DNA of 64,000 bases from Abyssibacter profundi (lineage in GTDB: Bacteria; Pseudomonadota; Gammaproteobacteria; Nevskiales; OUC007), in contig NZ_QEQK01000005.1 of the NCBI RefSeq assembly GCF_003151135.1, positions 124,001-188,000 of the forward strand, given 5' to 3'. Each line of letters starts with the position of its first letter. Positions within the stretch are counted from its first letter, which is position 1. This document shows, in pieces, positions 1-64,000 of the stretch. Position numbers and translations under genes: made by a program. The notes under the pieces are model-generated. The model did not search any database. It had not been told where the DNA came from and saw nothing but the letters and a program-made list of their open reading frames with translations.

Positions 1-386
1 GCTGTCACCAGTACATCGACGGCATCGGTTTCGGGTTCGAGCGTTACGACGGCGTGGGTGACTACCGCTCCACCGAAAATGGTCAGAACGTCGACGATTC
101 CGGTGAGGTCGTGGACATCGAGGGTTTCCGCACCGGGACCAATGACCCGTTCTTTGGTACGCGCCAGCTGGGCACGCTGTTGGCCAACAGCCCGGCCGCC
201 CAGGACTGCGCCGTCACCCAGTACTACCGCTACGCCCGCGGATACGCGGAGGGCGAGGCCGACGCCTGTGTGCTGGAAGACCTCACCCAGTCCTTCCGCG
301 ACAGCGGTTTTGATCTCAGGACGATGCTGATGGACTTGATCGCACATCCCAGTTTCGTGCGCCGCACTGCCGGAGGTGACGCATGA
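1..386 (+). CDS. Planctomycete-type cytochrome-like protein, C-terminal part (DUF1588/DUF1585)
   Basis: Only the last 127 or so codons are in the window, reading in frame from base 3; the start lies upstream. The visible part opens with CHQYIDGIGFGFERYDGVGDYR, matching the end of DUF1588, where a CxxCH-like motif is followed by DPIGFaFExFDaxG; the first Cys would be off the edge. It then runs into a DUF1585-like tail (FGTRQLGTLLANS, then LMDLIAHPSFVRR). Such proteins are large, exported, predicted haem proteins of unknown reaction, abundant in Planctomycetes and also found in some Proteobacteria. The stop overlaps the start of the following DUF1552 gene by 4 bases (ATGA), and the two families usually occur as a pair. 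Family assignment is fairly sure; function is unknown. Confidence 0.82.
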   Translation, partial: CHQYIDGIGFGFERYDGVGDYRSTENGQNVDDSGEVVDIEGFRTGTNDPFFGTRQLGTLLANSPAAQDCAVTQYYRYARGYAEGEADACVLEDLTQSFRDSGFDLRTMLMDLIAHPSFVRRTAGGDA

Positions 387-1702
387 TCCGGCGTCCGGTG
401 TCCCGCCGCGGCTTTCTGCGTGGCATGGCACAGGCCGGCGCGGCCCTGCCATTGTCTGCGCTGCTACATCGCTCTGCGCTGGCTGCAGAGGGCGGTGGCG
501 TGCCGCGGGCGCTATTCGTATTCATTCCCGACGGCTGTGCGCCGGAGCTGTGGCATCCCAGTGGGGACACTTACAACTTCACGCTGCCGCGCATGACTGA
601 CCCGCTAGAATCGGTGCGTCAGCACTGCGTGTTCCTCAGCGGACTGAACATGTACTCCGGTGGATCGACGCATGAGGGCGGGGTGGCCAAGGTGCTCACC
701 GCCACCGGGGACATCTCCATGGATGTGTTCATCGGCCAGTACTTCAAGGATCAGACGCCACATGCGTCCATCCATCTGGGCGTGGCCTCGAATCATCAGA
801 ACGGCTCCGGCTACATGTCCTACCTGGGTTCGGGGCAGCCGATTTCACCGGAGGACAACCCGTTGTCGGCCTACGAGCGGATGTTTGGTCCCCCCGGCGG
901 GGTCGAGGACATCGAGAATCGCCGCAAGCTGTCGGTGCTGGACGCCGCCATGGGTGACCTCAATACTCTGCAGACCCGCCTGGGCCAGGCGCAGCGCCAG
1001 AAGCTGGAACTGCATATGGAATCACTGCGTGAGGTGGAGAACCGGATTCTCGCCGCCGACCAGGCGGGTGCCGGGGCCTGTTCCCAGCCGGATTGGAACC
1101 GCGAAGGCTGGACCATCCCCGAGGGGTATAACAGCTACCCGAAGTATCACGATCGGGATGATCAGTTCGCCACCGTTGGCAAGTTGCAGATGGACCTCGC
1201 CGTGCAGGCGCTCAGCTGCGACATGACGCGCAGCCTGTCGCTGCAGTGGTCGCACCCGGTTAGCCCCACGCATTTGCAACCGGAGACCGGTGCTTCGCAG
1301 CGGCATCATGATTCCTCGCATTTCGACGCCAGCAACCTGGCCTCGGCCGAGAATTTCGTGCTCTACAAGCGCTGGTTCACCGAGCAGTTTGCGTACTTGC
1401 TGCGTGAACTCGATGCGCAACCGGAGGGTGACGGGACGCTGCTCGACAACACCGTGATCTTCCTGTGTTCTGAGCTGGGTCACTCCTCGCGGCATGACCA
1501 TCGCAATATGCCGTTTGTGCTGGCGGGTCGCGCCGGTGGTCTGGAGACCGGCCGGGCACTGGATTATTCCTCGGCGCACAATGGCGACGGCGAGACGCAT
1601 GCCAAACTGCTGGTGTCGATTGCCAACGCGGTGGGCATCCCCATCAACAGTTTCGGATACACCGGCCACGGAGACGGGCCGTTGCAGGGGCTATACGCAT
1701 GA
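383..1702 (+). CDS. Tat-exported DUF1552 protein
   Basis: 439 residues. The N-terminus has a twin-arginine signal, SRRGFLRG at residues 7-14, followed by a hydrophobic Ala/Leu stretch and a probable cleavage site near residue 35 (ALA-AEGG), so the protein is probably exported folded. The body matches DUF1552 (FIPDGCAPELWHPSG, FLSGLNMYSGGSTHEGG, SLSLQWSHP, CSELGHSSRHDHRNMPFVLAG), a family thought to be related to the DUF1501/sulfatase-like fold; no reaction is known. It overlaps the upstream cytochrome-like gene by 4 bases and the downstream thioredoxin gene by 4 bases, so all are probably one operon. The start was chosen because of the ATGA overlap and the Tat motif immediately after it. Confidence 0.88.
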   Translation: MIRRPVSRRGFLRGMAQAGAALPLSALLHRSALAAEGGGVPRALFVFIPDGCAPELWHPSGDTYNFTLPRMTDPLESVRQHCVFLSGLNMYSGGSTHEGGVAKVLTATGDISMDVFIGQYFKDQTPHASIHLGVASNHQNGSGYMSYLGSGQPISPEDNPLSAYERMFGPPGGVEDIENRRKLSVLDAAMGDLNTLQTRLGQAQRQKLELHMESLREVENRILAADQAGAGACSQPDWNREGWTIPEGYNSYPKYHDRDDQFATVGKLQMDLAVQALSCDMTRSLSLQWSHPVSPTHLQPETGASQRHHDSSHFDASNLASAENFVLYKRWFTEQFAYLLRELDAQPEGDGTLLDNTVIFLCSELGHSSRHDHRNMPFVLAGRAGGLETGRALDYSSAHNGDGETHAKLLVSIANAVGIPINSFGYTGHGDGPLQGLYA

Positions 1703-2205
1703 CACGATGGATCTTCGCGGTAATGGGCTTGCTGGGGGCGGTGACCGCCAGCGCGGTGGAGCTGGGTCAGGTGGCGCCCGAGACCCGCGGCGAACGGCTG
1801 CTTTACGACCAGACGCTGGATCTGGCGGATCTGCGCGGCAAGACCGTTTTGCTGGATTTTTGGGCGTCGTGGTGCGGGCCCTGCAAGCAGTCGCTGCCCA
1901 TGCTCGATCAGCTGCGCAGTGACCTGGTGGCTGGCGGCTATCCCGATCTGTTCGAGATTGTCGCCGTGAATCTGGATGAGAACCCCGAGGCGGCACGCCG
2001 GTTTCTCAAGCGCTATCCCGTGAGCTATCCGGTGATCACCGACCCGGAGGCCAGCCTGGCCGCGGTTTATAAGATTCCGACGATGCCGACCTCGTTCATC
2101 ATCAATCCGCAGGGCGTGGTGACCTGGCGGCACGAGGGCTTTCGTCCGTCGGAGATATCGGAGATTCGCAAGCAACTGGTCCAGACCATGAACGGGCAGC
2201 CCTGA
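1699..2205 (+). CDS. TlpA/ResA-like exported thioredoxin
   Basis: 168 residues with a signal peptide (hydrophobic residues 5-18, cleavage near ASA-VELG). The active site WCGPC is at residues 58-62, and the cis-proline region reads MPTSF, both as in TlpA/ResA/AhpC-TSA thioredoxins. These act in the periplasm as thiol-disulfide reductants, often keeping haem-binding or metal-binding cysteines reduced. Here the likely clients are neighbours: the cytochrome-like protein upstream, or the Cys-ending DUF4266 lipoprotein encoded next (the TGATG overlap shares one base). The family is clear; the client is inference. Confidence 0.9.
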   Translation: MTRWIFAVMGLLGAVTASAVELGQVAPETRGERLLYDQTLDLADLRGKTVLLDFWASWCGPCKQSLPMLDQLRSDLVAGGYPDLFEIVAVNLDENPEAARRFLKRYPVSYPVITDPEASLAAVYKIPTMPTSFIINPQGVVTWRHEGFRPSEISEIRKQLVQTMNGQP

Positions 2206-2432
2206 TGCGGTCGCGGTACACCACCGGCGTGACGCTCATGGCAGCCCTGTTCATGCTGGCTGGCTGTTCGGTGACTCCCCTCAAACCCTGGGAGCGAGGG
2301 CATCTGGCCGAGCCGACCATGGCCTGGGAACCCGATCCACTGGCGGCGCAGCTGGAATCGCATGTCTATTTCAGCAAGGAAGCCTCCACCGGCGGTGCCA
2401 GCGTCGGTGGCGGCGGTTGCGGATGCAATTAG
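2205..2432 (+). CDS. DUF4266 small lipoprotein with a GGGGCGCN tail
   Basis: 75 residues. The lipobox is LAG-C with Cys21 as the acylated residue, so the mature protein has only about 55 residues. It contains PWERG and ends in a Gly-rich tail, GGASVGGGGCGCN, with Cys72 and Cys74. This architecture matches DUF4266, a family regularly encoded beside a thioredoxin, a DUF3570 protein and ApbE, exactly as here. The paired terminal cysteines suggest binding of a metal or cofactor, or thiol chemistry with the coupled thioredoxin, but no function is established. The start codon overlaps the thioredoxin stop (TGATG), implying translational coupling. Confidence 0.85.
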   Translation: MRSRYTTGVTLMAALFMLAGCSVTPLKPWERGHLAEPTMAWEPDPLAAQLESHVYFSKEASTGGASVGGGGCGCN

Positions 2433-2472
2433 CCGGGCGCCAGCCTGCTCGCGGGAACCGGAGACTCCCAGG

Positions 2473-3672
2473 ATGACCGATCAGAAAAAACGCCCCGGCA
2501 GTGCCGCCCTCCAGGCCCTGACCGCGGCGGCAATGACCCTGCCGGCCTACCAGGCTGCGGCGGCCACCCGTGACGAGACCACCCGCGTGTCCTTGCGGAC
2601 GGCCCTTTACGACGAGGCCGAACTGGACCCGGCGCAGGTGTCTTCCGACACCACCGAGCGCTATGACATCGAGGTGGGCCAGTTTCGTGCCAGCGCCCCG
2701 CTGGGCGAGCACTTTGCCGTGGCGCTGGATGTGGCCTACGAAACCATGTCCGGGGCCTCGCCCTGGTTTGTGCAGCCGGATGCCGATGGCCGCCCGGTGC
2801 AGGTCATGAGCGGCGCAACCATTGACGACGCGAGGACGGACATCCTGCTGTCGCTGTCCCGGTATAACGAAGCCGGGCGGCGGGTTTCGTTGTCGCTGGG
2901 GCAGTCCACAGAGAATGACTACGAGTCCCACAACCTGGGGCTGGAGGTCGAGTGGGAGGATGCTGACAAGATGACCGCCTACACCCTGGGGGGTGGCGTC
3001 TCATCCGATCGCATTACGCCCACGGATGCGCAGACCCGTTTCCCCAGTCGGCCCGACGATGAGGACAAGCAGTCGATGACAGTGCTGGGGGGCATCTCCC
3101 AGATTCTCGGGCCCAAGACCGTGATTCAGACGGCGTTGTCCGTCAGCTATCTGGACGGTTACCTGTCCGACCCCTACAAGCTGGTCTCGGTCGAGGACGA
3201 CCTGCGTCAGGACGCGCGGCCCGACGGCCGATGGACGGCTGCCTGGACCACCCGGCTGCGTCGGCGGTATGCCGGCGTTGGCGCCACGGCGCACCTGGAT
3301 TATCGGCTTTACGGTGACGACTGGAACGTGGTGTCGCACACGCTGTCGTTGGCCTGGTACCAGGGCGTCGGCGAGCGGCTGACGCTGACGCCCAGCCTGC
3401 GCTACTACAGCCAGAGCCAGGCTTTTTTCTACCAGCCCTTCTTCCGTGCCCGCCGGGACGACAACCTGTATTCCAGCGACTACCGGCTGTCGCCCTATGG
3501 GGCCGTGACCCTGGGCTTGTCCGGCGAATATCGCTGGGAGCAGCTCAGCCTGACGGCGAGCTTCGAGCGCTACGACAGCAGCGGCGACTATGCAGTGGGC
3601 TCCGTGGTCACCGAGAACCCGGGGCTGGTCGATTTCACGGTGCTCGCGGTCGGTTTGCAGTACGCATTCTGA
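2473..3672 (+). CDS. DUF3570 outer-membrane protein
   Basis: 399 residues from the ATG at 2473; a longer frame open from 2362 would overlap the DUF4266 gene and lacks a signal. The N-terminus has an Ala-rich export signal ending near AYQAAAA. The rest alternates polar and hydrophobic residues as in a beta-barrel and ends in Phe (LQYAF), typical of outer-membrane proteins. Two motifs stand out: SGAS at residues 93-96 (in YETMSGASPW) and SGAT at 113-116 (in QVMSGATIDD). They resemble the Dxx(S/T)GAT sequence that ApbE modifies with FMN, although the leading Asp is Glu or Gln here. With apbE next door, covalent flavinylation is possible but untested. DUF3570 has no assigned function. Confidence 0.85.
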   Translation: MTDQKKRPGSAALQALTAAAMTLPAYQAAAATRDETTRVSLRTALYDEAELDPAQVSSDTTERYDIEVGQFRASAPLGEHFAVALDVAYETMSGASPWFVQPDADGRPVQVMSGATIDDARTDILLSLSRYNEAGRRVSLSLGQSTENDYESHNLGLEVEWEDADKMTAYTLGGGVSSDRITPTDAQTRFPSRPDDEDKQSMTVLGGISQILGPKTVIQTALSVSYLDGYLSDPYKLVSVEDDLRQDARPDGRWTAAWTTRLRRRYAGVGATAHLDYRLYGDDWNVVSHTLSLAWYQGVGERLTLTPSLRYYSQSQAFFYQPFFRARRDDNLYSSDYRLSPYGAVTLGLSGEYRWEQLSLTASFERYDSSGDYAVGSVVTENPGLVDFTVLAVGLQYAF

Positions 3673-3674
3673 GC

Positions 3675-4625
3675 GTGACCATGCAGGCCGTGGAGTTTCA
3701 CGCCATGGGCTGTCCCTGCAAGGTGCAGGCGCAGACCCAGGCGGCCTGTGACGCCGCCCGGCGGGTCGTGGACGACCTCGAGGCCCGGTATTCCCGTTAT
3801 CGCCCCGACAGCCTGTTGTCAGCGGCCAATCGCTCAGCCGGCGCCCCCCAGGGGTGGAAGGCCGACCCGGAAACCGCGCGCTTGTTGGACTTTGCCCAGG
3901 CGGCCTACGAGCAAAGCGAGGGCGGCTTTGACATCACGGCCGGCGTGCTGCGTCGGGTCTGGGATTTTCGCAGCGGGCGCCTGCCCACGCCGGATGCAGT
4001 CCGAGCCTGTCTGGGTGATGTTGGCTGGAGCCGCGTGGGTTGGGATGGGGACACCCTGCGCTTGCCGGCCGGCATGGAGCTGGACTTTGGCGGTTTTGTG
4101 AAGGAGTACGCCGCGGATGCGGCGGCAGCCGCCGCGCGTGCGGCTGGCGCCCGGCATGGGCTGGTCGACCTGGGGGGAGACCTGGCCGTCATCGGGCCGG
4201 ATGACAGGGGCGCGCCGTGGCAGGTCGGTATTCGCGATCCCCTGGGCAGCACGCAGCCTGTGGCCCGTATCGCGCTGGGACAGGGCGGGCTTGCCAGTAG
4301 CGGCATGTATGAGCGCTGCATCCGCGTTGGTGATCGCGTCTACGGGCATGTACTCGACCCCCGCACCGGCTGGCCCCCCGAAGAGGGCCTGGCGGCCGTG
4401 TCGGTCCAGGCCGAGAGCTGTCTGATCGCCGGCATTGCGGCCACCGTGGCGCTGGTGCATGGCGCGCAGGCAGGGCAGCGTTGGCTGGACCAGCTGGGCC
4501 TGCCTTATGTGACGGTGGATCGGTCGGGCCGACGCCGGTTCGGGCCGGCGTCGGCCTCGGATCAGGGCGCGGGTGCGGCGGGTCCAATCAACGGCAGCGA
4601 GAGCGTGCCTTCGACATTGACCTGA
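3675..4625 (+). CDS. apbE: FAD:protein FMN transferase (ApbE family)
   Basis: 316 residues from GTG 3675, or 314 from ATG 3681; neither start has a clear ribosome-binding site. ApbE transfers FMN from FAD to Ser/Thr of exported target proteins. Family signatures are present: LDFGGFVKEYAAD, HGLVDLGGDLAVIG, SSGMYER and YGHVLDPRTGWP, the last two belonging to the flavin/Mg-binding region. Oddly, no signal peptide or lipobox is visible, whereas typical ApbE is periplasmic. It starts 2 bases after the DUF3570 stop and closes the operon. Its 3' end overlaps the convergent lipoprotein gene by 64 bases, and the last ~20 residues beyond FGPASA may not be conserved. Confidence 0.9.
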   Translation: MTMQAVEFHAMGCPCKVQAQTQAACDAARRVVDDLEARYSRYRPDSLLSAANRSAGAPQGWKADPETARLLDFAQAAYEQSEGGFDITAGVLRRVWDFRSGRLPTPDAVRACLGDVGWSRVGWDGDTLRLPAGMELDFGGFVKEYAADAAAAAARAAGARHGLVDLGGDLAVIGPDDRGAPWQVGIRDPLGSTQPVARIALGQGGLASSGMYERCIRVGDRVYGHVLDPRTGWPPEEGLAAVSVQAESCLIAGIAATVALVHGAQAGQRWLDQLGLPYVTVDRSGRRRFGPASASDQGAGAAGPINGSESVPSTLT

Positions 4626-6154
4626 CCGACCAGCCCCGAGGAGCCCGCATACTGGTCGAGTACGCCGCCCTGGACCGTCAGCAGCAGCTCATCGCCCTCC
4701 GCCAGCCGCGCGAACACGCCGTTCAGTTCGATGCTGAACGCGCCGTAGCCGCGCACGGGGCGATACTGGTTTTGCAGGACGACGTCTGTCCCCTCACTGC
4801 GCTTGGTCAGCGACAGGAAGAAAATCGGATCGCCCACGCCGGCGTCGCCCAGCAGCGGATCGGTCACCGTGATGTCCAACCGCGGGATGCCGGCGACGAC
4901 ATCGCCGCCCGGCGGCGCCGTATACACCGAGACATGGATGGGGCTGAGCCCCCCGACTTCGCCGGTGGTCACACTCATGGTCTCCAGGGCCACATCGGTG
5001 CCGCCGACGCTGACCGCGTTCACCACCACCGCATCGTCACCTGAGCCGCCGAGCATCAGGCAGATCGGCGGAACGAAATCCGCGACATTGGCGCGGCCGT
5101 ACAGTTTCTCTTCGAACCAGGCGAAGGTGGCGTCCGCACGTTCGATGTCGCCGCAGTGGTCGCCGCCATCGCCATTGTCCACGCCATGGCCCTGGGCCTT
5201 GGTGAACAGGCGAACATCGCCGCCCTGCTCGGAGAGACAGCGAAAGTTGTGATAGGCGTCGTTGAAGTTGAACAACGTGTCCTGGGCGCTCTGGGTGATG
5301 AAGGCATCGATTGCCGTCAGCCCGCCGGGCGCGGTAAAGGCGTTGTCGCCGTTGCAGTGTGAGGCCGGGCTGTTCTGGTACAGCAGCGCCAGATTGTCCT
5401 CACTCAGCATGTTCAGGGTCAGGCCCTCCAGCAGGCCCTGGTTGACCTGGGCATCCTGGGTGTTGGGGGGTAGATTCCCGCCTGCCGACAGCAGCGTGGC
5501 CCAGAACGACTTAAAGACGTTGCCCGAGAACAGGCTGTACCGCAGATCATGCCAGGTGATGTCAGGGGCGATGGCATCCAGACGGTGCTTGGCGTCGATG
5601 GCGTAGATCAACAGTTGGTAGCCACCGCCGTAACTGCCGCCGATGGCACCGATTAAGGGGTTGCCCTTGCCCAGGCCGGTGTCCAGACCCGTCGGGTCAT
5701 AGGCCAGCCAATCCAGATTGGCTTCGGCCCAGTCGAGCACCTGCAGCAGGTCTTGGCCCTCCAGGGCCGGATCCAGAATTCGGATGGTGCCGCCGGACTC
5801 GTTGTGACCGCGTTCGTCGATGCTGATGACGCCGTAACCGGCATTGAGCAAACGGCCCATGAGGCTGTCATCGCCCGGGCGGGTGGTTTGACGCGAGCCG
5901 CCATAGCCGTGGCTATGCAGGATGAGCGGGTAGGTGGCGCCCTCGGTCACGGTCGTCGGTTCGATGAGCGTGATGGCAATGGCTTCGCCATCCACCGCTG
6001 AATCAAGGACGATTTGCTCGACGACACCATCGCGGGTTTCGCCGCCGCCGTTGACCGGTCCGGGCGCGTCTCCGCCGCCTCCGCTGCTTCCGCAGGCCGT
6101 GAGCAAGCCACCCAGCAATAGTCCGCCGAGCCGAAGATAAGTCGGATAGTTCAT
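4562..6154 (-). CDS. Lipoprotein of the alpha/beta-hydrolase (S15/CocE-like) type
   Basis: 530 residues from the ATG at 6154; an upstream extension to 6268 lacks signal features. The signal peptide ends in lipobox LTAC with Cys21, followed by a Gly/Ser-rich linker. The hydrolase domain begins near residue 45; HSHGYGG (80-86) is oxyanion-like and GGSYGG (172-177) gives nucleophile Ser174. FNDAYHNF and KAQGHGVDNGDGGDHC probably hold the acid and His residues. The C-terminal ~150 residues form a jelly-roll-like beta domain, as in X-Pro dipeptidyl-peptidase/CocE proteins. The substrate is unknown (ester or peptide). It is convergent with apbE and has no co-directional close neighbour except ileS upstream at 6381. 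Confidence 0.75.
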   Translation of the reverse strand: MNYPTYLRLGGLLLGGLLTACGSSGGGGDAPGPVNGGGETRDGVVEQIVLDSAVDGEAIAITLIEPTTVTEGATYPLILHSHGYGGSRQTTRPGDDSLMGRLLNAGYGVISIDERGHNESGGTIRILDPALEGQDLLQVLDWAEANLDWLAYDPTGLDTGLGKGNPLIGAIGGSYGGGYQLLIYAIDAKHRLDAIAPDITWHDLRYSLFSGNVFKSFWATLLSAGGNLPPNTQDAQVNQGLLEGLTLNMLSEDNLALLYQNSPASHCNGDNAFTAPGGLTAIDAFITQSAQDTLFNFNDAYHNFRCLSEQGGDVRLFTKAQGHGVDNGDGGDHCGDIERADATFAWFEEKLYGRANVADFVPPICLMLGGSGDDAVVVNAVSVGGTDVALETMSVTTGEVGGLSPIHVSVYTAPPGGDVVAGIPRLDITVTDPLLGDAGVGDPIFFLSLTKRSEGTDVVLQNQYRPVRGYGAFSIELNGVFARLAEGDELLLTVQGGVLDQYAGSSGLVGQVNVEGTLSLPLIGPAAPAP

Positions 6155-6337
6155 GTCTCCCCCAAGGTCAGCCGGGTCACGCCCGGTCGTTATCACAAGC
6201 CGGATTGTTGCGGCTTTATGACAGCTTGTGGCGCCGTGGGACGTGGCGACCAGACGACAGGCCGTCACGGCCGCGTGGTCGGTCGGGCGTCGTCAATCGG
6301 CTGGGCGGCGGCAGGTCGCAGCGCCCTGCATCAGGAA

Positions 6338-6371
6338 CGCCGCTGCGCACGGTCTCTGCGAAGCAGCGGCG
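6338..6371 (-). terminator. Hairpin downstream of ileS
   Basis: A perfect 9-base inverted repeat, CGCCGCTGC and GCAGCGGCG, encloses a 16-base loop about 10 bases beyond the ileS stop. There is no clear U-tract, so it may be a Rho-dependent end or simply RNA structure. It lies in the 226-base gap between ileS and the lipoprotein gene, in which I see nothing else. Confidence 0.3.
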
Positions 6372-6380
6372 GCTGGTGCA

Positions 6381-9300
6381 TCAAAGCCGCGTGACGTCCA
6401 ATGTCAGTGTTGCGCCATCCAGGTCGAAGGACTCGCTGATCGCCGCGTCGACATCCCCCGGGGCAAGCTCGGTTGCCAGGGTTTCCCGGGCAATCCAGTC
6501 TCCGTGGGTCTCCAGGGCTTCGGCCAGAACGCCATCGGCCTGCCAGCGCACCCGAATGCGGTCGGTAACGGCGAAATCGGCTTGCTTGCGCAGATTCTGG
6601 ATGCGGTTGATGACCTCGCGGGCCAGGCCCTTGGCACGCAGCTCCGGCGTCATGGTGGTATCCACGGCGACGGTGATGCTGCCTTCACGCAGTGCGGCCC
6701 AGCCCTCGGCGCCCTGGGTTTCGATGATCAGGTCGTCGCCAGCCAGTTCAAAGGCTTGACCACCGAGCTCCACGGTAATCGGCTGTCCGTCGGCGGCGGC
6801 GTTGATCTGTGACTCATCGAGTTGCTGGATCAGGCCGGCCAGCTGCTTCATCTGCTTGCCGGCCCGCTTGCCCAGGACACGGAAGTTGGGCTTGACCGTC
6901 CGCTGGATGAGCTCAGAGCGGCCGTCCACATAGTCCAGCGCCTCGACGTTGACCTCATCGAGGATGAGGTCACGCACCTGCTCGATGGCCTCGCGTTCGA
7001 CGCCCGGTTCCAGCACAACCGAGACCTGTGCCAGCGGCTGGCGGACATTGAGCTTGTGGGTGTTGCGCAGCGCCAGCGTCGTCGAGACGATCGTGCGCGC
7101 CAGTGCCATGCGGTGTTCCAGCGCCGGGTCGATCTCGGCCTGCTGGGGCTCGGGGAAATCGGCCAGATGCACGGAACTGGCCGCCGAGTCATCGGCGAGC
7201 AGGGCCTGATGCAGCCAGTCGGCGTAGAACGGGGCGATGGGGGCCATCAGCCGGGCAATGCCCAGCAACACGGCATGCGTGGTCTGGTAGGCCGCACGCT
7301 TGTCTTGGTCCGAGATGCCGGTGTCTTTCTTGCCGGCCCAGAACACCGGTCGTGAGCGGCGGATGTACCAATTGGACAGAGCATCGACCAACGACTCGAT
7401 GGCCCGGGCCGCCCGGGTCGGGTTGTAGGCATCGAGCGCCTCGATCACCTCGGCAGTCGTGCTGTGCAGGCGCGACAGCATCCAGCGGTCCAGTTCCCGA
7501 CGCTCGGCGACGGGGACCGGGTCGGCTGTCGGGTCGATGCCATCGATGTTGGCGTAACTGGCGAAGAAGCTGTAGACGTTGGTCACCGTCATGAACAGCT
7601 TGCGCCGGGTTTCGACAATGCCGGCGTCCGCGTACTTGGTGCTGTCCCAGGGGGGCGAGGCCGCCATCAGATACCAGCGCACGGCATCGGCGCCATGCTG
7701 GTCCAGGGCCTCGAAGGGGTCGACCGTATTGCCCTTGGACTTGGACATCTTCTCGCCCTTGGCGTCCAGCAGCAGGCCGTTGACGACCACGTTCTTGTAG
7801 GCCACCGAGTCCATCACCAGGGTGGCGATGGCGTGCAGGGTGTAGAACCAGCCGCGGGTCTGGTCCAGGCCTTCGGCGATGAAGTCCGCCGGGAAATTGC
7901 GTTCGAACGCGTCCTTGTTCTCGAACGGATAGTGCCACTGGGCGAAGGGCATGGCGCCCGAGTCGAACCAGACGTCGATGATTTCCGGAACACGGCGCAT
8001 GGTGCCGCCCTGGCCATCCGGCCAGGTGATGTCGTCAACAAACGGGCGATGCAGGTCCAGAGCCTCGTCGCCCGGCCAGGCGTCGCCGGCCTTGGCCTTG
8101 AGTTCTTCGATGGAGCCGATCATCTCGACCTGCTCGGGGTCCCGGTCGGAGACCCAGATGGGCAATGGGGTGCCCCAGAAGCGATGGCGGGACAAGGCCC
8201 AGTCGACATTGTTCTTCAGCCACTCGCCAAATCGGCCGCGGCCGACATGTTCGGGCTGCCAACCGATGTGCTCGTTCAGCTCGACCAGCCGCTGCTTGAC
8301 GGCGGTGGTGCGGACAAACCAGCTCTCCACCGGGTAGCTCATCAACGGCGTGCCGCGCCGCCAGTCATGCGGATAGTTGTGCAGATACTGGTCCCGCTTG
8401 AAGAGCAGGCCGCGTTCTTTCAGGTCCCGGCAAATCGGCTTGTCGGCATCCTTGAACCAGAGGCCACCGACCAGCGGGATGTCGTCCTCAAAATGGCCAT
8501 CGCGACGGATCGGGTTGACCATGTCCACACCGAGACGGCGAGCGGTCTCGAAGTCATCGGCGCCGAAGGCTGGCGCGGTGTGCACAATGCCGGTGCCATC
8601 TTCGGTGGTCACGTAGTCAGCCGTCGCCACCACGTGGGCGCCGGGATGGCCGACGTAGTGATCGAAAGGAGGGGTATAGCGGGTGCCGGCCAGGGCCTCC
8701 CCGGTCATGCGCTCCAGCACCTCGAAGTCTTCGCCCAGCACCTGGGCGGCCAGGGCTTCGGCGACGATGTACCGTCCAGATTCGGTTTGTGCCTTGACGT
8801 AGGTGATGCTGGGGCCAACGGCCAGCAGCAGGTTGGAGATCAAGGTCCAGGGCGTGGTGGTCCAGGCGAGAAACGCCGTGCCGGGGTCATCGACCAGCGG
8901 GAAAGCGGCGATGACGGCGGGGTCAGCCACTTCCTTGTAGCCAAGGCTGACCTCATGGCTGGATAGCACGGTGCCGGTGCCGGGCGAGTACCAGTGAATC
9001 TTATGACCCTTGTAGATCAGGCCCTTGTCCCATAGCTGCTTGAGCAGCCACCACACCGATTCGATGTAGTGGTTGTCGTAGGTGACGTAGGGGTTGTCCA
9101 GATCGACCCAATAGGCCATACGCTGGGTGAGCGTGTTCCACAGCTCGGTGTACTCGCCGACGCTGTTCTTGCAGGCGGCGTTGTACTCGGCAATGCCATA
9201 GGCCTCGATGTCTTCGCGGGACTTCAGACCCAGCTTCTTTTCGACCTCGATCTCCACGGGCAGGCCGTGGGTGTCCCAGCCGGCCTTGCGGTCGACGCGG

Positions 9301-9548
9301 TAGCCGCGCATGGCCTTATAGCGACAGAACGTGTCCTTAATCGTGCGCGCCAGCACATGGTGCACTCCGGGACGGCCATTGGCCGTTGGCGGACCTTCGT
9401 AGAACGTGAAGGTTGGGGCATCAGCCCGTTGCTCGATGGAACGCTGGAAGATCTGCTCGCGGGACCACCAATCGAGGCGCTCGGCCTCCATGGCCTGGTG
9501 ATCGAGTTGTCGGACTTCAGGAAAGCGGGTCATGGGCATGCGGGCCAT
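6381..9548 (-). CDS. ileS: Isoleucyl-tRNA synthetase, type 2 (IleRS2)
   Basis: 1055 residues from ATG 9548; ATGs at 9539 and 9533 are alternatives, none with a strong ribosome-binding site. It charges tRNA-Ile. Class I hallmarks: TFYEGPPTANGRP before the signature region, editing (CP1) domain, WDTHGLPVEIEVEKKLG, and KMSKS at residues 600-604. The HIGH signature is replaced by GVHH at residues 61-64, the altered GXHH form described for some mupirocin-resistant IleRS2 enzymes. The sequence and length fit the eukaryote-like type 2 rather than the ~940-residue type usual in Gammaproteobacteria beside lspA and ribF, and neither lspA nor ribF is adjacent. Whether a second ileS exists elsewhere cannot be seen. 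Confidence 0.95.
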   Translation of the reverse strand: MARMPMTRFPEVRQLDHQAMEAERLDWWSREQIFQRSIEQRADAPTFTFYEGPPTANGRPGVHHVLARTIKDTFCRYKAMRGYRVDRKAGWDTHGLPVEIEVEKKLGLKSREDIEAYGIAEYNAACKNSVGEYTELWNTLTQRMAYWVDLDNPYVTYDNHYIESVWWLLKQLWDKGLIYKGHKIHWYSPGTGTVLSSHEVSLGYKEVADPAVIAAFPLVDDPGTAFLAWTTTPWTLISNLLLAVGPSITYVKAQTESGRYIVAEALAAQVLGEDFEVLERMTGEALAGTRYTPPFDHYVGHPGAHVVATADYVTTEDGTGIVHTAPAFGADDFETARRLGVDMVNPIRRDGHFEDDIPLVGGLWFKDADKPICRDLKERGLLFKRDQYLHNYPHDWRRGTPLMSYPVESWFVRTTAVKQRLVELNEHIGWQPEHVGRGRFGEWLKNNVDWALSRHRFWGTPLPIWVSDRDPEQVEMIGSIEELKAKAGDAWPGDEALDLHRPFVDDITWPDGQGGTMRRVPEIIDVWFDSGAMPFAQWHYPFENKDAFERNFPADFIAEGLDQTRGWFYTLHAIATLVMDSVAYKNVVVNGLLLDAKGEKMSKSKGNTVDPFEALDQHGADAVRWYLMAASPPWDSTKYADAGIVETRRKLFMTVTNVYSFFASYANIDGIDPTADPVPVAERRELDRWMLSRLHSTTAEVIEALDAYNPTRAARAIESLVDALSNWYIRRSRPVFWAGKKDTGISDQDKRAAYQTTHAVLLGIARLMAPIAPFYADWLHQALLADDSAASSVHLADFPEPQQAEIDPALEHRMALARTIVSTTLALRNTHKLNVRQPLAQVSVVLEPGVEREAIEQVRDLILDEVNVEALDYVDGRSELIQRTVKPNFRVLGKRAGKQMKQLAGLIQQLDESQINAAADGQPITVELGGQAFELAGDDLIIETQGAEGWAALREGSITVAVDTTMTPELRAKGLAREVINRIQNLRKQADFAVTDRIRVRWQADGVLAEALETHGDWIARETLATELAPGDVDAAISESFDLDGATLTLDVTRL

Positions 9549-9635
9549 TCTCTGGAGCGTGGTGCACCGAGGCCAGGAACCTGTGGCGCCGATGCTGCGG
9601 CGCGTGAGTATAACCAACGCCGGCCCGCTGCCTGC

Positions 9636-10571
9636 CTAGGGCGGCAGTTCACGGCGCATCGCAGCGATGTCGGCGTCTTTCTCGTCCCACAGTCCATTGA
9701 TCCAGGCCTCGGCGCGCTGGCGTGAATCGGGGTCTTCCATCGCAAGCCCGGCCGGGACCGGACGCAGACGCATGCGGATGAGCACAGGCTGCTCCGCGCC
9801 GGTAAGAAACCGCCAAAAGCCGGGCCCCTCGGGCGTGGGATAGACCACCGTGGTGTCGATGACGCCGGCCAGTTGGTCGCCCATCGCCGACATGACGTAA
9901 TGAATGCCGCCTGCCCGGGGGCGGAGCAGGTGTTGCCACGGAGACTGCTGCGCCTGATGGCGGGCGCGGGACAGTCGCGTGCCCTCGACATAGTTGATGA
10001 TGGTGACCGGCGTGTTCCGGTAGCGCTCACAGGCCTTGCGGGCGGTGTCCAGGTCGCGCTGCGCCAGTGCGGGGTTGGCGGCCCGCTGGCGAGAGGAGTA
10101 GCGGCGCATGAACGGGAAGTCCATCGCCCAACAGGCGAAGCCGATGATGGGAAACCACAGCAGCTCGCGTTTAAGGAAAAACCGCGGAAACGGAATACGG
10201 CGATGGTGGAGGATGAGCAGATAGACGATGTCCACCCAGGACTGGTGGTTGCAGATCAGCAGGTACGTCCGGTCCTGGTGCAACGCACCGTCGACCTCCA
10301 GCCGGTAGCCCCCGACGCGCATCCAGTGCAGCAACCGTCCCAGCCCCCCGGAGAACAGGCCCACGACCCGGTCCATGCGTCCGGCTGTCCATCGACGAAT
10401 CGGCTCGAAAGGCAGGGCCAGCTTGATCAGCGCGAAGGGCAGTAGCAGCCCGAAGCAACCGACCAGCCAGAGAACGGCCAGGGTCAGCGTGACGGCGGCG
10501 GTGAGTTGCAGGCGCAGGACCTGCAGCGGCCCGGGGTCAGGCCGATTCGAACGGGTGGCCGTGGACGGCAT
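9636..10571 (-). CDS. Membrane acyltransferase, PlsC/YihG family
   Basis: 311 residues from an ATG at 10571 that lies inside the end of hemE (35-base overlap); a start further in cannot be excluded. Glycerolipid acyltransferases of this type transfer acyl chains to lysophosphatidate-like acceptors at the inner membrane. A transmembrane stretch covers residues ~24-50. The catalytic NHxxxxD motif is NHQSWVD at 108-114, followed by FPFMRRYS, characteristic of the YihG/acyltransferase subgroup, and by VEGTRLS, the glycerol-phosphate-binding EGTR block. Placement directly after hemE suggests co-transcription. The exact acceptor is unknown. Confidence 0.85.
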
Positions 10572-11586
10572 TGACCAGCTTGGCGACCGCATCCGGACGA
10601 ATGTCCGGTGTGATGCCGTGCCCCAGGTTAAAGACATGACCCGGCTGTGGGCCGAAGGCGTCCAGCGTGCGGGCCACCTCGCGTTCGATCACGTGATTGT
10701 CGGCACGCAAGATGCCCGGGTCCAGATTGCCTTGCAGCGCGACGCGGTGGCCGACTCGGCGTCGGGCGTCGGCCGGATCGCAGCACCAGTCCAGGCCCAG
10801 GGCATCCGCGCCGGCGTCGGCGATCTGCTCCAACCAGGGTGCGCCCCCCTTGGTGAAGAGGATGACGGGCGCATCCTCAGGGCCGCGGTCTAGGCCAGCG
10901 ACGATGCGCTGCATGGGCTCCAGCGACCAGCGCCGGTACGCGTCGTAGGACAACGAACCGCCCCAGGTGTCGAAGATTTGTACGGCCTGCGCCCCGGCAG
11001 CGATTTGGGCGTTGAGATAAAGCGTGATGGACTCGACCAGAATATCCAGTAAATGCGCCATCGCATCCGGCCGGTCATAGGCGAGGGTCTTGATGCGGGC
11101 AAAGTCGCGCGAACCCTGGCCCTCGACCATGTAGCAGGCCAGTGTCCAGGGGCTGCCGGCAAAGCCGATGAGGGGTGTGCGACCGTCCAGCGTCTTGCGG
11201 ATCAGGCGCACGGCATCCATCACATAGCCAAGATCATCCTCGGGGTCGGGAACGCCCAGTGCCTGAATAGCGCTGAGATCGCGTACCGGCCGATCAAAGC
11301 GGGGGCCCTGTTTTTCCACCAGCGACAAGCCCAGGCCCATGGCATCCGGAATCGTCAGGATGTCGGAGAACAAGATGGCCGCGTCGAGTTCGAATCGCCG
11401 TAGCGGCTGCATGGTGACTTCGCAGGCCAGCTCCGGCGTTTTGCACAGGGTAAGAAAGTCCCCAGCTTCGGCACGGGTGGCGCGGTACTCGGGCAGATAG
11501 CGTCCGGCCTGACGCATGATCCAGACGGGCGTGGTGTCCACGGGCTGGCGACGCAGCGCGCGGATAAAGCGGTGAGGAGAGTCCAT
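10537..11586 (-). CDS. hemE: Uroporphyrinogen decarboxylase
   Basis: 349 residues, the usual length for HemE, which decarboxylates the four acetate side chains of uroporphyrinogen III to give coproporphyrinogen III in cytosolic haem synthesis. Signatures seen: [16 protein letters not shown] near the N-terminus, [32 protein letters not shown] and [10 protein letters not shown]. It lies between pyrF (36 bases upstream) and the acyltransferase whose start overlaps its 3' end. Confidence 0.96.
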
Positions 11587-11622
11587 GACGGGAGTCTAAA
11601 AGCTTGGGGGCGGTCGCGTCAC

Positions 11623-12348
11623 TCAGGCTGCGCGTTCGGCCAGTCCCTGTTCGATCTCCGCCACGATTGCGCGGGCGGCGGCGGCGGGGTCGGCGGCATC
11701 GCGAATCGGTCGCCCGACCACGATATGGCTGGCGCCGGCCGCAATGGCGGCAGCCGGTGTCATCACCCGTTTCTGATCACCGTCGCCTACCGCGTTGGTC
11801 GCCGGACGGATGCCCGGGGTCACGGCCAACGCCTGCGGGCCGAGTGCCGCGCGGACGCGTCGGACTTCATGCCCCGAGCAGACCACGCCGTCCAGGCCGG
11901 CGTCACGGGCGCGGCGCGCATGCCGCAGGACCAGTTCATCGACCGGTGTGTTGATGCCCAGATCGGCGAGGTCGGCCTGGTCCAGGCTGGTCAGCGCAGT
12001 GACGGCAACGACCTGCAGCTCGGCACCGCTGGCCTCGGCGGCGGCCTCCAGCATGGCCTGCTGGCCGGCATGGATGGTCAGCAGGTTGGCGCCGGAATCG
12101 GCCAGCCGGCTGACCGCACGGCCGACCGTGGCCGGAATATCGTGCAGCTTGAGGTCACAGAACACCTGGTGACCCTGTTCGCGTAACCAGGCCACCAGAT
12201 CGAAGTAGCCGGGGTCCATCGCCAGTTCCAGGCCAACCTTGTAGTAGCCGGCCGCGCCGTCCAGCGATGCAACCAACCCGCGCGCGGAGGCCGCGTTGGG
12301 TAGGTCCAGCGCAACAATCAGCCGCTGGCGGGCGGTGGTTTCGGTCAT
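11623..12348 (-). CDS. pyrF: Orotidine 5'-phosphate decarboxylase
   Basis: 241 residues. PyrF performs the last step of UMP synthesis, decarboxylating OMP. The N-terminus LIVALDLPNAASA and the catalytic block DLKLHDIPATVGRAV, carrying the Lys/Asp charged network, are clear, as are VTPGIRPATNAVGDQKRV-like phosphate-binding residues and GASHIVVGRPIR at the end. It lies between gltD, 27 bases upstream, and hemE, all on the minus strand, so a shared transcript is likely. Confidence 0.95.
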   Translation of the reverse strand: MTETTARQRLIVALDLPNAASARGLVASLDGAAGYYKVGLELAMDPGYFDLVAWLREQGHQVFCDLKLHDIPATVGRAVSRLADSGANLLTIHAGQQAMLEAAAEASGAELQVVAVTALTSLDQADLADLGINTPVDELVLRHARRARDAGLDGVVCSGHEVRRVRAALGPQALAVTPGIRPATNAVGDGDQKRVMTPAAAIAAGASHIVVGRPIRDAADPAAAARAIVAEIEQGLAERAA

Positions 12349-12375
12349 GGGGCTCGTCTCGGCTGGGCCAGGCGC

Positions 12376-13788
<1,413 letters not shown>

Positions 13789-13813
13789 TTACTGGCCCTT
13801 GCAGGGGTGGTCG

Positions 13814-13831
13814 GCCCGCCCGAAGGCGGGC
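13814..13831 (-). other. Hairpin between gltB and gltD
   Basis: A 7-base perfect stem GCCCGCC/GGCGGGC closes a 4-base loop that reads TTCG on the transcript strand, a very stable tetraloop. No U-tract follows, so it is more likely an RNA-stability element or pause site between the two subunit genes than a terminator. Confidence 0.35.
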
Positions 13832-13847
13832 ATGGGGGCGCCTGAAA

Positions 13848-18302
<4,455 letters not shown>

Positions 18303-18509
18303 TGCCATACGCAACGCCTGTCCGTGAGGGAGGCACTCCAAGCGGCCGCAGGCGGTTGGCGCTGCAGCCGGTGAGGGCGCTCGTCGAGTATTTGCCGCAG
18401 TGCGGCATGCGGACCAGCCATTATAGAAACGGGCCCATGACCGTCAAACGAAGCCCCGTTGCGCAAGGGTTTCCTGCGCCATTTGTGACGCACTGCCGCA
18501 AAATTCGGC

Positions 18510-19655
18510 CTAGCGCAGCCGTCGGGGGTCGAACAGGCGGTCGTACTCGTCCAGGGCGTATCGATCGGTCATGCCGGCGATGTAGTCGGCAATCAGGCGA
18601 GCGCGGGTTCTGCGTTCGAGATCTGCCTGCTCGCCGGGGACGCGGTCCGAAAACTTCGGTGGTAGTAGCTTGGGGTCAGCCAGAAACGCGTCGAACAAGG
18701 CCTTGATCACCCGGCGCGCCTTGCTGGTGATGCGATAGACCTGATGGTGGCTGTAGAGGTTTTGATAGAGGAACCGCTTGAGTTCGGTGTTCAGGCGCCG
18801 GGCCTCCGGGCTGAAGCTGATGAGCGGCTGGCCGGCCTGGCGGACGGCATCGACACTCTTGGGCCCCAGCGCGTCCAGTGCAGCTTGGCTGGTCTCGATC
18901 ACGTCCAGCACCAGGTAGTTGATCATGCGCCGGATCACTTCATGGCGGATCTGCTTGGGCGTGAGCGATTGATAGCTGTTCATAACCTCGTGGTAGAAAC
19001 GCGCAAACAACGGCACGTCGACCAGTTGGTCCAGGGTCAGCAATCCCGCGCGCAAGCCGTCGTCGATGTCATGGTTGTTATAGGCAATTTCATCCGAGAG
19101 ATTGGCGAGCTGGGCTTCCAGCGATGGAAACGAGCCGTCGAGAAAACGCTGGCCCACATCCCCGAGCCGTTTCGCTTTGGCCCGTGTGCAGTGTTTGAGG
19201 ATGCCCTCGCGGGTTTCGAAGGTCAGGTTCAGCCCCTGAAAGGCGGCGTACTTGTTCTCCAGGACATCGACCACGCGCAGCGACTGAATGTTGTGCTCGA
19301 AACCGCCGTAGGGCTTCATGCATTCGTTCAGCGCATCCTGGCCCGCATGGCCGAAGGCGGTGTGACCCAAATCATGGGCCAGCGATATGGCTTCCACCAA
19401 GTCCTCGTTCAGCCGCAGTGAGCGCGCCAGCGTCCGCGCGATCTGGGCGACTTCGACGGAATGGGTCAGCCGGGTTCGGAAGAGGTCGCCTTCGTGATTG
19501 ACGAAGACCTGGGTCTTGTACTCCAGGCGGCGGAAGGCGGCGCAGTGGACAATTCGATCCCGGTCGCGCTGGTATTCCGTTCGATTCGGAGAGCGGGTCT
19601 CGCTGACGCGCCGGCCGCGGCTGGTTTCACAACTCGCTGCGTAGGGCGCCAGCAT
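18510..19655 (-). CDS. HD-domain dNTP triphosphohydrolase (dGTPase-like)
   Basis: 381 residues. These enzymes release triphosphate from dNTPs and so adjust nucleotide pools; some also act against phage. The HD metal site is visible: [20 protein letters not shown] followed by [21 protein letters not shown], and later [15 protein letters not shown]. The N-terminal [18 protein letters not shown] is characteristic of the type-2 dGTPase-like family. It starts 2 bases after the aroB stop, so it is translated from the aro transcript; a gammaproteobacterial aroKB neighbourhood more often continues with damX, which is absent here. Confidence 0.9.
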
Positions 19656-19657
19656 GC

Positions 19658-20716
19658 TCAGGTCGCGGCCAGCAGGGTTTCGCGCAGGGGCTCAGGTGGC
19701 ACGTCGCTGGTGATCAGGGCCTGTCCAAGCGGCTTGAGCAGCACCAACCTCAGGCGGTTGTTCAGCACCTTCTTGTCCCGTTGCATCAGGGCGATGAACT
19801 GGTCGACCGGGATGTCCGGCGATCGTGTCGGCAGGTCCAGAGCCTGAAGCAGCTTGGACAGCCGCGTCACGTCATGCTGGCTCGTCCAGCCCAGCCGGTG
19901 AGACAAATCGGCGGCCATGACCATGCCGATGGCCACCGCCTCGCCGTGCAGCACGGTGCCGTAGCCGCTGGCCGTCTCGATGGCGTGCCCAAAGGTGTGG
20001 CCCAGGTTAAGCAGCGCGCGCTGGCCTTGCTCGCGTTCGTCGGCCGCCACGATGCGGGCTTTTGCGGCGCAGCAGCGTTCGACGGTTTCGCTGAGCACGG
20101 CGTGATCGCGCGCACGTAGAGCGGCGACCCGGACTTCTAGCCAGGCCAGGAAATCGAGGTCGCCCAATGCGGCATATTTCACCACCTCGGCCAATCCGGC
20201 CGCGTATTCCCGGTCGGGTAGCGTCGCGAGCAGGCTGAGGTCGGCCAGCACCTGTCGCGGTTGGTGGAAGGCGCCTATCAGATTCTTGCCGGCGGGGTGG
20301 TTTACGCCGGTTTTGCCCCCGACGGAGGAGTCGACCATGGACAGCAGCGTGGTCGGAATCTGGATGAAGTCGATCCCACGGTGATAGACCGCGGCGGCAA
20401 AACCCGCCAGATCGCCGATCACCCCGCCACCGAGGGCAATGATTAAGGCATCGCGGTGGAACCCGCCGTCTGCGAGTGCATCGAGGATCACCGCAGCAGA
20501 CTCCAACGTCTTGTGGGCCTCGCCATCTGGAAGAATGCAGGTGGCCGTCTCGTCGGGCAGCTGGGCAAGCAGGGTCTGCAGGTGCAGCGGTGCGATGGTG
20601 TCGTTACTGACGACCAGGCAGCGCTGACCCCGGGTGTCGATGTGCGCCAGTACGTCAGGGCCGATGGCGATGGGGTAGCTGCGGTCTCCGAGTTCCACCT
20701 GCAGAGTGCGGGTCAT
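19658..20716 (-). CDS. aroB: 3-Dehydroquinate synthase
   Basis: 352 residues from ATG 20716, which overlaps the aroK stop as ATGA; the much longer open frame upstream is antisense-like, Arg/Pro-rich noise. AroB cyclises DAHP to 3-dehydroquinate, step two of the shikimate pathway. The NAD- and Zn-binding stretch is intact: [41 protein letters not shown] and [12 protein letters not shown] with the metal-ligand histidines. Confidence 0.96.
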
Positions 20717-21255
20717 AGCGCGGTCTGGCTTGTATTGAGGTGACGGTGGATGTCCTGGGCCACGGCCTTGGCGGCCCGGCCTCGGGTTTCCACGATGAGG
20801 TCCGCGATCTCCCGGTACAGCGGGTCGCGGGTCTGGAACAGCGTGGTCAAGGTCTGTTTGCGATTGCCGGCGTTGAGCAGCGGGCGCCCCTGGCTGTTGC
20901 GTGTTCGCTGCAACTGCTGTTCCAGCGTGGCATGTAGATAAATCACATAGCCGCGGCTTGCGAGACAAGCCCGGTTGTCATCCATGAGCACCGAGCCACC
21001 GCCTGTGGCGAGGACAATGTCGTCGCGCTGCGTCAGCCGGTCGATCATCTTCGCTTCGCGGCGGCGAAATCCGGCTTCCCCTTCAATCTCGAAGATATAG
21101 GGGATATCGACACCGCAGCAGGCTTCGATCTCGTGGTCGCTGTCGACAAATTCCAACGCTCGCAGACGCGCCAGGCGCCGGCCGATCGTGGTCTTGCCGG
21201 CGCCCGGTGGTCCGACCAGAAAGATCCGGGTCAGCTGCGCGCTGTCCTGTGTCAT
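20713..21255 (-). CDS. aroK: Shikimate kinase
   Basis: 180 residues. AroK phosphorylates shikimate. The P-loop GPPGAGKT is at residues 15-22, DSDHEIE supplies the Mg/shikimate Asp, ATGGGSVL is the shikimate-binding Gly loop, and [11 protein letters not shown] the lid. The start codon shares one base with the stop of the upstream lipoprotein gene (TGATG), so translation is coupled to that gene rather than directly to pilQ. Confidence 0.96.
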
Positions 21256-23264
21256 CAGTCCTCGGGCGGGGCTACGATCTCGATACGCCGGGTGCTGCAG
21301 ACCTGTCCGTTGTCGGAGCCATCGGCCGCGATGCGGCGCACACAGGCCTGGACGTCGACTTCACGAATCTCGTCGGCGCCCAGTGGCGGGTTGAATGTCG
21401 GCACGAAATAACGCGAGGTGGCAACGCCGCTGGCATTGGTGGTGCCGCCACCGGGGAACACCCGTTCATTCGGGTTGCCCGCATTGGCGGCTGAGGTGAT
21501 GGTAAACGTCACCTGGGCGCCATCAATCGGCTGGAAGGCATTGTTCCGAACCTCGAATGTCAGCGTCGCCGTCCGCTGGTTGCCGGCATCATCAGGCGAG
21601 GTCAGCACCCGTAGCGGTGCCTGCAAATCCACGCAGTTGCGACCGTCGCTTGTTGTCGTGCAGACCTCGTCCTGGAACTGGACGCCCGTGCTGGCCTCAA
21701 GCTGCGGATTCGGGTCATTGGCGCATTCGCGATTGTCTTCAGCAATGATGGTGACGAAGCCCGAGCGGTCGGAGTACACGGCGTGGGGGCGCTCGAACAC
21801 GCCGTTGGCGACTCGGGCGCGGCGTGTCTGGCTGGCCGTCACCGGGTCGTTGTTGATGATCAGTCCAAAGGACGTGCCCGAGGCGCCATCAAACTGCGCG
21901 GTGAGGTCGACGCAGCCGGTGACCCCGGCGCCGCTGCCATCTCGCCAGTCGATCTCCAGGTTGACCGCATTGTTCGGGCCCACCAAGGCACCTTCACCGA
22001 ACTCGGGGTCGGTGAAGCTGAAGGTGTCGGCTTGGACCTGGACCTCGATGCTGTCGGTGCACTGCGCGCCGGTTTCATTACAGAGCGCGAGCGCAGTTGC
22101 ATCGTTGGCCGTGGCGACGGTGGCGGTCAGGTCGACCGTCTGCGCCGTATTCCCCGAGGCCGCTGGTTCGAAACCGAAGCGCACGACTCCGAAATCATCG
22201 GTGACCCCGCGCAGGCCCTCGCTATTGGTCTGAACGGTGAAGCTGCCATCGTCGCTGCTGCTGAGATCGACCTTGACATCGGGTAGCGCGGAGACCGTCT
22301 CGTTGCCGTCGGCATCTTCCTGGACCTGCTCAACCGTGGCGGTGTAGCCCGATTGCGTCGTGCCGGCCGGGACCGAGGTCGGGCCGCGCAAGGTAATCCG
22401 GGCATAGGGGTCCGGCGGGCCAGGGAGCACGAACAGGGTGTACTCACGTTCGGTGGTGCCACCGGCGGATGAGCCGAAGACCGTCAGCGTGTCTGCGGTG
22501 CGTGCATTGACCGTGCTGGGGGCCAGATAATCGAAGACAGCGGTGCCATCGAGCAGGGTTTCCTGGTCGGTTTGGCGGATCACCGAATCGGTGAGTGAAG
22601 TCTGGACCTCGACATTGGCACCACGGACCGGCTGTGTCGTGCCGTCGCAGTTTCCGGTCGATGTCACCGTGACCAGAAACTCAGAAGCCAGCTCGCCGGC
22701 CTGGACTTCCAGGGAGCCGCTGGGAATCCGGTTGCCGCTGGCCGTATTGATGGGGCCCTGGACCCGCACCGTGGGTGCTTGTTGGGCCGGAACCCGGACC
22801 GAGAGTGCATCCTCGCCGCGAACTTCGTCATCGACGACGGCCGTGCCTTCCAGGGAGACGCTGATTTCGGTGCGAATCTCGGTGGGGGCACGATAGGTAA
22901 ACACCATCTCGCCGTCTTCGTCCGTGTTGGCGCCGCCCACCCGCTGGCGGCCATCGGGCGCCGTGGCGGTAATCGTGCCCGCGGGCTCGTCACCCACCGA
23001 TGGCTCGATGAGCACAAAGACGTCGGAGACGGGGTCGCCTTGTTCTGTCGTCAGCAATGCCGTGAACGGCTCGCTGGTGGCGCCAGCTGAAACGCAGGTG
23101 GGCCCGTCGAGCGTCAGCACGTAGTCGGCGTCCGGATCCACGCCACCGCTGTCCTGCTGGTTCAGCAGGCCTCCGGTGGGTGTGTCGTCGGAGCAGGCCG
23201 CCAGAATGGGCAGCAAGGCGATGGCCAGCAGGCCACGCAGGCGCGGGATTGTGTTGTCTGTCAT
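21255..23264 (-). CDS. Large surface lipoprotein with Ig-like (Big-1/invasin-type) repeats
   Basis: 669 residues. The signal peptide ends in lipobox LAAC with Cys24. The remainder is low in Lys and rich in Asp, Thr, Val and Gly, with several ~95-residue beta-rich units that repeat patterns such as DxDG-x-A-x-FxYxAPxxxxx, T-x-TLTVFG and VTFTITSAAN. This fits bacterial Ig-like group 1 domains found in invasins and adhesins. It lies between pilQ and aroK, is separated from pilQ by a terminator-like hairpin, and is coupled to aroK by TGATG. A role at the cell surface, possibly linked to pili, is inference from position. Confidence 0.7.
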   Translation of the reverse strand: MTDNTIPRLRGLLAIALLPILAACSDDTPTGGLLNQQDSGGVDPDADYVLTLDGPTCVSAGATSEPFTALLTTEQGDPVSDVFVLIEPSVGDEPAGTITATAPDGRQRVGGANTDEDGEMVFTYRAPTEIRTEISVSLEGTAVVDDEVRGEDALSVRVPAQQAPTVRVQGPINTASGNRIPSGSLEVQAGELASEFLVTVTSTGNCDGTTQPVRGANVEVQTSLTDSVIRQTDQETLLDGTAVFDYLAPSTVNARTADTLTVFGSSAGGTTEREYTLFVLPGPPDPYARITLRGPTSVPAGTTQSGYTATVEQVQEDADGNETVSALPDVKVDLSSSDDGSFTVQTNSEGLRGVTDDFGVVRFGFEPAASGNTAQTVDLTATVATANDATALALCNETGAQCTDSIEVQVQADTFSFTDPEFGEGALVGPNNAVNLEIDWRDGSGAGVTGCVDLTAQFDGASGTSFGLIINNDPVTASQTRRARVANGVFERPHAVYSDRSGFVTIIAEDNRECANDPNPQLEASTGVQFQDEVCTTTSDGRNCVDLQAPLRVLTSPDDAGNQRTATLTFEVRNNAFQPIDGAQVTFTITSAANAGNPNERVFPGGGTTNASGVATSRYFVPTFNPPLGADEIREVDVQACVRRIAADGSDNGQVCSTRRIEIVAPPED

Positions 23265-23312
23265 GCCGGCCTTATATCACGTTGGCCGCCGGATCGCGTG
23301 CAAAACCCCCAG

Positions 23313-23341
23313 GAAGCGAAGGGCCCGCTGATGCGGGCCCC
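23313..23341 (-). terminator. Intrinsic terminator or attenuator after pilQ
   Basis: Right after the pilQ stop the transcript strand has GGGCCCGC, loop ATCA, GCGGGCCC, then TTCGCTT. The 8-base GC stem with a short T-rich tail resembles an intrinsic terminator. It may lower or uncouple expression of the downstream lipoprotein-aroK-aroB genes from the pil genes. Confidence 0.55.
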
Positions 23342-23344
23342 GGC

Positions 23345-25465
23345 TTAGTCGACCTGCAGGGATTCGGTGACGATCTTCGGCGTGATGAAGATCAGGAGTT
23401 CGCGCTTGGTCGACACGTTGCGCTTGTTACGGAACAGGGCGCCCAGCACGGGAATATCACCCAGCAGCGGGACTTTGGTCACGAGCTGGTTGGTGGTCTG
23501 TTCGTAAATGCCGCCCAGCACCACGGTCTCACCGTTCTCGACCAGCACCTGGGTATTGACCTTGCGGGTGTCGATCGACGGGATGGTGCCACCCAGTACG
23601 TTCGCGACCTGCTGGCCGACGCTGTCTGAATTCACCGCCAGGTCCATCACCACGCGTTCATCCGGTGTGATCTGTGGCGTGACGGTTAGCGACAGCACGG
23701 CTTTCTTGAACGAGATAGAAGTCGCGCCGCTGGAGGTGGATTCCTGGAAGGGAATCTCCACACCTTGCTCGATGGAGGCCTGCTTGGCGTTGGCCGTGAT
23801 CACGCGCGGTGAGGAGATGACCTCGCCCCGGCCCTCGGCCTGCAGGGCCGACAATTCCAGATCCACCAGGTAGTCGGATCCAAGAATGGCCAGCGCAAAG
23901 CTGCCCGCTGCGCCGGACACCGGCAGGCTGACATTGAAGCGATCCTGCAGGGCGCCCAGCTGGACCGGGAAGCCTGGCGTGGTGTCGGTGAAGTCGTTGA
24001 CGGTGACGTCGGTGGATTCCAGGCTGCCAGAAGAGCTGATCAGGCCATTGTCGCCATTGGTGGCGACCACCGATGTGCCGAAGCGTGTGCCGATTTCCTT
24101 GGTGAAATCCGAGTTGGCGATGACGATGCGCGACTCGATCAGCACCTGACGAACTGGAATATCCAGGCGCTCGATCAAGTTGCGGATTTCGCCCAGCTTT
24201 TCGCGGGTTTCGTTGATCAGCAGGGTGTTGGTGCGCTCGTCGACGCTCACGCGGCCCCGCTCGCTGAGCAGCGAGGTGGATTCCGAGGTCAGCAGCGCGG
24301 CAATGTCGCCCGCTTTGGCGTAGTTGATCTGCACGATCTCCGACCGCAGCGGCGCGAGTTGCTCTTTCTGCGCCTGGGCTTCCAGCTCGACCCGTTCGCG
24401 CTCGGCCAATTCCTGGATGGGCGCGACAAGGATGACGTTGCCTTCCTCACGCATGCCCAGACCCTTGGTACGCAGGATGATGTCCAGCGCCTGGTCGTAG
24501 GGAACGTTCTGCAGTCGCAGTGCGATGTCGCCAGAGACCGTGTCGCTAACCACCATGTTCACGCCGGCGACATCCGCGATGATCTGCAGCAGCGCGCGAA
24601 TATCGACGCTCTGGAACGACAGGGAAATGCGCTCGCCGGTGTACTGCGGTTTGTCCCGCTCACGCTGTTCGATTTCGGCGACGGTCAGCGGCTGCAGTTC
24701 CAACGTGAAGACGTTGCCGGACTGGTAAGCCACCTGCTCGAAATCACTGCTGCTGATTGGGGAGACGACGATGCGTGCATGAATGCCTTCCTGCTGGGCA
24801 TCGATGTACTTCACCGGCGTGGCGAAATCGAGCACGTCCAGGCGGCGCGCAAATCGATCCGGCAGTCGCGTGTTCTTGAACTCGGCGATGATGCGGCCGC
24901 CTTCCTCACGAACATCGACGGGCGTCTTGGGGTCTGTCAGCGAGACGATGACGCGGCCCTGGCCGGTTTCGCCGCGTCGGAAGTCGATATTGGTGATTTC
25001 CGGCTTGGGCGCAGCTGGCGCGCGGCTGCTCGACGCGCTGCGTGCGCGGGCCGCTTCCGGACGGCCGGCCAGTTCCACAATGATTTGCGAGCCGCGGGTG
25101 TCGACCGTGTAGGGCACCAGCTGATCCAGTTCGACCACGACACGGGTGCGGCCGCGGGCCTCGGCTGTGGCGACGCTGGAGACCTGGCCGATGTTGACCT
25201 TCTGGTAGCGCTCCGCCATGGCACTGCGGGTGTCGGCAAGATCCAGCGACAACCTGGCCGGCGTTTCCACGGTGAAGGTGCGCGGATCAGGGGCCGGTTC
25301 CGACAAGGTCAGCACGATGCGGACCGCGTCGCCGGGCAGGGCGGTAAAGCTGACGTCCTGCAGGGCGCGCGTCGGCCCCTGGGCCATCGCGGTCACCGCG
25401 GAGAGCATGAGTGCAACGCCGACGCTCAGGCGGGACGCAAATCGTTTGTTGGCAAATCGAGCCAT
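23345..25465 (-). CDS. pilQ: Type IV pilus secretin PilQ
   Basis: 706 residues from ATG 25465 (a GTG at 25474 is possible; the GGGAG ribosome-binding site suits the ATG). PilQ forms the outer-membrane pore through which the pilus leaves the cell. A signal peptide (cleavage after AMA-QG) is followed by two AMIN domains (~30-280), an STN/N0 domain (SLSFQSVDIRALLQIIADVAGVNMVVSD), a secretin N1 repeat and the C-terminal secretin barrel ending in LLIFITPKIV. It is the last pil gene and directly follows pilP. Confidence 0.96.
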   Translation of the reverse strand: MARFANKRFASRLSVGVALMLSAVTAMAQGPTRALQDVSFTALPGDAVRIVLTLSEPAPDPRTFTVETPARLSLDLADTRSAMAERYQKVNIGQVSSVATAEARGRTRVVVELDQLVPYTVDTRGSQIIVELAGRPEAARARSASSSRAPAAPKPEITNIDFRRGETGQGRVIVSLTDPKTPVDVREEGGRIIAEFKNTRLPDRFARRLDVLDFATPVKYIDAQQEGIHARIVVSPISSSDFEQVAYQSGNVFTLELQPLTVAEIEQRERDKPQYTGERISLSFQSVDIRALLQIIADVAGVNMVVSDTVSGDIALRLQNVPYDQALDIILRTKGLGMREEGNVILVAPIQELAERERVELEAQAQKEQLAPLRSEIVQINYAKAGDIAALLTSESTSLLSERGRVSVDERTNTLLINETREKLGEIRNLIERLDIPVRQVLIESRIVIANSDFTKEIGTRFGTSVVATNGDNGLISSSGSLESTDVTVNDFTDTTPGFPVQLGALQDRFNVSLPVSGAAGSFALAILGSDYLVDLELSALQAEGRGEVISSPRVITANAKQASIEQGVEIPFQESTSSGATSISFKKAVLSLTVTPQITPDERVVMDLAVNSDSVGQQVANVLGGTIPSIDTRKVNTQVLVENGETVVLGGIYEQTTNQLVTKVPLLGDIPVLGALFRNKRNVSTKRELLIFITPKIVTESLQVD

Positions 25466-25477
25466 CTTGCCCACTCC

Positions 25478-25999
25478 CTAGTTTTCGCTGAGCGCGATCG
25501 ACGCTGAACGTTTCATGTACCCGCCGAATCCGTCAGGGATAATTTCTTCGAGCTTCACTTCGGCCTCGCTGATGCCGGTGATCTTGCCGTAGTTCTGACC
25601 CATGTAGTTGCCCACCGAAACACGGTGAACAATACCGTCTGGGGCACGGATCAGTGCGTAGGTTGCCCGGGCTGTTGTCAGCGTTCCGACCATGCGGAGG
25701 CTGTCCAGCGGGAATTCTTCCAATGCTTCGCGATTGCGATTGGCATCCGGGCGGATGCTGTTTTCGGGGCTCGGCCCACTCGGGGCTTCCTGCACCTGCG
25801 GCGTGAACGGATCGCGCCGCTCCCCGGGAATATATTCGAAGGGCTCGTACTGCCGGATCTGCGGGATCGGCTCCACCACGGTCGAGGTCCGGGACTTCAC
25901 TTCATCGATGTAGGCGCGCAGATCGGAATTGTCACGGCTACAGGCGGCCAGGAGCAGGGCGCTAACGACCAGGGCCGTGGGGTGCAGAATTCGCATCAT
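25478..25999 (-). CDS. pilP: Type IV pilus pilotin-like lipoprotein PilP
   Basis: 173 residues. Lipobox LAAC with Cys20 anchors it in the inner membrane. PilP links the PilM-N-O inner-membrane alignment complex to the PilQ secretin. The disordered proline-containing linker (EPIPQIRQYEPFEYIPGERRDPF) is followed by the small beta domain (SLRMVGTL, ALIRAPDGIVHRVSVGNYMG, GKITGI). The start overlaps the pilO stop as ATGA; an in-frame ATG one codon later is also available. Confidence 0.95.
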   Translation of the reverse strand: MMRILHPTALVVSALLLAACSRDNSDLRAYIDEVKSRTSTVVEPIPQIRQYEPFEYIPGERRDPFTPQVQEAPSGPSPENSIRPDANRNREALEEFPLDSLRMVGTLTTARATYALIRAPDGIVHRVSVGNYMGQNYGKITGISEAEVKLEEIIPDGFGGYMKRSASIALSEN

Positions 26000-26634
26000 T
26001 GCCCCGCCTCGTCGTCTTCATCGAGATAGCGGAAGGTTTTGGCCAACGCCTGCATCCGCAATTCGCCGGGGGCTTCGTTGCCCCGGTTGCGGCGATTACC
26101 CCCTGCAGCCGGGCGAATTTCCACCTGATCGATGGTCACGATGCGGGGCAGGGCGGCGACGCCGGAGACGAAACTGCCCATCTCGTGATAAGTGCCGACC
26201 ACCGTGATCTTGTTGGGGATCTCGGCGTAGAACTCCTTGGTGATCTCGCCCTGCGGCTGGAACAGCTCTTCTTCCAGGCCGCTGGCCACACGGGTCTGCG
26301 AAATATCATTCAGCAGGTTGGCAACCTCGGTGCGGTTGGGCAGCTGTCGCAGCATCGCTCCGAATGAACGGCGCATTTCCTCCAGCTGGGCCTTGTAGGC
26401 ATCCAGATTGGCGATCTTGCGCTGCTTGGTCTCGAAGGTTTCGCGCAGCTGGGTTTCCTGTTGCTCGACCTTCTCCAATTCCGCGAACTTGGGTTTGACC
26501 AGATACCAGGTGCCGGCGCCGATGATGGCGGCCATGATCAGGATGATCGCACCGGTGCGAGCGTAGCCAGGCCATGCGCCCGGGTTGTTCGGATCCAGGC
26601 CCTGGAGTTCGTCAAATATCTCGCGTGCGTTCAA
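25996..26634 (-). CDS. pilO: Type IV pilus assembly protein PilO
   Basis: 212 residues: a short cytoplasmic N-terminus (IFDELQGLDPNNPGAWP), one membrane helix at ~28-46, a coiled coil (FAELEKVEQQETQLRETFETK), and a periplasmic ferredoxin-like domain (FYAEIPNKITVVGTYHEMGSFVSG VAALPRIVTI). PilO pairs with PilN in the inner-membrane alignment complex. It overlaps pilN and pilP by 4 bases each. Confidence 0.95.
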   Translation of the reverse strand: MNAREIFDELQGLDPNNPGAWPGYARTGAIILIMAAIIGAGTWYLVKPKFAELEKVEQQETQLRETFETKQRKIANLDAYKAQLEEMRRSFGAMLRQLPNRTEVANLLNDISQTRVASGLEEELFQPQGEITKEFYAEIPNKITVVGTYHEMGSFVSGVAALPRIVTIDQVEIRPAAGGNRRNRGNEAPGELRMQALAKTFRYLDEDDEAGQ

Positions 26635-27203
26635 GAGTCCTCCTCCTGATCGCCGTTGCGCCGGGTGTTTTTGACCTGCAGCGTGAAGTCGCTCGCGCGG
26701 CCCGCCCCGCCCTCACCTGCGCGGGTCTTGATGACCACCAGTCGCGGTTGGGCGAACCACTCCGAAGCTTCGAGATTCTTCATGTAGGTGGACACACGGC
26801 CGTTGGATTCAGCAACCCCTTCAATGGTCGTGGACTGCCCCTGCTGTCGGATCAGCGTCAGGAAGACACCGTCAGGCAGGGTGTTCACGATTTCGTCGAA
26901 GAAGTGGACGGTTTGCGACCGGCTGGCCTGCAACTCCTCGATGATGCGCATGCGTGCCAGCAGATTGGCCTTGACGCGCTCCAGCTCCTCGATCTCCTTG
27001 ATCTTGCGATCAATGGCCTTGATCTCGGCCTTGAGCATGTCGTTGCGCTGTGTTTGATGGTCAATGGCGCTGTCCATGAACTTCATGCCACCGAACACCG
27101 CCAGGGCCGCCACCAGCACACCTGCAATTGCGCCCTGGGCAAACTGCTTCTTGAGCCGTTCGCGCCGTTCTTCGCGCCAGTCGAGTAGGTTGATCTGCTT
27201 CAT
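26631..27203 (-). CDS. pilN: Type IV pilus assembly protein PilN
   Basis: 190 residues beginning INLLDWREERRERLKKQF, the conserved PilM-binding tail with the INLLPWR-type motif, then a membrane helix at ~28-46, a coiled coil, and the periplasmic domain (DGVFLTLIRQQGQSTTIEGVAESNGRVSTYMKNLEASEWF). PilN binds PilM in the cytoplasm and PilO in the periplasm. It overlaps pilM and pilO by 4 bases each. Confidence 0.95.
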   Translation of the reverse strand: MKQINLLDWREERRERLKKQFAQGAIAGVLVAALAVFGGMKFMDSAIDHQTQRNDMLKAEIKAIDRKIKEIEELERVKANLLARMRIIEELQASRSQTVHFFDEIVNTLPDGVFLTLIRQQGQSTTIEGVAESNGRVSTYMKNLEASEWFAQPRLVVIKTRAGEGGAGRASDFTLQVKNTRRNGDQEEDS

Positions 27204-28282
27204 CGCGTATCAAACGCCCGCAGGGCCAGGCCACAGGCCAGCAGCATGCTGGTCGCATCGCGTTCGACCAACTGTGGCTTGGCCTTGGACAAGACGGTCA
27301 TGTCCGCGAATGGCTGGGCGATGACAACGGGAATATCCAGGCGCTGACTAATCGTCTGGTCCACGTTCGGAATGGCAGCGCAGCCACCGGCCAACATGAT
27401 CTGGTCGATTTGCTGCGCCTCGCCAGATGAGGCAAAGAAGAACTGCAGGCCGCGATCGATCTGCTGGGCCATGTCCTCAATAAACGGGGCGAGAACGGAC
27501 TCGGCATAGTCCTCCGGCAAATTGCCGAAGCGCTTGGCCTTGCCGGCTTCCTCCCAGGACATGCCGTAGTGACGCATGATGTCCTCGGTGAGCTGACGGC
27601 CACCGAATTGTTGATCCCGGGTGTGAACCACCTCGCCATCCTGCAGCACCAGCGTCGACATGCCGCTGGAGCCGATGTCGACCACGGCGATGGTGCGGCC
27701 GCGGCCCTGATCCGGCATCTGCGGGGTCAGGACTTCGCAGGCGTTTTCGAGTACGAAGGCCTCGATGTCGACAATGGCGGGTGTGAGCCCACCCATCTCC
27801 AGCACGGTGATCCGCGACTCGACCGTGTCGCGCCGGCAGGCGGCCAACAGCACGTCGACCGTGTCTTCGCTGTGTTCCGTGGGGCCGAGCACCTGGAAGT
27901 CCAGGTTCACATCCTCGATGGAGTAGGGGATGTACTGGTCGGCCTCGACCTTGATCTGTTCTTCCATGTCGGATTCGGACAAGGCCGCCGACATGGTGAT
28001 GTTCTTGGTGATGACCGATGAGCCAGCCACCGCAACTGCGGCGCGCTTGGTCTTGGTGCCCGCGCGTTGCACCGCCTTGGCAATGGCCTCGCCGACGGCT
28101 TCGGGTTCGTTGATCTGCTTGTCGACCACGGCGGCCGGCGGCAGTCCCTCAACGGCAAAGGCCGAGACTTCGTATCGCGTGCCGGAGCGACGCAGCTCCA
28201 GCAGCTTGATCGCGCTCGAACTGATGTCGATGCCCAAGAGGGGTTCGGGGCCGCGGCCCAAGAGCTTGTCTAGCATCCCCAT
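27200..28282 (-). CDS. pilM: Type IV pilus actin-like protein PilM
   Basis: 360 residues. PilM is a cytoplasmic, ATP-binding, actin/FtsA-like protein that docks on the PilN tail. The phosphate-1 block LLGIDISSSAIKLLEL, the second block VVDIGSSGMSTLVLQ and the adenosine block IMLAGGCAAIPNVDQ are visible. It is the first gene of the pilMNOPQ operon and divergent from mrcA, a standard gammaproteobacterial arrangement. Confidence 0.96.
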   Translation of the reverse strand: MGMLDKLLGRGPEPLLGIDISSSAIKLLELRRSGTRYEVSAFAVEGLPPAAVVDKQINEPEAVGEAIAKAVQRAGTKTKRAAVAVAGSSVITKNITMSAALSESDMEEQIKVEADQYIPYSIEDVNLDFQVLGPTEHSEDTVDVLLAACRRDTVESRITVLEMGGLTPAIVDIEAFVLENACEVLTPQMPDQGRGRTIAVVDIGSSGMSTLVLQDGEVVHTRDQQFGGRQLTEDIMRHYGMSWEEAGKAKRFGNLPEDYAESVLAPFIEDMAQQIDRGLQFFFASSGEAQQIDQIMLAGGCAAIPNVDQTISQRLDIPVVIAQPFADMTVLSKAKPQLVERDATSMLLACGLALRAFDTR

Positions 28283-28360
28283 GTATACTGTGCGCTAGAG
28301 CACACCCCCCTTTTGTAGGCGTTCCACCCGACCGTCTGCGACAGGCGAGACAGCTTCGTA

Positions 28361-28388
28361 ACTATAGCCCAGTGTGACTCGGAATCAA
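28361..28388 (-). promoter_or_regulatory. Candidate sigma-70 promoter for pilMNOPQ
   Basis: On the minus strand TTGATT is followed, after 16 bases, by TATAGT. This gives good matches to -35 and -10 boxes, with a predicted start about 70 bases before pilM. It lies in the AT-richer gap shared with divergent mrcA. No clear promoter was recognised for mrcA. Confidence 0.42.
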
Positions 28389-28439
28389 CAATAAGATACG
28401 AGCACAAATACTTGATCCAACGCCCAAACCCTGCGCTCC

Positions 28440-30950
28440 ATGTCTCAAGCTGACGGCTCGCCAAAACGACGTTCGCGTCGAATCATCCTGATTTGTCTGT
28501 CGATACTCACCGGCTTAGGGCTGATAGGTGCTCTGGCGGCGATAGGCGGTTTCTACGCCTTGGGTGCCTACTACAAGCCGGGTTTGCCAACCGTGTCCGG
28601 TCTTGAGGATCTGGAACTGCAGGTGCCGCTGCGCATTTACACCGCCGATGGTGTCCTCATGCGTGAATATGGTGCCGAGCGGCGGGCGCCCCTGTCCTAT
28701 GAGCAGCTGCCACAATCGCTGATCGAAGCGGTGCTGGCCGCAGAGGACGATCGCTTCTTCGAGCACCCCGGCGTGGACTGGCAGGGGCTGCTGCGCGCGG
28801 TTTGGGTGCTGGCGACGACCGGTGAGAAATCGCAGGGGGGCAGCACGATTACCATGCAGCTGGCCCGCAACTTCTTCCTGACATCCGAGCGAACCTACGA
28901 GCGCAAGCTGCGCGAGATTTACCTGGCGCTGGAAATCGAGAAGCAGTTGAGCAAGGAGGAGATTCTCGAGCGCTACCTCAACAAGATCTTCCTCGGGAAC
29001 CGGGCCTACGGCGTGGGCGCGGCCGCAGAGGTTTACTACGGCAAGCCGGCCGCAGAACTGAACCTGGCCCAGTCGGCCATGATCGCGGGCCTGCCCAAGG
29101 CACCATCCAGCTACAACCCCATCGCCAACCCGGAACGTGCGCTGATCCGCCGGAACTACGTGCTGCGCCGCATGCGTGAGCTGGGCTATATCAATGCCAG
29201 CCAGTTCGATGCCGCCGTGTCCGCACCGGTCACCGCCGAACTGGCCCGGGGATTGGGCGAGATCGACGCCGACTACGTGGCGGAAATGCTGCGGGCCGAC
29301 ATGGTCGAGCGCTACGGCGACAAGGCCTACACCGGTGGGTTCCACGTGCGCAGCACGCTGGACTCAGGTTTGCAGCGGGCGGCGGATCGGGCGCTCAAGA
29401 CGGCGTTGCTGGCGTATGACCAGCGGCATGGCTATCGCGGCCCCGAGGCCCGAACCGGTTTCGATCAGGACACCGACTGGGCCGATGCGGACGTCGACCT
29501 GGCCTGGCGCGAGCAGCTGCGCGATCTGCCGACCATCCGCGGGCTGCCCAAGGCGGTCGTGCTGGGCTGGGAAGAGGGGGCGCTCAATGTCCGGACGCTG
29601 GAGCTGGGCGATCAACAGATCACCGCCGAAGGACTGGAGTGGGCAGACCTAAAGGCCGGCAATCGCCCGTCGGTGGGCGACGTGATTCGTATGGAATCGG
29701 TCACCACGGATCAGGGGCACAAGATCTGGCGTCTGGCCCAGATTCCCCAGGTGCAGGGCGCCTTTGTCGCGCTGGACCCGGTGACGGGAGAGGTCAAGGC
29801 CATGGTCGGTGGCTTCGACTATTTCCTGGGTAAGTTCAATCGTGCGGTCCAGGCACAGCGTCAGCCTGGATCGGCCTTCAAGCCGCTGTTGTACTCGGCG
29901 GCCTTGGCCAATGGCATGACCCCGGCTACGGTCATTAACGACGCGCCCGTGGTCTTTGACGACCCTGCGCTCGAGGACACCTGGCGACCGGAAAACTACA
30001 CGGGCCGGTTCTACGGTCCGACGCGCATGCGCGAGGCCTTGGTCAATTCACGCAACCTGGTGTCCATCCGACTGTTGCGGCAAGTGGGTATTGATGCCGC
30101 GCGTGATCACATCAGTGCCTTCGGCCTGCCCAAGGACCGGCTGCCGCGTGACCTGTCTCTGGCGTTGGGCAGTGCCGTGCTGTCGCCGCTGGAGCTGGCG
30201 CGGGCGTACGCGGTGTTTGCCAATGGCGGGTACCTCATTGATCCCTTCTGGCTGGATGCGATTGAGTCGGCGACGGGTGAACCAATCGCCATGCCACCGC
30301 GGCGTATCGGCTGCAGCCAGTGTCCGGCGTTGGACGAGGCGGAGCCGGCGGTACCGATCACCGCCGATGCGGGGCAGGAGCGGATGCTGTTCGGTGAACA
30401 ATCGCCAGAGGACCCGCTGCCGGGCGGGCCTGGTGTGGATGAGCCGATTCTTCGGCCCGCCCCCCAGGTGATTGATGCGCAGAACGCCTGGCTGATGACC
30501 AGCATGATGCAGGATGTGGTAGCCCGTGGCACCGCGCGGCGCGCCCGGTCGCTGGGTCGCAGCGATCTGGCGGGCAAGACCGGCACCACCAATGACGAAA
30601 ACGATGCCTGGTTTGCCGGGTACAACGCCCATCTGGTCGGGGTGGCCTGGATCGGGTTCGATCAAATGCGCCCCTTGGGTCGTGGCGAGGCGGGTGGCCG
30701 GGCCGCCTTGCCGATGTGGATCGACTTCATGCAAACCGCACTGGATGGTGTGCCGCCGTCTACGCAGGAACGCCCCCCGGGCCTGGTCACCGTGCGCATT
30801 GACCCGGCCACCGGAGAGCTGGCGACCTATGGCACCGAGGATGCGGTGTTTGAGACCTTCCCGGCCGACCTGGTGCCCAAGGCGCCGGATCACTACTCCG
30901 ATTGGTCGCGGCCCAAAGGTGATTCCAAGAGCGTCGAAGACCTGTTCTGA
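28440..30950 (+). CDS. mrcA: Penicillin-binding protein 1A (bifunctional transglycosylase/transpeptidase)
   Basis: 836 residues. One membrane anchor (~17-42) is followed by the GT51 glycosyltransferase domain (EDDRFFEHPGVDWQGLLRA with the catalytic Glu, GGSTITMQLARN), an inserted OB-like region and the transpeptidase domain with GSAFKP (active Ser), SRN and KTGTTNDENDAWF. It polymerises glycan strands and cross-links peptidoglycan on the periplasmic face. It is divergent from pilM, and the next gene starts 1 base after its stop. Confidence 0.96.
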   Translation: MSQADGSPKRRSRRIILICLSILTGLGLIGALAAIGGFYALGAYYKPGLPTVSGLEDLELQVPLRIYTADGVLMREYGAERRAPLSYEQLPQSLIEAVLAAEDDRFFEHPGVDWQGLLRAVWVLATTGEKSQGGSTITMQLARNFFLTSERTYERKLREIYLALEIEKQLSKEEILERYLNKIFLGNRAYGVGAAAEVYYGKPAAELNLAQSAMIAGLPKAPSSYNPIANPERALIRRNYVLRRMRELGYINASQFDAAVSAPVTAELARGLGEIDADYVAEMLRADMVERYGDKAYTGGFHVRSTLDSGLQRAADRALKTALLAYDQRHGYRGPEARTGFDQDTDWADADVDLAWREQLRDLPTIRGLPKAVVLGWEEGALNVRTLELGDQQITAEGLEWADLKAGNRPSVGDVIRMESVTTDQGHKIWRLAQIPQVQGAFVALDPVTGEVKAMVGGFDYFLGKFNRAVQAQRQPGSAFKPLLYSAALANGMTPATVINDAPVVFDDPALEDTWRPENYTGRFYGPTRMREALVNSRNLVSIRLLRQVGIDAARDHISAFGLPKDRLPRDLSLALGSAVLSPLELARAYAVFANGGYLIDPFWLDAIESATGEPIAMPPRRIGCSQCPALDEAEPAVPITADAGQERMLFGEQSPEDPLPGGPGVDEPILRPAPQVIDAQNAWLMTSMMQDVVARGTARRARSLGRSDLAGKTGTTNDENDAWFAGYNAHLVGVAWIGFDQMRPLGRGEAGGRAALPMWIDFMQTALDGVPPSTQERPPGLVTVRIDPATGELATYGTEDAVFETFPADLVPKAPDHYSDWSRPKGDSKSVEDLF

Positions 30951-30951
30951 C

Positions 30952-31550
30952 ATGCCTCCGGTCGACCGCGCGCGAGCGGCGCTGGCCAACGAGGCCGCCC
31001 GCATCATTTGTGAAACCGGCTTAAAGGACTACCGGCTGGCCAAGGAAAAGGCCGCCGAGACGTTGCCGGCGGAAGCCGCGGCTGGCATGCCTCGCAATAT
31101 CGATGTTCGAGATGCGGTGCTCGCGTATCAGCAGGTTTTTGGCGGTGCCGCGTTCGAGCAACAACTGGCCGAACTGCGGCGCAAGGCGATTCGGGTCATG
31201 CGGTGGCTGGCCGAGTTCCGGCCGCGTCTGGTGGGCGGCGTGTTGACGGGCGCTATCGGACTGGAGCCGCGCCAGCACGATATCCAGCTACACCTGTTCG
31301 CCGATGCGGTGGAGGAACTGGATATCCACTTTCTGAATCACGGTATCGAATTCGATACCGGTGCGGTGCGCTTGCAGGTGCGCCGCGGTGTCTACGAGGA
31401 ACGGCCGGTCTGCGAGTTCGAATTCGATGGCACACCGGTGGCCGCAACCGTCTTCTCCGAGCGGGCGGGGCGCCAGCCGCCGATCTCTTCAGTGGACGAT
31501 GCGCCGATTCGTCGCGCGACGATCAAGGACATCGAGCGGCTGCTCGCGTC

Positions 31551-31554
<4 letters not shown>
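30952..31554 (+). CDS. Nucleotidyltransferase-like conserved protein
   Basis: 200 residues from ATG 30952; the frame is open further upstream, but only as a shadow of mrcA. The pattern [16 protein letters not shown] ... [18 protein letters not shown] ... [15 protein letters not shown] ... [21 protein letters not shown] resembles a beta- and gammaproteobacterial family with a nucleotidyltransferase-type fold (G-G-x-L-x-G ... D-I-x-L), sometimes mislabelled in databases as UDP-N-acetylmuramate-alanine ligase. In the fold the first catalytic Asp would lie in HDIQLHLF. No reaction is known. It follows mrcA by 1 base, so it is probably co-expressed. Its stop codon shares CTAG with the convergent pabA stop. 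Confidence 0.6.
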
Positions 31555-32150
<596 letters not shown>

Positions 32151-32237
32151 GGACGGTCCGGGGCAGCAGCTGCGACAGGGCCGCGCATTATGGGACAAGC
32201 CTGCGCGCGCGGCGAGCATTCACCTTGGCCTTGTCTG

Positions 32238-32283
32238 GGCAGCGGCCGACTCGCACACTATGCGTCTGGCAGCGGCCGCTGCC
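32238..32283. promoter_or_regulatory. Repeated GC palindrome between pabA and an unknown gene
   Basis: GGCAGCGGCCG occurs at 32238-32248 and again inside a perfect 16-base palindrome, GGCAGCGGCCGCTGCC, at 32268-32283, each copy preceded by TCTG or TCT. The palindrome sits 15 bases before the start of the gene at 32299 and within the 148-base divergent promoter region. It could be a protein-binding operator or a hairpin in the leader. Confidence 0.35.
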
Positions 32284-32298
32284 ACGGGAGGAAAGATC

Positions 32299-32826
32299 AT
32301 GGATTTGTTGTCCTGGTTCGGGCGCGGGGGCCGGCTTGTTGCTGGCAACCGGCGACGAGCTGCGAATGAAGAATTGGCGGAACATTTTCGTCAATGCGCC
32401 ACGCTGGAACTGCTGCATGAGCTCGCCGCGCGCGATCTCGGCCGTGCCGATCGCATTGATCTGACGCACGACTGGGCGCATTTGGCCGCCAAGACAACGC
32501 TGCGTCAGGGCGACTTTGCGGCGGCTGCCGGCGTGCTGGTCAAGCGACGCTGCTTGCGTCATGTGGGCGAGGGCATGTTCGAGTTCACGATCTCGGACAA
32601 CGGCATGGCGGCGCTGGCCTGCTTGCAAAGCGGCGACCGCATCGGACTCGAGGCCATCGTCGGACCGGTGGCTGAACTGGATCCTGCCCGTCGTGCCTCC
32701 GCATCACCGGAAACCACCGACGCCCAACGCGCGTTGCAGACCGATCTGGCGCGCGAGTTCGCCGCCGGCTTCGACAGTGTCAGCGAAGCCTCGCGCATCA
32801 CCTGGCAGACAGACGCTGTCGGCTAG
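32299..32826 (+). CDS. Unknown protein with a possible winged-helix region
   Basis: 175 residues from ATG 32299, chosen for the GGAGGAAAG ribosome-binding site just upstream. I do not recognise the family. The predicted order is a basic N-terminus, helices (EELAEHFRQCATLELLHELAARDL), then LAAKTTLRQGDFAAAAGVLVKRRCLRHVGEGMFEFTISDNGMAAL, whose helix-helix-beta-hairpin pattern resembles a winged helix, and an acidic C-terminus. There is no signal peptide or membrane segment, so it is probably cytoplasmic. A palindrome directly upstream would fit self-regulation, which is inference. It is followed by the convergent ion-channel gene. Confidence 0.6.
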   Translation: MDLLSWFGRGGRLVAGNRRRAANEELAEHFRQCATLELLHELAARDLGRADRIDLTHDWAHLAAKTTLRQGDFAAAAGVLVKRRCLRHVGEGMFEFTISDNGMAALACLQSGDRIGLEAIVGPVAELDPARRASASPETTDAQRALQTDLAREFAAGFDSVSEASRITWQTDAVG

Positions 32827-32835
32827 CCGGTCCGG

Positions 32836-33690
32836 CTAATCGGAGGGCAGTGCCGGCTTGTCGTTGCGCTCTTCGGCGTGTTCACCAGCGGCCATTAATC
32901 GGGCCTCCAGCGCATCGATACGCGCCATGAACCGGGCTTCCAAGGCCGCCATGTGCTCGCGGCGGTGGTCTTCGCTGTCGGCCTCGATGGACGACACGAT
33001 GACCCCGATGAACATGTTCAGCACCGCAAAGCTGGTGATCACGATAAACGGAACGAAGAAGGTCCAGGCCATCGGATACTCGGCCAGAATGGGCCGGACG
33101 ATGCCGTTGCTCCAGGACTCCAGCGTCATGATCTGGAACAGGCTGTACAGCGACCGGCCCAGCGTGCCGAAGTAGGCCGGGAAATCCTGGCCGAACACTT
33201 CGGTGGCAATCACGGCCCCCACGTAGAAGATCAGCCCCAGCAGCAGCACGACCGACCCCATGCCAGGCAATGCACCCAACAGGCTCTGAACCGTCTGCCG
33301 CAGGCTGGGCACCACACTGATTAACCGCAGCACGCGGAACAGGCGCAAGGTGCGTAGCACCGACAGCGGCCCCGAGGCCGGCAGGTAGCAAATCGCCACC
33401 ACGCTGAAGTCGAACCAGAACCAGGGGTCACGCAGCGATGCCTGCGGAATCACCAGCAGTCGCAACGCGATCTCGACCGTGAAAATCGCCAGCGCAATTT
33501 GGTCCAGTCGGCCAAGCCAGTCGCCCCAGCGCGTGTTCAGCGTGGTGCTGGTTTGCATGCCAAGGGTCACGGCATTGACGATGATGACCGCGATGATGAA
33601 GCGGCTGAAGGCTTCACTGGTTACAAGGTGGCGCAGCCGGGCAATCATGGTGAGTTGGGCCAGGGATTCGGGGCGCGGATTGTTGCCCAT
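32836..33690 (-). CDS. Voltage-gated Na+ channel-like protein (BacNaV type)
   Basis: 284 residues, matching single-domain bacterial channels that assemble as tetramers in the inner membrane. Six membrane segments are visible; S4 is SVLRTLRLFRVLRL with arginines 113, 116, 119 and 122 at three-residue spacing, and the pore filter is TLESWSN at 189-195, close to the NaChBac TLESWAS filter typical of Na+ selectivity. The C-terminus (EDHRREHMAALEARFMARIDALEARL) is a coiled coil that would hold the tetramer. Start chosen at the first ATG; one at 33648 is possible. Confidence 0.9.
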   Translation of the reverse strand: MGNNPRPESLAQLTMIARLRHLVTSEAFSRFIIAVIIVNAVTLGMQTSTTLNTRWGDWLGRLDQIALAIFTVEIALRLLVIPQASLRDPWFWFDFSVVAICYLPASGPLSVLRTLRLFRVLRLISVVPSLRQTVQSLLGALPGMGSVVLLLGLIFYVGAVIATEVFGQDFPAYFGTLGRSLYSLFQIMTLESWSNGIVRPILAEYPMAWTFFVPFIVITSFAVLNMFIGVIVSSIEADSEDHRREHMAALEARFMARIDALEARLMAAGEHAEERNDKPALPSD

Positions 33691-33776
33691 TCCGGCAGTT
33701 GGTGCATCACGGCATGAGTCGCGGGCAGGCTTCGGGTAGGCTGCTGCTTCAACTTTTGGGGAGGCGTCATCGCGCC

Positions 33777-34328
33777 ATGCATCCAGTCATTCTGATTCTG
33801 CTGGCCGCTGTCGTTATCGCGGCGGTTCTTGGCCTGGCATCAATGGCCCGCGGGCCTGCGGGCGAACCCGACGAGGCGCGCATGCGCCGTTTGCTGGTGA
33901 CGGGGCTGGCCATTCTGCTTGCGATTAACGTCGCCATGGCGGGGTTTGGCTGGTTCACGGTGGTCAATTCCGATGAGACCGACACGTTCAGCACCCTCGC
34001 GAACCAGGAGGACGTGCTGGACCGTCTGGCCGTGCTGGAGCTGCGCTTGCAGGCACTGGAGTCGACGGTCTCCTCCGGCGACAGCGCGCCGGCTCAGGGT
34101 GATCGGATCGTCGATGCCCTGGACAGTGTCATCGTTCGCCGTAGCCCTGGCGGCGATGTGCTGACGCGCCTGTCTGGTGGCACGGGTATCGATGTGTCCT
34201 ACTGCATGTCGCGCCGGGAGGCCGGTCAGTACTGGTGTGAAATCCGCACGCCTGAGGGCGACACCGGCTGGGTGCCGCGTACGCTGATCGAACCTCCGCC
34301 GGCCTTGTCGGGCGCGCGCGGCGGCTGA
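33777..34328 (+). CDS. SH3-like domain membrane protein
   Basis: 183 residues from ATG 33777, preceded by GGGGAGG. The N-terminus has two membrane helices (~3-20 and ~40-60), then a coiled-coil stretch (LANQEDVLDRLAVLELRLQALES), then a C-terminal SH3b-like domain (VIVRRSPGGDVLTRLSGGTGIDVSY, QYWCEIRTPEGDTGWVPRTLI). The last domain should lie in the periplasm and may bind peptidoglycan or a partner protein. The function is unknown. It is divergent from the channel gene. Confidence 0.7.
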   Translation: MHPVILILLAAVVIAAVLGLASMARGPAGEPDEARMRRLLVTGLAILLAINVAMAGFGWFTVVNSDETDTFSTLANQEDVLDRLAVLELRLQALESTVSSGDSAPAQGDRIVDALDSVIVRRSPGGDVLTRLSGGTGIDVSYCMSRREAGQYWCEIRTPEGDTGWVPRTLIEPPPALSGARGG

Positions 34329-34334
34329 TTGCGC

Positions 34335-34889
34335 TCAGGCCGCAAGCATTTGCTGACCGATTTGTTCGGCCGATTCAGCGCTGACCAACGCACCGACCAG
34401 GGCCAGCCCGAAAGCGATGGCCGTGCCGGGTCCCTGGCTGGTAATCAGTTGACCGTCGCGCACGACCGGCTCGTCCAGCCAGGTGCCTGAACTGATGCGC
34501 TCGGCAAAGGCCGGGTAGCAAGTCACGCGCTTGCGGGCCAGCAGGCCGCTGGGTTCCAGCGCCACCGCAGGGGCCGCGCAGATGGCGCCCAGCACACGGC
34601 CGGCGTCCAGTTGTTCGCGGGCCATGTCCATCAGCATGTCGCAGTTGCCGAGTGTTTCGGCGCCGGGCATGCCGCCGGGCAGGGCAATGGCATCGAAGAG
34701 CTGGTCCCTGCATGCGTCGATGAGCATATCGGCCTCGATGCGAGTGCCGCGTGCCGCCGTGACCTGCGGGCGACCTGGCATCACGCTGGCCACGGTGACA
34801 TCGATCTCGGCGCGGCGTAGCACGTCGATGATCGATACGGTCTCAATATCTTCACTGCCATCGGCAATGGCAACCAGTGCAGTCGGCAT
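34335..34889 (-). CDS. DJ-1/PfpI family protein (YajL-like)
   Basis: 184 residues with the DJ-1 pattern: ALVAIADGSEDIETVSIIDVLRRA at the N-terminus with the conserved Glu, LPGGMPGAETL, and GAICAAPAVAL carrying the reactive nucleophile Cys. YajL/DJ-1 proteins have been described as chaperones, glyoxalase-like enzymes or protein-deglycation factors; which applies here is not shown. A GGAG ribosome-binding site precedes the ATG. Its 3' end lies 6 bases from the convergent SH3-protein gene. Confidence 0.9.
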   Translation of the reverse strand: MPTALVAIADGSEDIETVSIIDVLRRAEIDVTVASVMPGRPQVTAARGTRIEADMLIDACRDQLFDAIALPGGMPGAETLGNCDMLMDMAREQLDAGRVLGAICAAPAVALEPSGLLARKRVTCYPAFAERISSGTWLDEPVVRDGQLITSQGPGTAIAFGLALVGALVSAESAEQIGQQMLAA

Positions 34890-35000
34890 GGGGGCTCCGT
34901 GCGTTCAGTGGCCCTACGACGCTAACAGCCTGAGTCTGTCTGACAAGCCCGCCCGTGCTCCCACGGGCAGGCTGTCGACCGCGTGTTCCGGATGCGCAGC

Positions 35001-36344
35001 TTAGTTCAGCGGCGCGAACTCAAAGCTGGGGTGTGCCGATGACCCCGCGTCGTCGTAATAGCTGAGCATGCGGAACTTGAAGAACAGGCCTTGCCGGTCT
35101 CGCACCACATACACCACGTCGCGCGGTGAGATGTGATGCACGCCGTCGCCATCGTCACAGAACCCGGAGTAGTAGTACCAGCCGAAGTCGCCATTGATGT
35201 TGCCGCAGGCCGCGGTGCCGGTGTTCTCGGCTGGTGGGTAGGTGACAAAGGCCAGGGCGTCGTCGGTGTCCTCATGCCACTCGGCATCGGCCGGGACGGT
35301 CACCACCGTCGACCAATCTGCCCCGGCCATGTCGTGCAGGGCTGCGGTCGCCGTGCCCGAAGCGCCGCCGTTGAGCTGGATGTCCGTGCGCTTAAACGCC
35401 AGGTCCCAGGTGGCGTCGTCACCGGGGTTGACCGGCTCCACCTGCAGCGCGTTACCCAGGTCGATGTACACCCAAGCGTCCTCTGCCGTGGCGTCCACGT
35501 CACCGCGCTGTCCATCTGCAGTGGGCGAGAAGCTGGCGGCACCCAGCGGGACCACGCCGTCGGCATCGTCGTTGCAGGCGGTGCCGGGAATTTCCAACAG
35601 GTCGAACTGTGGGTGGCCGCGCTCGCCATCGGCGTTGGTGTAGCCGGTCATCCGCAGCTTGAAGTAGCGACATTCGACGCTGCGCACCACGTAGGCCACG
35701 TTGGTCCTGGCGGTGACGACCGAACCGGCGACAAACCCGCTGTAATGGAACCAGCCGTAGTCCCCCTCTCCCGTGGCCGGGTTGGCCTGGCTATCGGCTT
35801 CGGGTTGCGTGGTCATGACGTAGTCCGAGACAAAGCCACCGGTGATTGGGTCGCTGTCGTCAGTCACATAGTCCACGGCTGTGGGCGGCGGGGCGCCGAC
35901 CACCGATTCCCAGGGGTAGACGGTTCCGGCGTCTGTCTTGTCCGGATACACCACAACTTCTTTGCCGCTGGGCGGAGCGCCAGAGGTCCCGCCATTGAGC
36001 CGAATGTCCGACCCCTGTAGCGCGATGTCCCAGGCAGCGCTGGCTTCCGGGTCCTCCGGGTCGACCTGGGTTTGAGTGTCCAGGTCGAGGTAGACCCAGT
36101 CGTCACCCGTGGCGTCGACGGCGGCGCTGTAGAACGCGCCATTGGCGACGAAACTCACGGCATCTCCGCCCGGTCCGGGAAGTTCGACCGCGGGCAGCTC
36201 GGGCGTCTGGGCGTTGTCGGTGGGCGCCTGCAGATCATCGGCACAGCCCGTGATCAGACTGATCGTCAGCAGCGCCGCCAGGGCGATGGCGGGGGGCGGG
36301 AAGGCCCGCTGGCTGCGGTCATGGGTGGTATGGGGTTGGGGCAT
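35001..36344 (-). CDS. hmuY: HmuY-like haem-binding lipoprotein with two repeats
   Basis: 447 residues from ATG 36344, which shares one base with the receptor stop (TAATG). The signal peptide ends in a lipobox (LITGC). Two copies of a HmuY-like unit follow (~65-250 and ~270-447), each with a Trp-Val-Tyr-(I/L)-Asp-Leu strand, WD(I/L)A, LNGGxSG, a GWF/YHYSGF or GWYYYSGF block and a VVYVVR...FKxRM end. HmuY proteins bind haem outside the cell and hand it to a TonB-dependent receptor. The gene is third in the hugZ-receptor-hmuY operon. Family assignment is good; the tandem duplication is unusual to my knowledge. Confidence 0.75.
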   Translation of the reverse strand: MPQPHTTHDRSQRAFPPPAIALAALLTISLITGCADDLQAPTDNAQTPELPAVELPGPGGDAVSFVANGAFYSAAVDATGDDWVYLDLDTQTQVDPEDPEASAAWDIALQGSDIRLNGGTSGAPPSGKEVVVYPDKTDAGTVYPWESVVGAPPPTAVDYVTDDSDPITGGFVSDYVMTTQPEADSQANPATGEGDYGWFHYSGFVAGSVVTARTNVAYVVRSVECRYFKLRMTGYTNADGERGHPQFDLLEIPGTACNDDADGVVPLGAASFSPTADGQRGDVDATAEDAWVYIDLGNALQVEPVNPGDDATWDLAFKRTDIQLNGGASGTATAALHDMAGADWSTVVTVPADAEWHEDTDDALAFVTYPPAENTGTAACGNINGDFGWYYYSGFCDDGDGVHHISPRDVVYVVRDRQGLFFKFRMLSYYDDAGSSAHPSFEFAPLN

Positions 36345-38245
36345 TAGAAATCCCTCCTCAGTTCGAGGTAGACGGTGCGGGGTGGGATGGGCAGAAAGCG
36401 GGAGTCGCCTTCGTCGAACAAATTCTTGATGCCAGTGGCCAGGTGCAGTGGAGCCCAAGTACGCCACTCCACGCGGGCGTCCAGCAGCGTATAGGCCGCG
36501 GCTGTCCCGGCTGCGGTGGGCGGGCCGCCGGAATCCACGTCCACTTGGAAGCGCCGGGTGCTGGTCCACGCGCCACGCAGGCCCAGCGCATAGCGATGCC
36601 GGTCCAGGTAGAGCGCCAGATTGGCCCGGTGGCGTGGCCGGCCGCTTAGCGATTCGCCAGTATCGCGGTCTTCGCTGTGCAAATAGCCATAGCCGGCGCG
36701 GACCTGCAGGCTGGGCCACGGGCGCCACTGGGCCTGCACATCGGCACCCGTCAGCCTTGCGCGGGCCACATTGCGGTAGCTGTAAATCGTCGGAGGGCCG
36801 GGCTCCACCAGCACCAATTCGATCAGGTCGTCCACGCGGTTATGATAGGCCGTTAGCGCCAGGCTGGTGCTGGGGCTGGGCAGCCAGGTGCTGCCGATGT
36901 TCAGGCCACGGCTACGCTCGGGCAGCAGGTCGGGATTGCCGTCGACCCGATAACCCACGGCCGTGTTCTCGAAGCGCAGCAACAGCTGCTTAAAGTCCGG
37001 GGCCCGGTAACCATGGCCGTAGCCCAGGCGTAGCAGCCAGTGCTGGGTGACATCCATCCGGGCCGCCAACTTGGGCGACCATTGATCGCCAAACAACGAA
37101 TCCCGGTCGTAGCGCAGTCCGGGGACCAGCGTGAGCACGCCATCGAACAAGGCCAGATCATCCTGCAGAAACAGGGCCTGGCGGTCGCGCTCACCGTCGC
37201 CCTCCAGACGGTCGGCTTCCAGCGTTTCGATTTGATGCTCCAGGCCCACCGTGATCAGGTGCCGGCCAGACAGGTGATCGATCTGGAGGCCGAGTTGACC
37301 GATCTGGTCCAGGGTTTGCTCGTCGGTGTGATCGTCGCCGTTCTGCTGAATCTGCAGATACTGGTCGAAGTAGCGCTGGTACCCCAGGTCGACGCGCAGG
37401 TCGGTGTGCCCACCCAGACGCAGCCGTGGCGTCAGCTGCAGCCGGGCCTCCTCGATGCGCTTAATGGTGTCGTAGCGGCTGCCTCCGGTTCCGCCGTCCA
37501 GGCGTTGGGTGTCATCCAGGGAGTAGGCGCCATAGAGGCCTAGCGAAGCGCGCTCGGTGGCCTGCCAGTCCAGCGTGCCGGAGGCGTAACGACTCACACC
37601 ATCCACGCCGTCTTCTCCGGCGGAGTCGGCGTCCAAATCATAGGTACGCAATCGGCTATAGCCGGCGGTGATCGTCGTGCCAAGCTGCTCGCCGCGCCAT
37701 CCTCCAAAGGCGAAGAGGTCGCCCTGGTGACGGTCATCGACACGCACTGACGCGACGCCGCCCGTCTCGGGCTCCCGCGTGATGATGTTGATCACACCGC
37801 CCAGCGCATCCGAGCCGTAAAGCGCCGAGCTGGGGCCTTTGACGATCTCGATGCGCTGGATCTGCGCAACGCGCAGGCGGGTCAGGTCGATGGCACCGTT
37901 AATCCGGCCGATGACGCGCTGGCCATTGATCAGGATCAGCACGTGCTCGGAGGCCAGCCCCTGCATTTCGATGCGGGTGCCGCGACCGGCCTGCCGGCTG
38001 ACATAGACACCCCCCTCGCGTTCCAGCAGCTCTGCGACATCGCGGGCGCCGCTGCGACGGATATCGGTGTCGGTGATGAGCTGCACATCCACCGGACTGT
38101 CGCTGACCCGGTGCTCCGTGCGCGTGCCGGTGATGACCACCGGCTCCAGCGTCTGGACCGTGTCAGGCGTGGGTGGGGCCGCCCAAGCGGCGGGCAGACA
38201 GCCCAGCAGCCCCAGCGACCACGTGGCTGCAGGGTGGCGGGTCAT
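36344..38245 (-). CDS. hmuR: TonB-dependent haem receptor
   Basis: 633 residues from ATG 38245 (ATGA overlap with hugZ). A signal peptide precedes the TonB box region (EPVVITGTRTEHRVSDSPVDVQLI), the plug (ARDVAELLEREGGVYVSRQAGRGTRIEMQGL, IEIVKGPSSALYGSDALGGVINII) and a 22-strand-type barrel ending in Phe (YLELRRDF). It would import haem, or haem from the HmuY-like protein, across the outer membrane. Substrate assignment rests mainly on the neighbours HugZ, HmuY-like protein and HmuTUV. Confidence 0.88.
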   Translation of the reverse strand: MTRHPAATWSLGLLGCLPAAWAAPPTPDTVQTLEPVVITGTRTEHRVSDSPVDVQLITDTDIRRSGARDVAELLEREGGVYVSRQAGRGTRIEMQGLASEHVLILINGQRVIGRINGAIDLTRLRVAQIQRIEIVKGPSSALYGSDALGGVINIITREPETGGVASVRVDDRHQGDLFAFGGWRGEQLGTTITAGYSRLRTYDLDADSAGEDGVDGVSRYASGTLDWQATERASLGLYGAYSLDDTQRLDGGTGGSRYDTIKRIEEARLQLTPRLRLGGHTDLRVDLGYQRYFDQYLQIQQNGDDHTDEQTLDQIGQLGLQIDHLSGRHLITVGLEHQIETLEADRLEGDGERDRQALFLQDDLALFDGVLTLVPGLRYDRDSLFGDQWSPKLAARMDVTQHWLLRLGYGHGYRAPDFKQLLLRFENTAVGYRVDGNPDLLPERSRGLNIGSTWLPSPSTSLALTAYHNRVDDLIELVLVEPGPPTIYSYRNVARARLTGADVQAQWRPWPSLQVRAGYGYLHSEDRDTGESLSGRPRHRANLALYLDRHRYALGLRGAWTSTRRFQVDVDSGGPPTAAGTAAAYTLLDARVEWRTWAPLHLATGIKNLFDEGDSRFLPIPPRTVYLELRRDF

Positions 38246-38973
38246 GCGCAGGCCTCGGCCTGGGGAGACCAGTACGTCGCCTGGCACATGGCGATGGTGG
38301 CTTGGCGCAGCTCATCGAGGTTGGTGACGGGCGTGTTGAATGGCAGGCGGTGGATCCGGTGGCCCAGGCGAAGATAAAGCGCCTCGCCGTCGGCGCCGGC
38401 CATGACCGGGTCGGCATCGGATTCCGGCAGGCCGGCGTGGCGGCAGTAACTGCGCAAGGCCGCCTGGTGATCGGCGTTCATGTGCTGCACCGCGCGTGAC
38501 TCATCTGCCCAGCTCAGCGGATTGGGTCGGATCACTGTGGCCGGATCGAACCAGTGAATCTTTCCGAAGCCACCGATGTAGCGCAGCCGGACCGGGCGCA
38601 GGCGCCAAAACGCGAAATCATGGGCCTTGTGGTAGCTCCTCGCGTCGGGAAAAAACGCGAAGTAGCGCTCGCCGATGGCGGCGTCTTCCGCTGGCAGCGG
38701 CTCGGCGTCCGCCAGCAGGCACAGACGTCCGGCGGCCTGAACGTCATCGCTCGCCGGTTCGGTCACCGTGAGCGAACACCGCACGTCGGCCTGTACGTTG
38801 CGCGTGTGCTGCGCAATCGAAGAAATCAGGATGAGCGGACAGCCGTTAGCGTCCAGCACGAATGGCGTCACCGAGCCCAGCGGATAGCCGGGCTGAGCCA
38901 CGCTATGCGTGGCGAGCACGCCGTGGGTTGAGCGGGCGAGCAGGGTGCGGGCGGCGAGCGCAGCATCAGACAT
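38242..38973 (-). CDS. hugZ: Haem-utilisation protein HugZ-like
   Basis: 243 residues. The N-terminal half is a pyridoxamine-5'-phosphate-oxidase-like split barrel (GVLATHSVAQPGYPLGSVTPFVLDANGCPLILISSIAQHTRN) and the C-terminal part carries WRLRPVRLRYIGGFGKIHWF and a DUF2470-type end (HMNADHQAALRSYCRHAGL). HugZ proteins bind and degrade haem in the cytoplasm to release iron. It opens the minus-strand haem operon and faces hmuT across a Fur-box-like palindrome. Confidence 0.9.
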   Translation of the reverse strand: MSDAALAARTLLARSTHGVLATHSVAQPGYPLGSVTPFVLDANGCPLILISSIAQHTRNVQADVRCSLTVTEPASDDVQAAGRLCLLADAEPLPAEDAAIGERYFAFFPDARSYHKAHDFAFWRLRPVRLRYIGGFGKIHWFDPATVIRPNPLSWADESRAVQHMNADHQAALRSYCRHAGLPESDADPVMAGADGEALYLRLGHRIHRLPFNTPVTNLDELRQATIAMCQATYWSPQAEACA

Positions 38974-39068
38974 GACGATGAATTCCTTTTGCGATGACGG
39001 TTCACGGCGGCAGGCCTCTGCCGCAGGTGGCGGTCCGACTTGCCGGGCCGCTACTGGACGCGTAACTT

Positions 39069-39087
39069 AATGCGAACTATTCGCATT
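39069..39087. promoter_or_regulatory. Fur-box-like operator between hugZ and hmuT
   Basis: AATGCGAACTATTCGCATT is a perfect inverted repeat with 8-base arms and a 3-base centre, strongly resembling Fur binding sites such as AATGAGAATGATTCTCATT. It lies 16 bases before the chosen hmuT start and 96 bases before hugZ. One site could repress both haem operons when iron is sufficient. Confidence 0.75.
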
Positions 39088-39102
39088 TACAAATCGAAGT
39101 CC

Positions 39103-39996
39103 ATGAATCCATCCTCGCTTCTGTTGCTCCGCCGCAGACGGCTGCGCCTGCCCCCCGATCGATGGATGCTGGCCCTGCTGGCGGTGGTGTTGTGCATCAC
39201 TGCCTTGGGCCATGCACCGCCCGCCTCAGCCGCCGGGACCCGGCTGGTGACGATTGGCGGTGCCGTGACCGAAACCGTTTTCGCATTGGGCGCCGGATCG
39301 CAGGTCGTGGCTGTCGACACCAGCAGCACCTATCCGGACGCGGCCCAGCAGCGCCCCAAGGTGGGATACGCCCGCACCCTGGCCGCCGAAGGGATCCTGG
39401 CCATGCGTCCTGATGTAGTGCTGGCTGCGGCGCATGCGGGCCCGGAGACCGTCTTCACGCAGCTGGCTGCCGCGGGTATCGAGGTCATCCGCGTCGCTGA
39501 TCCGCGTAGCCCGGATCAAGCCCTGCAGATGATCGATCAGCTGGCAGAGGTCTTGGGGCGCCCGGATGCCGGCGCGCAACTTCGCAGCCGGCTACAGCAG
39601 CAGCTCGATCGCCTGGGCGCCACCGCGTTTCCCGCAGAACGCGGGCTGGTGGTGATGGGCGGGCAGGGTGGTCAGCTGCTGGTTGCCGGCCAGACCACCG
39701 CAGCCGATGCCATGCTTGGGCTTGTGGGTTTGCCCAATGCCGCCGCCGCGCTGCCGGGGTATCGGCCGGTCGGCGATGAGGGGCTGCTGACGATGACGCC
39801 GACCATCGTCATCGTGCCCGACCACGCGCTGGCGGCGCTGGGCGGGCTGGAGGGACTTCGGTCGCGCCCGGCGCTGGTCGGTCTCGACGGATCGCGGTTC
39901 ATCGTGATGGAGAGCCTCCTGTTGCTGGGGATGGGCCCGCGTCTGGGCGAGGCGGTGCAATCCCTGGCCGCCGCAATCACCCGCACGCAGCCCTGA
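39103..39996 (+). CDS. hmuT: Haem ABC transporter, substrate-binding protein
   Basis: 297 residues from ATG 39103. Two earlier in-frame starts (39040, 39070) would place the Fur-box-like site inside the coding region and are rejected. A long signal peptide with Arg-rich n-region ends near PASAA-GTRLV. The periplasmic-binding fold follows (VTIGGAVTETVFALGAGSQVVAVDTSSTYP, GYARTLAAEGILAMRPDVVLAA, ending with GPRLGEAVQSLA). It would capture haem in the periplasm for HmuUV. The next start shares one base with its stop (TGATG). Confidence 0.92.
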   Translation: MNPSSLLLLRRRRLRLPPDRWMLALLAVVLCITALGHAPPASAAGTRLVTIGGAVTETVFALGAGSQVVAVDTSSTYPDAAQQRPKVGYARTLAAEGILAMRPDVVLAAAHAGPETVFTQLAAAGIEVIRVADPRSPDQALQMIDQLAEVLGRPDAGAQLRSRLQQQLDRLGATAFPAERGLVVMGGQGGQLLVAGQTTAADAMLGLVGLPNAAAALPGYRPVGDEGLLTMTPTIVIVPDHALAALGGLEGLRSRPALVGLDGSRFIVMESLLLLGMGPRLGEAVQSLAAAITRTQP

Positions 39997-41033
39997 TGGC
40001 CACGTTCACCCGTGAACGCCACCGCGGCCTGATCCTGCTGGCGCTGGCCGGCCTGCTGGTCTGCACGGTCCTTAGCAGTCTGGCGCTGGGGCCGTTGTCG
40101 ATTCCACTGGCGCACACGCTGGATATCACCGCCAGCCTGATCGGCCTGGGCTCGACGACTGCGCCTGCCTACGAGCTTGCGACCATCGAAGCCATTCGCC
40201 TGCCCCGGACCCTCACGGCATTGGTCACCGGCGCTGCGCTGGCCGGCGGCGGTGCGGTCTTGCAGGGGTTGACCCGCAACCCGTTGGTGGAACCTGCGCT
40301 GATCGGAATTTCCAGCGGTGCGGCGCTGGGGGCGGCACTGGCCATTGTCATGGGTCTGGCCGGCTGGTTGCTGCCGCCCACAGCCTTTGTCGGCGGGCTA
40401 CTGGCGGCGGTGGCCGTGTTTCAACTTGCGCGGGTCGATGGGCGGATGTCCGCAGCCACGCTGTTACTGGGCGGCGTGGCGATTAATGCGCTAACCGCTG
40501 CGCTGCTGGGGCTGATGATTTACGCCGCAGATGATCAGCAGCTACGCACGCTGACATTCTGGATGTTCGGCAGCCTGGCCCGAACAGATGGCGCGGCCCT
40601 GCAATGGATGGTGCCGGTGGTGCTGGGCTGCTGCGTCATGATGTGGCGTGAACATCGCGCGTTGGATGCCTTGGCCCTGGGGGATCGCGTGGCGGGCCAC
40701 CTGGGTGTGAGCGCCGACCGCGTGAGGGGGAGGCTGCTGGCCGTCACGGTGCTCGCCGTGGGTGTTGTGGTGTCTCACACAGGGGTGATCGCATTCGTGG
40801 GGCTGGTGGTGCCGCATCTGGTCCGGCTGCTGCTGGGCGCGCATCACCGGCATGTCATTCTGGCCAGCCTGCTGCTGGGCGCCGGATTAACCGCAGCAGC
40901 CGATACCACCGCCCGGCTGCTGGTGGCGCCGGCCGAGCTGCCCATTGGGGTCGTCACCTCACTGGTGGGGGCGCCCGTGTTCATCGCATTGCTGGTCTGG
41001 CGTCGCCGCGACCATGCGCAGGCACCGGTCTGA
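39996..41033 (+). CDS. hmuU: Haem ABC transporter, permease (FecCD family)
   Basis: 345 residues with about ten hydrophobic segments and FecCD-family sequences: IRLPRTLTALVTGAALAGGGAVLQGLTRNPLVEPALIGISSGA, then ISHTGVIAFVGLVVPHLVRLLLGAHHR-like text and ELPIGVVTSLVGAPVFIALL at the end. It forms the inner-membrane channel, probably as a dimer with HmuV. It is coupled by TGATG overlaps to hmuT and hmuV. Confidence 0.95.
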   Translation: MATFTRERHRGLILLALAGLLVCTVLSSLALGPLSIPLAHTLDITASLIGLGSTTAPAYELATIEAIRLPRTLTALVTGAALAGGGAVLQGLTRNPLVEPALIGISSGAALGAALAIVMGLAGWLLPPTAFVGGLLAAVAVFQLARVDGRMSAATLLLGGVAINALTAALLGLMIYAADDQQLRTLTFWMFGSLARTDGAALQWMVPVVLGCCVMMWREHRALDALALGDRVAGHLGVSADRVRGRLLAVTVLAVGVVVSHTGVIAFVGLVVPHLVRLLLGAHHRHVILASLLLGAGLTAAADTTARLLVAPAELPIGVVTSLVGAPVFIALLVWRRRDHAQAPV

Positions 41034-41854
41034 TGCTCAGCACCCATCATCTGCATCGTCGTGATGCCGGGCACAACCGCCTGCAGGGGATTGATGTGCA
41101 ATTCGCCCCCGGCCGGTTGCATGGATTGATCGGCCCCAACGGCAGCGGCAAAAGCAGTCTGCTGGCGGCGCTGGCCGGCGATTTGTCGTCCACCGAAGGC
41201 CGCGTGGCCTGGCTGGGGCAGGATCTGTCGCACCTGGCGCCTCGACACCTGGCTCGCCTGCGCGCCGTGCTGCCGCAGCAGTTGCCGGCCTCGCTGCCGT
41301 ATCGGGTGTCGGATGTGCTCGCGCTGGGACGCCTGCCCTATGCCGGCGAAGCGCGCCAGACGCGTGCGACCGCAGTGCGTGCCGCGGCCGAGCAAACCGA
41401 ACTGCAGCCCCTCTTGGCGCGTCGTTACGATGCGCTGTCCGGTGGCCAGCAGGCGCGGGTGCAACTGGCTCGGGTGCTGGTGCAATTGCACGGGCAGCCG
41501 GCGCCGGGGCTGCTCTTGCTCGACGAGCCCACCGCCTATTTTGATCCGCGATGGCAGCATGCCTGTCTGGCGCTTGCCCAGGCGCAGGCACGTGCCGGAC
41601 ATGTGGTGATCTGCGTGCTGCACGATCTCAATCTGGCCAGCCAGTACGCCGACCGCCTGCATTTGATGGATGGTGGCCGGCTGCGTCAGTCCGGGGCGCC
41701 GGAGGCTGTGCTGAACAGCCCCTGGCTGGATCGAGCCTACGACATGGCATTCGACCGGGTCGCCGATCCGCAGCACCCCGCAGGGGTCATGTTGCGCGGT
41801 CGCCCGGACTTTGCGTTCGCCCAGGCCGCCCACCAGAATGGCGCCCAGTTCTGA
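41033..41854 (+). CDS. hmuV: Haem ABC transporter, ATP-binding protein
   Basis: 273 residues. Walker A GPNGSGKSS, signature LSGGQQARVQLARVL, Walker B LLLLDEPTAYFD and the switch His in CVLHDLNLASQ are all intact. It powers haem import through HmuU. The insertion HGQPAPGLL before Walker B is typical of the HmuV/BtuD branch. It is the last gene of the hmuTUV operon; the hydratase gene follows after 23 bases. Confidence 0.95.
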   Translation: MLSTHHLHRRDAGHNRLQGIDVQFAPGRLHGLIGPNGSGKSSLLAALAGDLSSTEGRVAWLGQDLSHLAPRHLARLRAVLPQQLPASLPYRVSDVLALGRLPYAGEARQTRATAVRAAAEQTELQPLLARRYDALSGGQQARVQLARVLVQLHGQPAPGLLLLDEPTAYFDPRWQHACLALAQAQARAGHVVICVLHDLNLASQYADRLHLMDGGRLRQSGAPEAVLNSPWLDRAYDMAFDRVADPQHPAGVMLRGRPDFAFAQAAHQNGAQF

Positions 41855-41877
41855 TTCCTATTTCGATGGAGACGTGC

Positions 41878-42675
41878 ATGAGCGATGACCTGCTGGTCGA
41901 GAAAAAAGGCGCCATTGCCTGGCTGACCTTTAATACCCCCAAGAGCCGGAATGCGTTGTCCGATGCCATGGTCGAGATTGGCACCGCCGCGCTGGATGAT
42001 CTGGCCAACGACCCGGCCATCCGTGTCGTGGCCTTACAGGGTGCCGAAGGCAACTTCATGGCCGGCGGCAACCTCAAGTCGTTTGCCACCACGTTTGCCA
42101 AGCCACCGGCCGAGCGCCGTGAGGGTTTTGCAGAGACCATCGGCGCCTTCCATGTGTTCATGGACAAGCTCCGCAATTTTCCGAAGCCGTTGATCGCCTG
42201 TGTCGAGGGCGCCTGCGCCGGTGCGGGCGTGTCGTTCATGATGGTTGCGGACATGGCCGTGGCCAAGCAGAGCGCCTTTTTCACGCTGGCCTATATCAAT
42301 ATCGGCACCAGCCCGGACGGGGGCAGCACGTTCCACCTGCCGCGCATTGTCGGCGTCCGCAAGGCCAAGGAAATCGCCATGCTGGGTGATCGCTTCGATG
42401 CCGAGACAGCGCGCGACTGGAATCTCGTGAATTTCGTCTACGCCGACGACGAGTACGAGGCCCAGCGCGATGCCCTGCTGGCGCGTATCGCCCGGGGGCC
42501 GACCGCAGCTATCGCCAAGACCAAGGGGCTGATCAACCAGAGCTTCGAGTCGGATCTGCCCACCCAGTTGGCCAGCGAACAGACCTGTTTTGCCGATTCG
42601 TCGATCACGGCCGATTTTTCGGAAGGCATCACGGCCTTCATCGAAAAGCGCAAGCCCGAGTTCAAGGGCGAATAG
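41878..42675 (+). CDS. Enoyl-CoA hydratase/isomerase family protein
   Basis: 265 residues from ATG 41878, placed 7 bases after a GGAG; the frame is open further upstream as a shadow of hmuV. The crotonase fold is clear: AIAWLTFNTPKSRNALSDAMV, GNFMAGGNLKSFA (oxyanion hole), CVEGACAGAGVSFMMVADMAVA (second oxyanion hole) and FTLAYINIGTSPDGGSTFHLPRIVG. The usual catalytic Glu pair is not obvious: the second position reads NIGTSPDGG, as in isomerase-type members. The substrate is unknown, with fatty-acid or aromatic degradation possible. Its relation to the haem operon is only positional. Confidence 0.85.
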   Translation: MSDDLLVEKKGAIAWLTFNTPKSRNALSDAMVEIGTAALDDLANDPAIRVVALQGAEGNFMAGGNLKSFATTFAKPPAERREGFAETIGAFHVFMDKLRNFPKPLIACVEGACAGAGVSFMMVADMAVAKQSAFFTLAYINIGTSPDGGSTFHLPRIVGVRKAKEIAMLGDRFDAETARDWNLVNFVYADDEYEAQRDALLARIARGPTAAIAKTKGLINQSFESDLPTQLASEQTCFADSSITADFSEGITAFIEKRKPEFKGE

Positions 42676-42682
42676 GCCAGTG

Positions 42683-42720
42683 CCGGCCCGGGTGCGCAGC
42701 CCTGCAAGCGCCCGGGCCGG
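42683..42720 (+). terminator. Hairpin between the hydratase gene and lipA
   Basis: A perfect 10-base stem, CCGGCCCGGG and CCCGGGCCGG, encloses an 18-base loop 8 bases after the hydratase stop. No U-tract follows, so it may act as a Rho-assisted terminator or an RNA boundary. Confidence 0.4.
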
Positions 42721-42738
42721 AGGCGTACACTTGCGCCC

Positions 42739-43740
42739 ATGAGCGATTTCAAAGGCATTCCTGTCGTCACCAGCGGCAGCAAGTACCGCACCGAGCAGGG
42801 TTTCACGGCCATCAAGGATGGCATCAAGCAGCGCGCCAGCGAGGTCGAGCGACCGCCGCGGATGCGCAAGCCCTCGTGGATTAAGGCCAAGCTGCCATCG
42901 GGCGCGGGCTATAACGCAGTCAAGCAGAACGTGGATGAGCATCGGCTGGCCACGGTCTGCGAAGAATCCAAATGCCCGAATATCGGGGAGTGCTGGAGCC
43001 ACGGCACCGCCACGATCATGTTGATGGGCGAAGTCTGCACCCGGGCCTGTCGCTTCTGCTCGGTCAACACCGGTAACCCGCGCGGCTGGCTGGATGCCGA
43101 CGAGCCCAAGAATTCGGCCGAATCCGTCCGACTGATGAATCTGCGTTACATCGTGCTGACTTCGGTGGATCGCGATGATCTGGCCGATGGCGGCGCCGCC
43201 CACTATGCGGCCTGCATCCGCGAGATTCTGCGGGTCAATCCTGAGGTCAACGTCGAGGCCCTGACCCCGGACTTTTCCGGCAGCCACGCCGCCGTCGAGA
43301 CCGTGGTGGATTCCGGCCTGCATGTGTTTGCCCAGAACGTGGAAACCGTGCGCCGGCTGACGCACCCGGTACGTGACGCCCGCGCGAGCTATGAACGCAC
43401 GCTGGATGTGCTGGCCCACGCCAAGCGTCACCGCCCAGACGTGATCACCAAGACCAGCCTGATGGTGGGTCTGGGTGAGACCGAGGACGAGCTTCTCGAA
43501 ACCATGGATGACCTGCGGGCCATCGATGTGGACATCGTCACCTTTGGTCAGTACCTGCAGCCCACACCCAATCACCTGGCCATCGAGCGCTTCGTCACCC
43601 CCGACGAATTCGCCCGCTACCGCGAGGCCGGGCTGGCCAAGGGCTTTATGGAGGTCGTCTCCGGCCCGCTGGTGCGCTCCAGTTACCGCGCGGACCGGGT
43701 GTTCGAGCAGAACAACGTCGGGTTGCCCGCGGCCTCCTAA
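42739..43740 (+). CDS. lipA: Lipoyl synthase
   Basis: 333 residues, typical length. LipA inserts two sulfurs into octanoyl-protein using radical SAM chemistry. The auxiliary cluster cysteines are Cys74, Cys79 and Cys85 ([12 protein letters not shown]), the SAM-cluster cysteines Cys100, Cys104 and Cys107 (CTRACRFC), with the C-terminal RSSYRA serine ligand also present. lipB is not adjacent. Confidence 0.96.
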
Positions 43741-43821
43741 GGCGGCTGCACGAACGGGCGGGTGGATCAGGATGATCCCGTCGCCCGGGAACCCTGAACA
43801 ACTCAGACCATCGGACTGCAC

Positions 43822-44793
43822 ATGGATGTGATTCAAGACCTGATTGAGGCCATTAGCTGGGATGTGATCATCGGCACCTCAGTGCGGGTGCTGCTGATAC
43901 TGCTGCTGGGCTTTGCCCTGATGTCGGCCTTGCGCCTGGTGCTGGGCAAGCTGGAAACCCGGCTTATCGCCCAGAGCAAGAACAGCGGCGAAACCCCGGG
44001 TGAGGCGACCAAACGCGTCGAAACCCTGATCCGGCTGGTGAGGCAGGGCATCCGCGTGGTGCTATGGCTCACCATTTTGCTGGTGGTGCTCAAGGAGATC
44101 GGCGTGGATGTCGCGCCCATTCTGGCCAGCGCCGGCGTGGTGGGGCTGGCGGTGGGTTTCGGGGCGCAAAACCTCGTCCGCGACGTGATTTCTGGCTTTT
44201 TCTTCATCATGGAGAACCAGGTGCGCGTGGGCGATGTGGCCATCGTCAACGGCACGGGCGGGCTGGTCGAGCGCATGAATTTTCGCACCATCACCCTGCG
44301 TGACCTGGGTGGAGCCGTGCACGTGTTCCCCAACGGCACGGTTAACACGCTCTCAAACCTGACCCGCGACTGGTCGGCCTACCTGATGGACATCGGCGTG
44401 GCCTATAAGGAAGACCCCGATCATGTCATCGACATCATGCGGCGGGTGGGTGCCGAGCTGCGCGAAGACCCGGTGCTGGGCCGACACATGCTGGGTGATA
44501 TCGAGGTGTTCGGCGTGGACAAGCTGGGCGACTCCGCAGTGATCATCAAGGCGCGGATTCGCACGCTGCCCATTCGGCAATGGGACGTGGGTCGCGAGTA
44601 TCTCAAGCGGCTTAAGCGCGCCTTCGACGAGGCTGGCGTGGAGATCCCGTTCCCGCATCGCACCTTGTACTTTGGCGAGGCCAGCAAGCCGATTGCACTG
44701 GAACTGGCCGAGCGGGCGCGGCAGCAGCGTGAAGACTGGACGCAGGGCGGGCAACGCACGGCCCCGGCCGACAACGTCGATACCGACGGCTAG
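43822..44793 (+). CDS. Small-conductance mechanosensitive channel (MscS family)
   Basis: 323 residues with three membrane segments in the first ~130 residues. The pore helix has the Ala/Gly pattern ILASAGVVGLAVGFGAQNLVRDVISGFFFIMENQVRVGD, the best-known MscS block, then the beta domain (GLVERMNFRTITLRDLGGAVHVFPNG) and a C-terminal alpha/beta domain (EIPFPHRTLYF). It would release solutes on hypo-osmotic shock. An extra linker sits before the third helix (SGETPGEATKRVETLI). Confidence 0.93.
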   Translation: MDVIQDLIEAISWDVIIGTSVRVLLILLLGFALMSALRLVLGKLETRLIAQSKNSGETPGEATKRVETLIRLVRQGIRVVLWLTILLVVLKEIGVDVAPILASAGVVGLAVGFGAQNLVRDVISGFFFIMENQVRVGDVAIVNGTGGLVERMNFRTITLRDLGGAVHVFPNGTVNTLSNLTRDWSAYLMDIGVAYKEDPDHVIDIMRRVGAELREDPVLGRHMLGDIEVFGVDKLGDSAVIIKARIRTLPIRQWDVGREYLKRLKRAFDEAGVEIPFPHRTLYFGEASKPIALELAERARQQREDWTQGGQRTAPADNVDTDG

Positions 44794-44900
44794 TCGGGGG
44801 CGGGTTTGCACCTGCTGGTGCAGGCCAAAACGCGAAACCCTGTGAAGGCTCTGACATGATGCCGGTCTAGTCTTGTCTCAACGTCTTGCTGGAGCCTCGC

Positions 44901-47090
44901 ATGTCGCGCGCCCGTCTCATCCTGCTGCTGGTGGTGATTGCCGCCGTCGTGGCGTTCTTCGCTCTCGACCTGGGGCGGTTCTTCTCGCTGGAATCGATTA
45001 AGGCGCAGCAGGCGCAAATCGATGCGCTCTACCAAGCCAACCCCTGGGTGACGGCGCTGGGTTTTCTGGCGGTTTATATCGCCGTGACCGCGTTGTCGTT
45101 GCCGGGCGCAGCCATTCTCACGTTGACGGCGGGTGCCATCTTCGGCCTGGGCCTGGGCACGGTGCTGGCCTCGATTGCATCGACCACCGGCGCCACGCTG
45201 GCCTTTCTGATCGCGCGCTTCCTGCTACGCGACACCGTGCAGTCCAAGTACGGCAAGCGGCTGGAGGCCATTAACCGCGGCGTCGAGAAAGATGGGGCCT
45301 TCTACCTGTTCGGCCTGCGCCTGGTGCCGGCATTTCCGTTTTTCGTCATCAACCTGGCCATGGGGCTCACGCCGATCAAGACGGTGACCTTTGCCGTAGT
45401 GAGTTGGGCGGGGATGCTGGCCGGCACGGTGGTCTACGTGAACGCCGGTACGCAGCTGTCCCAGATCTCCAGCCTGGGGGATATCGCCTCTCCGGGACTC
45501 ATCGGCTCTTTTGTGCTGCTGGGTGTCTTCCCGCTCATCGCCAAAAAAGTCATGGACTGGATCAAGGCCCGGCGCGTTTACAAGGGCTGGGAGCGGCCGG
45601 GGCGCTACGACCGCAATCTTGTCGTGATCGGTGGGGGCGCAGCGGGCCTGGTCAGTGCCTACATTGGCGCGGTCACACGAGCCAAGGTCACGCTCATCGA
45701 GAAGCACAAAATGGGTGGCGATTGTCTGAACTACGGCTGTGTGCCCTCCAAGGCCGTGCTGCGCTCGGCCAAGCTGCTGTCGCACATGGCCCGCTCGCAG
45801 GAATTCGGCATCCGCAAGGCCGAGGCCGAGGTCGACTTCGCCGAAATCATGGAGCGCGTGCAGCAGGTCATCACCGACATCGAGCCGCATGACTCACCCG
45901 AGCGCTATGAGTCCATGGGGGTGGAAGTGATCGAAGGCGCCGCGAACATCACCTCACCCTGGTCGGTGGAGGTCAACGGCCGCACGCTAACCACCCGCTC
46001 TATCATCATCGCGGCCGGGGCCGAGCCGCTGGTGCCGCCCATCCCCGGTCTGGATCAAGTGGACTACCTGACCTCCGACACCGTGTGGACCCTGCGTGAG
46101 CTGCCGCAGCGGCTGGTCGTGCTGGGTGGTGGGCCCATTGGTTCGGAGCTGTCGCAGGCCTTTGCGAGATTGGGCTCCAAGGTCACCCAGGTTGAGATGG
46201 CCGACCGCATCATGGGCAAGGAAGACCCGGATGTGTCCGACGCCGTCACCGCACGATTCAAAGCCGAAGGCATCGACGTCCGCACCGGCCACACCGGCAA
46301 GGGCGTGGACGTCGAGGACGGCCAAGCCTACCTGCGGGTGCAAACGCCGGACGGCAGCGAAGAGCGCATCGCCTTCGATCGCATCCTGCTGGCGCTGGGC
46401 CGCAAGGCGCGACTTTCCGGCTACGGGTTGGAGACCCTCGGCATCGAGGCAGACCGCACCATCCTCGCCGACGAATTCCTGCAGACCAAGTACCCCAACA
46501 TCTACGTGGCGGGCGACGTGGCTGGTCCCTACCAGTTCACACATACGGCCTCGCATATGGCCTGGTATGCGGCGGTCAACGCCTTGTTCGGTCAGTTCAA
46601 GCGGTTCCGGGTGGATTACTCAGTGGTGCCCTGGGCCACCTTCACCGACCCCGAAGTGGCGCATGTTGGCCACAACGAAACCTCGGCACGTGAGGCCGGA
46701 ATCGAGTTTGAGGTGACCACCTACGGTATCGACGACCTCGACCGGGCCATCGCCGACTCCGAGGCCCATGGTTTTGTCAAAGTGCTCACCGTGCCCGGCA
46801 AAGACAAAATTCTGGGTGTCACCATCGTCGGCGAACACGCCGCAGAACTGCTAGCTGAATACACCCTGGCCATGCGCCACGGCCTGGGGCTCAACAAAAT
46901 CATGGGCACCATCCACGTTTACCCGACCCTGTCAGAAGCCAACAAATACGCCGCCGGCCAGTGGAAAAACACCCACAAACCCGAAACCGTGCTGCGTTGG
47001 GTCGAGCGTTTCCACGACTGGCGCCGCAAAGGCGGCGGCGACGACCGGCCCTCGGTCACCGAGGTGCAGGCAAAGCAGACGCCACACTGA
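44901..47090 (+). CDS. TVP38/DedA-like membrane domain fused to a MerA-type flavoprotein
   Basis: 729 residues from ATG 44901, with GGAG seven bases upstream. The first ~210 residues hold five or six membrane segments with the TVP38/SNARE-associated motif (ALSLPGAAILTLTAGAIFGL, FLLRDTVQSKYGKRLEAINR, FPFFVINLAMGLTP). After a linker, a pyridine-nucleotide-disulfide oxidoreductase domain begins: VVIGGGAAGLVSA (FAD), the redox pair Cys275/Cys280 in GGDCLNYGCVPSK, VVLGGGPIGSELSQ (NADH), IYVAGDVAGPYQF and the dimerisation end HVYPTLSEA. The partner substrate is unknown. No merR-type regulator or mer gene is nearby. The stop is followed by the integron region. Confidence 0.92.
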   Translation: MSRARLILLLVVIAAVVAFFALDLGRFFSLESIKAQQAQIDALYQANPWVTALGFLAVYIAVTALSLPGAAILTLTAGAIFGLGLGTVLASIASTTGATLAFLIARFLLRDTVQSKYGKRLEAINRGVEKDGAFYLFGLRLVPAFPFFVINLAMGLTPIKTVTFAVVSWAGMLAGTVVYVNAGTQLSQISSLGDIASPGLIGSFVLLGVFPLIAKKVMDWIKARRVYKGWERPGRYDRNLVVIGGGAAGLVSAYIGAVTRAKVTLIEKHKMGGDCLNYGCVPSKAVLRSAKLLSHMARSQEFGIRKAEAEVDFAEIMERVQQVITDIEPHDSPERYESMGVEVIEGAANITSPWSVEVNGRTLTTRSIIIAAGAEPLVPPIPGLDQVDYLTSDTVWTLRELPQRLVVLGGGPIGSELSQAFARLGSKVTQVEMADRIMGKEDPDVSDAVTARFKAEGIDVRTGHTGKGVDVEDGQAYLRVQTPDGSEERIAFDRILLALGRKARLSGYGLETLGIEADRTILADEFLQTKYPNIYVAGDVAGPYQFTHTASHMAWYAAVNALFGQFKRFRVDYSVVPWATFTDPEVAHVGHNETSAREAGIEFEVTTYGIDDLDRAIADSEAHGFVKVLTVPGKDKILGVTIVGEHAAELLAEYTLAMRHGLGLNKIMGTIHVYPTLSEANKYAAGQWKNTHKPETVLRWVERFHDWRRKGGGDDRPSVTEVQAKQTPH

Positions 47091-47263
47091 ATGCCCGCGA
47101 CACGGACGAAAAGATGCCCGCTCATGCCATGTTCTCAGAGAGGCGGTTCCTGAAATATCACAACTGACCGGCGATGAGCATTGAAGTGAGTTTCTAACAT
47201 TCGCGGCAGAACGAACCGATCTACACCACGTGTTATCGTCCTCGTGATGATGACGGAGCCACC

Positions 47264-47536
47264 ATGCAAGTCGATGCCGTTACGTTCGGAAAATCGGTTG
47301 TCTGGAAACCTTTGCACAAGATGCAGGCCATGAGTCAAGCAACAGTAGACCGGCATTCGGGCGCTCTCGGTGAGGTTCGCCAGATTAGGCGGCCTAAGCC
47401 CAATATTTGCGTTGATTCCGGGCAGAGACTCGTGGCTATCAACTCAATAAGTGATTGTTTTAACGAGGGAAGGTCCGACGTCCAGCAGGCCCGCGTTGGT
47501 GGATTAGGTGGCCTCTGTCCATCCAATAAGCGTTAG
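47264..47536 (+). CDS. Uncertain small open frame before the cassette array
   Basis: 90 codons from ATG 47264, preceded by GGAG at suitable spacing, and ending in the TAG of the GTTAG core that starts cassette 1. I recognise no family, and the sequence has no clear domain. It could be a real gene in a decayed cassette, or chance. It covers most of the 441-base stretch 47091-47531 between the flavoprotein gene and the first cassette; apart from a possible degenerate recombination site at 47455-47538, I see nothing else there. Confidence 0.25.
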   Translation: MQVDAVTFGKSVVWKPLHKMQAMSQATVDRHSGALGEVRQIRRPKPNICVDSGQRLVAINSISDCFNEGRSDVQQARVGGLGGLCPSNKR

Positions 47537-47554
47537 AACCCTAAGGAAGAATCA

Positions 47555-47803
47555 GTGGCACACCCGTCCCTATTTAAGAGTGTCCTCTTCGGTTACGTAG
47601 TGGGCGCTGGCGCGTTCTTTCTGCCGCTGTGGCTGCTCTTTGCCATGCCATCTATGGCTCAACAGGCCGACATTGGCTGGGCGAAGGCAATAGGCACGGC
47701 CGCATTGATACCGGTCATCCTCATCTTCCAAGGCATTATCCTCGGCGGCATCGTCAAGTTCGGCTGGTGGATCATCCGTAAGGTGCAGAGATCACCCTCA
47801 TGA
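47555..47803 (+). CDS. Cassette 1: small two-helix membrane protein
   Basis: 82 residues starting at GTG 47555, with AAGGAAGA upstream. Two membrane segments are evident (~9-32, ~46-72: IGTAALIPVILIFQGIILGGIVKFGWWII), and the end is basic (RKVQRSPS). No family recognised. It is 8 bases upstream of its attC, and expression presumably depends on an outside promoter. Small membrane proteins are common in cassettes; toxin, defence or transport-accessory roles are all possible and untested. Confidence 0.7.
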   Translation: MAHPSLFKSVLFGYVVGAGAFFLPLWLLFAMPSMAQQADIGWAKAIGTAALIPVILIFQGIILGGIVKFGWWIIRKVQRSPS

Positions 47804-47811
47804 GCGTTGTA

Positions 47812-47882
47812 GTTCTAACAAGCAGTTCCAGCCGACAAATTCGCGCTGCGCGCGACTTCGCGGCTGAGCTGCGGCGTTAGGC
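47812..47882 (+). repeat. attC site of cassette 1
   Basis: 71 bases from GTTCTAAC to GTTAGGC. The left arm AGCAGTTCCAGCCGA and the right arm GCGGCTGAGCTGC pair imperfectly, and the loop is GC-rich. The GTTAGGC core opens cassette 2. Confidence 0.9.
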
Positions 47883-47886
47883 ACCC

Positions 47887-48201
47887 ATGAACGGAACTGA
47901 CAAGTTCAATCTCTACCCGATGGCAGTGCTCGTTGTCGCTGCAAGAACGTCTACTCTACATATATCTTGGTTACTGCTCGTGATCGGTGGTCCAATGGTG
48001 TATTTCAACAATACGTTGTCTCTCATGGGGAAGCTCGTCGTAGTCCTCATCGTATTTATAGCCATCTGGGTCTGCTACTTTCTTCTATGCTGGGCATTTC
48101 ATCGCCGGAGTCTCCGCAAGGAGGAAAACCTTGCTGCATACCAGGCGCTAAGCGTTACGGAACGCGGACATCAGCTCGGTTCGTGGCTCGAGGATTGGTG
48201 A
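47887..48201 (+). CDS. Cassette 2: small membrane protein
   Basis: 104 residues from ATG 47887, only 4 bases after the GTTAGGC core and with no Shine-Dalgarno sequence, as often seen in cassettes; an internal ATG at 47920 is the alternative. Two membrane segments (~25-41: ISWLLLVIGGPMVYF, ~47-71: LVVVLIVFIAIWVCYFLLCWAF) precede a charged tail (HRRSLRKEENLAAYQALSVTERGHQLGSWLEDW). No family recognised. The stop lies 7 bases before its attC. Confidence 0.65.
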   Translation: MNGTDKFNLYPMAVLVVAARTSTLHISWLLLVIGGPMVYFNNTLSLMGKLVVVLIVFIAIWVCYFLLCWAFHRRSLRKEENLAAYQALSVTERGHQLGSWLEDW

Positions 48202-48208
48202 CACTGAA

Positions 48209-48280
48209 TGCCTAACAAGTGGTTCCAGGCGACAAAATTTTGCTGCGCGAAAATTTCGTGCCTGAACCACGGCGTTATGC
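48209..48280 (+). repeat. attC site of cassette 2
   Basis: 72 bases from TGCCTAAC to GTTATGC. Arms GTGGTTCCAGGC and GCCTGAACCAC pair with a single unpaired base, the extrahelical-base pattern of attC, around an AT-rich loop with AAAATTTT and AAAATTT. The core opens cassette 3. Confidence 0.93.
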
Positions 48281-48325
48281 GCCAACCCAGCAATCCAGAG
48301 CCGTCTCAAAAGCTAGGAGAAATAT

Positions 48326-48685
48326 ATGTCAGATTCAGTCTCAACCTTCTTTGAAGCATGGCAAATCGAAGATGCCAATGCTCGAAAAGAGAAAATTACT
48401 GCCGCTGTATCAGAAGGCATCAAGTATGACGACCCTCGCACGCCGGAGACCATTACGGGCATCGAGGCATTAAGCGACTATGACGGCATGTTCAGTGCAA
48501 ACGCTCCGGGCTGGTCAGCCAAAGTCGTCAAAAGCGACACCATCGGTGGCATCACAAGAAGCACAGTTGCTTTTGGCGGGAAAGGCCCTGATGGAACGGA
48601 GCAAGTGCAACTGGGGCAGTATTATTCGGAAACGGAAGGTGGTCTAGTTTCGCGCTTTGTGGGATTTGTCGGCACCGGCGAGTAG
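48326..48685 (+). CDS. Cassette 3: NTF2/SnoaL-like protein
   Basis: 119 residues from ATG 48326 with AGGAGA upstream. The sequence (SDSVSTFFEAWQIEDANARKEKITAAVSEGIKYDDP, then GIEALSDYDGMF, AFGGKGPDGTEQVQLGQYYSETEGG LVSRFVGF) follows the short cone-shaped NTF2/SnoaL fold: N-terminal helix, conserved W/YxDP, central ligand pocket. Such proteins bind or isomerise small ligands, and many are of unknown function. It is soluble and cytoplasmic with no signal peptide. Confidence 0.75.
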   Translation: MSDSVSTFFEAWQIEDANARKEKITAAVSEGIKYDDPRTPETITGIEALSDYDGMFSANAPGWSAKVVKSDTIGGITRSTVAFGGKGPDGTEQVQLGQYYSETEGGLVSRFVGFVGTGE

Positions 48686-48711
48686 CAATAGTCGCTGTTG
48701 CAGCTACACAT

Positions 48712-48801
48712 GGCGCATAACAAGTGCATGGAGAGGGACGTTTTTTCCGCTACGCGCTTCGCGCTCCACTCCAATAACGCCCCTCATGCACGGCGTTAGG
48801 C
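48712..48801 (+). repeat. attC site of cassette 3
   Basis: About 90 bases from GGCGCATAAC to GTTAGGC. Arms GTGCATGGAGAGGGACGTT and AATAACGCCCCTCATGCAC pair imperfectly; the inner part TACGCGCTTCGCGCTCC can form a second hairpin. The core opens cassette 4. Confidence 0.92.
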
Positions 48802-48805
48802 GTCA

Positions 48806-49681
48806 ATGGGCGATAGTGCAATGTTGAAGCAGCTGCTAAATCTACCGGAATCAGTTACAGACCAACGGCTCCGAGAAATCTGCGACGATTTCGATGCCAC
48901 GGTATACCCGAAGGTTCGAGTTGCTGATGTGCTGCCGATTGAGAAAAGCGGCATAGACAATGAGCAGTATCGCTACGCCCTTCAGGCACATTTTGATTTT
49001 GTTGTTGCCGATTCGAAGGCACATCCTCTATTCGTAGTCGAGTTCGATGGAAGCTCACACTCAGAGCCAGACGCAAAACGCCGAGATCGACTCAAGAACG
49101 CGCTGTGGGAACGATTCAATGTTCCAATTTTGCGGATCAATCGCCGTTACTTGAGTGACAAATTCTCCGATTGGGACTTATTGCGCTGGTTCGCCACTGT
49201 GTTTTTCGTGAAACGGTCGTGGGATGAAGATGTTGAGTCGGGCCGTATCCCCCCGGAGGATTCGGTTTTTGATCCTGCATTCGTTTCGGTTCGAACGAAA
49301 TCAGGTTACCTCGGCCTTGATCTGGAGCGAGGCGCATGGGCAGAGTTTGGGCGTCTCTCTCAAGCTCAGAAAATCCCATGGCATATTCCAAATTGGATTA
49401 CGGCCCGAGACACTGAAGGGGTTCTAAGGGCCATCGCCTGGATGCCTGTATCAAATGATGAAGCTGTCGTTGCTGAGACGGCAATGCACCCCCACAATCT
49501 AGGTGACTGGGTTCAATTTGCAGTCCGGGGCATTGTCCTAACCCACCTAATGAAAAATCTAACGCAGGTGCTCGAAGGAAAAGACGTCGCAAGGCCGCGC
49601 GAGGAGATCGTGGGTCGCGCCCGAGAATTCGAATCAGCACATACCGTTATCATGGCCTTCGGCTTGGTGGAGCCTAAGTGA
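48806..49681 (+). CDS. Cassette 4: DUF2726-type protein with a nuclease-like fold
   Basis: 291 residues from ATG 48806, just after the attC core; ATG 48821 is an alternative. Residues ~55-115 match the DUF2726/Vsr-like endonuclease core: Asp64 in AHFDFVVADSKAHP, the acidic strand VVEFDGSSHSEP with Glu79, Asp81 and His85, then RDRLKNALWERFNVPILRIN, the helix-strand that follows in this superfamily. The C-terminal half (~120-291) has no domain I recognise (SGYLGLDLERGAWAEFGRL, RAIAWMPVSND). Integron cassettes often carry phage-defence genes, so DNA cleavage in defence is a reasonable idea, not shown. Confidence 0.78.
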   Translation: MGDSAMLKQLLNLPESVTDQRLREICDDFDATVYPKVRVADVLPIEKSGIDNEQYRYALQAHFDFVVADSKAHPLFVVEFDGSSHSEPDAKRRDRLKNALWERFNVPILRINRRYLSDKFSDWDLLRWFATVFFVKRSWDEDVESGRIPPEDSVFDPAFVSVRTKSGYLGLDLERGAWAEFGRLSQAQKIPWHIPNWITARDTEGVLRAIAWMPVSNDEAVVAETAMHPHNLGDWVQFAVRGIVLTHLMKNLTQVLEGKDVARPREEIVGRAREFESAHTVIMAFGLVEPK

Positions 49682-49700
49682 TTGTAAACATGGTAGAAAA

Positions 49701-49807
49701 GACGCCTAACAAATCGTATATGGACTCCTCCCGCAACCGGGCAGTCGAAGACGTCTAGATCGAGGCGATAGAGGTGCGGTTGCGGTCGTATATTCGGCCT
49801 GTTGATG
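49701..49807 (+). repeat. attC site of cassette 4 (diverged or last)
   Basis: About 107 bases from GACGCCTAAC to GTTGATG. Left AACAAATCGTATATGGAC and right-arm complement AACAGGCCGAATATACGAC match in most positions, and CCGCAACCG pairs with CGGTTGCGG. No later site complements GTTGATGGGC, so the array seems to end here. From 49808 to 49992 there is no gene; 49952-49974 holds the phrase AATAGGCGACAGACCCC, which may be debris of an element. Confidence 0.7.
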
Positions 49808-49992
49808 GGCTCTTACGGCCCTGGCCTTCATGGAAATCCGCATCGAGTCGTGCCACACGCTGCAGCTGCAACTGAGCTTCTCGCTCTGATTTGTTACCGG
49901 CATCTAGACCCGTTTCGCCATGATCACTGTCTTTTCCAATTAATAGGCGACAGACCCCAATTTCGAGCTTGAAGCACGCTGACCAGCGCGTA

Positions 49993-51213
49993 CTACTGGC
50001 CTGCCGGCTTCGCCTGCACCGCGTCGCGCACTTTCATCGCACGGGCCTTGACCTCATCCAGCCGGTCGATCGAGGTGCCCAGGGCTAAGGCGACGCCCAT
50101 ACGGCGACGGCCGTTGACGCCGGGCTTGCCGAATAAGCGCAGTTGGGTGCCGGGTGTGGCGAGTGCATCGCCTGCGCCTTCGAACACCGGGGCGCCAAGT
50201 TCGCCTTCGACGAGCACGGCGGCCGAGGCTGCGGGCCCGAGCTGCTGTATGGCGGGGATAGGCTGTCCGAGGATGGCACGCACATGCAGCGCGAACTGGC
50301 TGAGATCCTGCGAGACCATGGTGACCATCCCGGTGTCATGCGGTCGGGGCGAGACTTCCGAGAACCAGACCTGGTCGCCTTTGACGAACAGCTCTACGCC
50401 GAATACGCCGTAGCCTTCCAGGGCATTGGTGATGGATTCAGCGATGGCCTCGGCACGTGACTGGGCCATGACGGTCATTTTCTGCGGCTGCCAGGATTCG
50501 CGGTAGTCGCCGTCTTCCTGACGGTGGCCAATCGGGGCACAGAAGCTGGTGCCGCCGGCATGGCGCACGGTTAGCAGGGTGATCTCGTAGTCGAAATCGA
50601 CAAAGCCTTCGACGATGACGCGGCCGGCACCACTCCGGCCACCATCCTGGGAATACGTCCACGCGGCTTCGATGTCGGCTTCGCTGCGGATGACGCTCTG
50701 GCCCTTGCCGGAGCTGCTCATCACCGGCTTGATCACGCAGGGTGTGCCCAAGATCGCGACGGCATCGCGCACCTCGGCCAGCGTGTTGGCGAAGCGGTAC
50801 GGTGAGGTGGGCAGCTGCAAGGCTTCGGCGGCCAGGCAGCGGATGCCTTCGCGGTCCATCGTGAGGTTGGCGGCGCGCGCCGTGGGCACGACATTCCAGC
50901 CTTCCTTCTCGAGCTTGATCAACTCACCGGTGGCGATGGCCTCGATTTCCGGGACGATGTAATCCGGTTTCTCGGCTTCGATGACCGCGCGCAGCATGAC
51001 CGGGTCGAGCATGTTGATGACGCGGGCGCGGTCGGCCACCTGCATGGCCGGCGCGTTGGCGTAGCCGTCGACCGCGATGACTTCCAGTCCGAGTCGCTGC
51101 GCCTCGATGGCGACTTCTTTGCCCAGCTCTCCGCTGCCCAGCAGCAGCAGGCGTGTCGCATGCGGCGTGAACGGCGTGCCGATGCGATCCCCAGATGTTG
51201 ATTTCCCCGTCAT
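49993..51213 (-). CDS. purT: Formate-dependent phosphoribosylglycinamide formyltransferase
   Basis: 406 residues from ATG 51213. PurT makes formyl-GAR from GAR, formate and ATP, an alternative to folate-dependent PurN. The ATP-grasp layout is clear: [104 protein letters not shown]. Substrate-binding [12 protein letters not shown] is present. It marks the return to high G+C after the cassette array and is divergent from frmA. Confidence 0.95.
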
Positions 51214-51335
51214 GGTCTTGCGCCAAGTGCTGTTGTGATTGCGGCGCAATGTAGCAAGAGCGGTGGGGGGTTGTCCGTTGCGGCTGTGGAGTGCTTGTGA
51301 ACTCGCTAGACTCGGACGCCATCAGACGAACATAA

Positions 51336-52465
<1,130 letters not shown>

Positions 52466-52466
<1 letters not shown>

Positions 52467-53329
52467 TGGCGACGATGGACCGCATAGAGACCAAGCTGGT
52501 CTTCGGCGGCGAGCAGCGCCGATACCAGCATGACGCGGCGACCACCCAATGCCGCATGACGTTCTCGGTGTACCTGCCGCCGCAGGTCGCCGAGCGCAAG
52601 GTGCCGGTGCTGTACTGGCTATCGGGGCTGACCTGCACCGACGAAAACTTTTCGACCAAGGCCGGGGCGCAGCGTGTGGCTGCTCAGCTGGGTATGGCGC
52701 TGGTCATGCCCGACACCAGCCCGCGGGGCGAGGGCGTGCCCGATGATCCCGAAGGTGCTTACGACTTCGGGCTGGGGGCGGGCTTTTATCTCAACGCCAC
52801 CCAGGCGCCGTGGTCCACGCATTACCGCATGTATGACTACGTGGTCGAGGAATTGCCGGCGCTGGTGGAGTCGACCTTGCCGCTAGACGGCCGGCGTGCA
52901 ATTGCCGGGCACTCCATGGGTGGGCATGGCGCGTTGATGATCGCCCTGCGCAATCCGGATCGCTACATCTCCACCTCGGCGTTCTCGCCGATCGTCAATC
53001 CGGCGGGCGTGCCCTGGGGGCGCAAGGCGCTGGGGCGGTATCTGGGTGAGGACCCGGCGGCCTGGGCGGCCTACGACACCGTCGCGCTGGTCCAGCAAAC
53101 CGAACATCATCTGCCGCTGTTGGTGGATCAGGGCACGGCCGACCAGTTTCTGGAAGAGCAGCTCAAGACCGATCGGCTGGAGGCCGCCTGCGAATCGTCG
53201 GGGTATCCGGCAATGATTCGCATGCACGGTGGCTACGATCACAGCTACTACTTCATCGCCAGCTTTATCGAAGACCACCTGCGCTTTCACTACGCGGCGA
53301 TCACGGCGGGGCAGACGCCGCCGGATTGA
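52466..53329 (+). CDS. fghA: S-formylglutathione hydrolase
   Basis: 287 residues. It hydrolyses S-formylglutathione to glutathione and formate, completing formaldehyde detoxification. The esterase-D fold is clear: [56 protein letters not shown], nucleophile Ser in [11 protein letters not shown], the acid in DQGTADQFL and the His in GYDHSYYF. Its coupling to frmA gives a two-gene operon. Confidence 0.96.
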
Positions 53330-53411
53330 GACTCGGCGCGGTGTCGGTCAGGCACCGCCGGTCTCGTCCTAGGGGTCGTCTGGCGTCATTTCACCTGCTG
53401 GCAGGCCAAAT

Positions 53412-53426
53412 CGCCTATACTAGGCG
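53412..53426. promoter_or_regulatory. Palindrome with a -10-like box in the deaD leader
   Basis: CGCCTA TAC TAGGCG is a perfect 6-3-6 inverted repeat containing TATACT, a good -10 match, ~110 bases before the helicase start. No convincing -35 is seen at normal spacing, so it is either a weak promoter with an operator over the -10, or RNA structure. Long leaders are typical of cold-shock helicase genes. Confidence 0.3.
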
Positions 53427-53532
53427 GTTCCCCGCGGGATCTGCGCAGCAGCGCTGCCTGCGGAATTGGCGCAGTCGTCGCCCTTTTCGAATGTGTCCCC
53501 TGCATTCGCGTTTTCACTCCCCGGAATCCCGC

Positions 53533-55344
53533 TTGAACACTGAATCTCCCGCGTCAGGCTTTGCCGCGCTTGGTCTTGCCGACGCCATTCTCCAGACCGT
53601 ATCCGCCCTCGGGTACGAAGAACCCTCGCCGATCCAGGCCCAGGCCATCCCTTATTTGCTGGATGGCCGGGATGTGCTGGGCATGGCCCAGACCGGCACC
53701 GGCAAGACGGCGGCATTTGCGCTGCCCCTGCTGACCATGCTGTCGCAGGAGTACGAGGCCGGTCGGCGCTCGCCCTCCGCCTTGGTGCTGGCACCCACCC
53801 GCGAGCTGGCTCAGCAGGTGGCCGAGGCGTTTACGACCTACGCCAAGGGGCTGCCCGGCTGCCGCGTGGTTTCGGTCTACGGCGGCTCGCCTTACCCGCC
53901 GCAAACCCGTGCCCTGCGCGCGGGTGTGGATATTGTGGTCGGCACGCCCGGACGGGTGATGGACCATATGCGCAAAGGCACGCTGGATGTCTCGCACCTG
54001 AAGATGCTGGTGTTGGACGAAGCGGACGAGATGTTGCGCATGGGCTTCATCGACGACGTGGAATGGGTGTTGTCGCACACCCCGGATGACCGTCAGATCG
54101 CCTTGTTTTCGGCCACCATGCCGCGGCCGATTGCCCGCATTGCGGCCGAGCATCTGGTCAACCCGGCGGAGGTGCGCGTCAAGCAAGCCACCGCCACGGC
54201 CACCACGATTGCCCAGCGCTACGTGCTGGTGCATGCCGGCCAGAAGGCCGAGCTGCTGGCGCGTCTGCTCGAAACCGAAGCCGTGGATGCGGCCATGGTG
54301 TTCGTGCGCACCAAGGCTGCGACGACCGAAGTAGCCGATTTTCTGCGTGGGCGCGGTATTGCGGCCGAGGCGCTTAGCGGTGACCTCAGCCAGGAGCAGC
54401 GCGAGCAAACGGTGCAGCGGCTCAAGGATTCGCGCATTCATGTTGTCGTGGCCACCGATGTTGCCGCACGCGGTCTGGATGTCGAGCGCATCAGCCACGT
54501 CTTTAACTACGACATGCCGGGCGACCCCGAGGTGTATGTGCATCGCATCGGGCGCACGGGCCGGGCAGGACGCGAGGGCGCGGCGATTCTGTTCGTCCAG
54601 CCGCGTGAGCAGCGCATGCTCAAGCTGATCGGTAAGGTCACGCGCAGCAGTGTCGAAGCCATGGAGATGCCCTCGATCGAGGCGGTGAATGCGATTCGCC
54701 TCAACCGCCTGAGCGAGCGCTTGGCCGCCCATGCCGCTGCGGGGCTGGATCGATACAACGAATTGTTGGAGACCGTGGCCGAGCGCACCGGCCTGGATGC
54801 CCCCGCACTGGCGGCCGCACTTTGCGCCGAGCTGAACCAGGGGCAGCCGTTCTTGCTCAGCGAGTCAGAAGCCATCAAGGCACCACGGGCCTCGGCTGAC
54901 AGGGACCGTGCAGGCAAGCGGGGTGAGCGTCTGGCACGCGGGCAGCAGGCGGTTCCGGCCGGCTATCGTCGTTACTGGATCGCCGTGGGTCGCGAACACG
55001 GCGTCAAACCGGGGAACGTCGTGGGTGCGATCGCCAATGAGGCGGGCATTGAGGCCGGCAATATCGGTCGCGTTGAACTGCGTGAGCGATTCTCCGTGGT
55101 CGACCTGCCGGAGGGAATGCCGGCCGACATCTTCCAGCACCTCAAGGGTGTTTGGGTCTGCGGGCAGAAACTGTCGATTCGCGAGTTCGAGGAACGCCCC
55201 AGCGGCGCGCCGAAGCCGCATCGCAAGGGTGGCGCGCCATCTGGTGGCAAGCGCAAGCCGGGGGGCAAGCCGCCCAAGCGCAACAAATCCGCCGGTGGCA
55301 AGCCGGCCGGCGGCAAGCGCAAAGGCAAGCCTAAGACGGGCTAG
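53533..55344 (+). CDS. deaD: ATP-dependent RNA helicase DeaD/CsdA-type
   Basis: 603 residues from TTG 53533 (ATG 53491 adds a Pro/Ser-rich stretch and has no ribosome-binding site). DEAD-box helicases unwind rRNA and mRNA structure, notably in the cold. Motifs: Q motif EPSPIQAQAIP, I AQTGTGKT, Ia PTRELAQQ, Ib GTPGRVMDH, II LDEADEML, III SATMP, V DVAARGLDV, VI HRIGRTGRAG. The C-terminus has a DbpA/CsdA RNA-binding domain (YWIAVGREHGVKPGNVVGAIANEAGI, KGVWVCGQKLSI) and a Lys/Gly-rich basic tail for RNA contact. Confidence 0.95.
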   Translation: MNTESPASGFAALGLADAILQTVSALGYEEPSPIQAQAIPYLLDGRDVLGMAQTGTGKTAAFALPLLTMLSQEYEAGRRSPSALVLAPTRELAQQVAEAFTTYAKGLPGCRVVSVYGGSPYPPQTRALRAGVDIVVGTPGRVMDHMRKGTLDVSHLKMLVLDEADEMLRMGFIDDVEWVLSHTPDDRQIALFSATMPRPIARIAAEHLVNPAEVRVKQATATATTIAQRYVLVHAGQKAELLARLLETEAVDAAMVFVRTKAATTEVADFLRGRGIAAEALSGDLSQEQREQTVQRLKDSRIHVVVATDVAARGLDVERISHVFNYDMPGDPEVYVHRIGRTGRAGREGAAILFVQPREQRMLKLIGKVTRSSVEAMEMPSIEAVNAIRLNRLSERLAAHAAAGLDRYNELLETVAERTGLDAPALAAALCAELNQGQPFLLSESEAIKAPRASADRDRAGKRGERLARGQQAVPAGYRRYWIAVGREHGVKPGNVVGAIANEAGIEAGNIGRVELRERFSVVDLPEGMPADIFQHLKGVWVCGQKLSIREFEERPSGAPKPHRKGGAPSGGKRKPGGKPPKRNKSAGGKPAGGKRKGKPKTG

Positions 55345-55406
55345 GGAAACACCGATCTATTCGCGCCGCCAAGACGAAGCCGGTTTTCCCGCGAGCCTAG
55401 GCGGCG

Positions 55407-56888
55407 TCAGGCCGCCGGAAGGTCGATGAAAAAGGTCGTGCCCTGTCCCGGCGTGGACTCGGCCCAGATCCGGCCATCATGCAATTCGACGATCTTCTGG
55501 CTGATGGCCAGGCCGATGCCGGTGCCGGGGTATTCCTCGGTGCCGTGCAGGCGACGAAACATCTTGAAGACGGATTCAAGCTGATTGGGCGCGATGCCGA
55601 TGCCGTTGTCTTGCACGCGTAGCACCAGCCGAGCCGCGCCCGAGGGCTCCGAATCGATGGTGACGCGCGGCTGGGCGCCCGGGGCCTGAAACTTAATCCC
55701 ATTGGCGATCAGGTTTTGCAGCAGCTGAGTCAGCAGCGCCTCGTCACCGTCCACCTCCGCCTGGCTGTCGCAATGCACCTCGGCATTGGCTTCGTCCAGC
55801 GTGCTTTGCAGCTGGAGCTTGGCGTGGTTGACCAGCGTGGCCACGGGCAGGGCCTTGCGCTTGAGGGGCGTGCGATTGACTCGCGACAGTTCCAGCAATC
55901 CGTCGATCAAGGCCTGCATGCGGCGGGCGCACTCGTCGACCATGCCGAACAGCTCCTGATCTTCCGGGGTGCTGGCCTTGGCCAGTTTGCGTTGCAGGAG
56001 CTGATTAAAGCCGACGATGTTGCGTAGCGGGGCCTGCAGGTCATGCGAGGCCACGGATGCAAACTGCTCCAGCTGCACGTTGCTGGCCTTGAGCGTCTGC
56101 GCGTACTCCTTGAGCTTGCGTTCGTCCTGCTTGCGGGCGCTGATGTCGCGCACCGCGGCTGTGGCAAACAGGCCGTCGTCGGTTTCCAGCGGAGACAGGC
56201 TGATCTCAATCGGGAATTCCGAACCGTTCTTGCGGCGCCCGCTGAGTTCCAGACCCGCCCCCATCTCGCGCACCTTGGGCCCGCCGAAGTAATGGTCACG
56301 GTGCGCCGCGTGGGCTTGGCGCAAACGCTCGGGGATGAGTATCTCGACGGGGCGGCCGATCATGGCTTCCCGTTGGTAGCCAAACAACCGCACCGCCTGG
56401 GCATTGACCAGCGCGATCTTGCCCTCGCTGTCGATGATTACCATGGCGTCGGGCGCGGCTTCCAGCAGATCACGGAATTGCCGCTGTGCCTTGCGCCGCG
56501 CCGTGGCGTCGCGAATCGCAGCCGCCGCGAACAGGCCGCGCGGTGTGTCCAGCGGACTCAGGCTGATCTCGATCGGAAATTCCGTTCCATCCTTGCGACG
56601 GCCGCTGAGGTCCAGGTTGGCCCCCATCTCCCGCACCTTGGGCTCTCCGAAATAGGCGTCGCGGGCAATGGCATGCCCCTCACGGAGCTGGTCGGGGACC
56701 AGCTCCTCCACCGGCTTGCCGAGTAGCTCTTCGCGGGCGTAACCGAACAGTCGCTCGGTCTGGCGGTTGACGAGGATGATGCGGCCTTCGCTGTCGATGA
56801 CCACGAAGGCATCGGGTGCGCGCTCGACAATCTGGCGAAACCAGACCAGTTCGAGTTCCTCAGTCCATTGGGGTTGTTCAGCGCTCAT
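55407..56888 (-). CDS. Two-PAS sensor histidine kinase
   Basis: 493 residues from ATG 56888. Order: PAS (~13-130), a second very similar PAS (~130-250), a linker helix, HisKA with His282 in SHDLQAPLRNIVGF, and HATPase_c (N box LLQNLIANGIKF, G1 VQDNGIGI, G2 GTGIGLAISQK). The two PAS units repeat the same phrases (GRPVEILIPERLRQAH / GKPVEELVPDQLREGH; SGRRK-GTEFPIEISLSPL), so one arose by duplication. No membrane segment or response regulator is seen, so input and partner are unknown. It is cytoplasmic and divergent from the phosphoesterase gene. Confidence 0.9.
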   Translation of the reverse strand: MSAEQPQWTEELELVWFRQIVERAPDAFVVIDSEGRIILVNRQTERLFGYAREELLGKPVEELVPDQLREGHAIARDAYFGEPKVREMGANLDLSGRRKDGTEFPIEISLSPLDTPRGLFAAAAIRDATARRKAQRQFRDLLEAAPDAMVIIDSEGKIALVNAQAVRLFGYQREAMIGRPVEILIPERLRQAHAAHRDHYFGGPKVREMGAGLELSGRRKNGSEFPIEISLSPLETDDGLFATAAVRDISARKQDERKLKEYAQTLKASNVQLEQFASVASHDLQAPLRNIVGFNQLLQRKLAKASTPEDQELFGMVDECARRMQALIDGLLELSRVNRTPLKRKALPVATLVNHAKLQLQSTLDEANAEVHCDSQAEVDGDEALLTQLLQNLIANGIKFQAPGAQPRVTIDSEPSGAARLVLRVQDNGIGIAPNQLESVFKMFRRLHGTEEYPGTGIGLAISQKIVELHDGRIWAESTPGQGTTFFIDLPAA

Positions 56889-57042
56889 CGCATGCTTGGC
56901 CTGGCCAGATGGGTCGTCGGGTGGTGATCGAGCTGAAGCCAGCACGGTAACCCCTGTCACCGAAGCATCACCACCCTGTCGTAAGAATGTCATGTCTGGG
57001 GGTAAAGCTTCCGTGATGCCATTTTCTGGAACGGTGCCTCCC

Positions 57043-57849
57043 ATGGCCGACACGCCCCGTACGCATTACCGCACCATCTTTATTTCCGACGTGCATTTGG
57101 GCACGGCGGGTTGTCAGGCCGAGAAGCTCACGCGGTTTCTCAAAGGCGCGACCTGCGATGACCTGTACTTGGTCGGCGACATCGTGGATGGCTGGAAGCT
57201 TAAGAAGCAGTTCTTCTGGCCGCAGGAGCACACCAATGTGGTGCGCAAGATCCTCACCAAGTCCAAGCGTGGTACGCGGGTGCACTATGTCACCGGCAAT
57301 CACGACGAGTTTCTGCGCAAGTTTGTCGACTATCGACTGACGCTGGGCAACATCCGGGTGGTGAACGAGGCCGTGCATGAGACCGCCGATGGGCGTCGCC
57401 TGCTGATTCTCCACGGTGACTTGTTCGATGTCATCACGCGCTACCACCGCACCATCGCGCTGGCGGGCGATGTTGCGTACGAGGCGCTCATCGCCTCGAA
57501 CCGCTACATCAATTTCTTCCGCCGCAAGTTCGGGCTGGGCTACTGGTCGCTGTCGAACTTCGCCAAGCACACGACCAAACGCTTTGTGAATCTGATCTCC
57601 AGCTTTGAGGATTCCGTGGCGCATGAGTGCCGCAAGCGTGGGTTCGACGGGATCGTCTGCGGGCATATTCACCACGCTGAAATTCGCGACATCGACGGTG
57701 TGACCTACTACAACACGGGTGACTGGGTGGAATCCTGCACGGCCCTGGTCGAACACGCGGACGGTCGCATGGAGATTCTTGATTTTTCCTCCGACACGGA
57801 CCGGCGTAGCGACAAGGTCACGCCCATTCGTGCCGCCGCCGTCGGGTAG
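57043..57849 (+). CDS. UDP-2,3-diacylglucosamine diphosphatase-like metallophosphoesterase (LpxH-like)
   Basis: 268 residues from ATG 57043. The metallophosphoesterase motifs are complete: SDVHLG, GDIVDGW, GNHDEF, HGDLFD and GHIHHAE. The region between motifs (WPQEHTNVVRKILTKSKRGTRV, ASNRYINFFRRKFGLGYWSLS) fits the LpxH-like/YbbF group that hydrolyses the pyrophosphate of UDP-diacylglucosamine in lipid A synthesis, but many of these are uncharacterised paralogues. A classical lpxH may exist elsewhere. It precedes the Nudix gene by 48 bases. Confidence 0.88.
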   Translation: MADTPRTHYRTIFISDVHLGTAGCQAEKLTRFLKGATCDDLYLVGDIVDGWKLKKQFFWPQEHTNVVRKILTKSKRGTRVHYVTGNHDEFLRKFVDYRLTLGNIRVVNEAVHETADGRRLLILHGDLFDVITRYHRTIALAGDVAYEALIASNRYINFFRRKFGLGYWSLSNFAKHTTKRFVNLISSFEDSVAHECRKRGFDGIVCGHIHHAEIRDIDGVTYYNTGDWVESCTALVEHADGRMEILDFSSDTDRRSDKVTPIRAAAVG

Positions 57850-57897
57850 GCACCGTCACGGCCGCGAGGCGGACGGCCCAGGATTTATACTGGGTGC

Positions 57898-58428
57898 ATG
57901 ACCAACACCACACCTGAAGTCCTGTATGCGGGGCGCTATCTGAGGCTGGTTCGCGACGGGCGCTGGGAGTTTGTGCAGCGCGTGATTGCACCCCAGGGCG
58001 CCGTGCAGGTGATCGCCGTGACGGCCGAGCCCGCGCTCGTACTGGTCGAGCAGTTTCGCCCTCCCGTGGGCGGGCGCGTCATCGAACTGCCGGCGGGCTT
58101 AATCGACGGCGATGGCGGTCCCGACGAAACGGCCGAGGCGACAGCCATTCGCGAATTGGAGGAAGAGACCGGGTTTCGCTGCGCGCGCGTGCGCCAGGTG
58201 CACCGCGGGCCGACCTCGCCGGGTAGTTCCAACGAGTTCAATACGTTCTTCGTGGCCGAAGAGCTGGAGCGTGTCAGTGCCGGGGGCGGTCTGGACAGCG
58301 AGGACATCACCGTCCACTGCGTGCCGCTTGCCGAGGCGCCGTCCTGGCTGGCGGCGCGACAGGCCGAGGGCCTGTGGGTCGATCCACGGGTATTCATGGG
58401 GCTGTACTGGGCCAACACCGGGCCATGA
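57898..58428 (+). CDS. Nudix hydrolase, ADP-ribose pyrophosphatase type
   Basis: 176 residues. The Nudix box is perfect: G-x5-E-x7-RELEEETGF (Gly at GDGGPD, REL, EE, G). The upstream VEQFRPPVGGRVIELPAGLIDGD and downstream TSPGSSNEFNTFFVAEEL are characteristic of NudF-like ADP-ribose pyrophosphatases, which hydrolyse nucleotide-sugar diphosphates. The substrate is not proven. It is encoded convergent with the amt-linked unknown gene. Confidence 0.92.
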   Translation: MTNTTPEVLYAGRYLRLVRDGRWEFVQRVIAPQGAVQVIAVTAEPALVLVEQFRPPVGGRVIELPAGLIDGDGGPDETAEATAIRELEEETGFRCARVRQVHRGPTSPGSSNEFNTFFVAEELERVSAGGGLDSEDITVHCVPLAEAPSWLAARQAEGLWVDPRVFMGLYWANTGP

Positions 58429-58446
58429 CCACGCCCCTTTGAGGGC

Positions 58447-59115
58447 TTAGAGAAACTGCCGGGGCGAGAATAGCTTGGCGGCGGGCAGCGCCTCGGCCAC
58501 CTCGATGCCATCGAGCAGCATGCGATCTGCTGCGACCGGACCTGCGGCCTTGCAGGCGGCCTCGTACACCGCCTGGGCCAGCATCTGCATCCGCGCCGTA
58601 TTGCCCCATTGCACGCTGGCAGACACGCTGCCGCGCATCGCAATGGTCGCGACGGCATCACCCAGCATGGCCGGCAGCTTGCGTGAATCCACGGCCAGTC
58701 GCAGCGCGGCGAGAAATGGCTGGCTGACCTGCGGGCCTAATTCGCGCAGGGCATCGCCATAGTGCTGGACCAGGCGCATGAACACGATTTCGGCCGGCGT
58801 GCCATCGAGCTGCGGCCGCGCGGCAGGGCTGGGCCGGGTCGTGGCGGCACGTGCGGCTTGGGCCACGGAACCCGCTGCGGCTTGAATCATGCCGCGGTAC
58901 AGCTCCAGGCGCAGGCCGTGGCGGGCCTTGGATTCCAATGCCTGCACGGCTTCAATCGCATTGACGAACTCGATAATCGGCACCGATTTGCGGCCCGCGT
59001 ACTGGCGATCCCACAACTCCAGAGCGCGCTGAATGCCAGGTTCATCAATCTGCGAGCTGAGCACCTGCCGGATCACGGCGCGTTCGCGGGCGTGCCGGTC
59101 TGTCACCGCCGCCAC
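58447..59115 (-). CDS. Unknown protein coupled to amt
   Basis: 222 residues from GTG 59115, which shares one base with the amt stop (TAGTG); frames open further upstream run through amt and lack sense. No family recognised. It is mostly helical and charged at the N-terminus (DRHARERAVIRQVLSSQIDEPGIQRALELWDRQYAGRK), then Ala-rich, with a hydrophobic helical middle (GTPAEIVFMRLVQHYGDALREL, FLAALRLAVDSRK) and ends in SPRQFL. There is no signal peptide or P-II-like sequence. Translational coupling suggests a role with the ammonium transporter. Confidence 0.55.
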   Translation of the reverse strand: MAAVTDRHARERAVIRQVLSSQIDEPGIQRALELWDRQYAGRKSVPIIEFVNAIEAVQALESKARHGLRLELYRGMIQAAAGSVAQAARAATTRPSPAARPQLDGTPAEIVFMRLVQHYGDALRELGPQVSQPFLAALRLAVDSRKLPAMLGDAVATIAMRGSVSASVQWGNTARMQMLAQAVYEAACKAAGPVAADRMLLDGIEVAEALPAAKLFSPRQFL

Positions 59116-60410
59116 TAGGACCGGGCTCCGGCGTGGGGCAGGTCTGACTGAAACTCTGGATAGCCAACCTCGGCATGTTCGGTGTAATCCAGGCCGCGCT
59201 GCTCGTGCACCGGCTCGGCGCGCAGGGGCATGACCCAGCCAATGACCATGAAGCAAAGCCAGGCCAGTGGGAACGCCCAAAGAAAGGCTGCGCCGATGCC
59301 CAGCAACTGGACGACGATGACGTCGATCCGGAAGAGGCCGTCGACATGAAAAAGGCCGGCGGCCAGGGTGCCCCAAGCGCCACAGAAACCATGCACGGGG
59401 ATGGCGCCGACCACGTCATCGACACGTAGCCGCAGCAGCAGGTCAGCGCCGAACACCGCCACCGGCGCGGCGACGAAGCCGGTCAGCACCGCAAAGCCGG
59501 GAGACATGGAGCCGCAGCCGGCGGTAATGGCCACCAGGCCCGCCAGCGCACCGTTTACCGAGGTGGTAATCAAGACGGGCCGGCGCAGCACGGCGAGCAG
59601 CAGCATCGTGCCGACCACACCGGCCGCAGCCGCGAGGTTCGTGTTCAGCAGGACCGGTCCGATGCTGGCGTCAGCAGCCAGCGTGCTGCCGCCGTTAAAG
59701 CCGAACCAGCCCAGCCACAGGATGAAAACGCCCAAGGCAACGCTGGGCAGGCTGTGCCCCGGAATGGGGCGTACGCTGCCATCCGACCCGAAGCGTCCCA
59801 GCCGCGGTCCCAGCACCAGCGCGGCGGCCAGCGCGCACCAACCGCCCACCGAGTGCACGACGGTCGAGCCGGCGAAGTCGATGAATCCACGCGCGGCCAA
59901 CCAGCCGCTGCCTTCGAAGGCGCTACCCCAGACCCAGCTGCCATAGACGGGGTAGATCACCCCGGTGATGGCGACGGCGCCGATGGCATAGGGCGCAAAG
60001 CGCATGCGCTCGGCCACGGTGCCCGAGACGATGGTCGCTGCAGTCGCGGCAAACATCATTTGAAAGACCAGAAATCCGGATTCGCCGCCCGTGAGCGCAT
60101 CGGGTACGAAATGCGATGCACCGAACCAGCCGGTGGTGTTGTCGCCGAACATCAGCCCGAACCCGATGGCCCAGAATGCGAGTACGCCAACACAGAGGTC
60201 GGCGTAGTTCTTCATGATGACGTTGACGCTGTTCTTGCCCCGGACCAGCCCTCCCTCCAGCAGGGCAAACCCGGCCTGCATGAAGAACACCAGGGCTGCA
60301 CTGACACAGACCCAGATCAGATCTGCGGGGTCGGTCAGCAGATCCTGCGCATGGACGGAATGGGGCATGCACAGCATGCCGACGAACAGCAGACGCTTTC
60401 CTGTGCTCAA
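59115..60410 (-). CDS. amt: Ammonium transporter (Amt/Rh family)
   Basis: 431 residues from TTG 60410, selected because AAAGGAG lies 7 bases upstream; a long open frame to 60629 lacks sense. Signal peptide to about residue 22, then eleven membrane segments. Family blocks: FFMQAGFALLEGGLVRGKNSVNVIMKN, GFLVFQMMFAATAATIVSGTVAERM, GSAFEGSGWLAARGFIDFAGSTVVHSVGGWCAL (with the pore His) and PVHGFCGAWGTLAAGLF. It conducts ammonium inward in the inner membrane. No glnK is adjacent, whereas a coupled unknown gene follows. Confidence 0.95.
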   Translation of the reverse strand: MSTGKRLLFVGMLCMPHSVHAQDLLTDPADLIWVCVSAALVFFMQAGFALLEGGLVRGKNSVNVIMKNYADLCVGVLAFWAIGFGLMFGDNTTGWFGASHFVPDALTGGESGFLVFQMMFAATAATIVSGTVAERMRFAPYAIGAVAITGVIYPVYGSWVWGSAFEGSGWLAARGFIDFAGSTVVHSVGGWCALAAALVLGPRLGRFGSDGSVRPIPGHSLPSVALGVFILWLGWFGFNGGSTLAADASIGPVLLNTNLAAAAGVVGTMLLLAVLRRPVLITTSVNGALAGLVAITAGCGSMSPGFAVLTGFVAAPVAVFGADLLLRLRVDDVVGAIPVHGFCGAWGTLAAGLFHVDGLFRIDVIVVQLLGIGAAFLWAFPLAWLCFMVIGWVMPLRAEPVHEQRGLDYTEHAEVGYPEFQSDLPHAGARS

Positions 60411-60510
60411 CGTGCAACTCCTTTGCTGGCGTTGCCCGGCGGCATGCGCCGCAGGCCACGCAAAGGCGGCGCAGGTCCAAGCGGTGTCGAGGTCCTCCGG
60501 GGCTCCGTCA

Positions 60511-60670
60511 CCCCCGGCTCCAGTGGCCTCTGGAGCCGGGGGATCAGAAGACCGATCAGCCAATCCCCGGTTGTTGGCTGCTCCCCTGGGTCGGCGTCCT
60601 TTGCGACCTGCGAAGGACGCCGACCGCACCGCGGCCTGTGCCGCGATTTCCCCGAGCGATGTTGCTCGGG
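60511..60670 (-). ncRNA. Structured leader/3' region with five tandem hairpins upstream of amt
   Basis: Within the 303-base gap between the pirin gene and amt, five inverted repeats follow in order on the transcript: CCCGAGC/GCTCGGG (60651-60670), CGCGGC/GCCGCG (60630-60645), GGTCGGCGTCCTT/AAGGACGCCGACC (13 bases, 60589-60625), AGCCAA/TTGGCT (60558-60579) and CCCCCGGCTCCAG/CTGGAGCCGGGGG (13 bases, 60511-60542). None is followed by a clear U-tract. They may form a structured amt leader, serve as an end for the pirin mRNA, or both. No known riboswitch was matched. Confidence 0.45.
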
Positions 60671-60713
60671 TCCAGGGAACGCAATACCGGGGCCAAGTGC
60701 TCAGCCCGTGGGT

Positions 60714-61559
60714 TCAGGCGGCCAGCGTGCCGTCCCGGTAGTCACGCAGCGCCTGCTCGATTTCCTCACGGGTGTTCATGACGAACGGCCCATACTGGAC
60801 CACAGGCTCGCCCAGTGGCCGTGCTGCCAGCACCAGCATGCGTACGCCACTGTCGCCAGCGTGCACCCGCAGCATGTCACCTGGGCCGAGCAGGCCGGCT
60901 GCGCGGTTGGGCACGGACTCACCGCCGATCTCTGCCTGGCCTTCGTAGGCGTAGACAAAGGCGTTGTGTCCGGCGGGTAGCGACACGTCAGCCGAGGTCC
61001 CGGCGTCCAGTTGCAGGTCCAACATCGTGGGTTCGGTGCCGTCGCGCTGCACGGGGCCGTCCAGTGTGCCGGAGGCGTCATGCCAGTGACCGGCGATGAC
61101 CCGCACCCGTCCACCGGCCAATGTCCGCTCGGGGATTGCCGTGGCGGCAATGTCTCGATAATCCGCCGGTTGCATCTTCAGCCGGGCGGGCAGGTTGATC
61201 CATAGCTGGAACCCCCGCATGCGACCCTCGCGCTGCTGCGGCATTTCCGAGTGGATGATGCCGCGGGCAGCCGTCATCCACTGCACGTCACCGGGTCCGA
61301 GGTCGCCTGTATTGCCCAGATGGTCCTGGTGCTGCATATGGCCGTCGAGCATGTAGGTCACGGTCTCGAAGCCGCGATGGGGGTGTGCGGGGAAGCCGGC
61401 GAGGTAATCGTCCGGGTTGTCAGAGAAGAACTCATCCAGCATGAGAAACGGGTCGTGACGCAGCATCTGGCTGGCGCCCAGGCTACGTCGCAGCTTAACC
61501 CCCGCACCATCCGATGCCGGCACTGCGGGGATGACTTGGGTCAGCGTGCGTTCGTTCAT
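60714..61559 (-). CDS. Pirin family protein
   Basis: 281 residues. Pirins are iron-binding bicupins; several act as quercetinases, others as regulators. The metal ligands are the histidines in GFPAHPHRGFETV and GIIHSEMP, plus the acidic residue following. The second cupin (LPAGHNAFVYAYEGQAEIG) lacks obvious metal ligands, typical of pirins. AGGAGG precedes the ATG. It lies 35 bases after azoR, so both are likely controlled by the divergent LysR regulator. Confidence 0.92.
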   Translation of the reverse strand: MNERTLTQVIPAVPASDGAGVKLRRSLGASQMLRHDPFLMLDEFFSDNPDDYLAGFPAHPHRGFETVTYMLDGHMQHQDHLGNTGDLGPGDVQWMTAARGIIHSEMPQQREGRMRGFQLWINLPARLKMQPADYRDIAATAIPERTLAGGRVRVIAGHWHDASGTLDGPVQRDGTEPTMLDLQLDAGTSADVSLPAGHNAFVYAYEGQAEIGGESVPNRAAGLLGPGDMLRVHAGDSGVRMLVLAARPLGEPVVQYGPFVMNTREEIEQALRDYRDGTLAA

Positions 61560-61594
61560 GGTCTGGCCTCCTGTCGTCGGGTGGCGCGCTGCTG

Positions 61595-62197
61595 CTAGGC
61601 CGCCAGCTGCGCGATGGTCTGCTCGGCATCCTGCAGGGCTTTGGCGCGGTGATCCGGACCCATCGCCAAGCCTTCGGCATAGACGAAAGACACCTCATCG
61701 ATCCCCAGGAATCCGAGAAAGTCCTGGACGTAACGCGTCTGTGTATCACGCTCGGTGCCGGCGTAGCGGCCGCCTCGCGTGGCGAGTACGAAGGCACGCT
61801 TGCCGGTGAGCAGGCCTTCGGGTCCTTGCTCGGTATAGCGAAAGGTGATGCCGGCCCGCGCGACATGGTCGAAGTACGCCTTCAACGTGGACGGGATGCC
61901 GAAGTTGTACATCGGCAACGCCAACACCAGCACATCGCTGGCCTGTAGCTCGGCGATCAAAGCATCGGACTCGGCGACATCGGCTGCCTGTTCCGGGCTG
62001 CGTTCTGCGGCAGGGGTTGCGAAGGCAGCAAAGCGCTCGGCCGTCAGGTGCGGAACGGGATCAGTCGCCAAGTCACGGGACACCACCGTGGCCGAACCAT
62101 GGCTTCGCTGCCACTGTTCGATGAATCGTTCTGCCAGCTGGGATGACTGGGCGGAATCGGAGTGGAGGCTGGCTGCGATGGAGAGAATCTGTGTCAT
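61595..62197 (-). CDS. azoR: FMN-dependent NADH:quinone/azo reductase
   Basis: 200 residues of the flavodoxin-like AzoR family. SIAASLHSDSAQSSQLAERFIEQW begins the phosphate-binding part, ALPMYNFGIPSTLKAYFDHVARAGITFRYTEQGPEGLLTGKRAFVLATRGG is the diagnostic FMN block, and the end (LGFLGIDEVSFVYAEGLAMG) matches. AzoR reduces quinones and azo dyes, giving protection against electrophilic stress. Divergence from a LysR gene and the downstream pirin gene are a recurring arrangement. GGAG precedes the ATG. Confidence 0.94.
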   Translation of the reverse strand: MTQILSIAASLHSDSAQSSQLAERFIEQWQRSHGSATVVSRDLATDPVPHLTAERFAAFATPAAERSPEQAADVAESDALIAELQASDVLVLALPMYNFGIPSTLKAYFDHVARAGITFRYTEQGPEGLLTGKRAFVLATRGGRYAGTERDTQTRYVQDFLGFLGIDEVSFVYAEGLAMGPDHRAKALQDAEQTIAQLAA

Positions 62198-62274
62198 GTC
62201 GAGCTCCGTTGACTGGGATGCTCTGCATTAAACAATCATAAAAACAAATTAAAAAGCGCAAAAATATCGGTTAA

Positions 62275-62295
62275 ATTATCTAAAAATTAGATGAT
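62275..62295. promoter_or_regulatory. LysR-type operator between azoR and its regulator
   Basis: ATCTAAAAATTAGAT (62278-62292) is a perfect 6-3-6 palindrome; one more mismatched pair extends it to 62275-62295. AT-rich dyads with T-N11-A spacing are typical LysR targets. It abuts the regulator start and lies about 80 bases before azoR, so it could serve autorepression and activation. Confidence 0.5.
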
Positions 62296-63231
62296 ATGAG
62301 CATGGCAAGAATCTCGCTGGAGCAGTGGCGCGCCCTTGTGGCGGTGGTCGAGGCTGGAGGGTATGCACAGGCGGCCGAGCGCTTGCACAAGAGCCAGTCG
62401 TCCGTGAGTTATGCGGTCCAAAAGCTGGAGCGCAGCCTGAACGTCCAGGTCTTTCGCGCGGAAGGCCGTAAGGCGCAACTCACCGAGGTTGGCGCGGCAT
62501 TGTTGCAGCGGGCCAAGGCTTTGCTGGACGACGCCGAACAGTTAGAGCACGGTGCCCAACAGCTGGCTGCGGGCATCGAGCCCGTGCTGGAACTGGCCGT
62601 GGAGATCCTGTTTCCAACCTGGCTGTTGCTGCAGTGCCTGGAAGCTTTTGCCGAGGCGTACCCCAAAACGCATGTTGAGCTACACGAGACCGTGCTCGGC
62701 GGCACCGACGAAGCGATTCTGGCGCGCCGAGTCGATCTGGCCATCTCGCCCCGGGTTCCGGTGGGCTTCGCGGGTCAGCCTCTGCTACCCGTCCGATTCA
62801 TTCCGGTCGCCCACCCGGACCATCCCCTGCACCGGCTGAATCGCGCTTTGACCTTCCGTGACCTGCGGCAGCACCGCCAGCTGGTGATCCGTGATTCGGG
62901 CAGCGACCGCGATCGCGACAGTGGTGCGTGGCTAGGTGCCGATCAGCGCTGGACCGTGAGCAATAAGGCGACCTCGATTCAGGCGGTACGCACGGGGCTG
63001 GGGTTTGCGTGGTTTGCCGAACACATCATTCAGCCCGAACTGCAGAGCGGCGACCTACGCCCGCTTCCGATGCGGCCGGGCCATGAACGTGAAGCAACGC
63101 TTTATTTGATCCTGCCAGATGGCGACTTCGCCGGCCCGGGGGCCACGGCGTTGGCAGAGATCATCCGCCAGCGTTCGACAACTTGTAGCGCCGCACCCGA
63201 ATCGCCGCCGCCCGACTCGGCGAGGCGGTGA
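62296..63231 (+). CDS. LysR-family transcriptional regulator
   Basis: 311 residues from ATG 62296 (ATG 62302 is also possible). The N-terminal winged helix-turn-helix is RISLEQWRALVAVVEAGGYAQAAERLHKSQSSVSYAVQKLERSL, with the usual AqAAerLhkSQssvS recognition segment; the linker helix and periplasmic-binding-like inducer domain follow (VLELAVEILFPTWLLLQCLEAF, DLAISPRVP, HRQLVIRDSG). It faces azoR-pirin, which it probably regulates in response to a quinone or electrophile. The inducer is unknown. Confidence 0.93.
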   Translation: MSMARISLEQWRALVAVVEAGGYAQAAERLHKSQSSVSYAVQKLERSLNVQVFRAEGRKAQLTEVGAALLQRAKALLDDAEQLEHGAQQLAAGIEPVLELAVEILFPTWLLLQCLEAFAEAYPKTHVELHETVLGGTDEAILARRVDLAISPRVPVGFAGQPLLPVRFIPVAHPDHPLHRLNRALTFRDLRQHRQLVIRDSGSDRDRDSGAWLGADQRWTVSNKATSIQAVRTGLGFAWFAEHIIQPELQSGDLRPLPMRPGHEREATLYLILPDGDFAGPGATALAEIIRQRSTTCSAAPESPPPDSARR

Positions 63232-63333
63232 CATCGGGCGGCAGGTCCGCGACGCTGACCCGCAAGGGTCATGCTGTGGCGGGTCGCCTGCGGTGCTTCG
63301 CCCCTGCGTACAGTTCACGTAAGCTAGCCGGGA

Positions 63334-63408
63334 CGTCCCAGGGGTGCCGGATTCCGGCTGAGAGAGTCCCTTGGAACCTGAACCGGATTGTGCCGGCGTA
63401 GGGAGCGG
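63334..63408 (+). promoter_or_regulatory. TPP riboswitch (THI element)
   Basis: The conserved phrases occur in order: AGGGGTGC, CGGCTGAGAGAGT, CCCTTGGAACCTGAACCGGAT and TGCCGGCGTAGGGAGC, with the outer stem GTCCC/GGGA(G)C. It lies 56 bases before thiC and senses thiamine pyrophosphate to lower thiC expression; a GAGGAG ribosome-binding site at 63454-63459 lies downstream, compatible with translational control. Confidence 0.95.
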
Positions 63409-63464
63409 ACGAGGCGCGAGATCCCATCGTGCCCGGTCGCTCGCGGTGCCGGCGAGGAGCCCCC

Positions 63465-64000
63465 ATGAGCGCCACGACCAAGACCATTGCCATCGACATT
63501 GCCGAGAATGCACGCCGCGTTCGCGACGAGATGCGCGCCCCGTTCACCAAATCGCAGAAGATCTACGTGGAGGGTGAGCAGCCCGGCGTGCGTGTGCCCA
63601 TGCGTGAGATTCATTGCTCGCCCACTCGGACCGAGGCCGGGCTGGAGCCGAACCCCTCGGTGACGGTGTATGACACGTCGGGGCCTTACCAGGACCCGGA
63701 TGTTGAGATTGATCTGTTGGCCGGTCTGCCCGCGTTGCGCGCTGGCTGGATTGAGGCACGCGCCGACACCGAGCAGCTTGATGGGCCGAGTTCCGAATTT
63801 GGGCAGCATCGTGCGGCCGACCCGGCCACGGCCGATCTGCGCTTCGGACATATTCGTCCACCTCGCAAGGCGAGCGATGGCGCCAACGTGACGCAAATGC
63901 ACTACGCCAAGCGGGGCATCGTCACGCCTGAGATGGAGTTCGTCGCCATCCGCGAGAACGCCAGACTCGCCGAGCTACGGGCCGAGTATGAGGCGGCGGG
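63465..64000 (+). CDS. thiC: Phosphomethylpyrimidine synthase, N-terminal part
   Basis: The window ends after 178 codons. ThiC is a radical SAM enzyme making the thiamine pyrimidine from aminoimidazole ribotide. The visible N-terminal domain matches ThiC ([69 protein letters not shown]). The catalytic barrel and C-terminal cluster cysteines lie outside. The TPP riboswitch upstream confirms the assignment. Confidence 0.97.

Follow-up and report, generated by a model that had tools for sequence, protein, structure and literature searches.

Organization of the DUF3570 locus

The window (the whole 64,000-nucleotide stretch of Abyssibacter profundi DNA that was analyzed) opens within an operon of six genes on the + strand, in which the gene ends overlap throughout the first four. 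The first gene, whose start lies upstream of the window, contributes the C-terminal part (PSD2; 1..386) of a PSD/PSCyt3 lipoprotein; the full protein (893 aa; L035:9705-12386) comprises an N-terminal cytochrome c domain, CBM_2, PSD3, PSD5, PSD4, PSCyt3 and PSD2. It is followed by a DUF1552 (HXXSHH) protein (383..1702), which overlaps both neighbors and has a twin-arginine-like N-terminus (SRRGFLRG) that reads as a Tat signal, by a TlpA/ResA-like thioredoxin (WCGPC; 1699..2205) with a putative N-terminal export signal, and by a small DUF4266 lipoprotein (LAGC lipobox; 2205..2432). The glycine-rich tail of the latter ends in GGGGCGCN, a CxC arrangement, and the tail GCGCN is present in 158 of 171 members of the DUF4266 family.

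The fifth gene (2473..3672) encodes a DUF3570 protein of 399 aa, a predicted 16-strand outer-membrane barrel that ends in phenylalanine and lacks cysteine. DUF3570 is its sole domain match (PF12094, E 2.2e-59, 201.8 bits against a cut-off of 25), and PF04205 (FMN_bind) is not among the matches. After a gap of 2 nt comes the sixth gene (3675..4625), encoding an ApbE, or FAD:protein FMN transferase (PF02424, E 2e-67, 228.4 bits), without an export signal and with the residues K143-E144 and G253 that form the signature of the partner clade described below. The initial annotation had placed SGAS (93-96) and SGAT (113-116) in a DUF3570 barrel directly before apbE, led at position -3 by Glu and Gln, and on these points it was accurate: motif 1 (S93-G-A-S96; 2749..2760, +) is preceded by E90-T-M and motif 2 (S113-G-A-T116; 2809..2820, +) by Q110-V-M. 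By analogy with the proteins of PMC8238504, S96 and T116 are the predicted FMN sites.

A convergent S15-type peptidase gene on the - strand overlaps the 3' end of apbE (4562-4625), and a scan of the locus for promoters and terminators gave nothing above shuffled background. DsbD was not found in the cluster, the genome's sole DsbD_TM match lying on another contig (C16), and a linked DsbD was therefore rejected as the electron source. The nearest relatives found are labelled Abyssibacter sp. (83% identical) and uncultured Salinisphaerales (82%). A search of plasmids for other phyla returned three Vibrio replicons and nothing else, and a DUF3570 locus is also present on a metagenome-assembled contig (L124) labelled Klebsiella pneumoniae, a label that is probably wrong.

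The DUF3570 family was described as an ApbE substrate with two conserved [S/T]GA[S/T] motifs by Meheust et al. 2021 (eLife, PMC8238504), whose main text reports flavinylation of the Chlorobium luteolum protein by its cognate ApbE, a modification abolished only when both Ser-to-Ala changes were made. The same text describes clusters in which ApbE and DUF3570 are accompanied by a thioredoxin-like protein and by a CxC-tailed DUF4266; these clusters occur with DsbD or, in 316 cases, without it. The window has these four families, the two motifs and the CxC tail; it differs from the DsbD-linked clusters in having no linked DsbD, and from the clusters described in that text in that the first two genes of its operon encode a PSCyt3/CBM_2 cytochrome and a DUF1552 protein. 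Since the window otherwise fits the published system, the central claim was already known and the locus is best regarded as a further member, a DUF3570 thiol-flavin system for which covalent flavin is predicted by analogy. The proposal of a flavin-carrying outer-membrane barrel is strongly supported by the homologue biochemistry in the text of PMC8238504, by motif conservation and by the modelled position of the motifs in an outer loop, whereas its description as a new type of electron carrier does not hold, a flavinylated DUF3570 having been reported there in 2021.

The partner ApbE lacks an export signal and has an altered metal site

For comparison across the family we used a survey set of 147 unique DUF3570 proteins drawn from order, phylum and genome-contig scans, 115 of which are encoded beside apbE and 32 of which are not. 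In a simple hydrophobicity test (not SignalP), none of the 115 partner ApbEs, among which the experimentally tested C. luteolum ApbE is not included, has a signal-like N-terminus, compared with 22 in a set of 46 further ApbEs from these genomes and related ones. In most partner ApbEs no more than about 25 residues precede the core; the ApbE in the window begins at its catalytic core, with no in-frame start codon upstream. The second ApbE of the source genome has a signal-like N-terminus. A further ApbE clade (N-terminus like MNRVLIP; L166, L168, L169, L170, L255) also lacks an export signal, and because signal-less ApbEs occur in other clades the absence of a signal is not unique to DUF3570 partners.

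In the sequence tree (n=85) the partner ApbEs are a clade of their own: a branch supported at 100/96 separates all those included in the tree, together with four divergent DUF3570-adjacent ApbEs, one of which is borderline in the signal test, from the rest. At the metal site, Glu144 and Gly253 are found in all 115 partner ApbEs, whereas the same positions are Gly and Asp/Glu in 42 of the 46 others, the four exceptions being the divergent DUF3570 neighbors. In E. coli Ftp, D280 and T284 are ligands of metal 1 and E169 of metal 2 (PMC4767422); mapped by motif spacing, window positions 253, 257 and 143 correspond to D280, T284 and E169, respectively. The canonical metal-site aspartate is missing from the window ApbE, in which its place is taken by Gly253, and Thr257 is kept. 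We infer from these sequences that a carboxylate has been shifted inside the metal site of the partner ApbEs.

At their N-terminus, canonical periplasmic ApbE/Ftp proteins carry a signal for secretion or lipidation as a lipoprotein, and neither kind is present in the window ApbE. This missing signal points to cytoplasmic FMN attachment, and the published co-expression in E. coli, which as described in the text of PMC8238504 used signal-truncated proteins and mostly insoluble DUF3570, indicates that a cytosolic, poorly folded DUF3570 can be modified. It is conceivable, and deserves serious weight, that ApbE instead reaches the periplasm by a route invisible in its sequence and flavinylates the barrel after export, since the best-studied ApbEs are periplasmic lipoproteins whose location has been shown to matter (PMC12052999). 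However, the uniform lack of a signal-like N-terminus, the short distance from start to core, the lack of an upstream start codon in the window and the nature of the published substrate all argue against this route, and we hold it to be doubtful. Tat export of DUF3570 as the cause of cytosolic loading was rejected, twin arginines occurring in some members only.

The export signal of DUF3570 is only weakly hydrophobic, which counts against an exported flavin-carrying barrel. For a signal peptide, the corresponding region of the window gene (2473-2570; LxALTAAALALPGxAxA) shows unusually strong conservation within the family.

The motifs lie at the feet of a predicted outer loop

An AF2 model built from a 16-sequence alignment (pLDDT 84.8, pTM 0.82) has 16 strands, with low confidence at residues 1-33, in line with a signal peptide. 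The strand number is even, the modelled N and C termini lie on the same side, and the C-terminal residue is aromatic (F399), so that in the model DUF3570 is almost certainly an exported outer-membrane barrel of 16 strands. Solved barrels that match the model include PelB, PgaA and BcsC, with Z scores of about 19-20 and rmsd values of 3.5-4.4 over 256-301 residues; these matches show fold, not function. Short turns are found at 78-80, 132-136, 163-167, 214-215, 267-270, 300-302 and 356-357, with the long loops on the opposite side, an asymmetry that gives the orientation of such barrels. SGAS is placed at the end of strand 3 and SGAT before strand 4, and the stretch that separates the motifs forms a small hairpin (97-102, 108-112). 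Because the motifs in this way flank loop 95-116, the two sites should oppose each other, and it is fairly likely that the feet of loop 2 face outward and would hold two FMNs close together, the inter-site distance being judged from strand positions in the AF2 model. In the sub-type with a motif spacing of 11, AF2 again gives this barrel, and the two motifs fall in the corresponding loop, which is of low confidence there.

The outer loops of such barrels are usually their most variable part. Among 96 two-motif proteins, however, the long loops are more conserved than the short turns (2.19 against 1.18 bits), and the loop side contains 42 of the 50 residues with the highest conservation, a contrast with the usual pattern that points to a working site on this side. 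It is possible that the motif loop folds into the lumen, or that the flavins face the periplasm, which would make the carrier periplasm-facing rather than surface-exposed, and the conserved charged residues could indeed line the lumen. Strand order, turn lengths and the C-terminal phenylalanine nevertheless put loop 95-116 outside in the model, which makes a periplasm-facing carrier unlikely.

Motif retention tracks the partner ApbE

NqrC and RnfG, which are FMN_bind proteins, carry FMN that ApbE attaches to Ser/Thr within an SGA[ST]-type motif led by an acidic residue. The DUF3570 protein of the window resembles them in its SGA[ST]-type motifs and in the acidic residue before motif 1, and differs in that it lacks PF04205 and is a barrel with two predicted sites on one loop. 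In 109 of the 115 apbE-adjacent proteins motif 1 takes the form [DE]xx[ST]GA[ST], with Glu at -3 in 75 and Asp in 34; the other six lack it. As Glu is the commonest -3 residue in the family, it is no weakness in motif 1, which the initial annotation had for this reason called a partial match. The -3 residue of motif 2 is mostly Gln, Val, Leu or Ile, and motif 2 is, as far as sequence can tell, independent of an acidic lead. When the window DUF3570 was shuffled 200,000 times, two [ST]GA[ST] motifs fell within 25 residues of each other at a frequency of 5e-4, and together with conservation in homologues this led us to reject a chance origin.

Two motifs are present in 75 of the 115 apbE-adjacent proteins, one in 37 and none in three. 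Two flavins are therefore not universal, motif 2 being absent from a large sub-type marked by D-x-LTGASPNGA. This absence, and the general lack of an acidic -3 residue before motif 2, would suit a barrel in which motif 1 alone is modified and SGAT is a structural remnant, giving one FMN per barrel. Yet in two-motif members both glycines are at least 93% conserved, the motifs persist at the same loop feet even though the spacing between them varies (11 or about 20 residues), and loss of flavinylation in C. luteolum required mutation of both motifs, according to the text of PMC8238504; a single FMN on a two-motif barrel is on these grounds improbable. For the window protein, we consider FMN on S96 very likely by analogy and FMN on T116 only slightly less so.

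The expectation that the motifs would be conserved only in proteins encoded beside apbE was not borne out by the family comparison, as both are kept in 20 of the 32 non-neighbors. Wherever the genomes of these motif-keeping non-neighbors could be searched (e.g., G004, G009, G010, G024, G030, G055 and G058), an unlinked apbE of the partner type was found; several others sit on short or unsearched contigs. Conversely, in a ten-member sub-clade the glycine of motif 2 is lost in all ten proteins and that of motif 1 in six, and the genomes concerned have no partner-type ApbE except for one beside a second DUF3570. Several of them encode a different, mostly signal-bearing ApbE 6-18 kb away. As non-neighbors keep the motifs and this sub-clade loses them, retention of the motifs goes with having a partner ApbE somewhere in the genome and not with adjacency. 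That DUF3570 is an ordinary porin whose neighboring ApbE acts on other proteins, such as the two FMN_bind proteins encoded elsewhere in the genome, is very improbable, since the second ApbE, with its signal-like N-terminus, is available for those targets, the partner clade goes together with DUF3570, and the motifs are lost where the partner is absent.

Partner-type apbE genes were also seen away from any DUF3570 (L173, L174, L175, L177, L179, L186 and L198), in genomes whose DUF3570 has no neighboring apbE. Among the Myxococcota, members like the window DUF3570 show the same pattern of motifs and partner ApbE, and a more divergent set there has partly retained motif 1, for the most part with no ApbE in the vicinity. 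One cluster from the motif-losing sub-clade (L276; G078:C4:3107000-3122500) combines a DUF3570 with degraded motif 2, an HZS_alpha-domain protein, a signal-bearing ApbE and a Laminin_G_3 protein that contains two CxxCH motifs and matches PSD2 weakly.

Discussion

The evidence assembled here enables us to propose how the system might work. In this model, the adjacent ApbE would link FMN through a phosphoester to S96 of SGAS and T116 of SGAT, the last residue of each motif, on a DUF3570 protein that would be exported as a 16-strand outer-membrane barrel. Flavinylation of the barrel at these two sites, with a general role as electron carrier, is probable. Attachment may take place in the cytoplasm on the unfolded precursor, with Sec export and insertion to follow, an order of events that we regard as evenly balanced. 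In the folded barrel the two sites would lie opposite one another at the base of extracellular loop 2, on the most conserved face, which is directed outward, and this arrangement would hold the two FMNs near one another. It is possible, if somewhat short of an even prospect, that the partner ApbEs constitute a separate cytosolic class with a rearranged metal site, and that the barrel crosses the inner membrane already loaded to present a close pair of flavins at the surface.

A cytosolic ApbE is known from Klebsiella, where it modifies the soluble fumarate reductase (reviewed in PMC12052999). The window ApbE likewise has no signal peptide, but its target, unlike the soluble reductase, is a predicted outer-membrane protein that is exported. 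In the papers searched, in the case of PMC8238504 in its main text, a cytosolic ApbE with an exported target is not discussed, and neither the missing ApbE signal, nor the metal-site swap, nor the barrel position of the motifs, nor the motif-losing sub-clade is stated.

Electrons might pass among the TlpA-like thioredoxin in the periplasm, the CxC tail of the DUF4266 lipoprotein and the flavins of the barrel, a route that would couple thiols on the periplasmic side to a surface reaction. The redox partner within the operon may be the pair of PSCyt3 cytochrome and DUF1552 protein, and we advance this thiol-to-flavin route, with its possible partner, tentatively. The pair of lipoprotein and Tat-type DUF1552 protein occupies window positions 1-1702 (L035:9705-13702) within the DUF3570 operon. 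Five other genomes (L056, L058, L059, which is cut by the contig end, L061 and L073) share the gene order PSD-DUF1552-TlpA-DUF4266-DUF3570, and in two further loci (L089, L090) PSD and DUF1552 genes lie upstream at a similar distance. Verrucomicrobia have PSCyt3 paired with a family of unknown role and PSCyt (Planctomycete-specific cytochrome c) with carbohydrate-binding modules, in clusters to which no function was assigned (PMC5615132). The window resembles those PSCyt/PSD clusters in having a PSCyt3/PSD protein with a carbohydrate-binding module beside an uncharacterized family, and differs from them in that the pair belongs to one overlapping operon with a DUF3570 flavin system. The flavin system may serve PSCyt3-type cytochromes.

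While a flavinylated barrel was known, a partner ApbE without an export signal is less expected, and the clade of signal-less partners bears on where exported flavoproteins receive their flavin. With the sites located, in the model, on an outer loop of the face that is conserved, the working of the barrel becomes testable, and the sub-clade that lacks the partner and has lost the motifs provides a natural control. Finally, the link between DUF3570 and the PSCyt3/DUF1552 pair suggests a possible partner for two systems that have so far stood unexplained.

Follow-up and report, generated by a model that had tools for sequence, protein, structure and literature searches.

A stretch of 64,000 nucleotides from Abyssibacter profundi (the window) contains a four-cassette integron remnant without an integrase, and the fourth cassette carries an intact gene (48806-49681, forward strand) for a 291-residue protein that joins a DUF2726 domain, predicted to have a restriction-type nuclease fold, to a second domain outside Pfam. 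What might such a gene do in such a place? The reading that we favor, and to which we give about an even chance, is that it is a horizontally acquired, one-gene nuclease effector in an integron cassette, most likely a restriction-like enzyme directed against phages or plasmids. A defense role is plausible, and the gene is a candidate only.

An integron remnant with four cassettes

The array starts with an attI-like sequence (47501-47535, forward strand) that has its recombination point, G/TTAG, at 47532. This left end is read as attI because it resembles sequences upstream of intI genes on two other contigs of the genome: its 35 nt share 88.6% identity with a sequence that precedes the intact intI on contig C19, and positions 47523-47538 are identical at 16 of 16 bases to the sequence upstream of the truncated intI on contig C12. 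Three cassettes on the forward strand separate it from the DUF2726 gene. The ORFs of the first (47555-47803, 82 aa) and the third (48326-48685, 119 aa) are without a family match, and that of the second (47887-48201, 104 aa) has no match over a curated cutoff. They are followed by attC1 (47812-47882), attC2 (48209-48280), and attC3 (48711-48801), likewise on the forward strand, whose folding as single-stranded DNA gives z scores of -1.64, -3.39, and -3.04, respectively. The final bases of attC3 constitute the 5' end of the DUF2726 cassette, the G of G/TTRRR being located at 48795. The attC of the DUF2726 cassette itself is incomplete: there is an R'' box (49701-49710, forward strand), the exact reverse complement of the cassette 5' end over 10 nt, a match that none of 2000 dinucleotide shuffles of the downstream stretch reaches, without an R' partner, and the region 49690-49780 folds no better than chance (z 0.71). 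Pairing between the 5' end of each cassette and the R'' box after its own ORF is a sharper test of cassette status than attC folding, and it is present in all four cassettes, over 8, 8, 11, and 10 nt in array order. An attC pattern scan of the whole genome produced five forward matches and a reversed-pattern control one; a covariance model from four attC sites was dropped, as it contained only three base pairs.

The composition of the array differs from that of its surroundings. From about 47.2 to about 49.9 kb, GC content dips to 50-54% from about 64%, and GC3 is 0.52 in the DUF2726 gene and 0.53-0.70 in the other three array ORFs, compared with 0.81-0.84 in five flanking genes. In a congener (G062) the site is empty, either through insertion in the window genome or through loss in the congener: matches to both flanking genes are 110 nt apart there, compared with 3018 in the window. 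The array is closed by a repeat of about 235 nt (49703-49937) that starts inside the R'' box, has further copies in this genome on contigs C2 (92%) and C21 (90%) and one in G062 (83%), and may be a conserved array-end element. No integrase remnant was found near the array, the intact intI being on C19. A preliminary description of the gene, made from the sequence alone, had called it a mobile cassette. Its status as a cassette is borne out by the attI-like end, the three attC sites, the complementary ends of all four cassettes, and the empty site in the congener. Mobility is better put in the past: the gene has been carried in an array, but this array has no integrase and the attC of the cassette no R'. 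Nor was a sigma-70-like promoter found in 47100-50000, and because integrase, complete attC, and promoter-like site are all missing, both present expression and present mobility of the gene are doubtful. It may be silent in the decayed array of today.

Other integron remnants are found in the same genome, at C19:61757-62701, C19:62942-62976, C12:134884-135111, and C5:348168-348205. They comprise one intact and one truncated integrase plus further attI-like copies, one of these on the contig of the window array, at a distance of about 175 kb, and one attI type is common to several of the remnants. The ORF that directly follows the truncated intI on C12 (L020:9386-10069) matches the N-terminal part of the PADLOC candidate-defense models PDC-M54A (E 4.3e-32) and is possibly, judged by this match, a second defense-related cassette. 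Near the intact intI on C19 there is a ParE-type toxin gene (L019:12395-12706, E 3.7e-16) preceded by a short ORF; toxin-antitoxin pairs are usual in integrons. The window itself also contains a TPP riboswitch (63330-63422, forward strand, 66.4 bits with Rfam).

A nuclease domain and a rapidly diverging second domain

The ORF has exactly the position given in the preliminary description, and the two-domain gene is present in a single copy in the 3.74-Mb genome. Its true start codon may be that of M6 (48821) rather than 48806, since three of six relatives (L040, L041, L045) begin at or beside the M6 column of an alignment of seven members, i.e., the window protein and these six, aligned over the whole length. 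Residues 9-113 match Pfam PF10881, DUF2726, with 56.5 bits against a gathering cutoff of 24.7 (E 3.1e-15), and searches at E up to 1 find DUF2726 in all seven full-length members (best E 1.5e-17). The MTES_1575 REase family (PF18741) is below its gathering cutoff for the window protein (19.6 versus 38.2 bits) and matches six of the seven members at E up to 1. No PADLOC family (library of 2023) matches the window protein at E up to 1, NCBIfam yields nothing credible, and PHROGs gives two weak matches, to a family of unknown function (E 0.00035) and to an HNH endonuclease (E 0.0021).

The N-terminal domain (48833-49159, forward strand; residues 10-118) contains the residues D64, E79-x-D81, H85, and R93-D94-x2-K97 that the preliminary description had correctly pointed out. 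Invariant in all seven members are D64, E79, D81, H85, D94, and K97, together with, among others, E15, K36, H62, D69, G82, and R110, and the acidic and histidine residues of this set (E15, D64, E79, D81, H85, D94) would form the active site. An AlphaFold2 model of the whole protein, with the seven-sequence alignment as input, has a pLDDT of 85.5 and a pTM of 0.80. When residues from about 9 to 139 of the model are compared with solved structures by VIA, the best fold is that of the NGO0050 endonuclease-like protein 3hrl (Z 8.3, rmsd 2.4, 92 residues), followed by the catalytic domain of I-Bth0305I 3r3p (Z 7.8, rmsd 3.0, 95 residues) and TnsA 1t0f (Z 6.9, rmsd 3.9, 94 residues); further restriction enzymes rank below, with Z scores of 5.3-6.7 for the nuclease half. 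Foldseek found no match to the whole model in the PDB at E <= 0.001, and sequence searches of the PDB gave nothing credible, their top rows being a chaperonin or designed coiled coils. Among predicted viral proteins Foldseek found six matches at E <= 0.001, one of them named DUF2726. The model supports a predicted PD-(D/E)XK fold for the N-terminal half, nearest to the Vsr/EDxHD side and to restriction-type nucleases. The EDxHD nucleases, of which I-Bth0305I is the type, have an active site similar to that of type II restriction enzymes (PMC3943268). The preliminary description had postulated a restriction-like fold, to be checked by profile and structure-prediction comparison of both halves; the Pfam profile and the model neighbors 3hrl, 3r3p, and TnsA agree with it, and the same comparison gives the C-terminal half a dsRBD-like arrangement.

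The C-terminal domain (49160-49678, forward strand; residues 119-291) has a predicted alpha-beta-beta-beta-alpha core at about residues 172-259, and when modeled alone it reaches a pLDDT of 80.4 and a pTM of 0.71. Its 173 residues have no Pfam match above cutoff in any of the seven members. The preliminary description had called a domain of about 170 residues unrecognized; it is not wholly so, since the domain is conserved and its predicted arrangement, seen by VIA with the domain model, is dsRBD-like. Chains that contain a dsRBD fill the ten top VIA rows (Z 6.4-7.0), every one of them in the range below Z 8 in which common arrangements are warned of; the closest include TRBP 7zpj (Z 7.0, rmsd 2.2 over 72 residues) and RNase III 2ez6 (Z 6.5, rmsd 2.3 over 67), and the hibernation-factor folds of HPF and Rv1738 score nearly as high (Z 6.3). 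Foldseek with the domain model found no PDB match at E <= 0.001, and the Pfam dsRBD has no match to the seven members at E up to 1. Canonical dsRBDs bind RNA through a lysine cluster, the KKxAK motif with which the last helix begins. In none of the seven aligned members is there a lysine cluster at this position, and six of them have a domain that is net acidic. We did not adopt dsRBD membership, with the lysine-rich KKxAK motif missing from seven of seven and all Z scores below 8. The relatives are 35-54% identical to the window protein over the nuclease part and 15-26% over the C-terminal part, and such faster divergence might fit a part that is engaged in recognition.

Relatives, neighborhoods, and possible roles

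A scan of genome contigs with the window protein as a single sequence found no full-length relative; the family was recovered with a two-sequence alignment of the window protein and a Methylocella tundrae plasmid protein as query. One such scan yielded six loci, from Pirellulales, Puia, Rubrobacter, an uncultured proteobacterium, Chloroflexi, and Methylocella, that is, from Planctomycetota, Bacteroidota, Actinomycetota, Chloroflexota, and Pseudomonadota, and these are the six relatives of the alignment. In a pairwise comparison, the C-terminal parts of the Methylocella and window proteins do not score above chance, the local score being reached by 385 of 1000 shuffles. Matches occur in 11 of 85 genomes of the order, 15 of 369 of the class, and 22 of 398 of the phylum (own genome included), and judged by match ranges, one of them checked by alignment, a single divergent protein (G777, L046) is the only other full-length one. 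In the Chloroflexi seed group 17 of 281 genomes match, only the seed at full length. With a C-terminal profile, the seed is the one match in 274 genomes of the Pirellulales group, and the seed and G1425 are the two in 277 of the Puia group. In the Rubrobacter group 12 of 286 genomes match, and the C-terminal part is reached by the seed and one divergent protein. Two plasmid records, both from Methylocella, are covered to at least 80% by a relative. No relative was found in viral contigs, scanned with the window protein alone and with alignments, and no sequence relative in phage records. In its full-length, two-domain form the family is rare, with members dispersed among five phyla. A divergent full-length relative of the Rubrobacter group (L122, G1866:C1:1145398-1146141) appears to have lost the catalytic motif region and may represent an inactive family member. 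A group II intron match (L041:65-139, Rfam RF00029, E 1.7e-6) precedes the Puia relative by about 290 bases.

Neighborhoods of 11-17 kb were examined for six relatives (L040, L042, L043, L044, L045, L092); L041, at 3.9 kb, was omitted as too short. In four of the six, a PADLOC defense-gene match could be assigned to a protein. The Methylocella gene is accompanied by a ThsB-like TIR protein (E 1.3e-59), PDC-S31 (E 4.9e-31), and a PDC-S58/ApeA-like protein (E 1e-23); the Rubrobacter gene by a divergently oriented, HNH restriction-like gene 86 nt away (E 1.1e-20); the Chloroflexi gene (L044) by an SMC/LmuB-like ATPase gene that starts 388 nt downstream (E 3.5e-29); and the G1425 gene by bSEFIR at 4.4 kb (E 3.3e-107). 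No defense gene was assigned in L040 or L043; a large neighbor in L040 has a beginning that, as we take it, resembles UvrA. Outside these six, the G777 neighborhood (L093) has a HipA N-terminal-like gene. When pooled, 59 neighbor ORFs match 41 PADLOC models at E <= 1e-10, and the control, 108 ORFs taken from nine stretches elsewhere in these six genomes, matches 102 models, mostly PD-T4-6 and other kinase models among the 25 of 102 listed. The raw counts prove nothing, because the control stretches match many models too. The defense link is plausible through the identity of the assigned neighbors and not through a statistic. The preliminary description had proposed a single-gene defense system and a survey of homologs for defense islands. 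The predicted nuclease fold, the cassette, and the ThsB, LmuB-like, bSEFIR, and HNH matches in four of six neighborhoods speak for its proposal, but the control comparison of PADLOC matches did not discriminate.

How would a solitary nuclease of this kind work? The N-terminal domain would be a metal-dependent endonuclease that cuts DNA with D64, E79, D81, and H85, and the C-terminal domain would recognize a feature of invading nucleic acid, or a phage protein, and license the cutting. No partner gene would be needed, since the DUF2726 gene travels alone. The target would be phage or plasmid DNA, and direct cleavage of foreign DNA is favored over killing of the infected cell. We count for a defense effector the DUF2726 match, the invariant residues, the model neighbors, the cassette anatomy, GC3, the empty site, rarity with wide spread, the defense neighbors, the published link of DUF2726 to AbiJ-NTD3, and the faster divergence of the C-terminal domain. 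Against it we count the lack of a PADLOC match and of an assigned defense gene in L040 and L043, the many raw PADLOC matches of the control, the membrane anchoring of most classified DUF2726 proteins, the missing promoter-like site and integrase, the incomplete attC, and the lack of phage or viral sequence relatives. If the gene protects, it would add a compact two-domain nuclease, with its second domain outside Pfam, to the integron-borne defense repertoire, give the soluble DUF2726 subfamily a function, and provide a small system (291 aa) for the question of how, with no methylase, a lone nuclease distinguishes foreign DNA from that of the host. Should it not protect, the locus still stands as a plain example of an intact accessory nuclease in a fossil integron.

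The strongest competitor of the defense effector, although itself unlikely, is an accessory nuclease of the ordinary DUF2726/Vsr side that repairs or processes DNA, acting on mismatches or damage and not on phages. Vsr, the namesake of the fold, is a repair enzyme, and one DUF2726 gene sits by traD/traX on a conjugative Salmonella plasmid. The common DUF2726 proteins also look different and more general. A rough script applied to both strands classified 42 of 63 other DUF2726 loci, leaving 21 unclassified: in 31 of the 42 a TM-like segment precedes the domain, and in 12 of these a Cys motif follows it; nine have neither a TM segment nor a long tail, and two lack a TM segment but are long at the C-terminal end. 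By its sequence, the window protein belongs to this last, minor kind, and its subfamily, without a TM segment, with a different C-terminal domain, very rare and scattered, and with several members adjoining defense genes, does not look like one of general repair. It is quite unlikely that the protein is the nuclease subunit of a multigene defense system, stranded in a cassette and either inactive or in need of chromosomal partners. Relatives do adjoin ATPase, HNH, and TIR genes, as in L044 with its SMC/LmuB-like gene, but the neighbor differs from locus to locus, and no partner recurs among the six neighborhoods.

Decay of the array makes one think of a silent passenger, a true nuclease fold with no present role that is degrading together with its cassettes. 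Apart from the missing integrase, the incomplete last attC, and the absence of a sigma-70-like site, the start codon is only a few nucleotides past attC3, which leaves no room for a promoter of its own. We nevertheless find this improbable: the 291-codon ORF is intact with every invariant residue present, and integron promoters, which lie in attI/intI regions, may deviate from the consensus of the scan. A highly improbable, more elaborate form of immunity would have a dsRBD-derived domain sense a duplex formed during infection, such as dsRNA, an RNA-DNA hybrid, or a structured intermediate, and switch on the Vsr-type DNase, as one-gene immunity stored in integrons and spread across phyla; if true, it would join, in bacteria, a sensor of the RNA-duplex type to a restriction-type nuclease. 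Least credible is a selfish gene like a homing endonuclease of the EDxHD type, for which the second-best structural neighbor (I-Bth0305I) and the invariant E..D..x..H..D order, reminiscent of the EDxHD name, might be cited, but no intron was found, Rfam giving only the TPP riboswitch in the window, phage records gave no relatives, and Pfam gave no match to NUMOD-type DNA-binding modules.

Known systems with similar parts

The defense effector that we favor can be compared with several known proteins. With DUF2726 it shares a full domain match above the curated cutoff and the D..ExD..H signature; most of the DUF2726 members found, however, carry a membrane segment at the N terminus, together with a short tail or a Cys motif, whereas the window protein has no TM segment and a second domain of 173 residues. 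The nearest solved folds, 3r3p (I-Bth0305I) and 3hrl (NGO0050), are only 15-19% identical and are not matched at the sequence level in the PDB. The C-terminal domain has a predicted alpha-beta-beta-beta-alpha arrangement like that of the dsRBDs of TRBP, Staufen, RNase III, and Dicer, but unlike them it has no Pfam dsRBD match and no lysine cluster, and HPF and Rv1738 score nearly equally. Searched by title, with most subscription papers outside the search, the literature gave no description of this two-domain protein.

Integron cassettes that carry anti-phage systems were reportedly described in 2025 by Darracq, Kieffer, and Getz, to go by the titles. The window gene is likewise a single cassette gene with a plausible defense role, but it is a candidate, in an array without an integrase. 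In Xanthomonas, 20 cassette orthologs (1.8%) are predicted defense genes, and arrays without an integrase are common outside the main locus, as stated in PMC12444791. DUF2726 is absent from the main text on DefensePredictor (PMC13092281), and Pfam still lists it as of unknown function. A defense link and a restriction-type DNase fold of DUF2726 had been proposed in 2013: Anantharaman et al. (PMC3710099) describe it as a DNase with the REase fold and report, among proteins related to abortive infection, its fusion to AbiJ-NTD3. The AbiJ-NTD3 fusion and the window protein have in common a nuclease domain proposed for defense, but AbiJ-NTD3 is an N-terminal partner in that account, whereas the partner in the window protein is C-terminal and belongs to no Pfam family.
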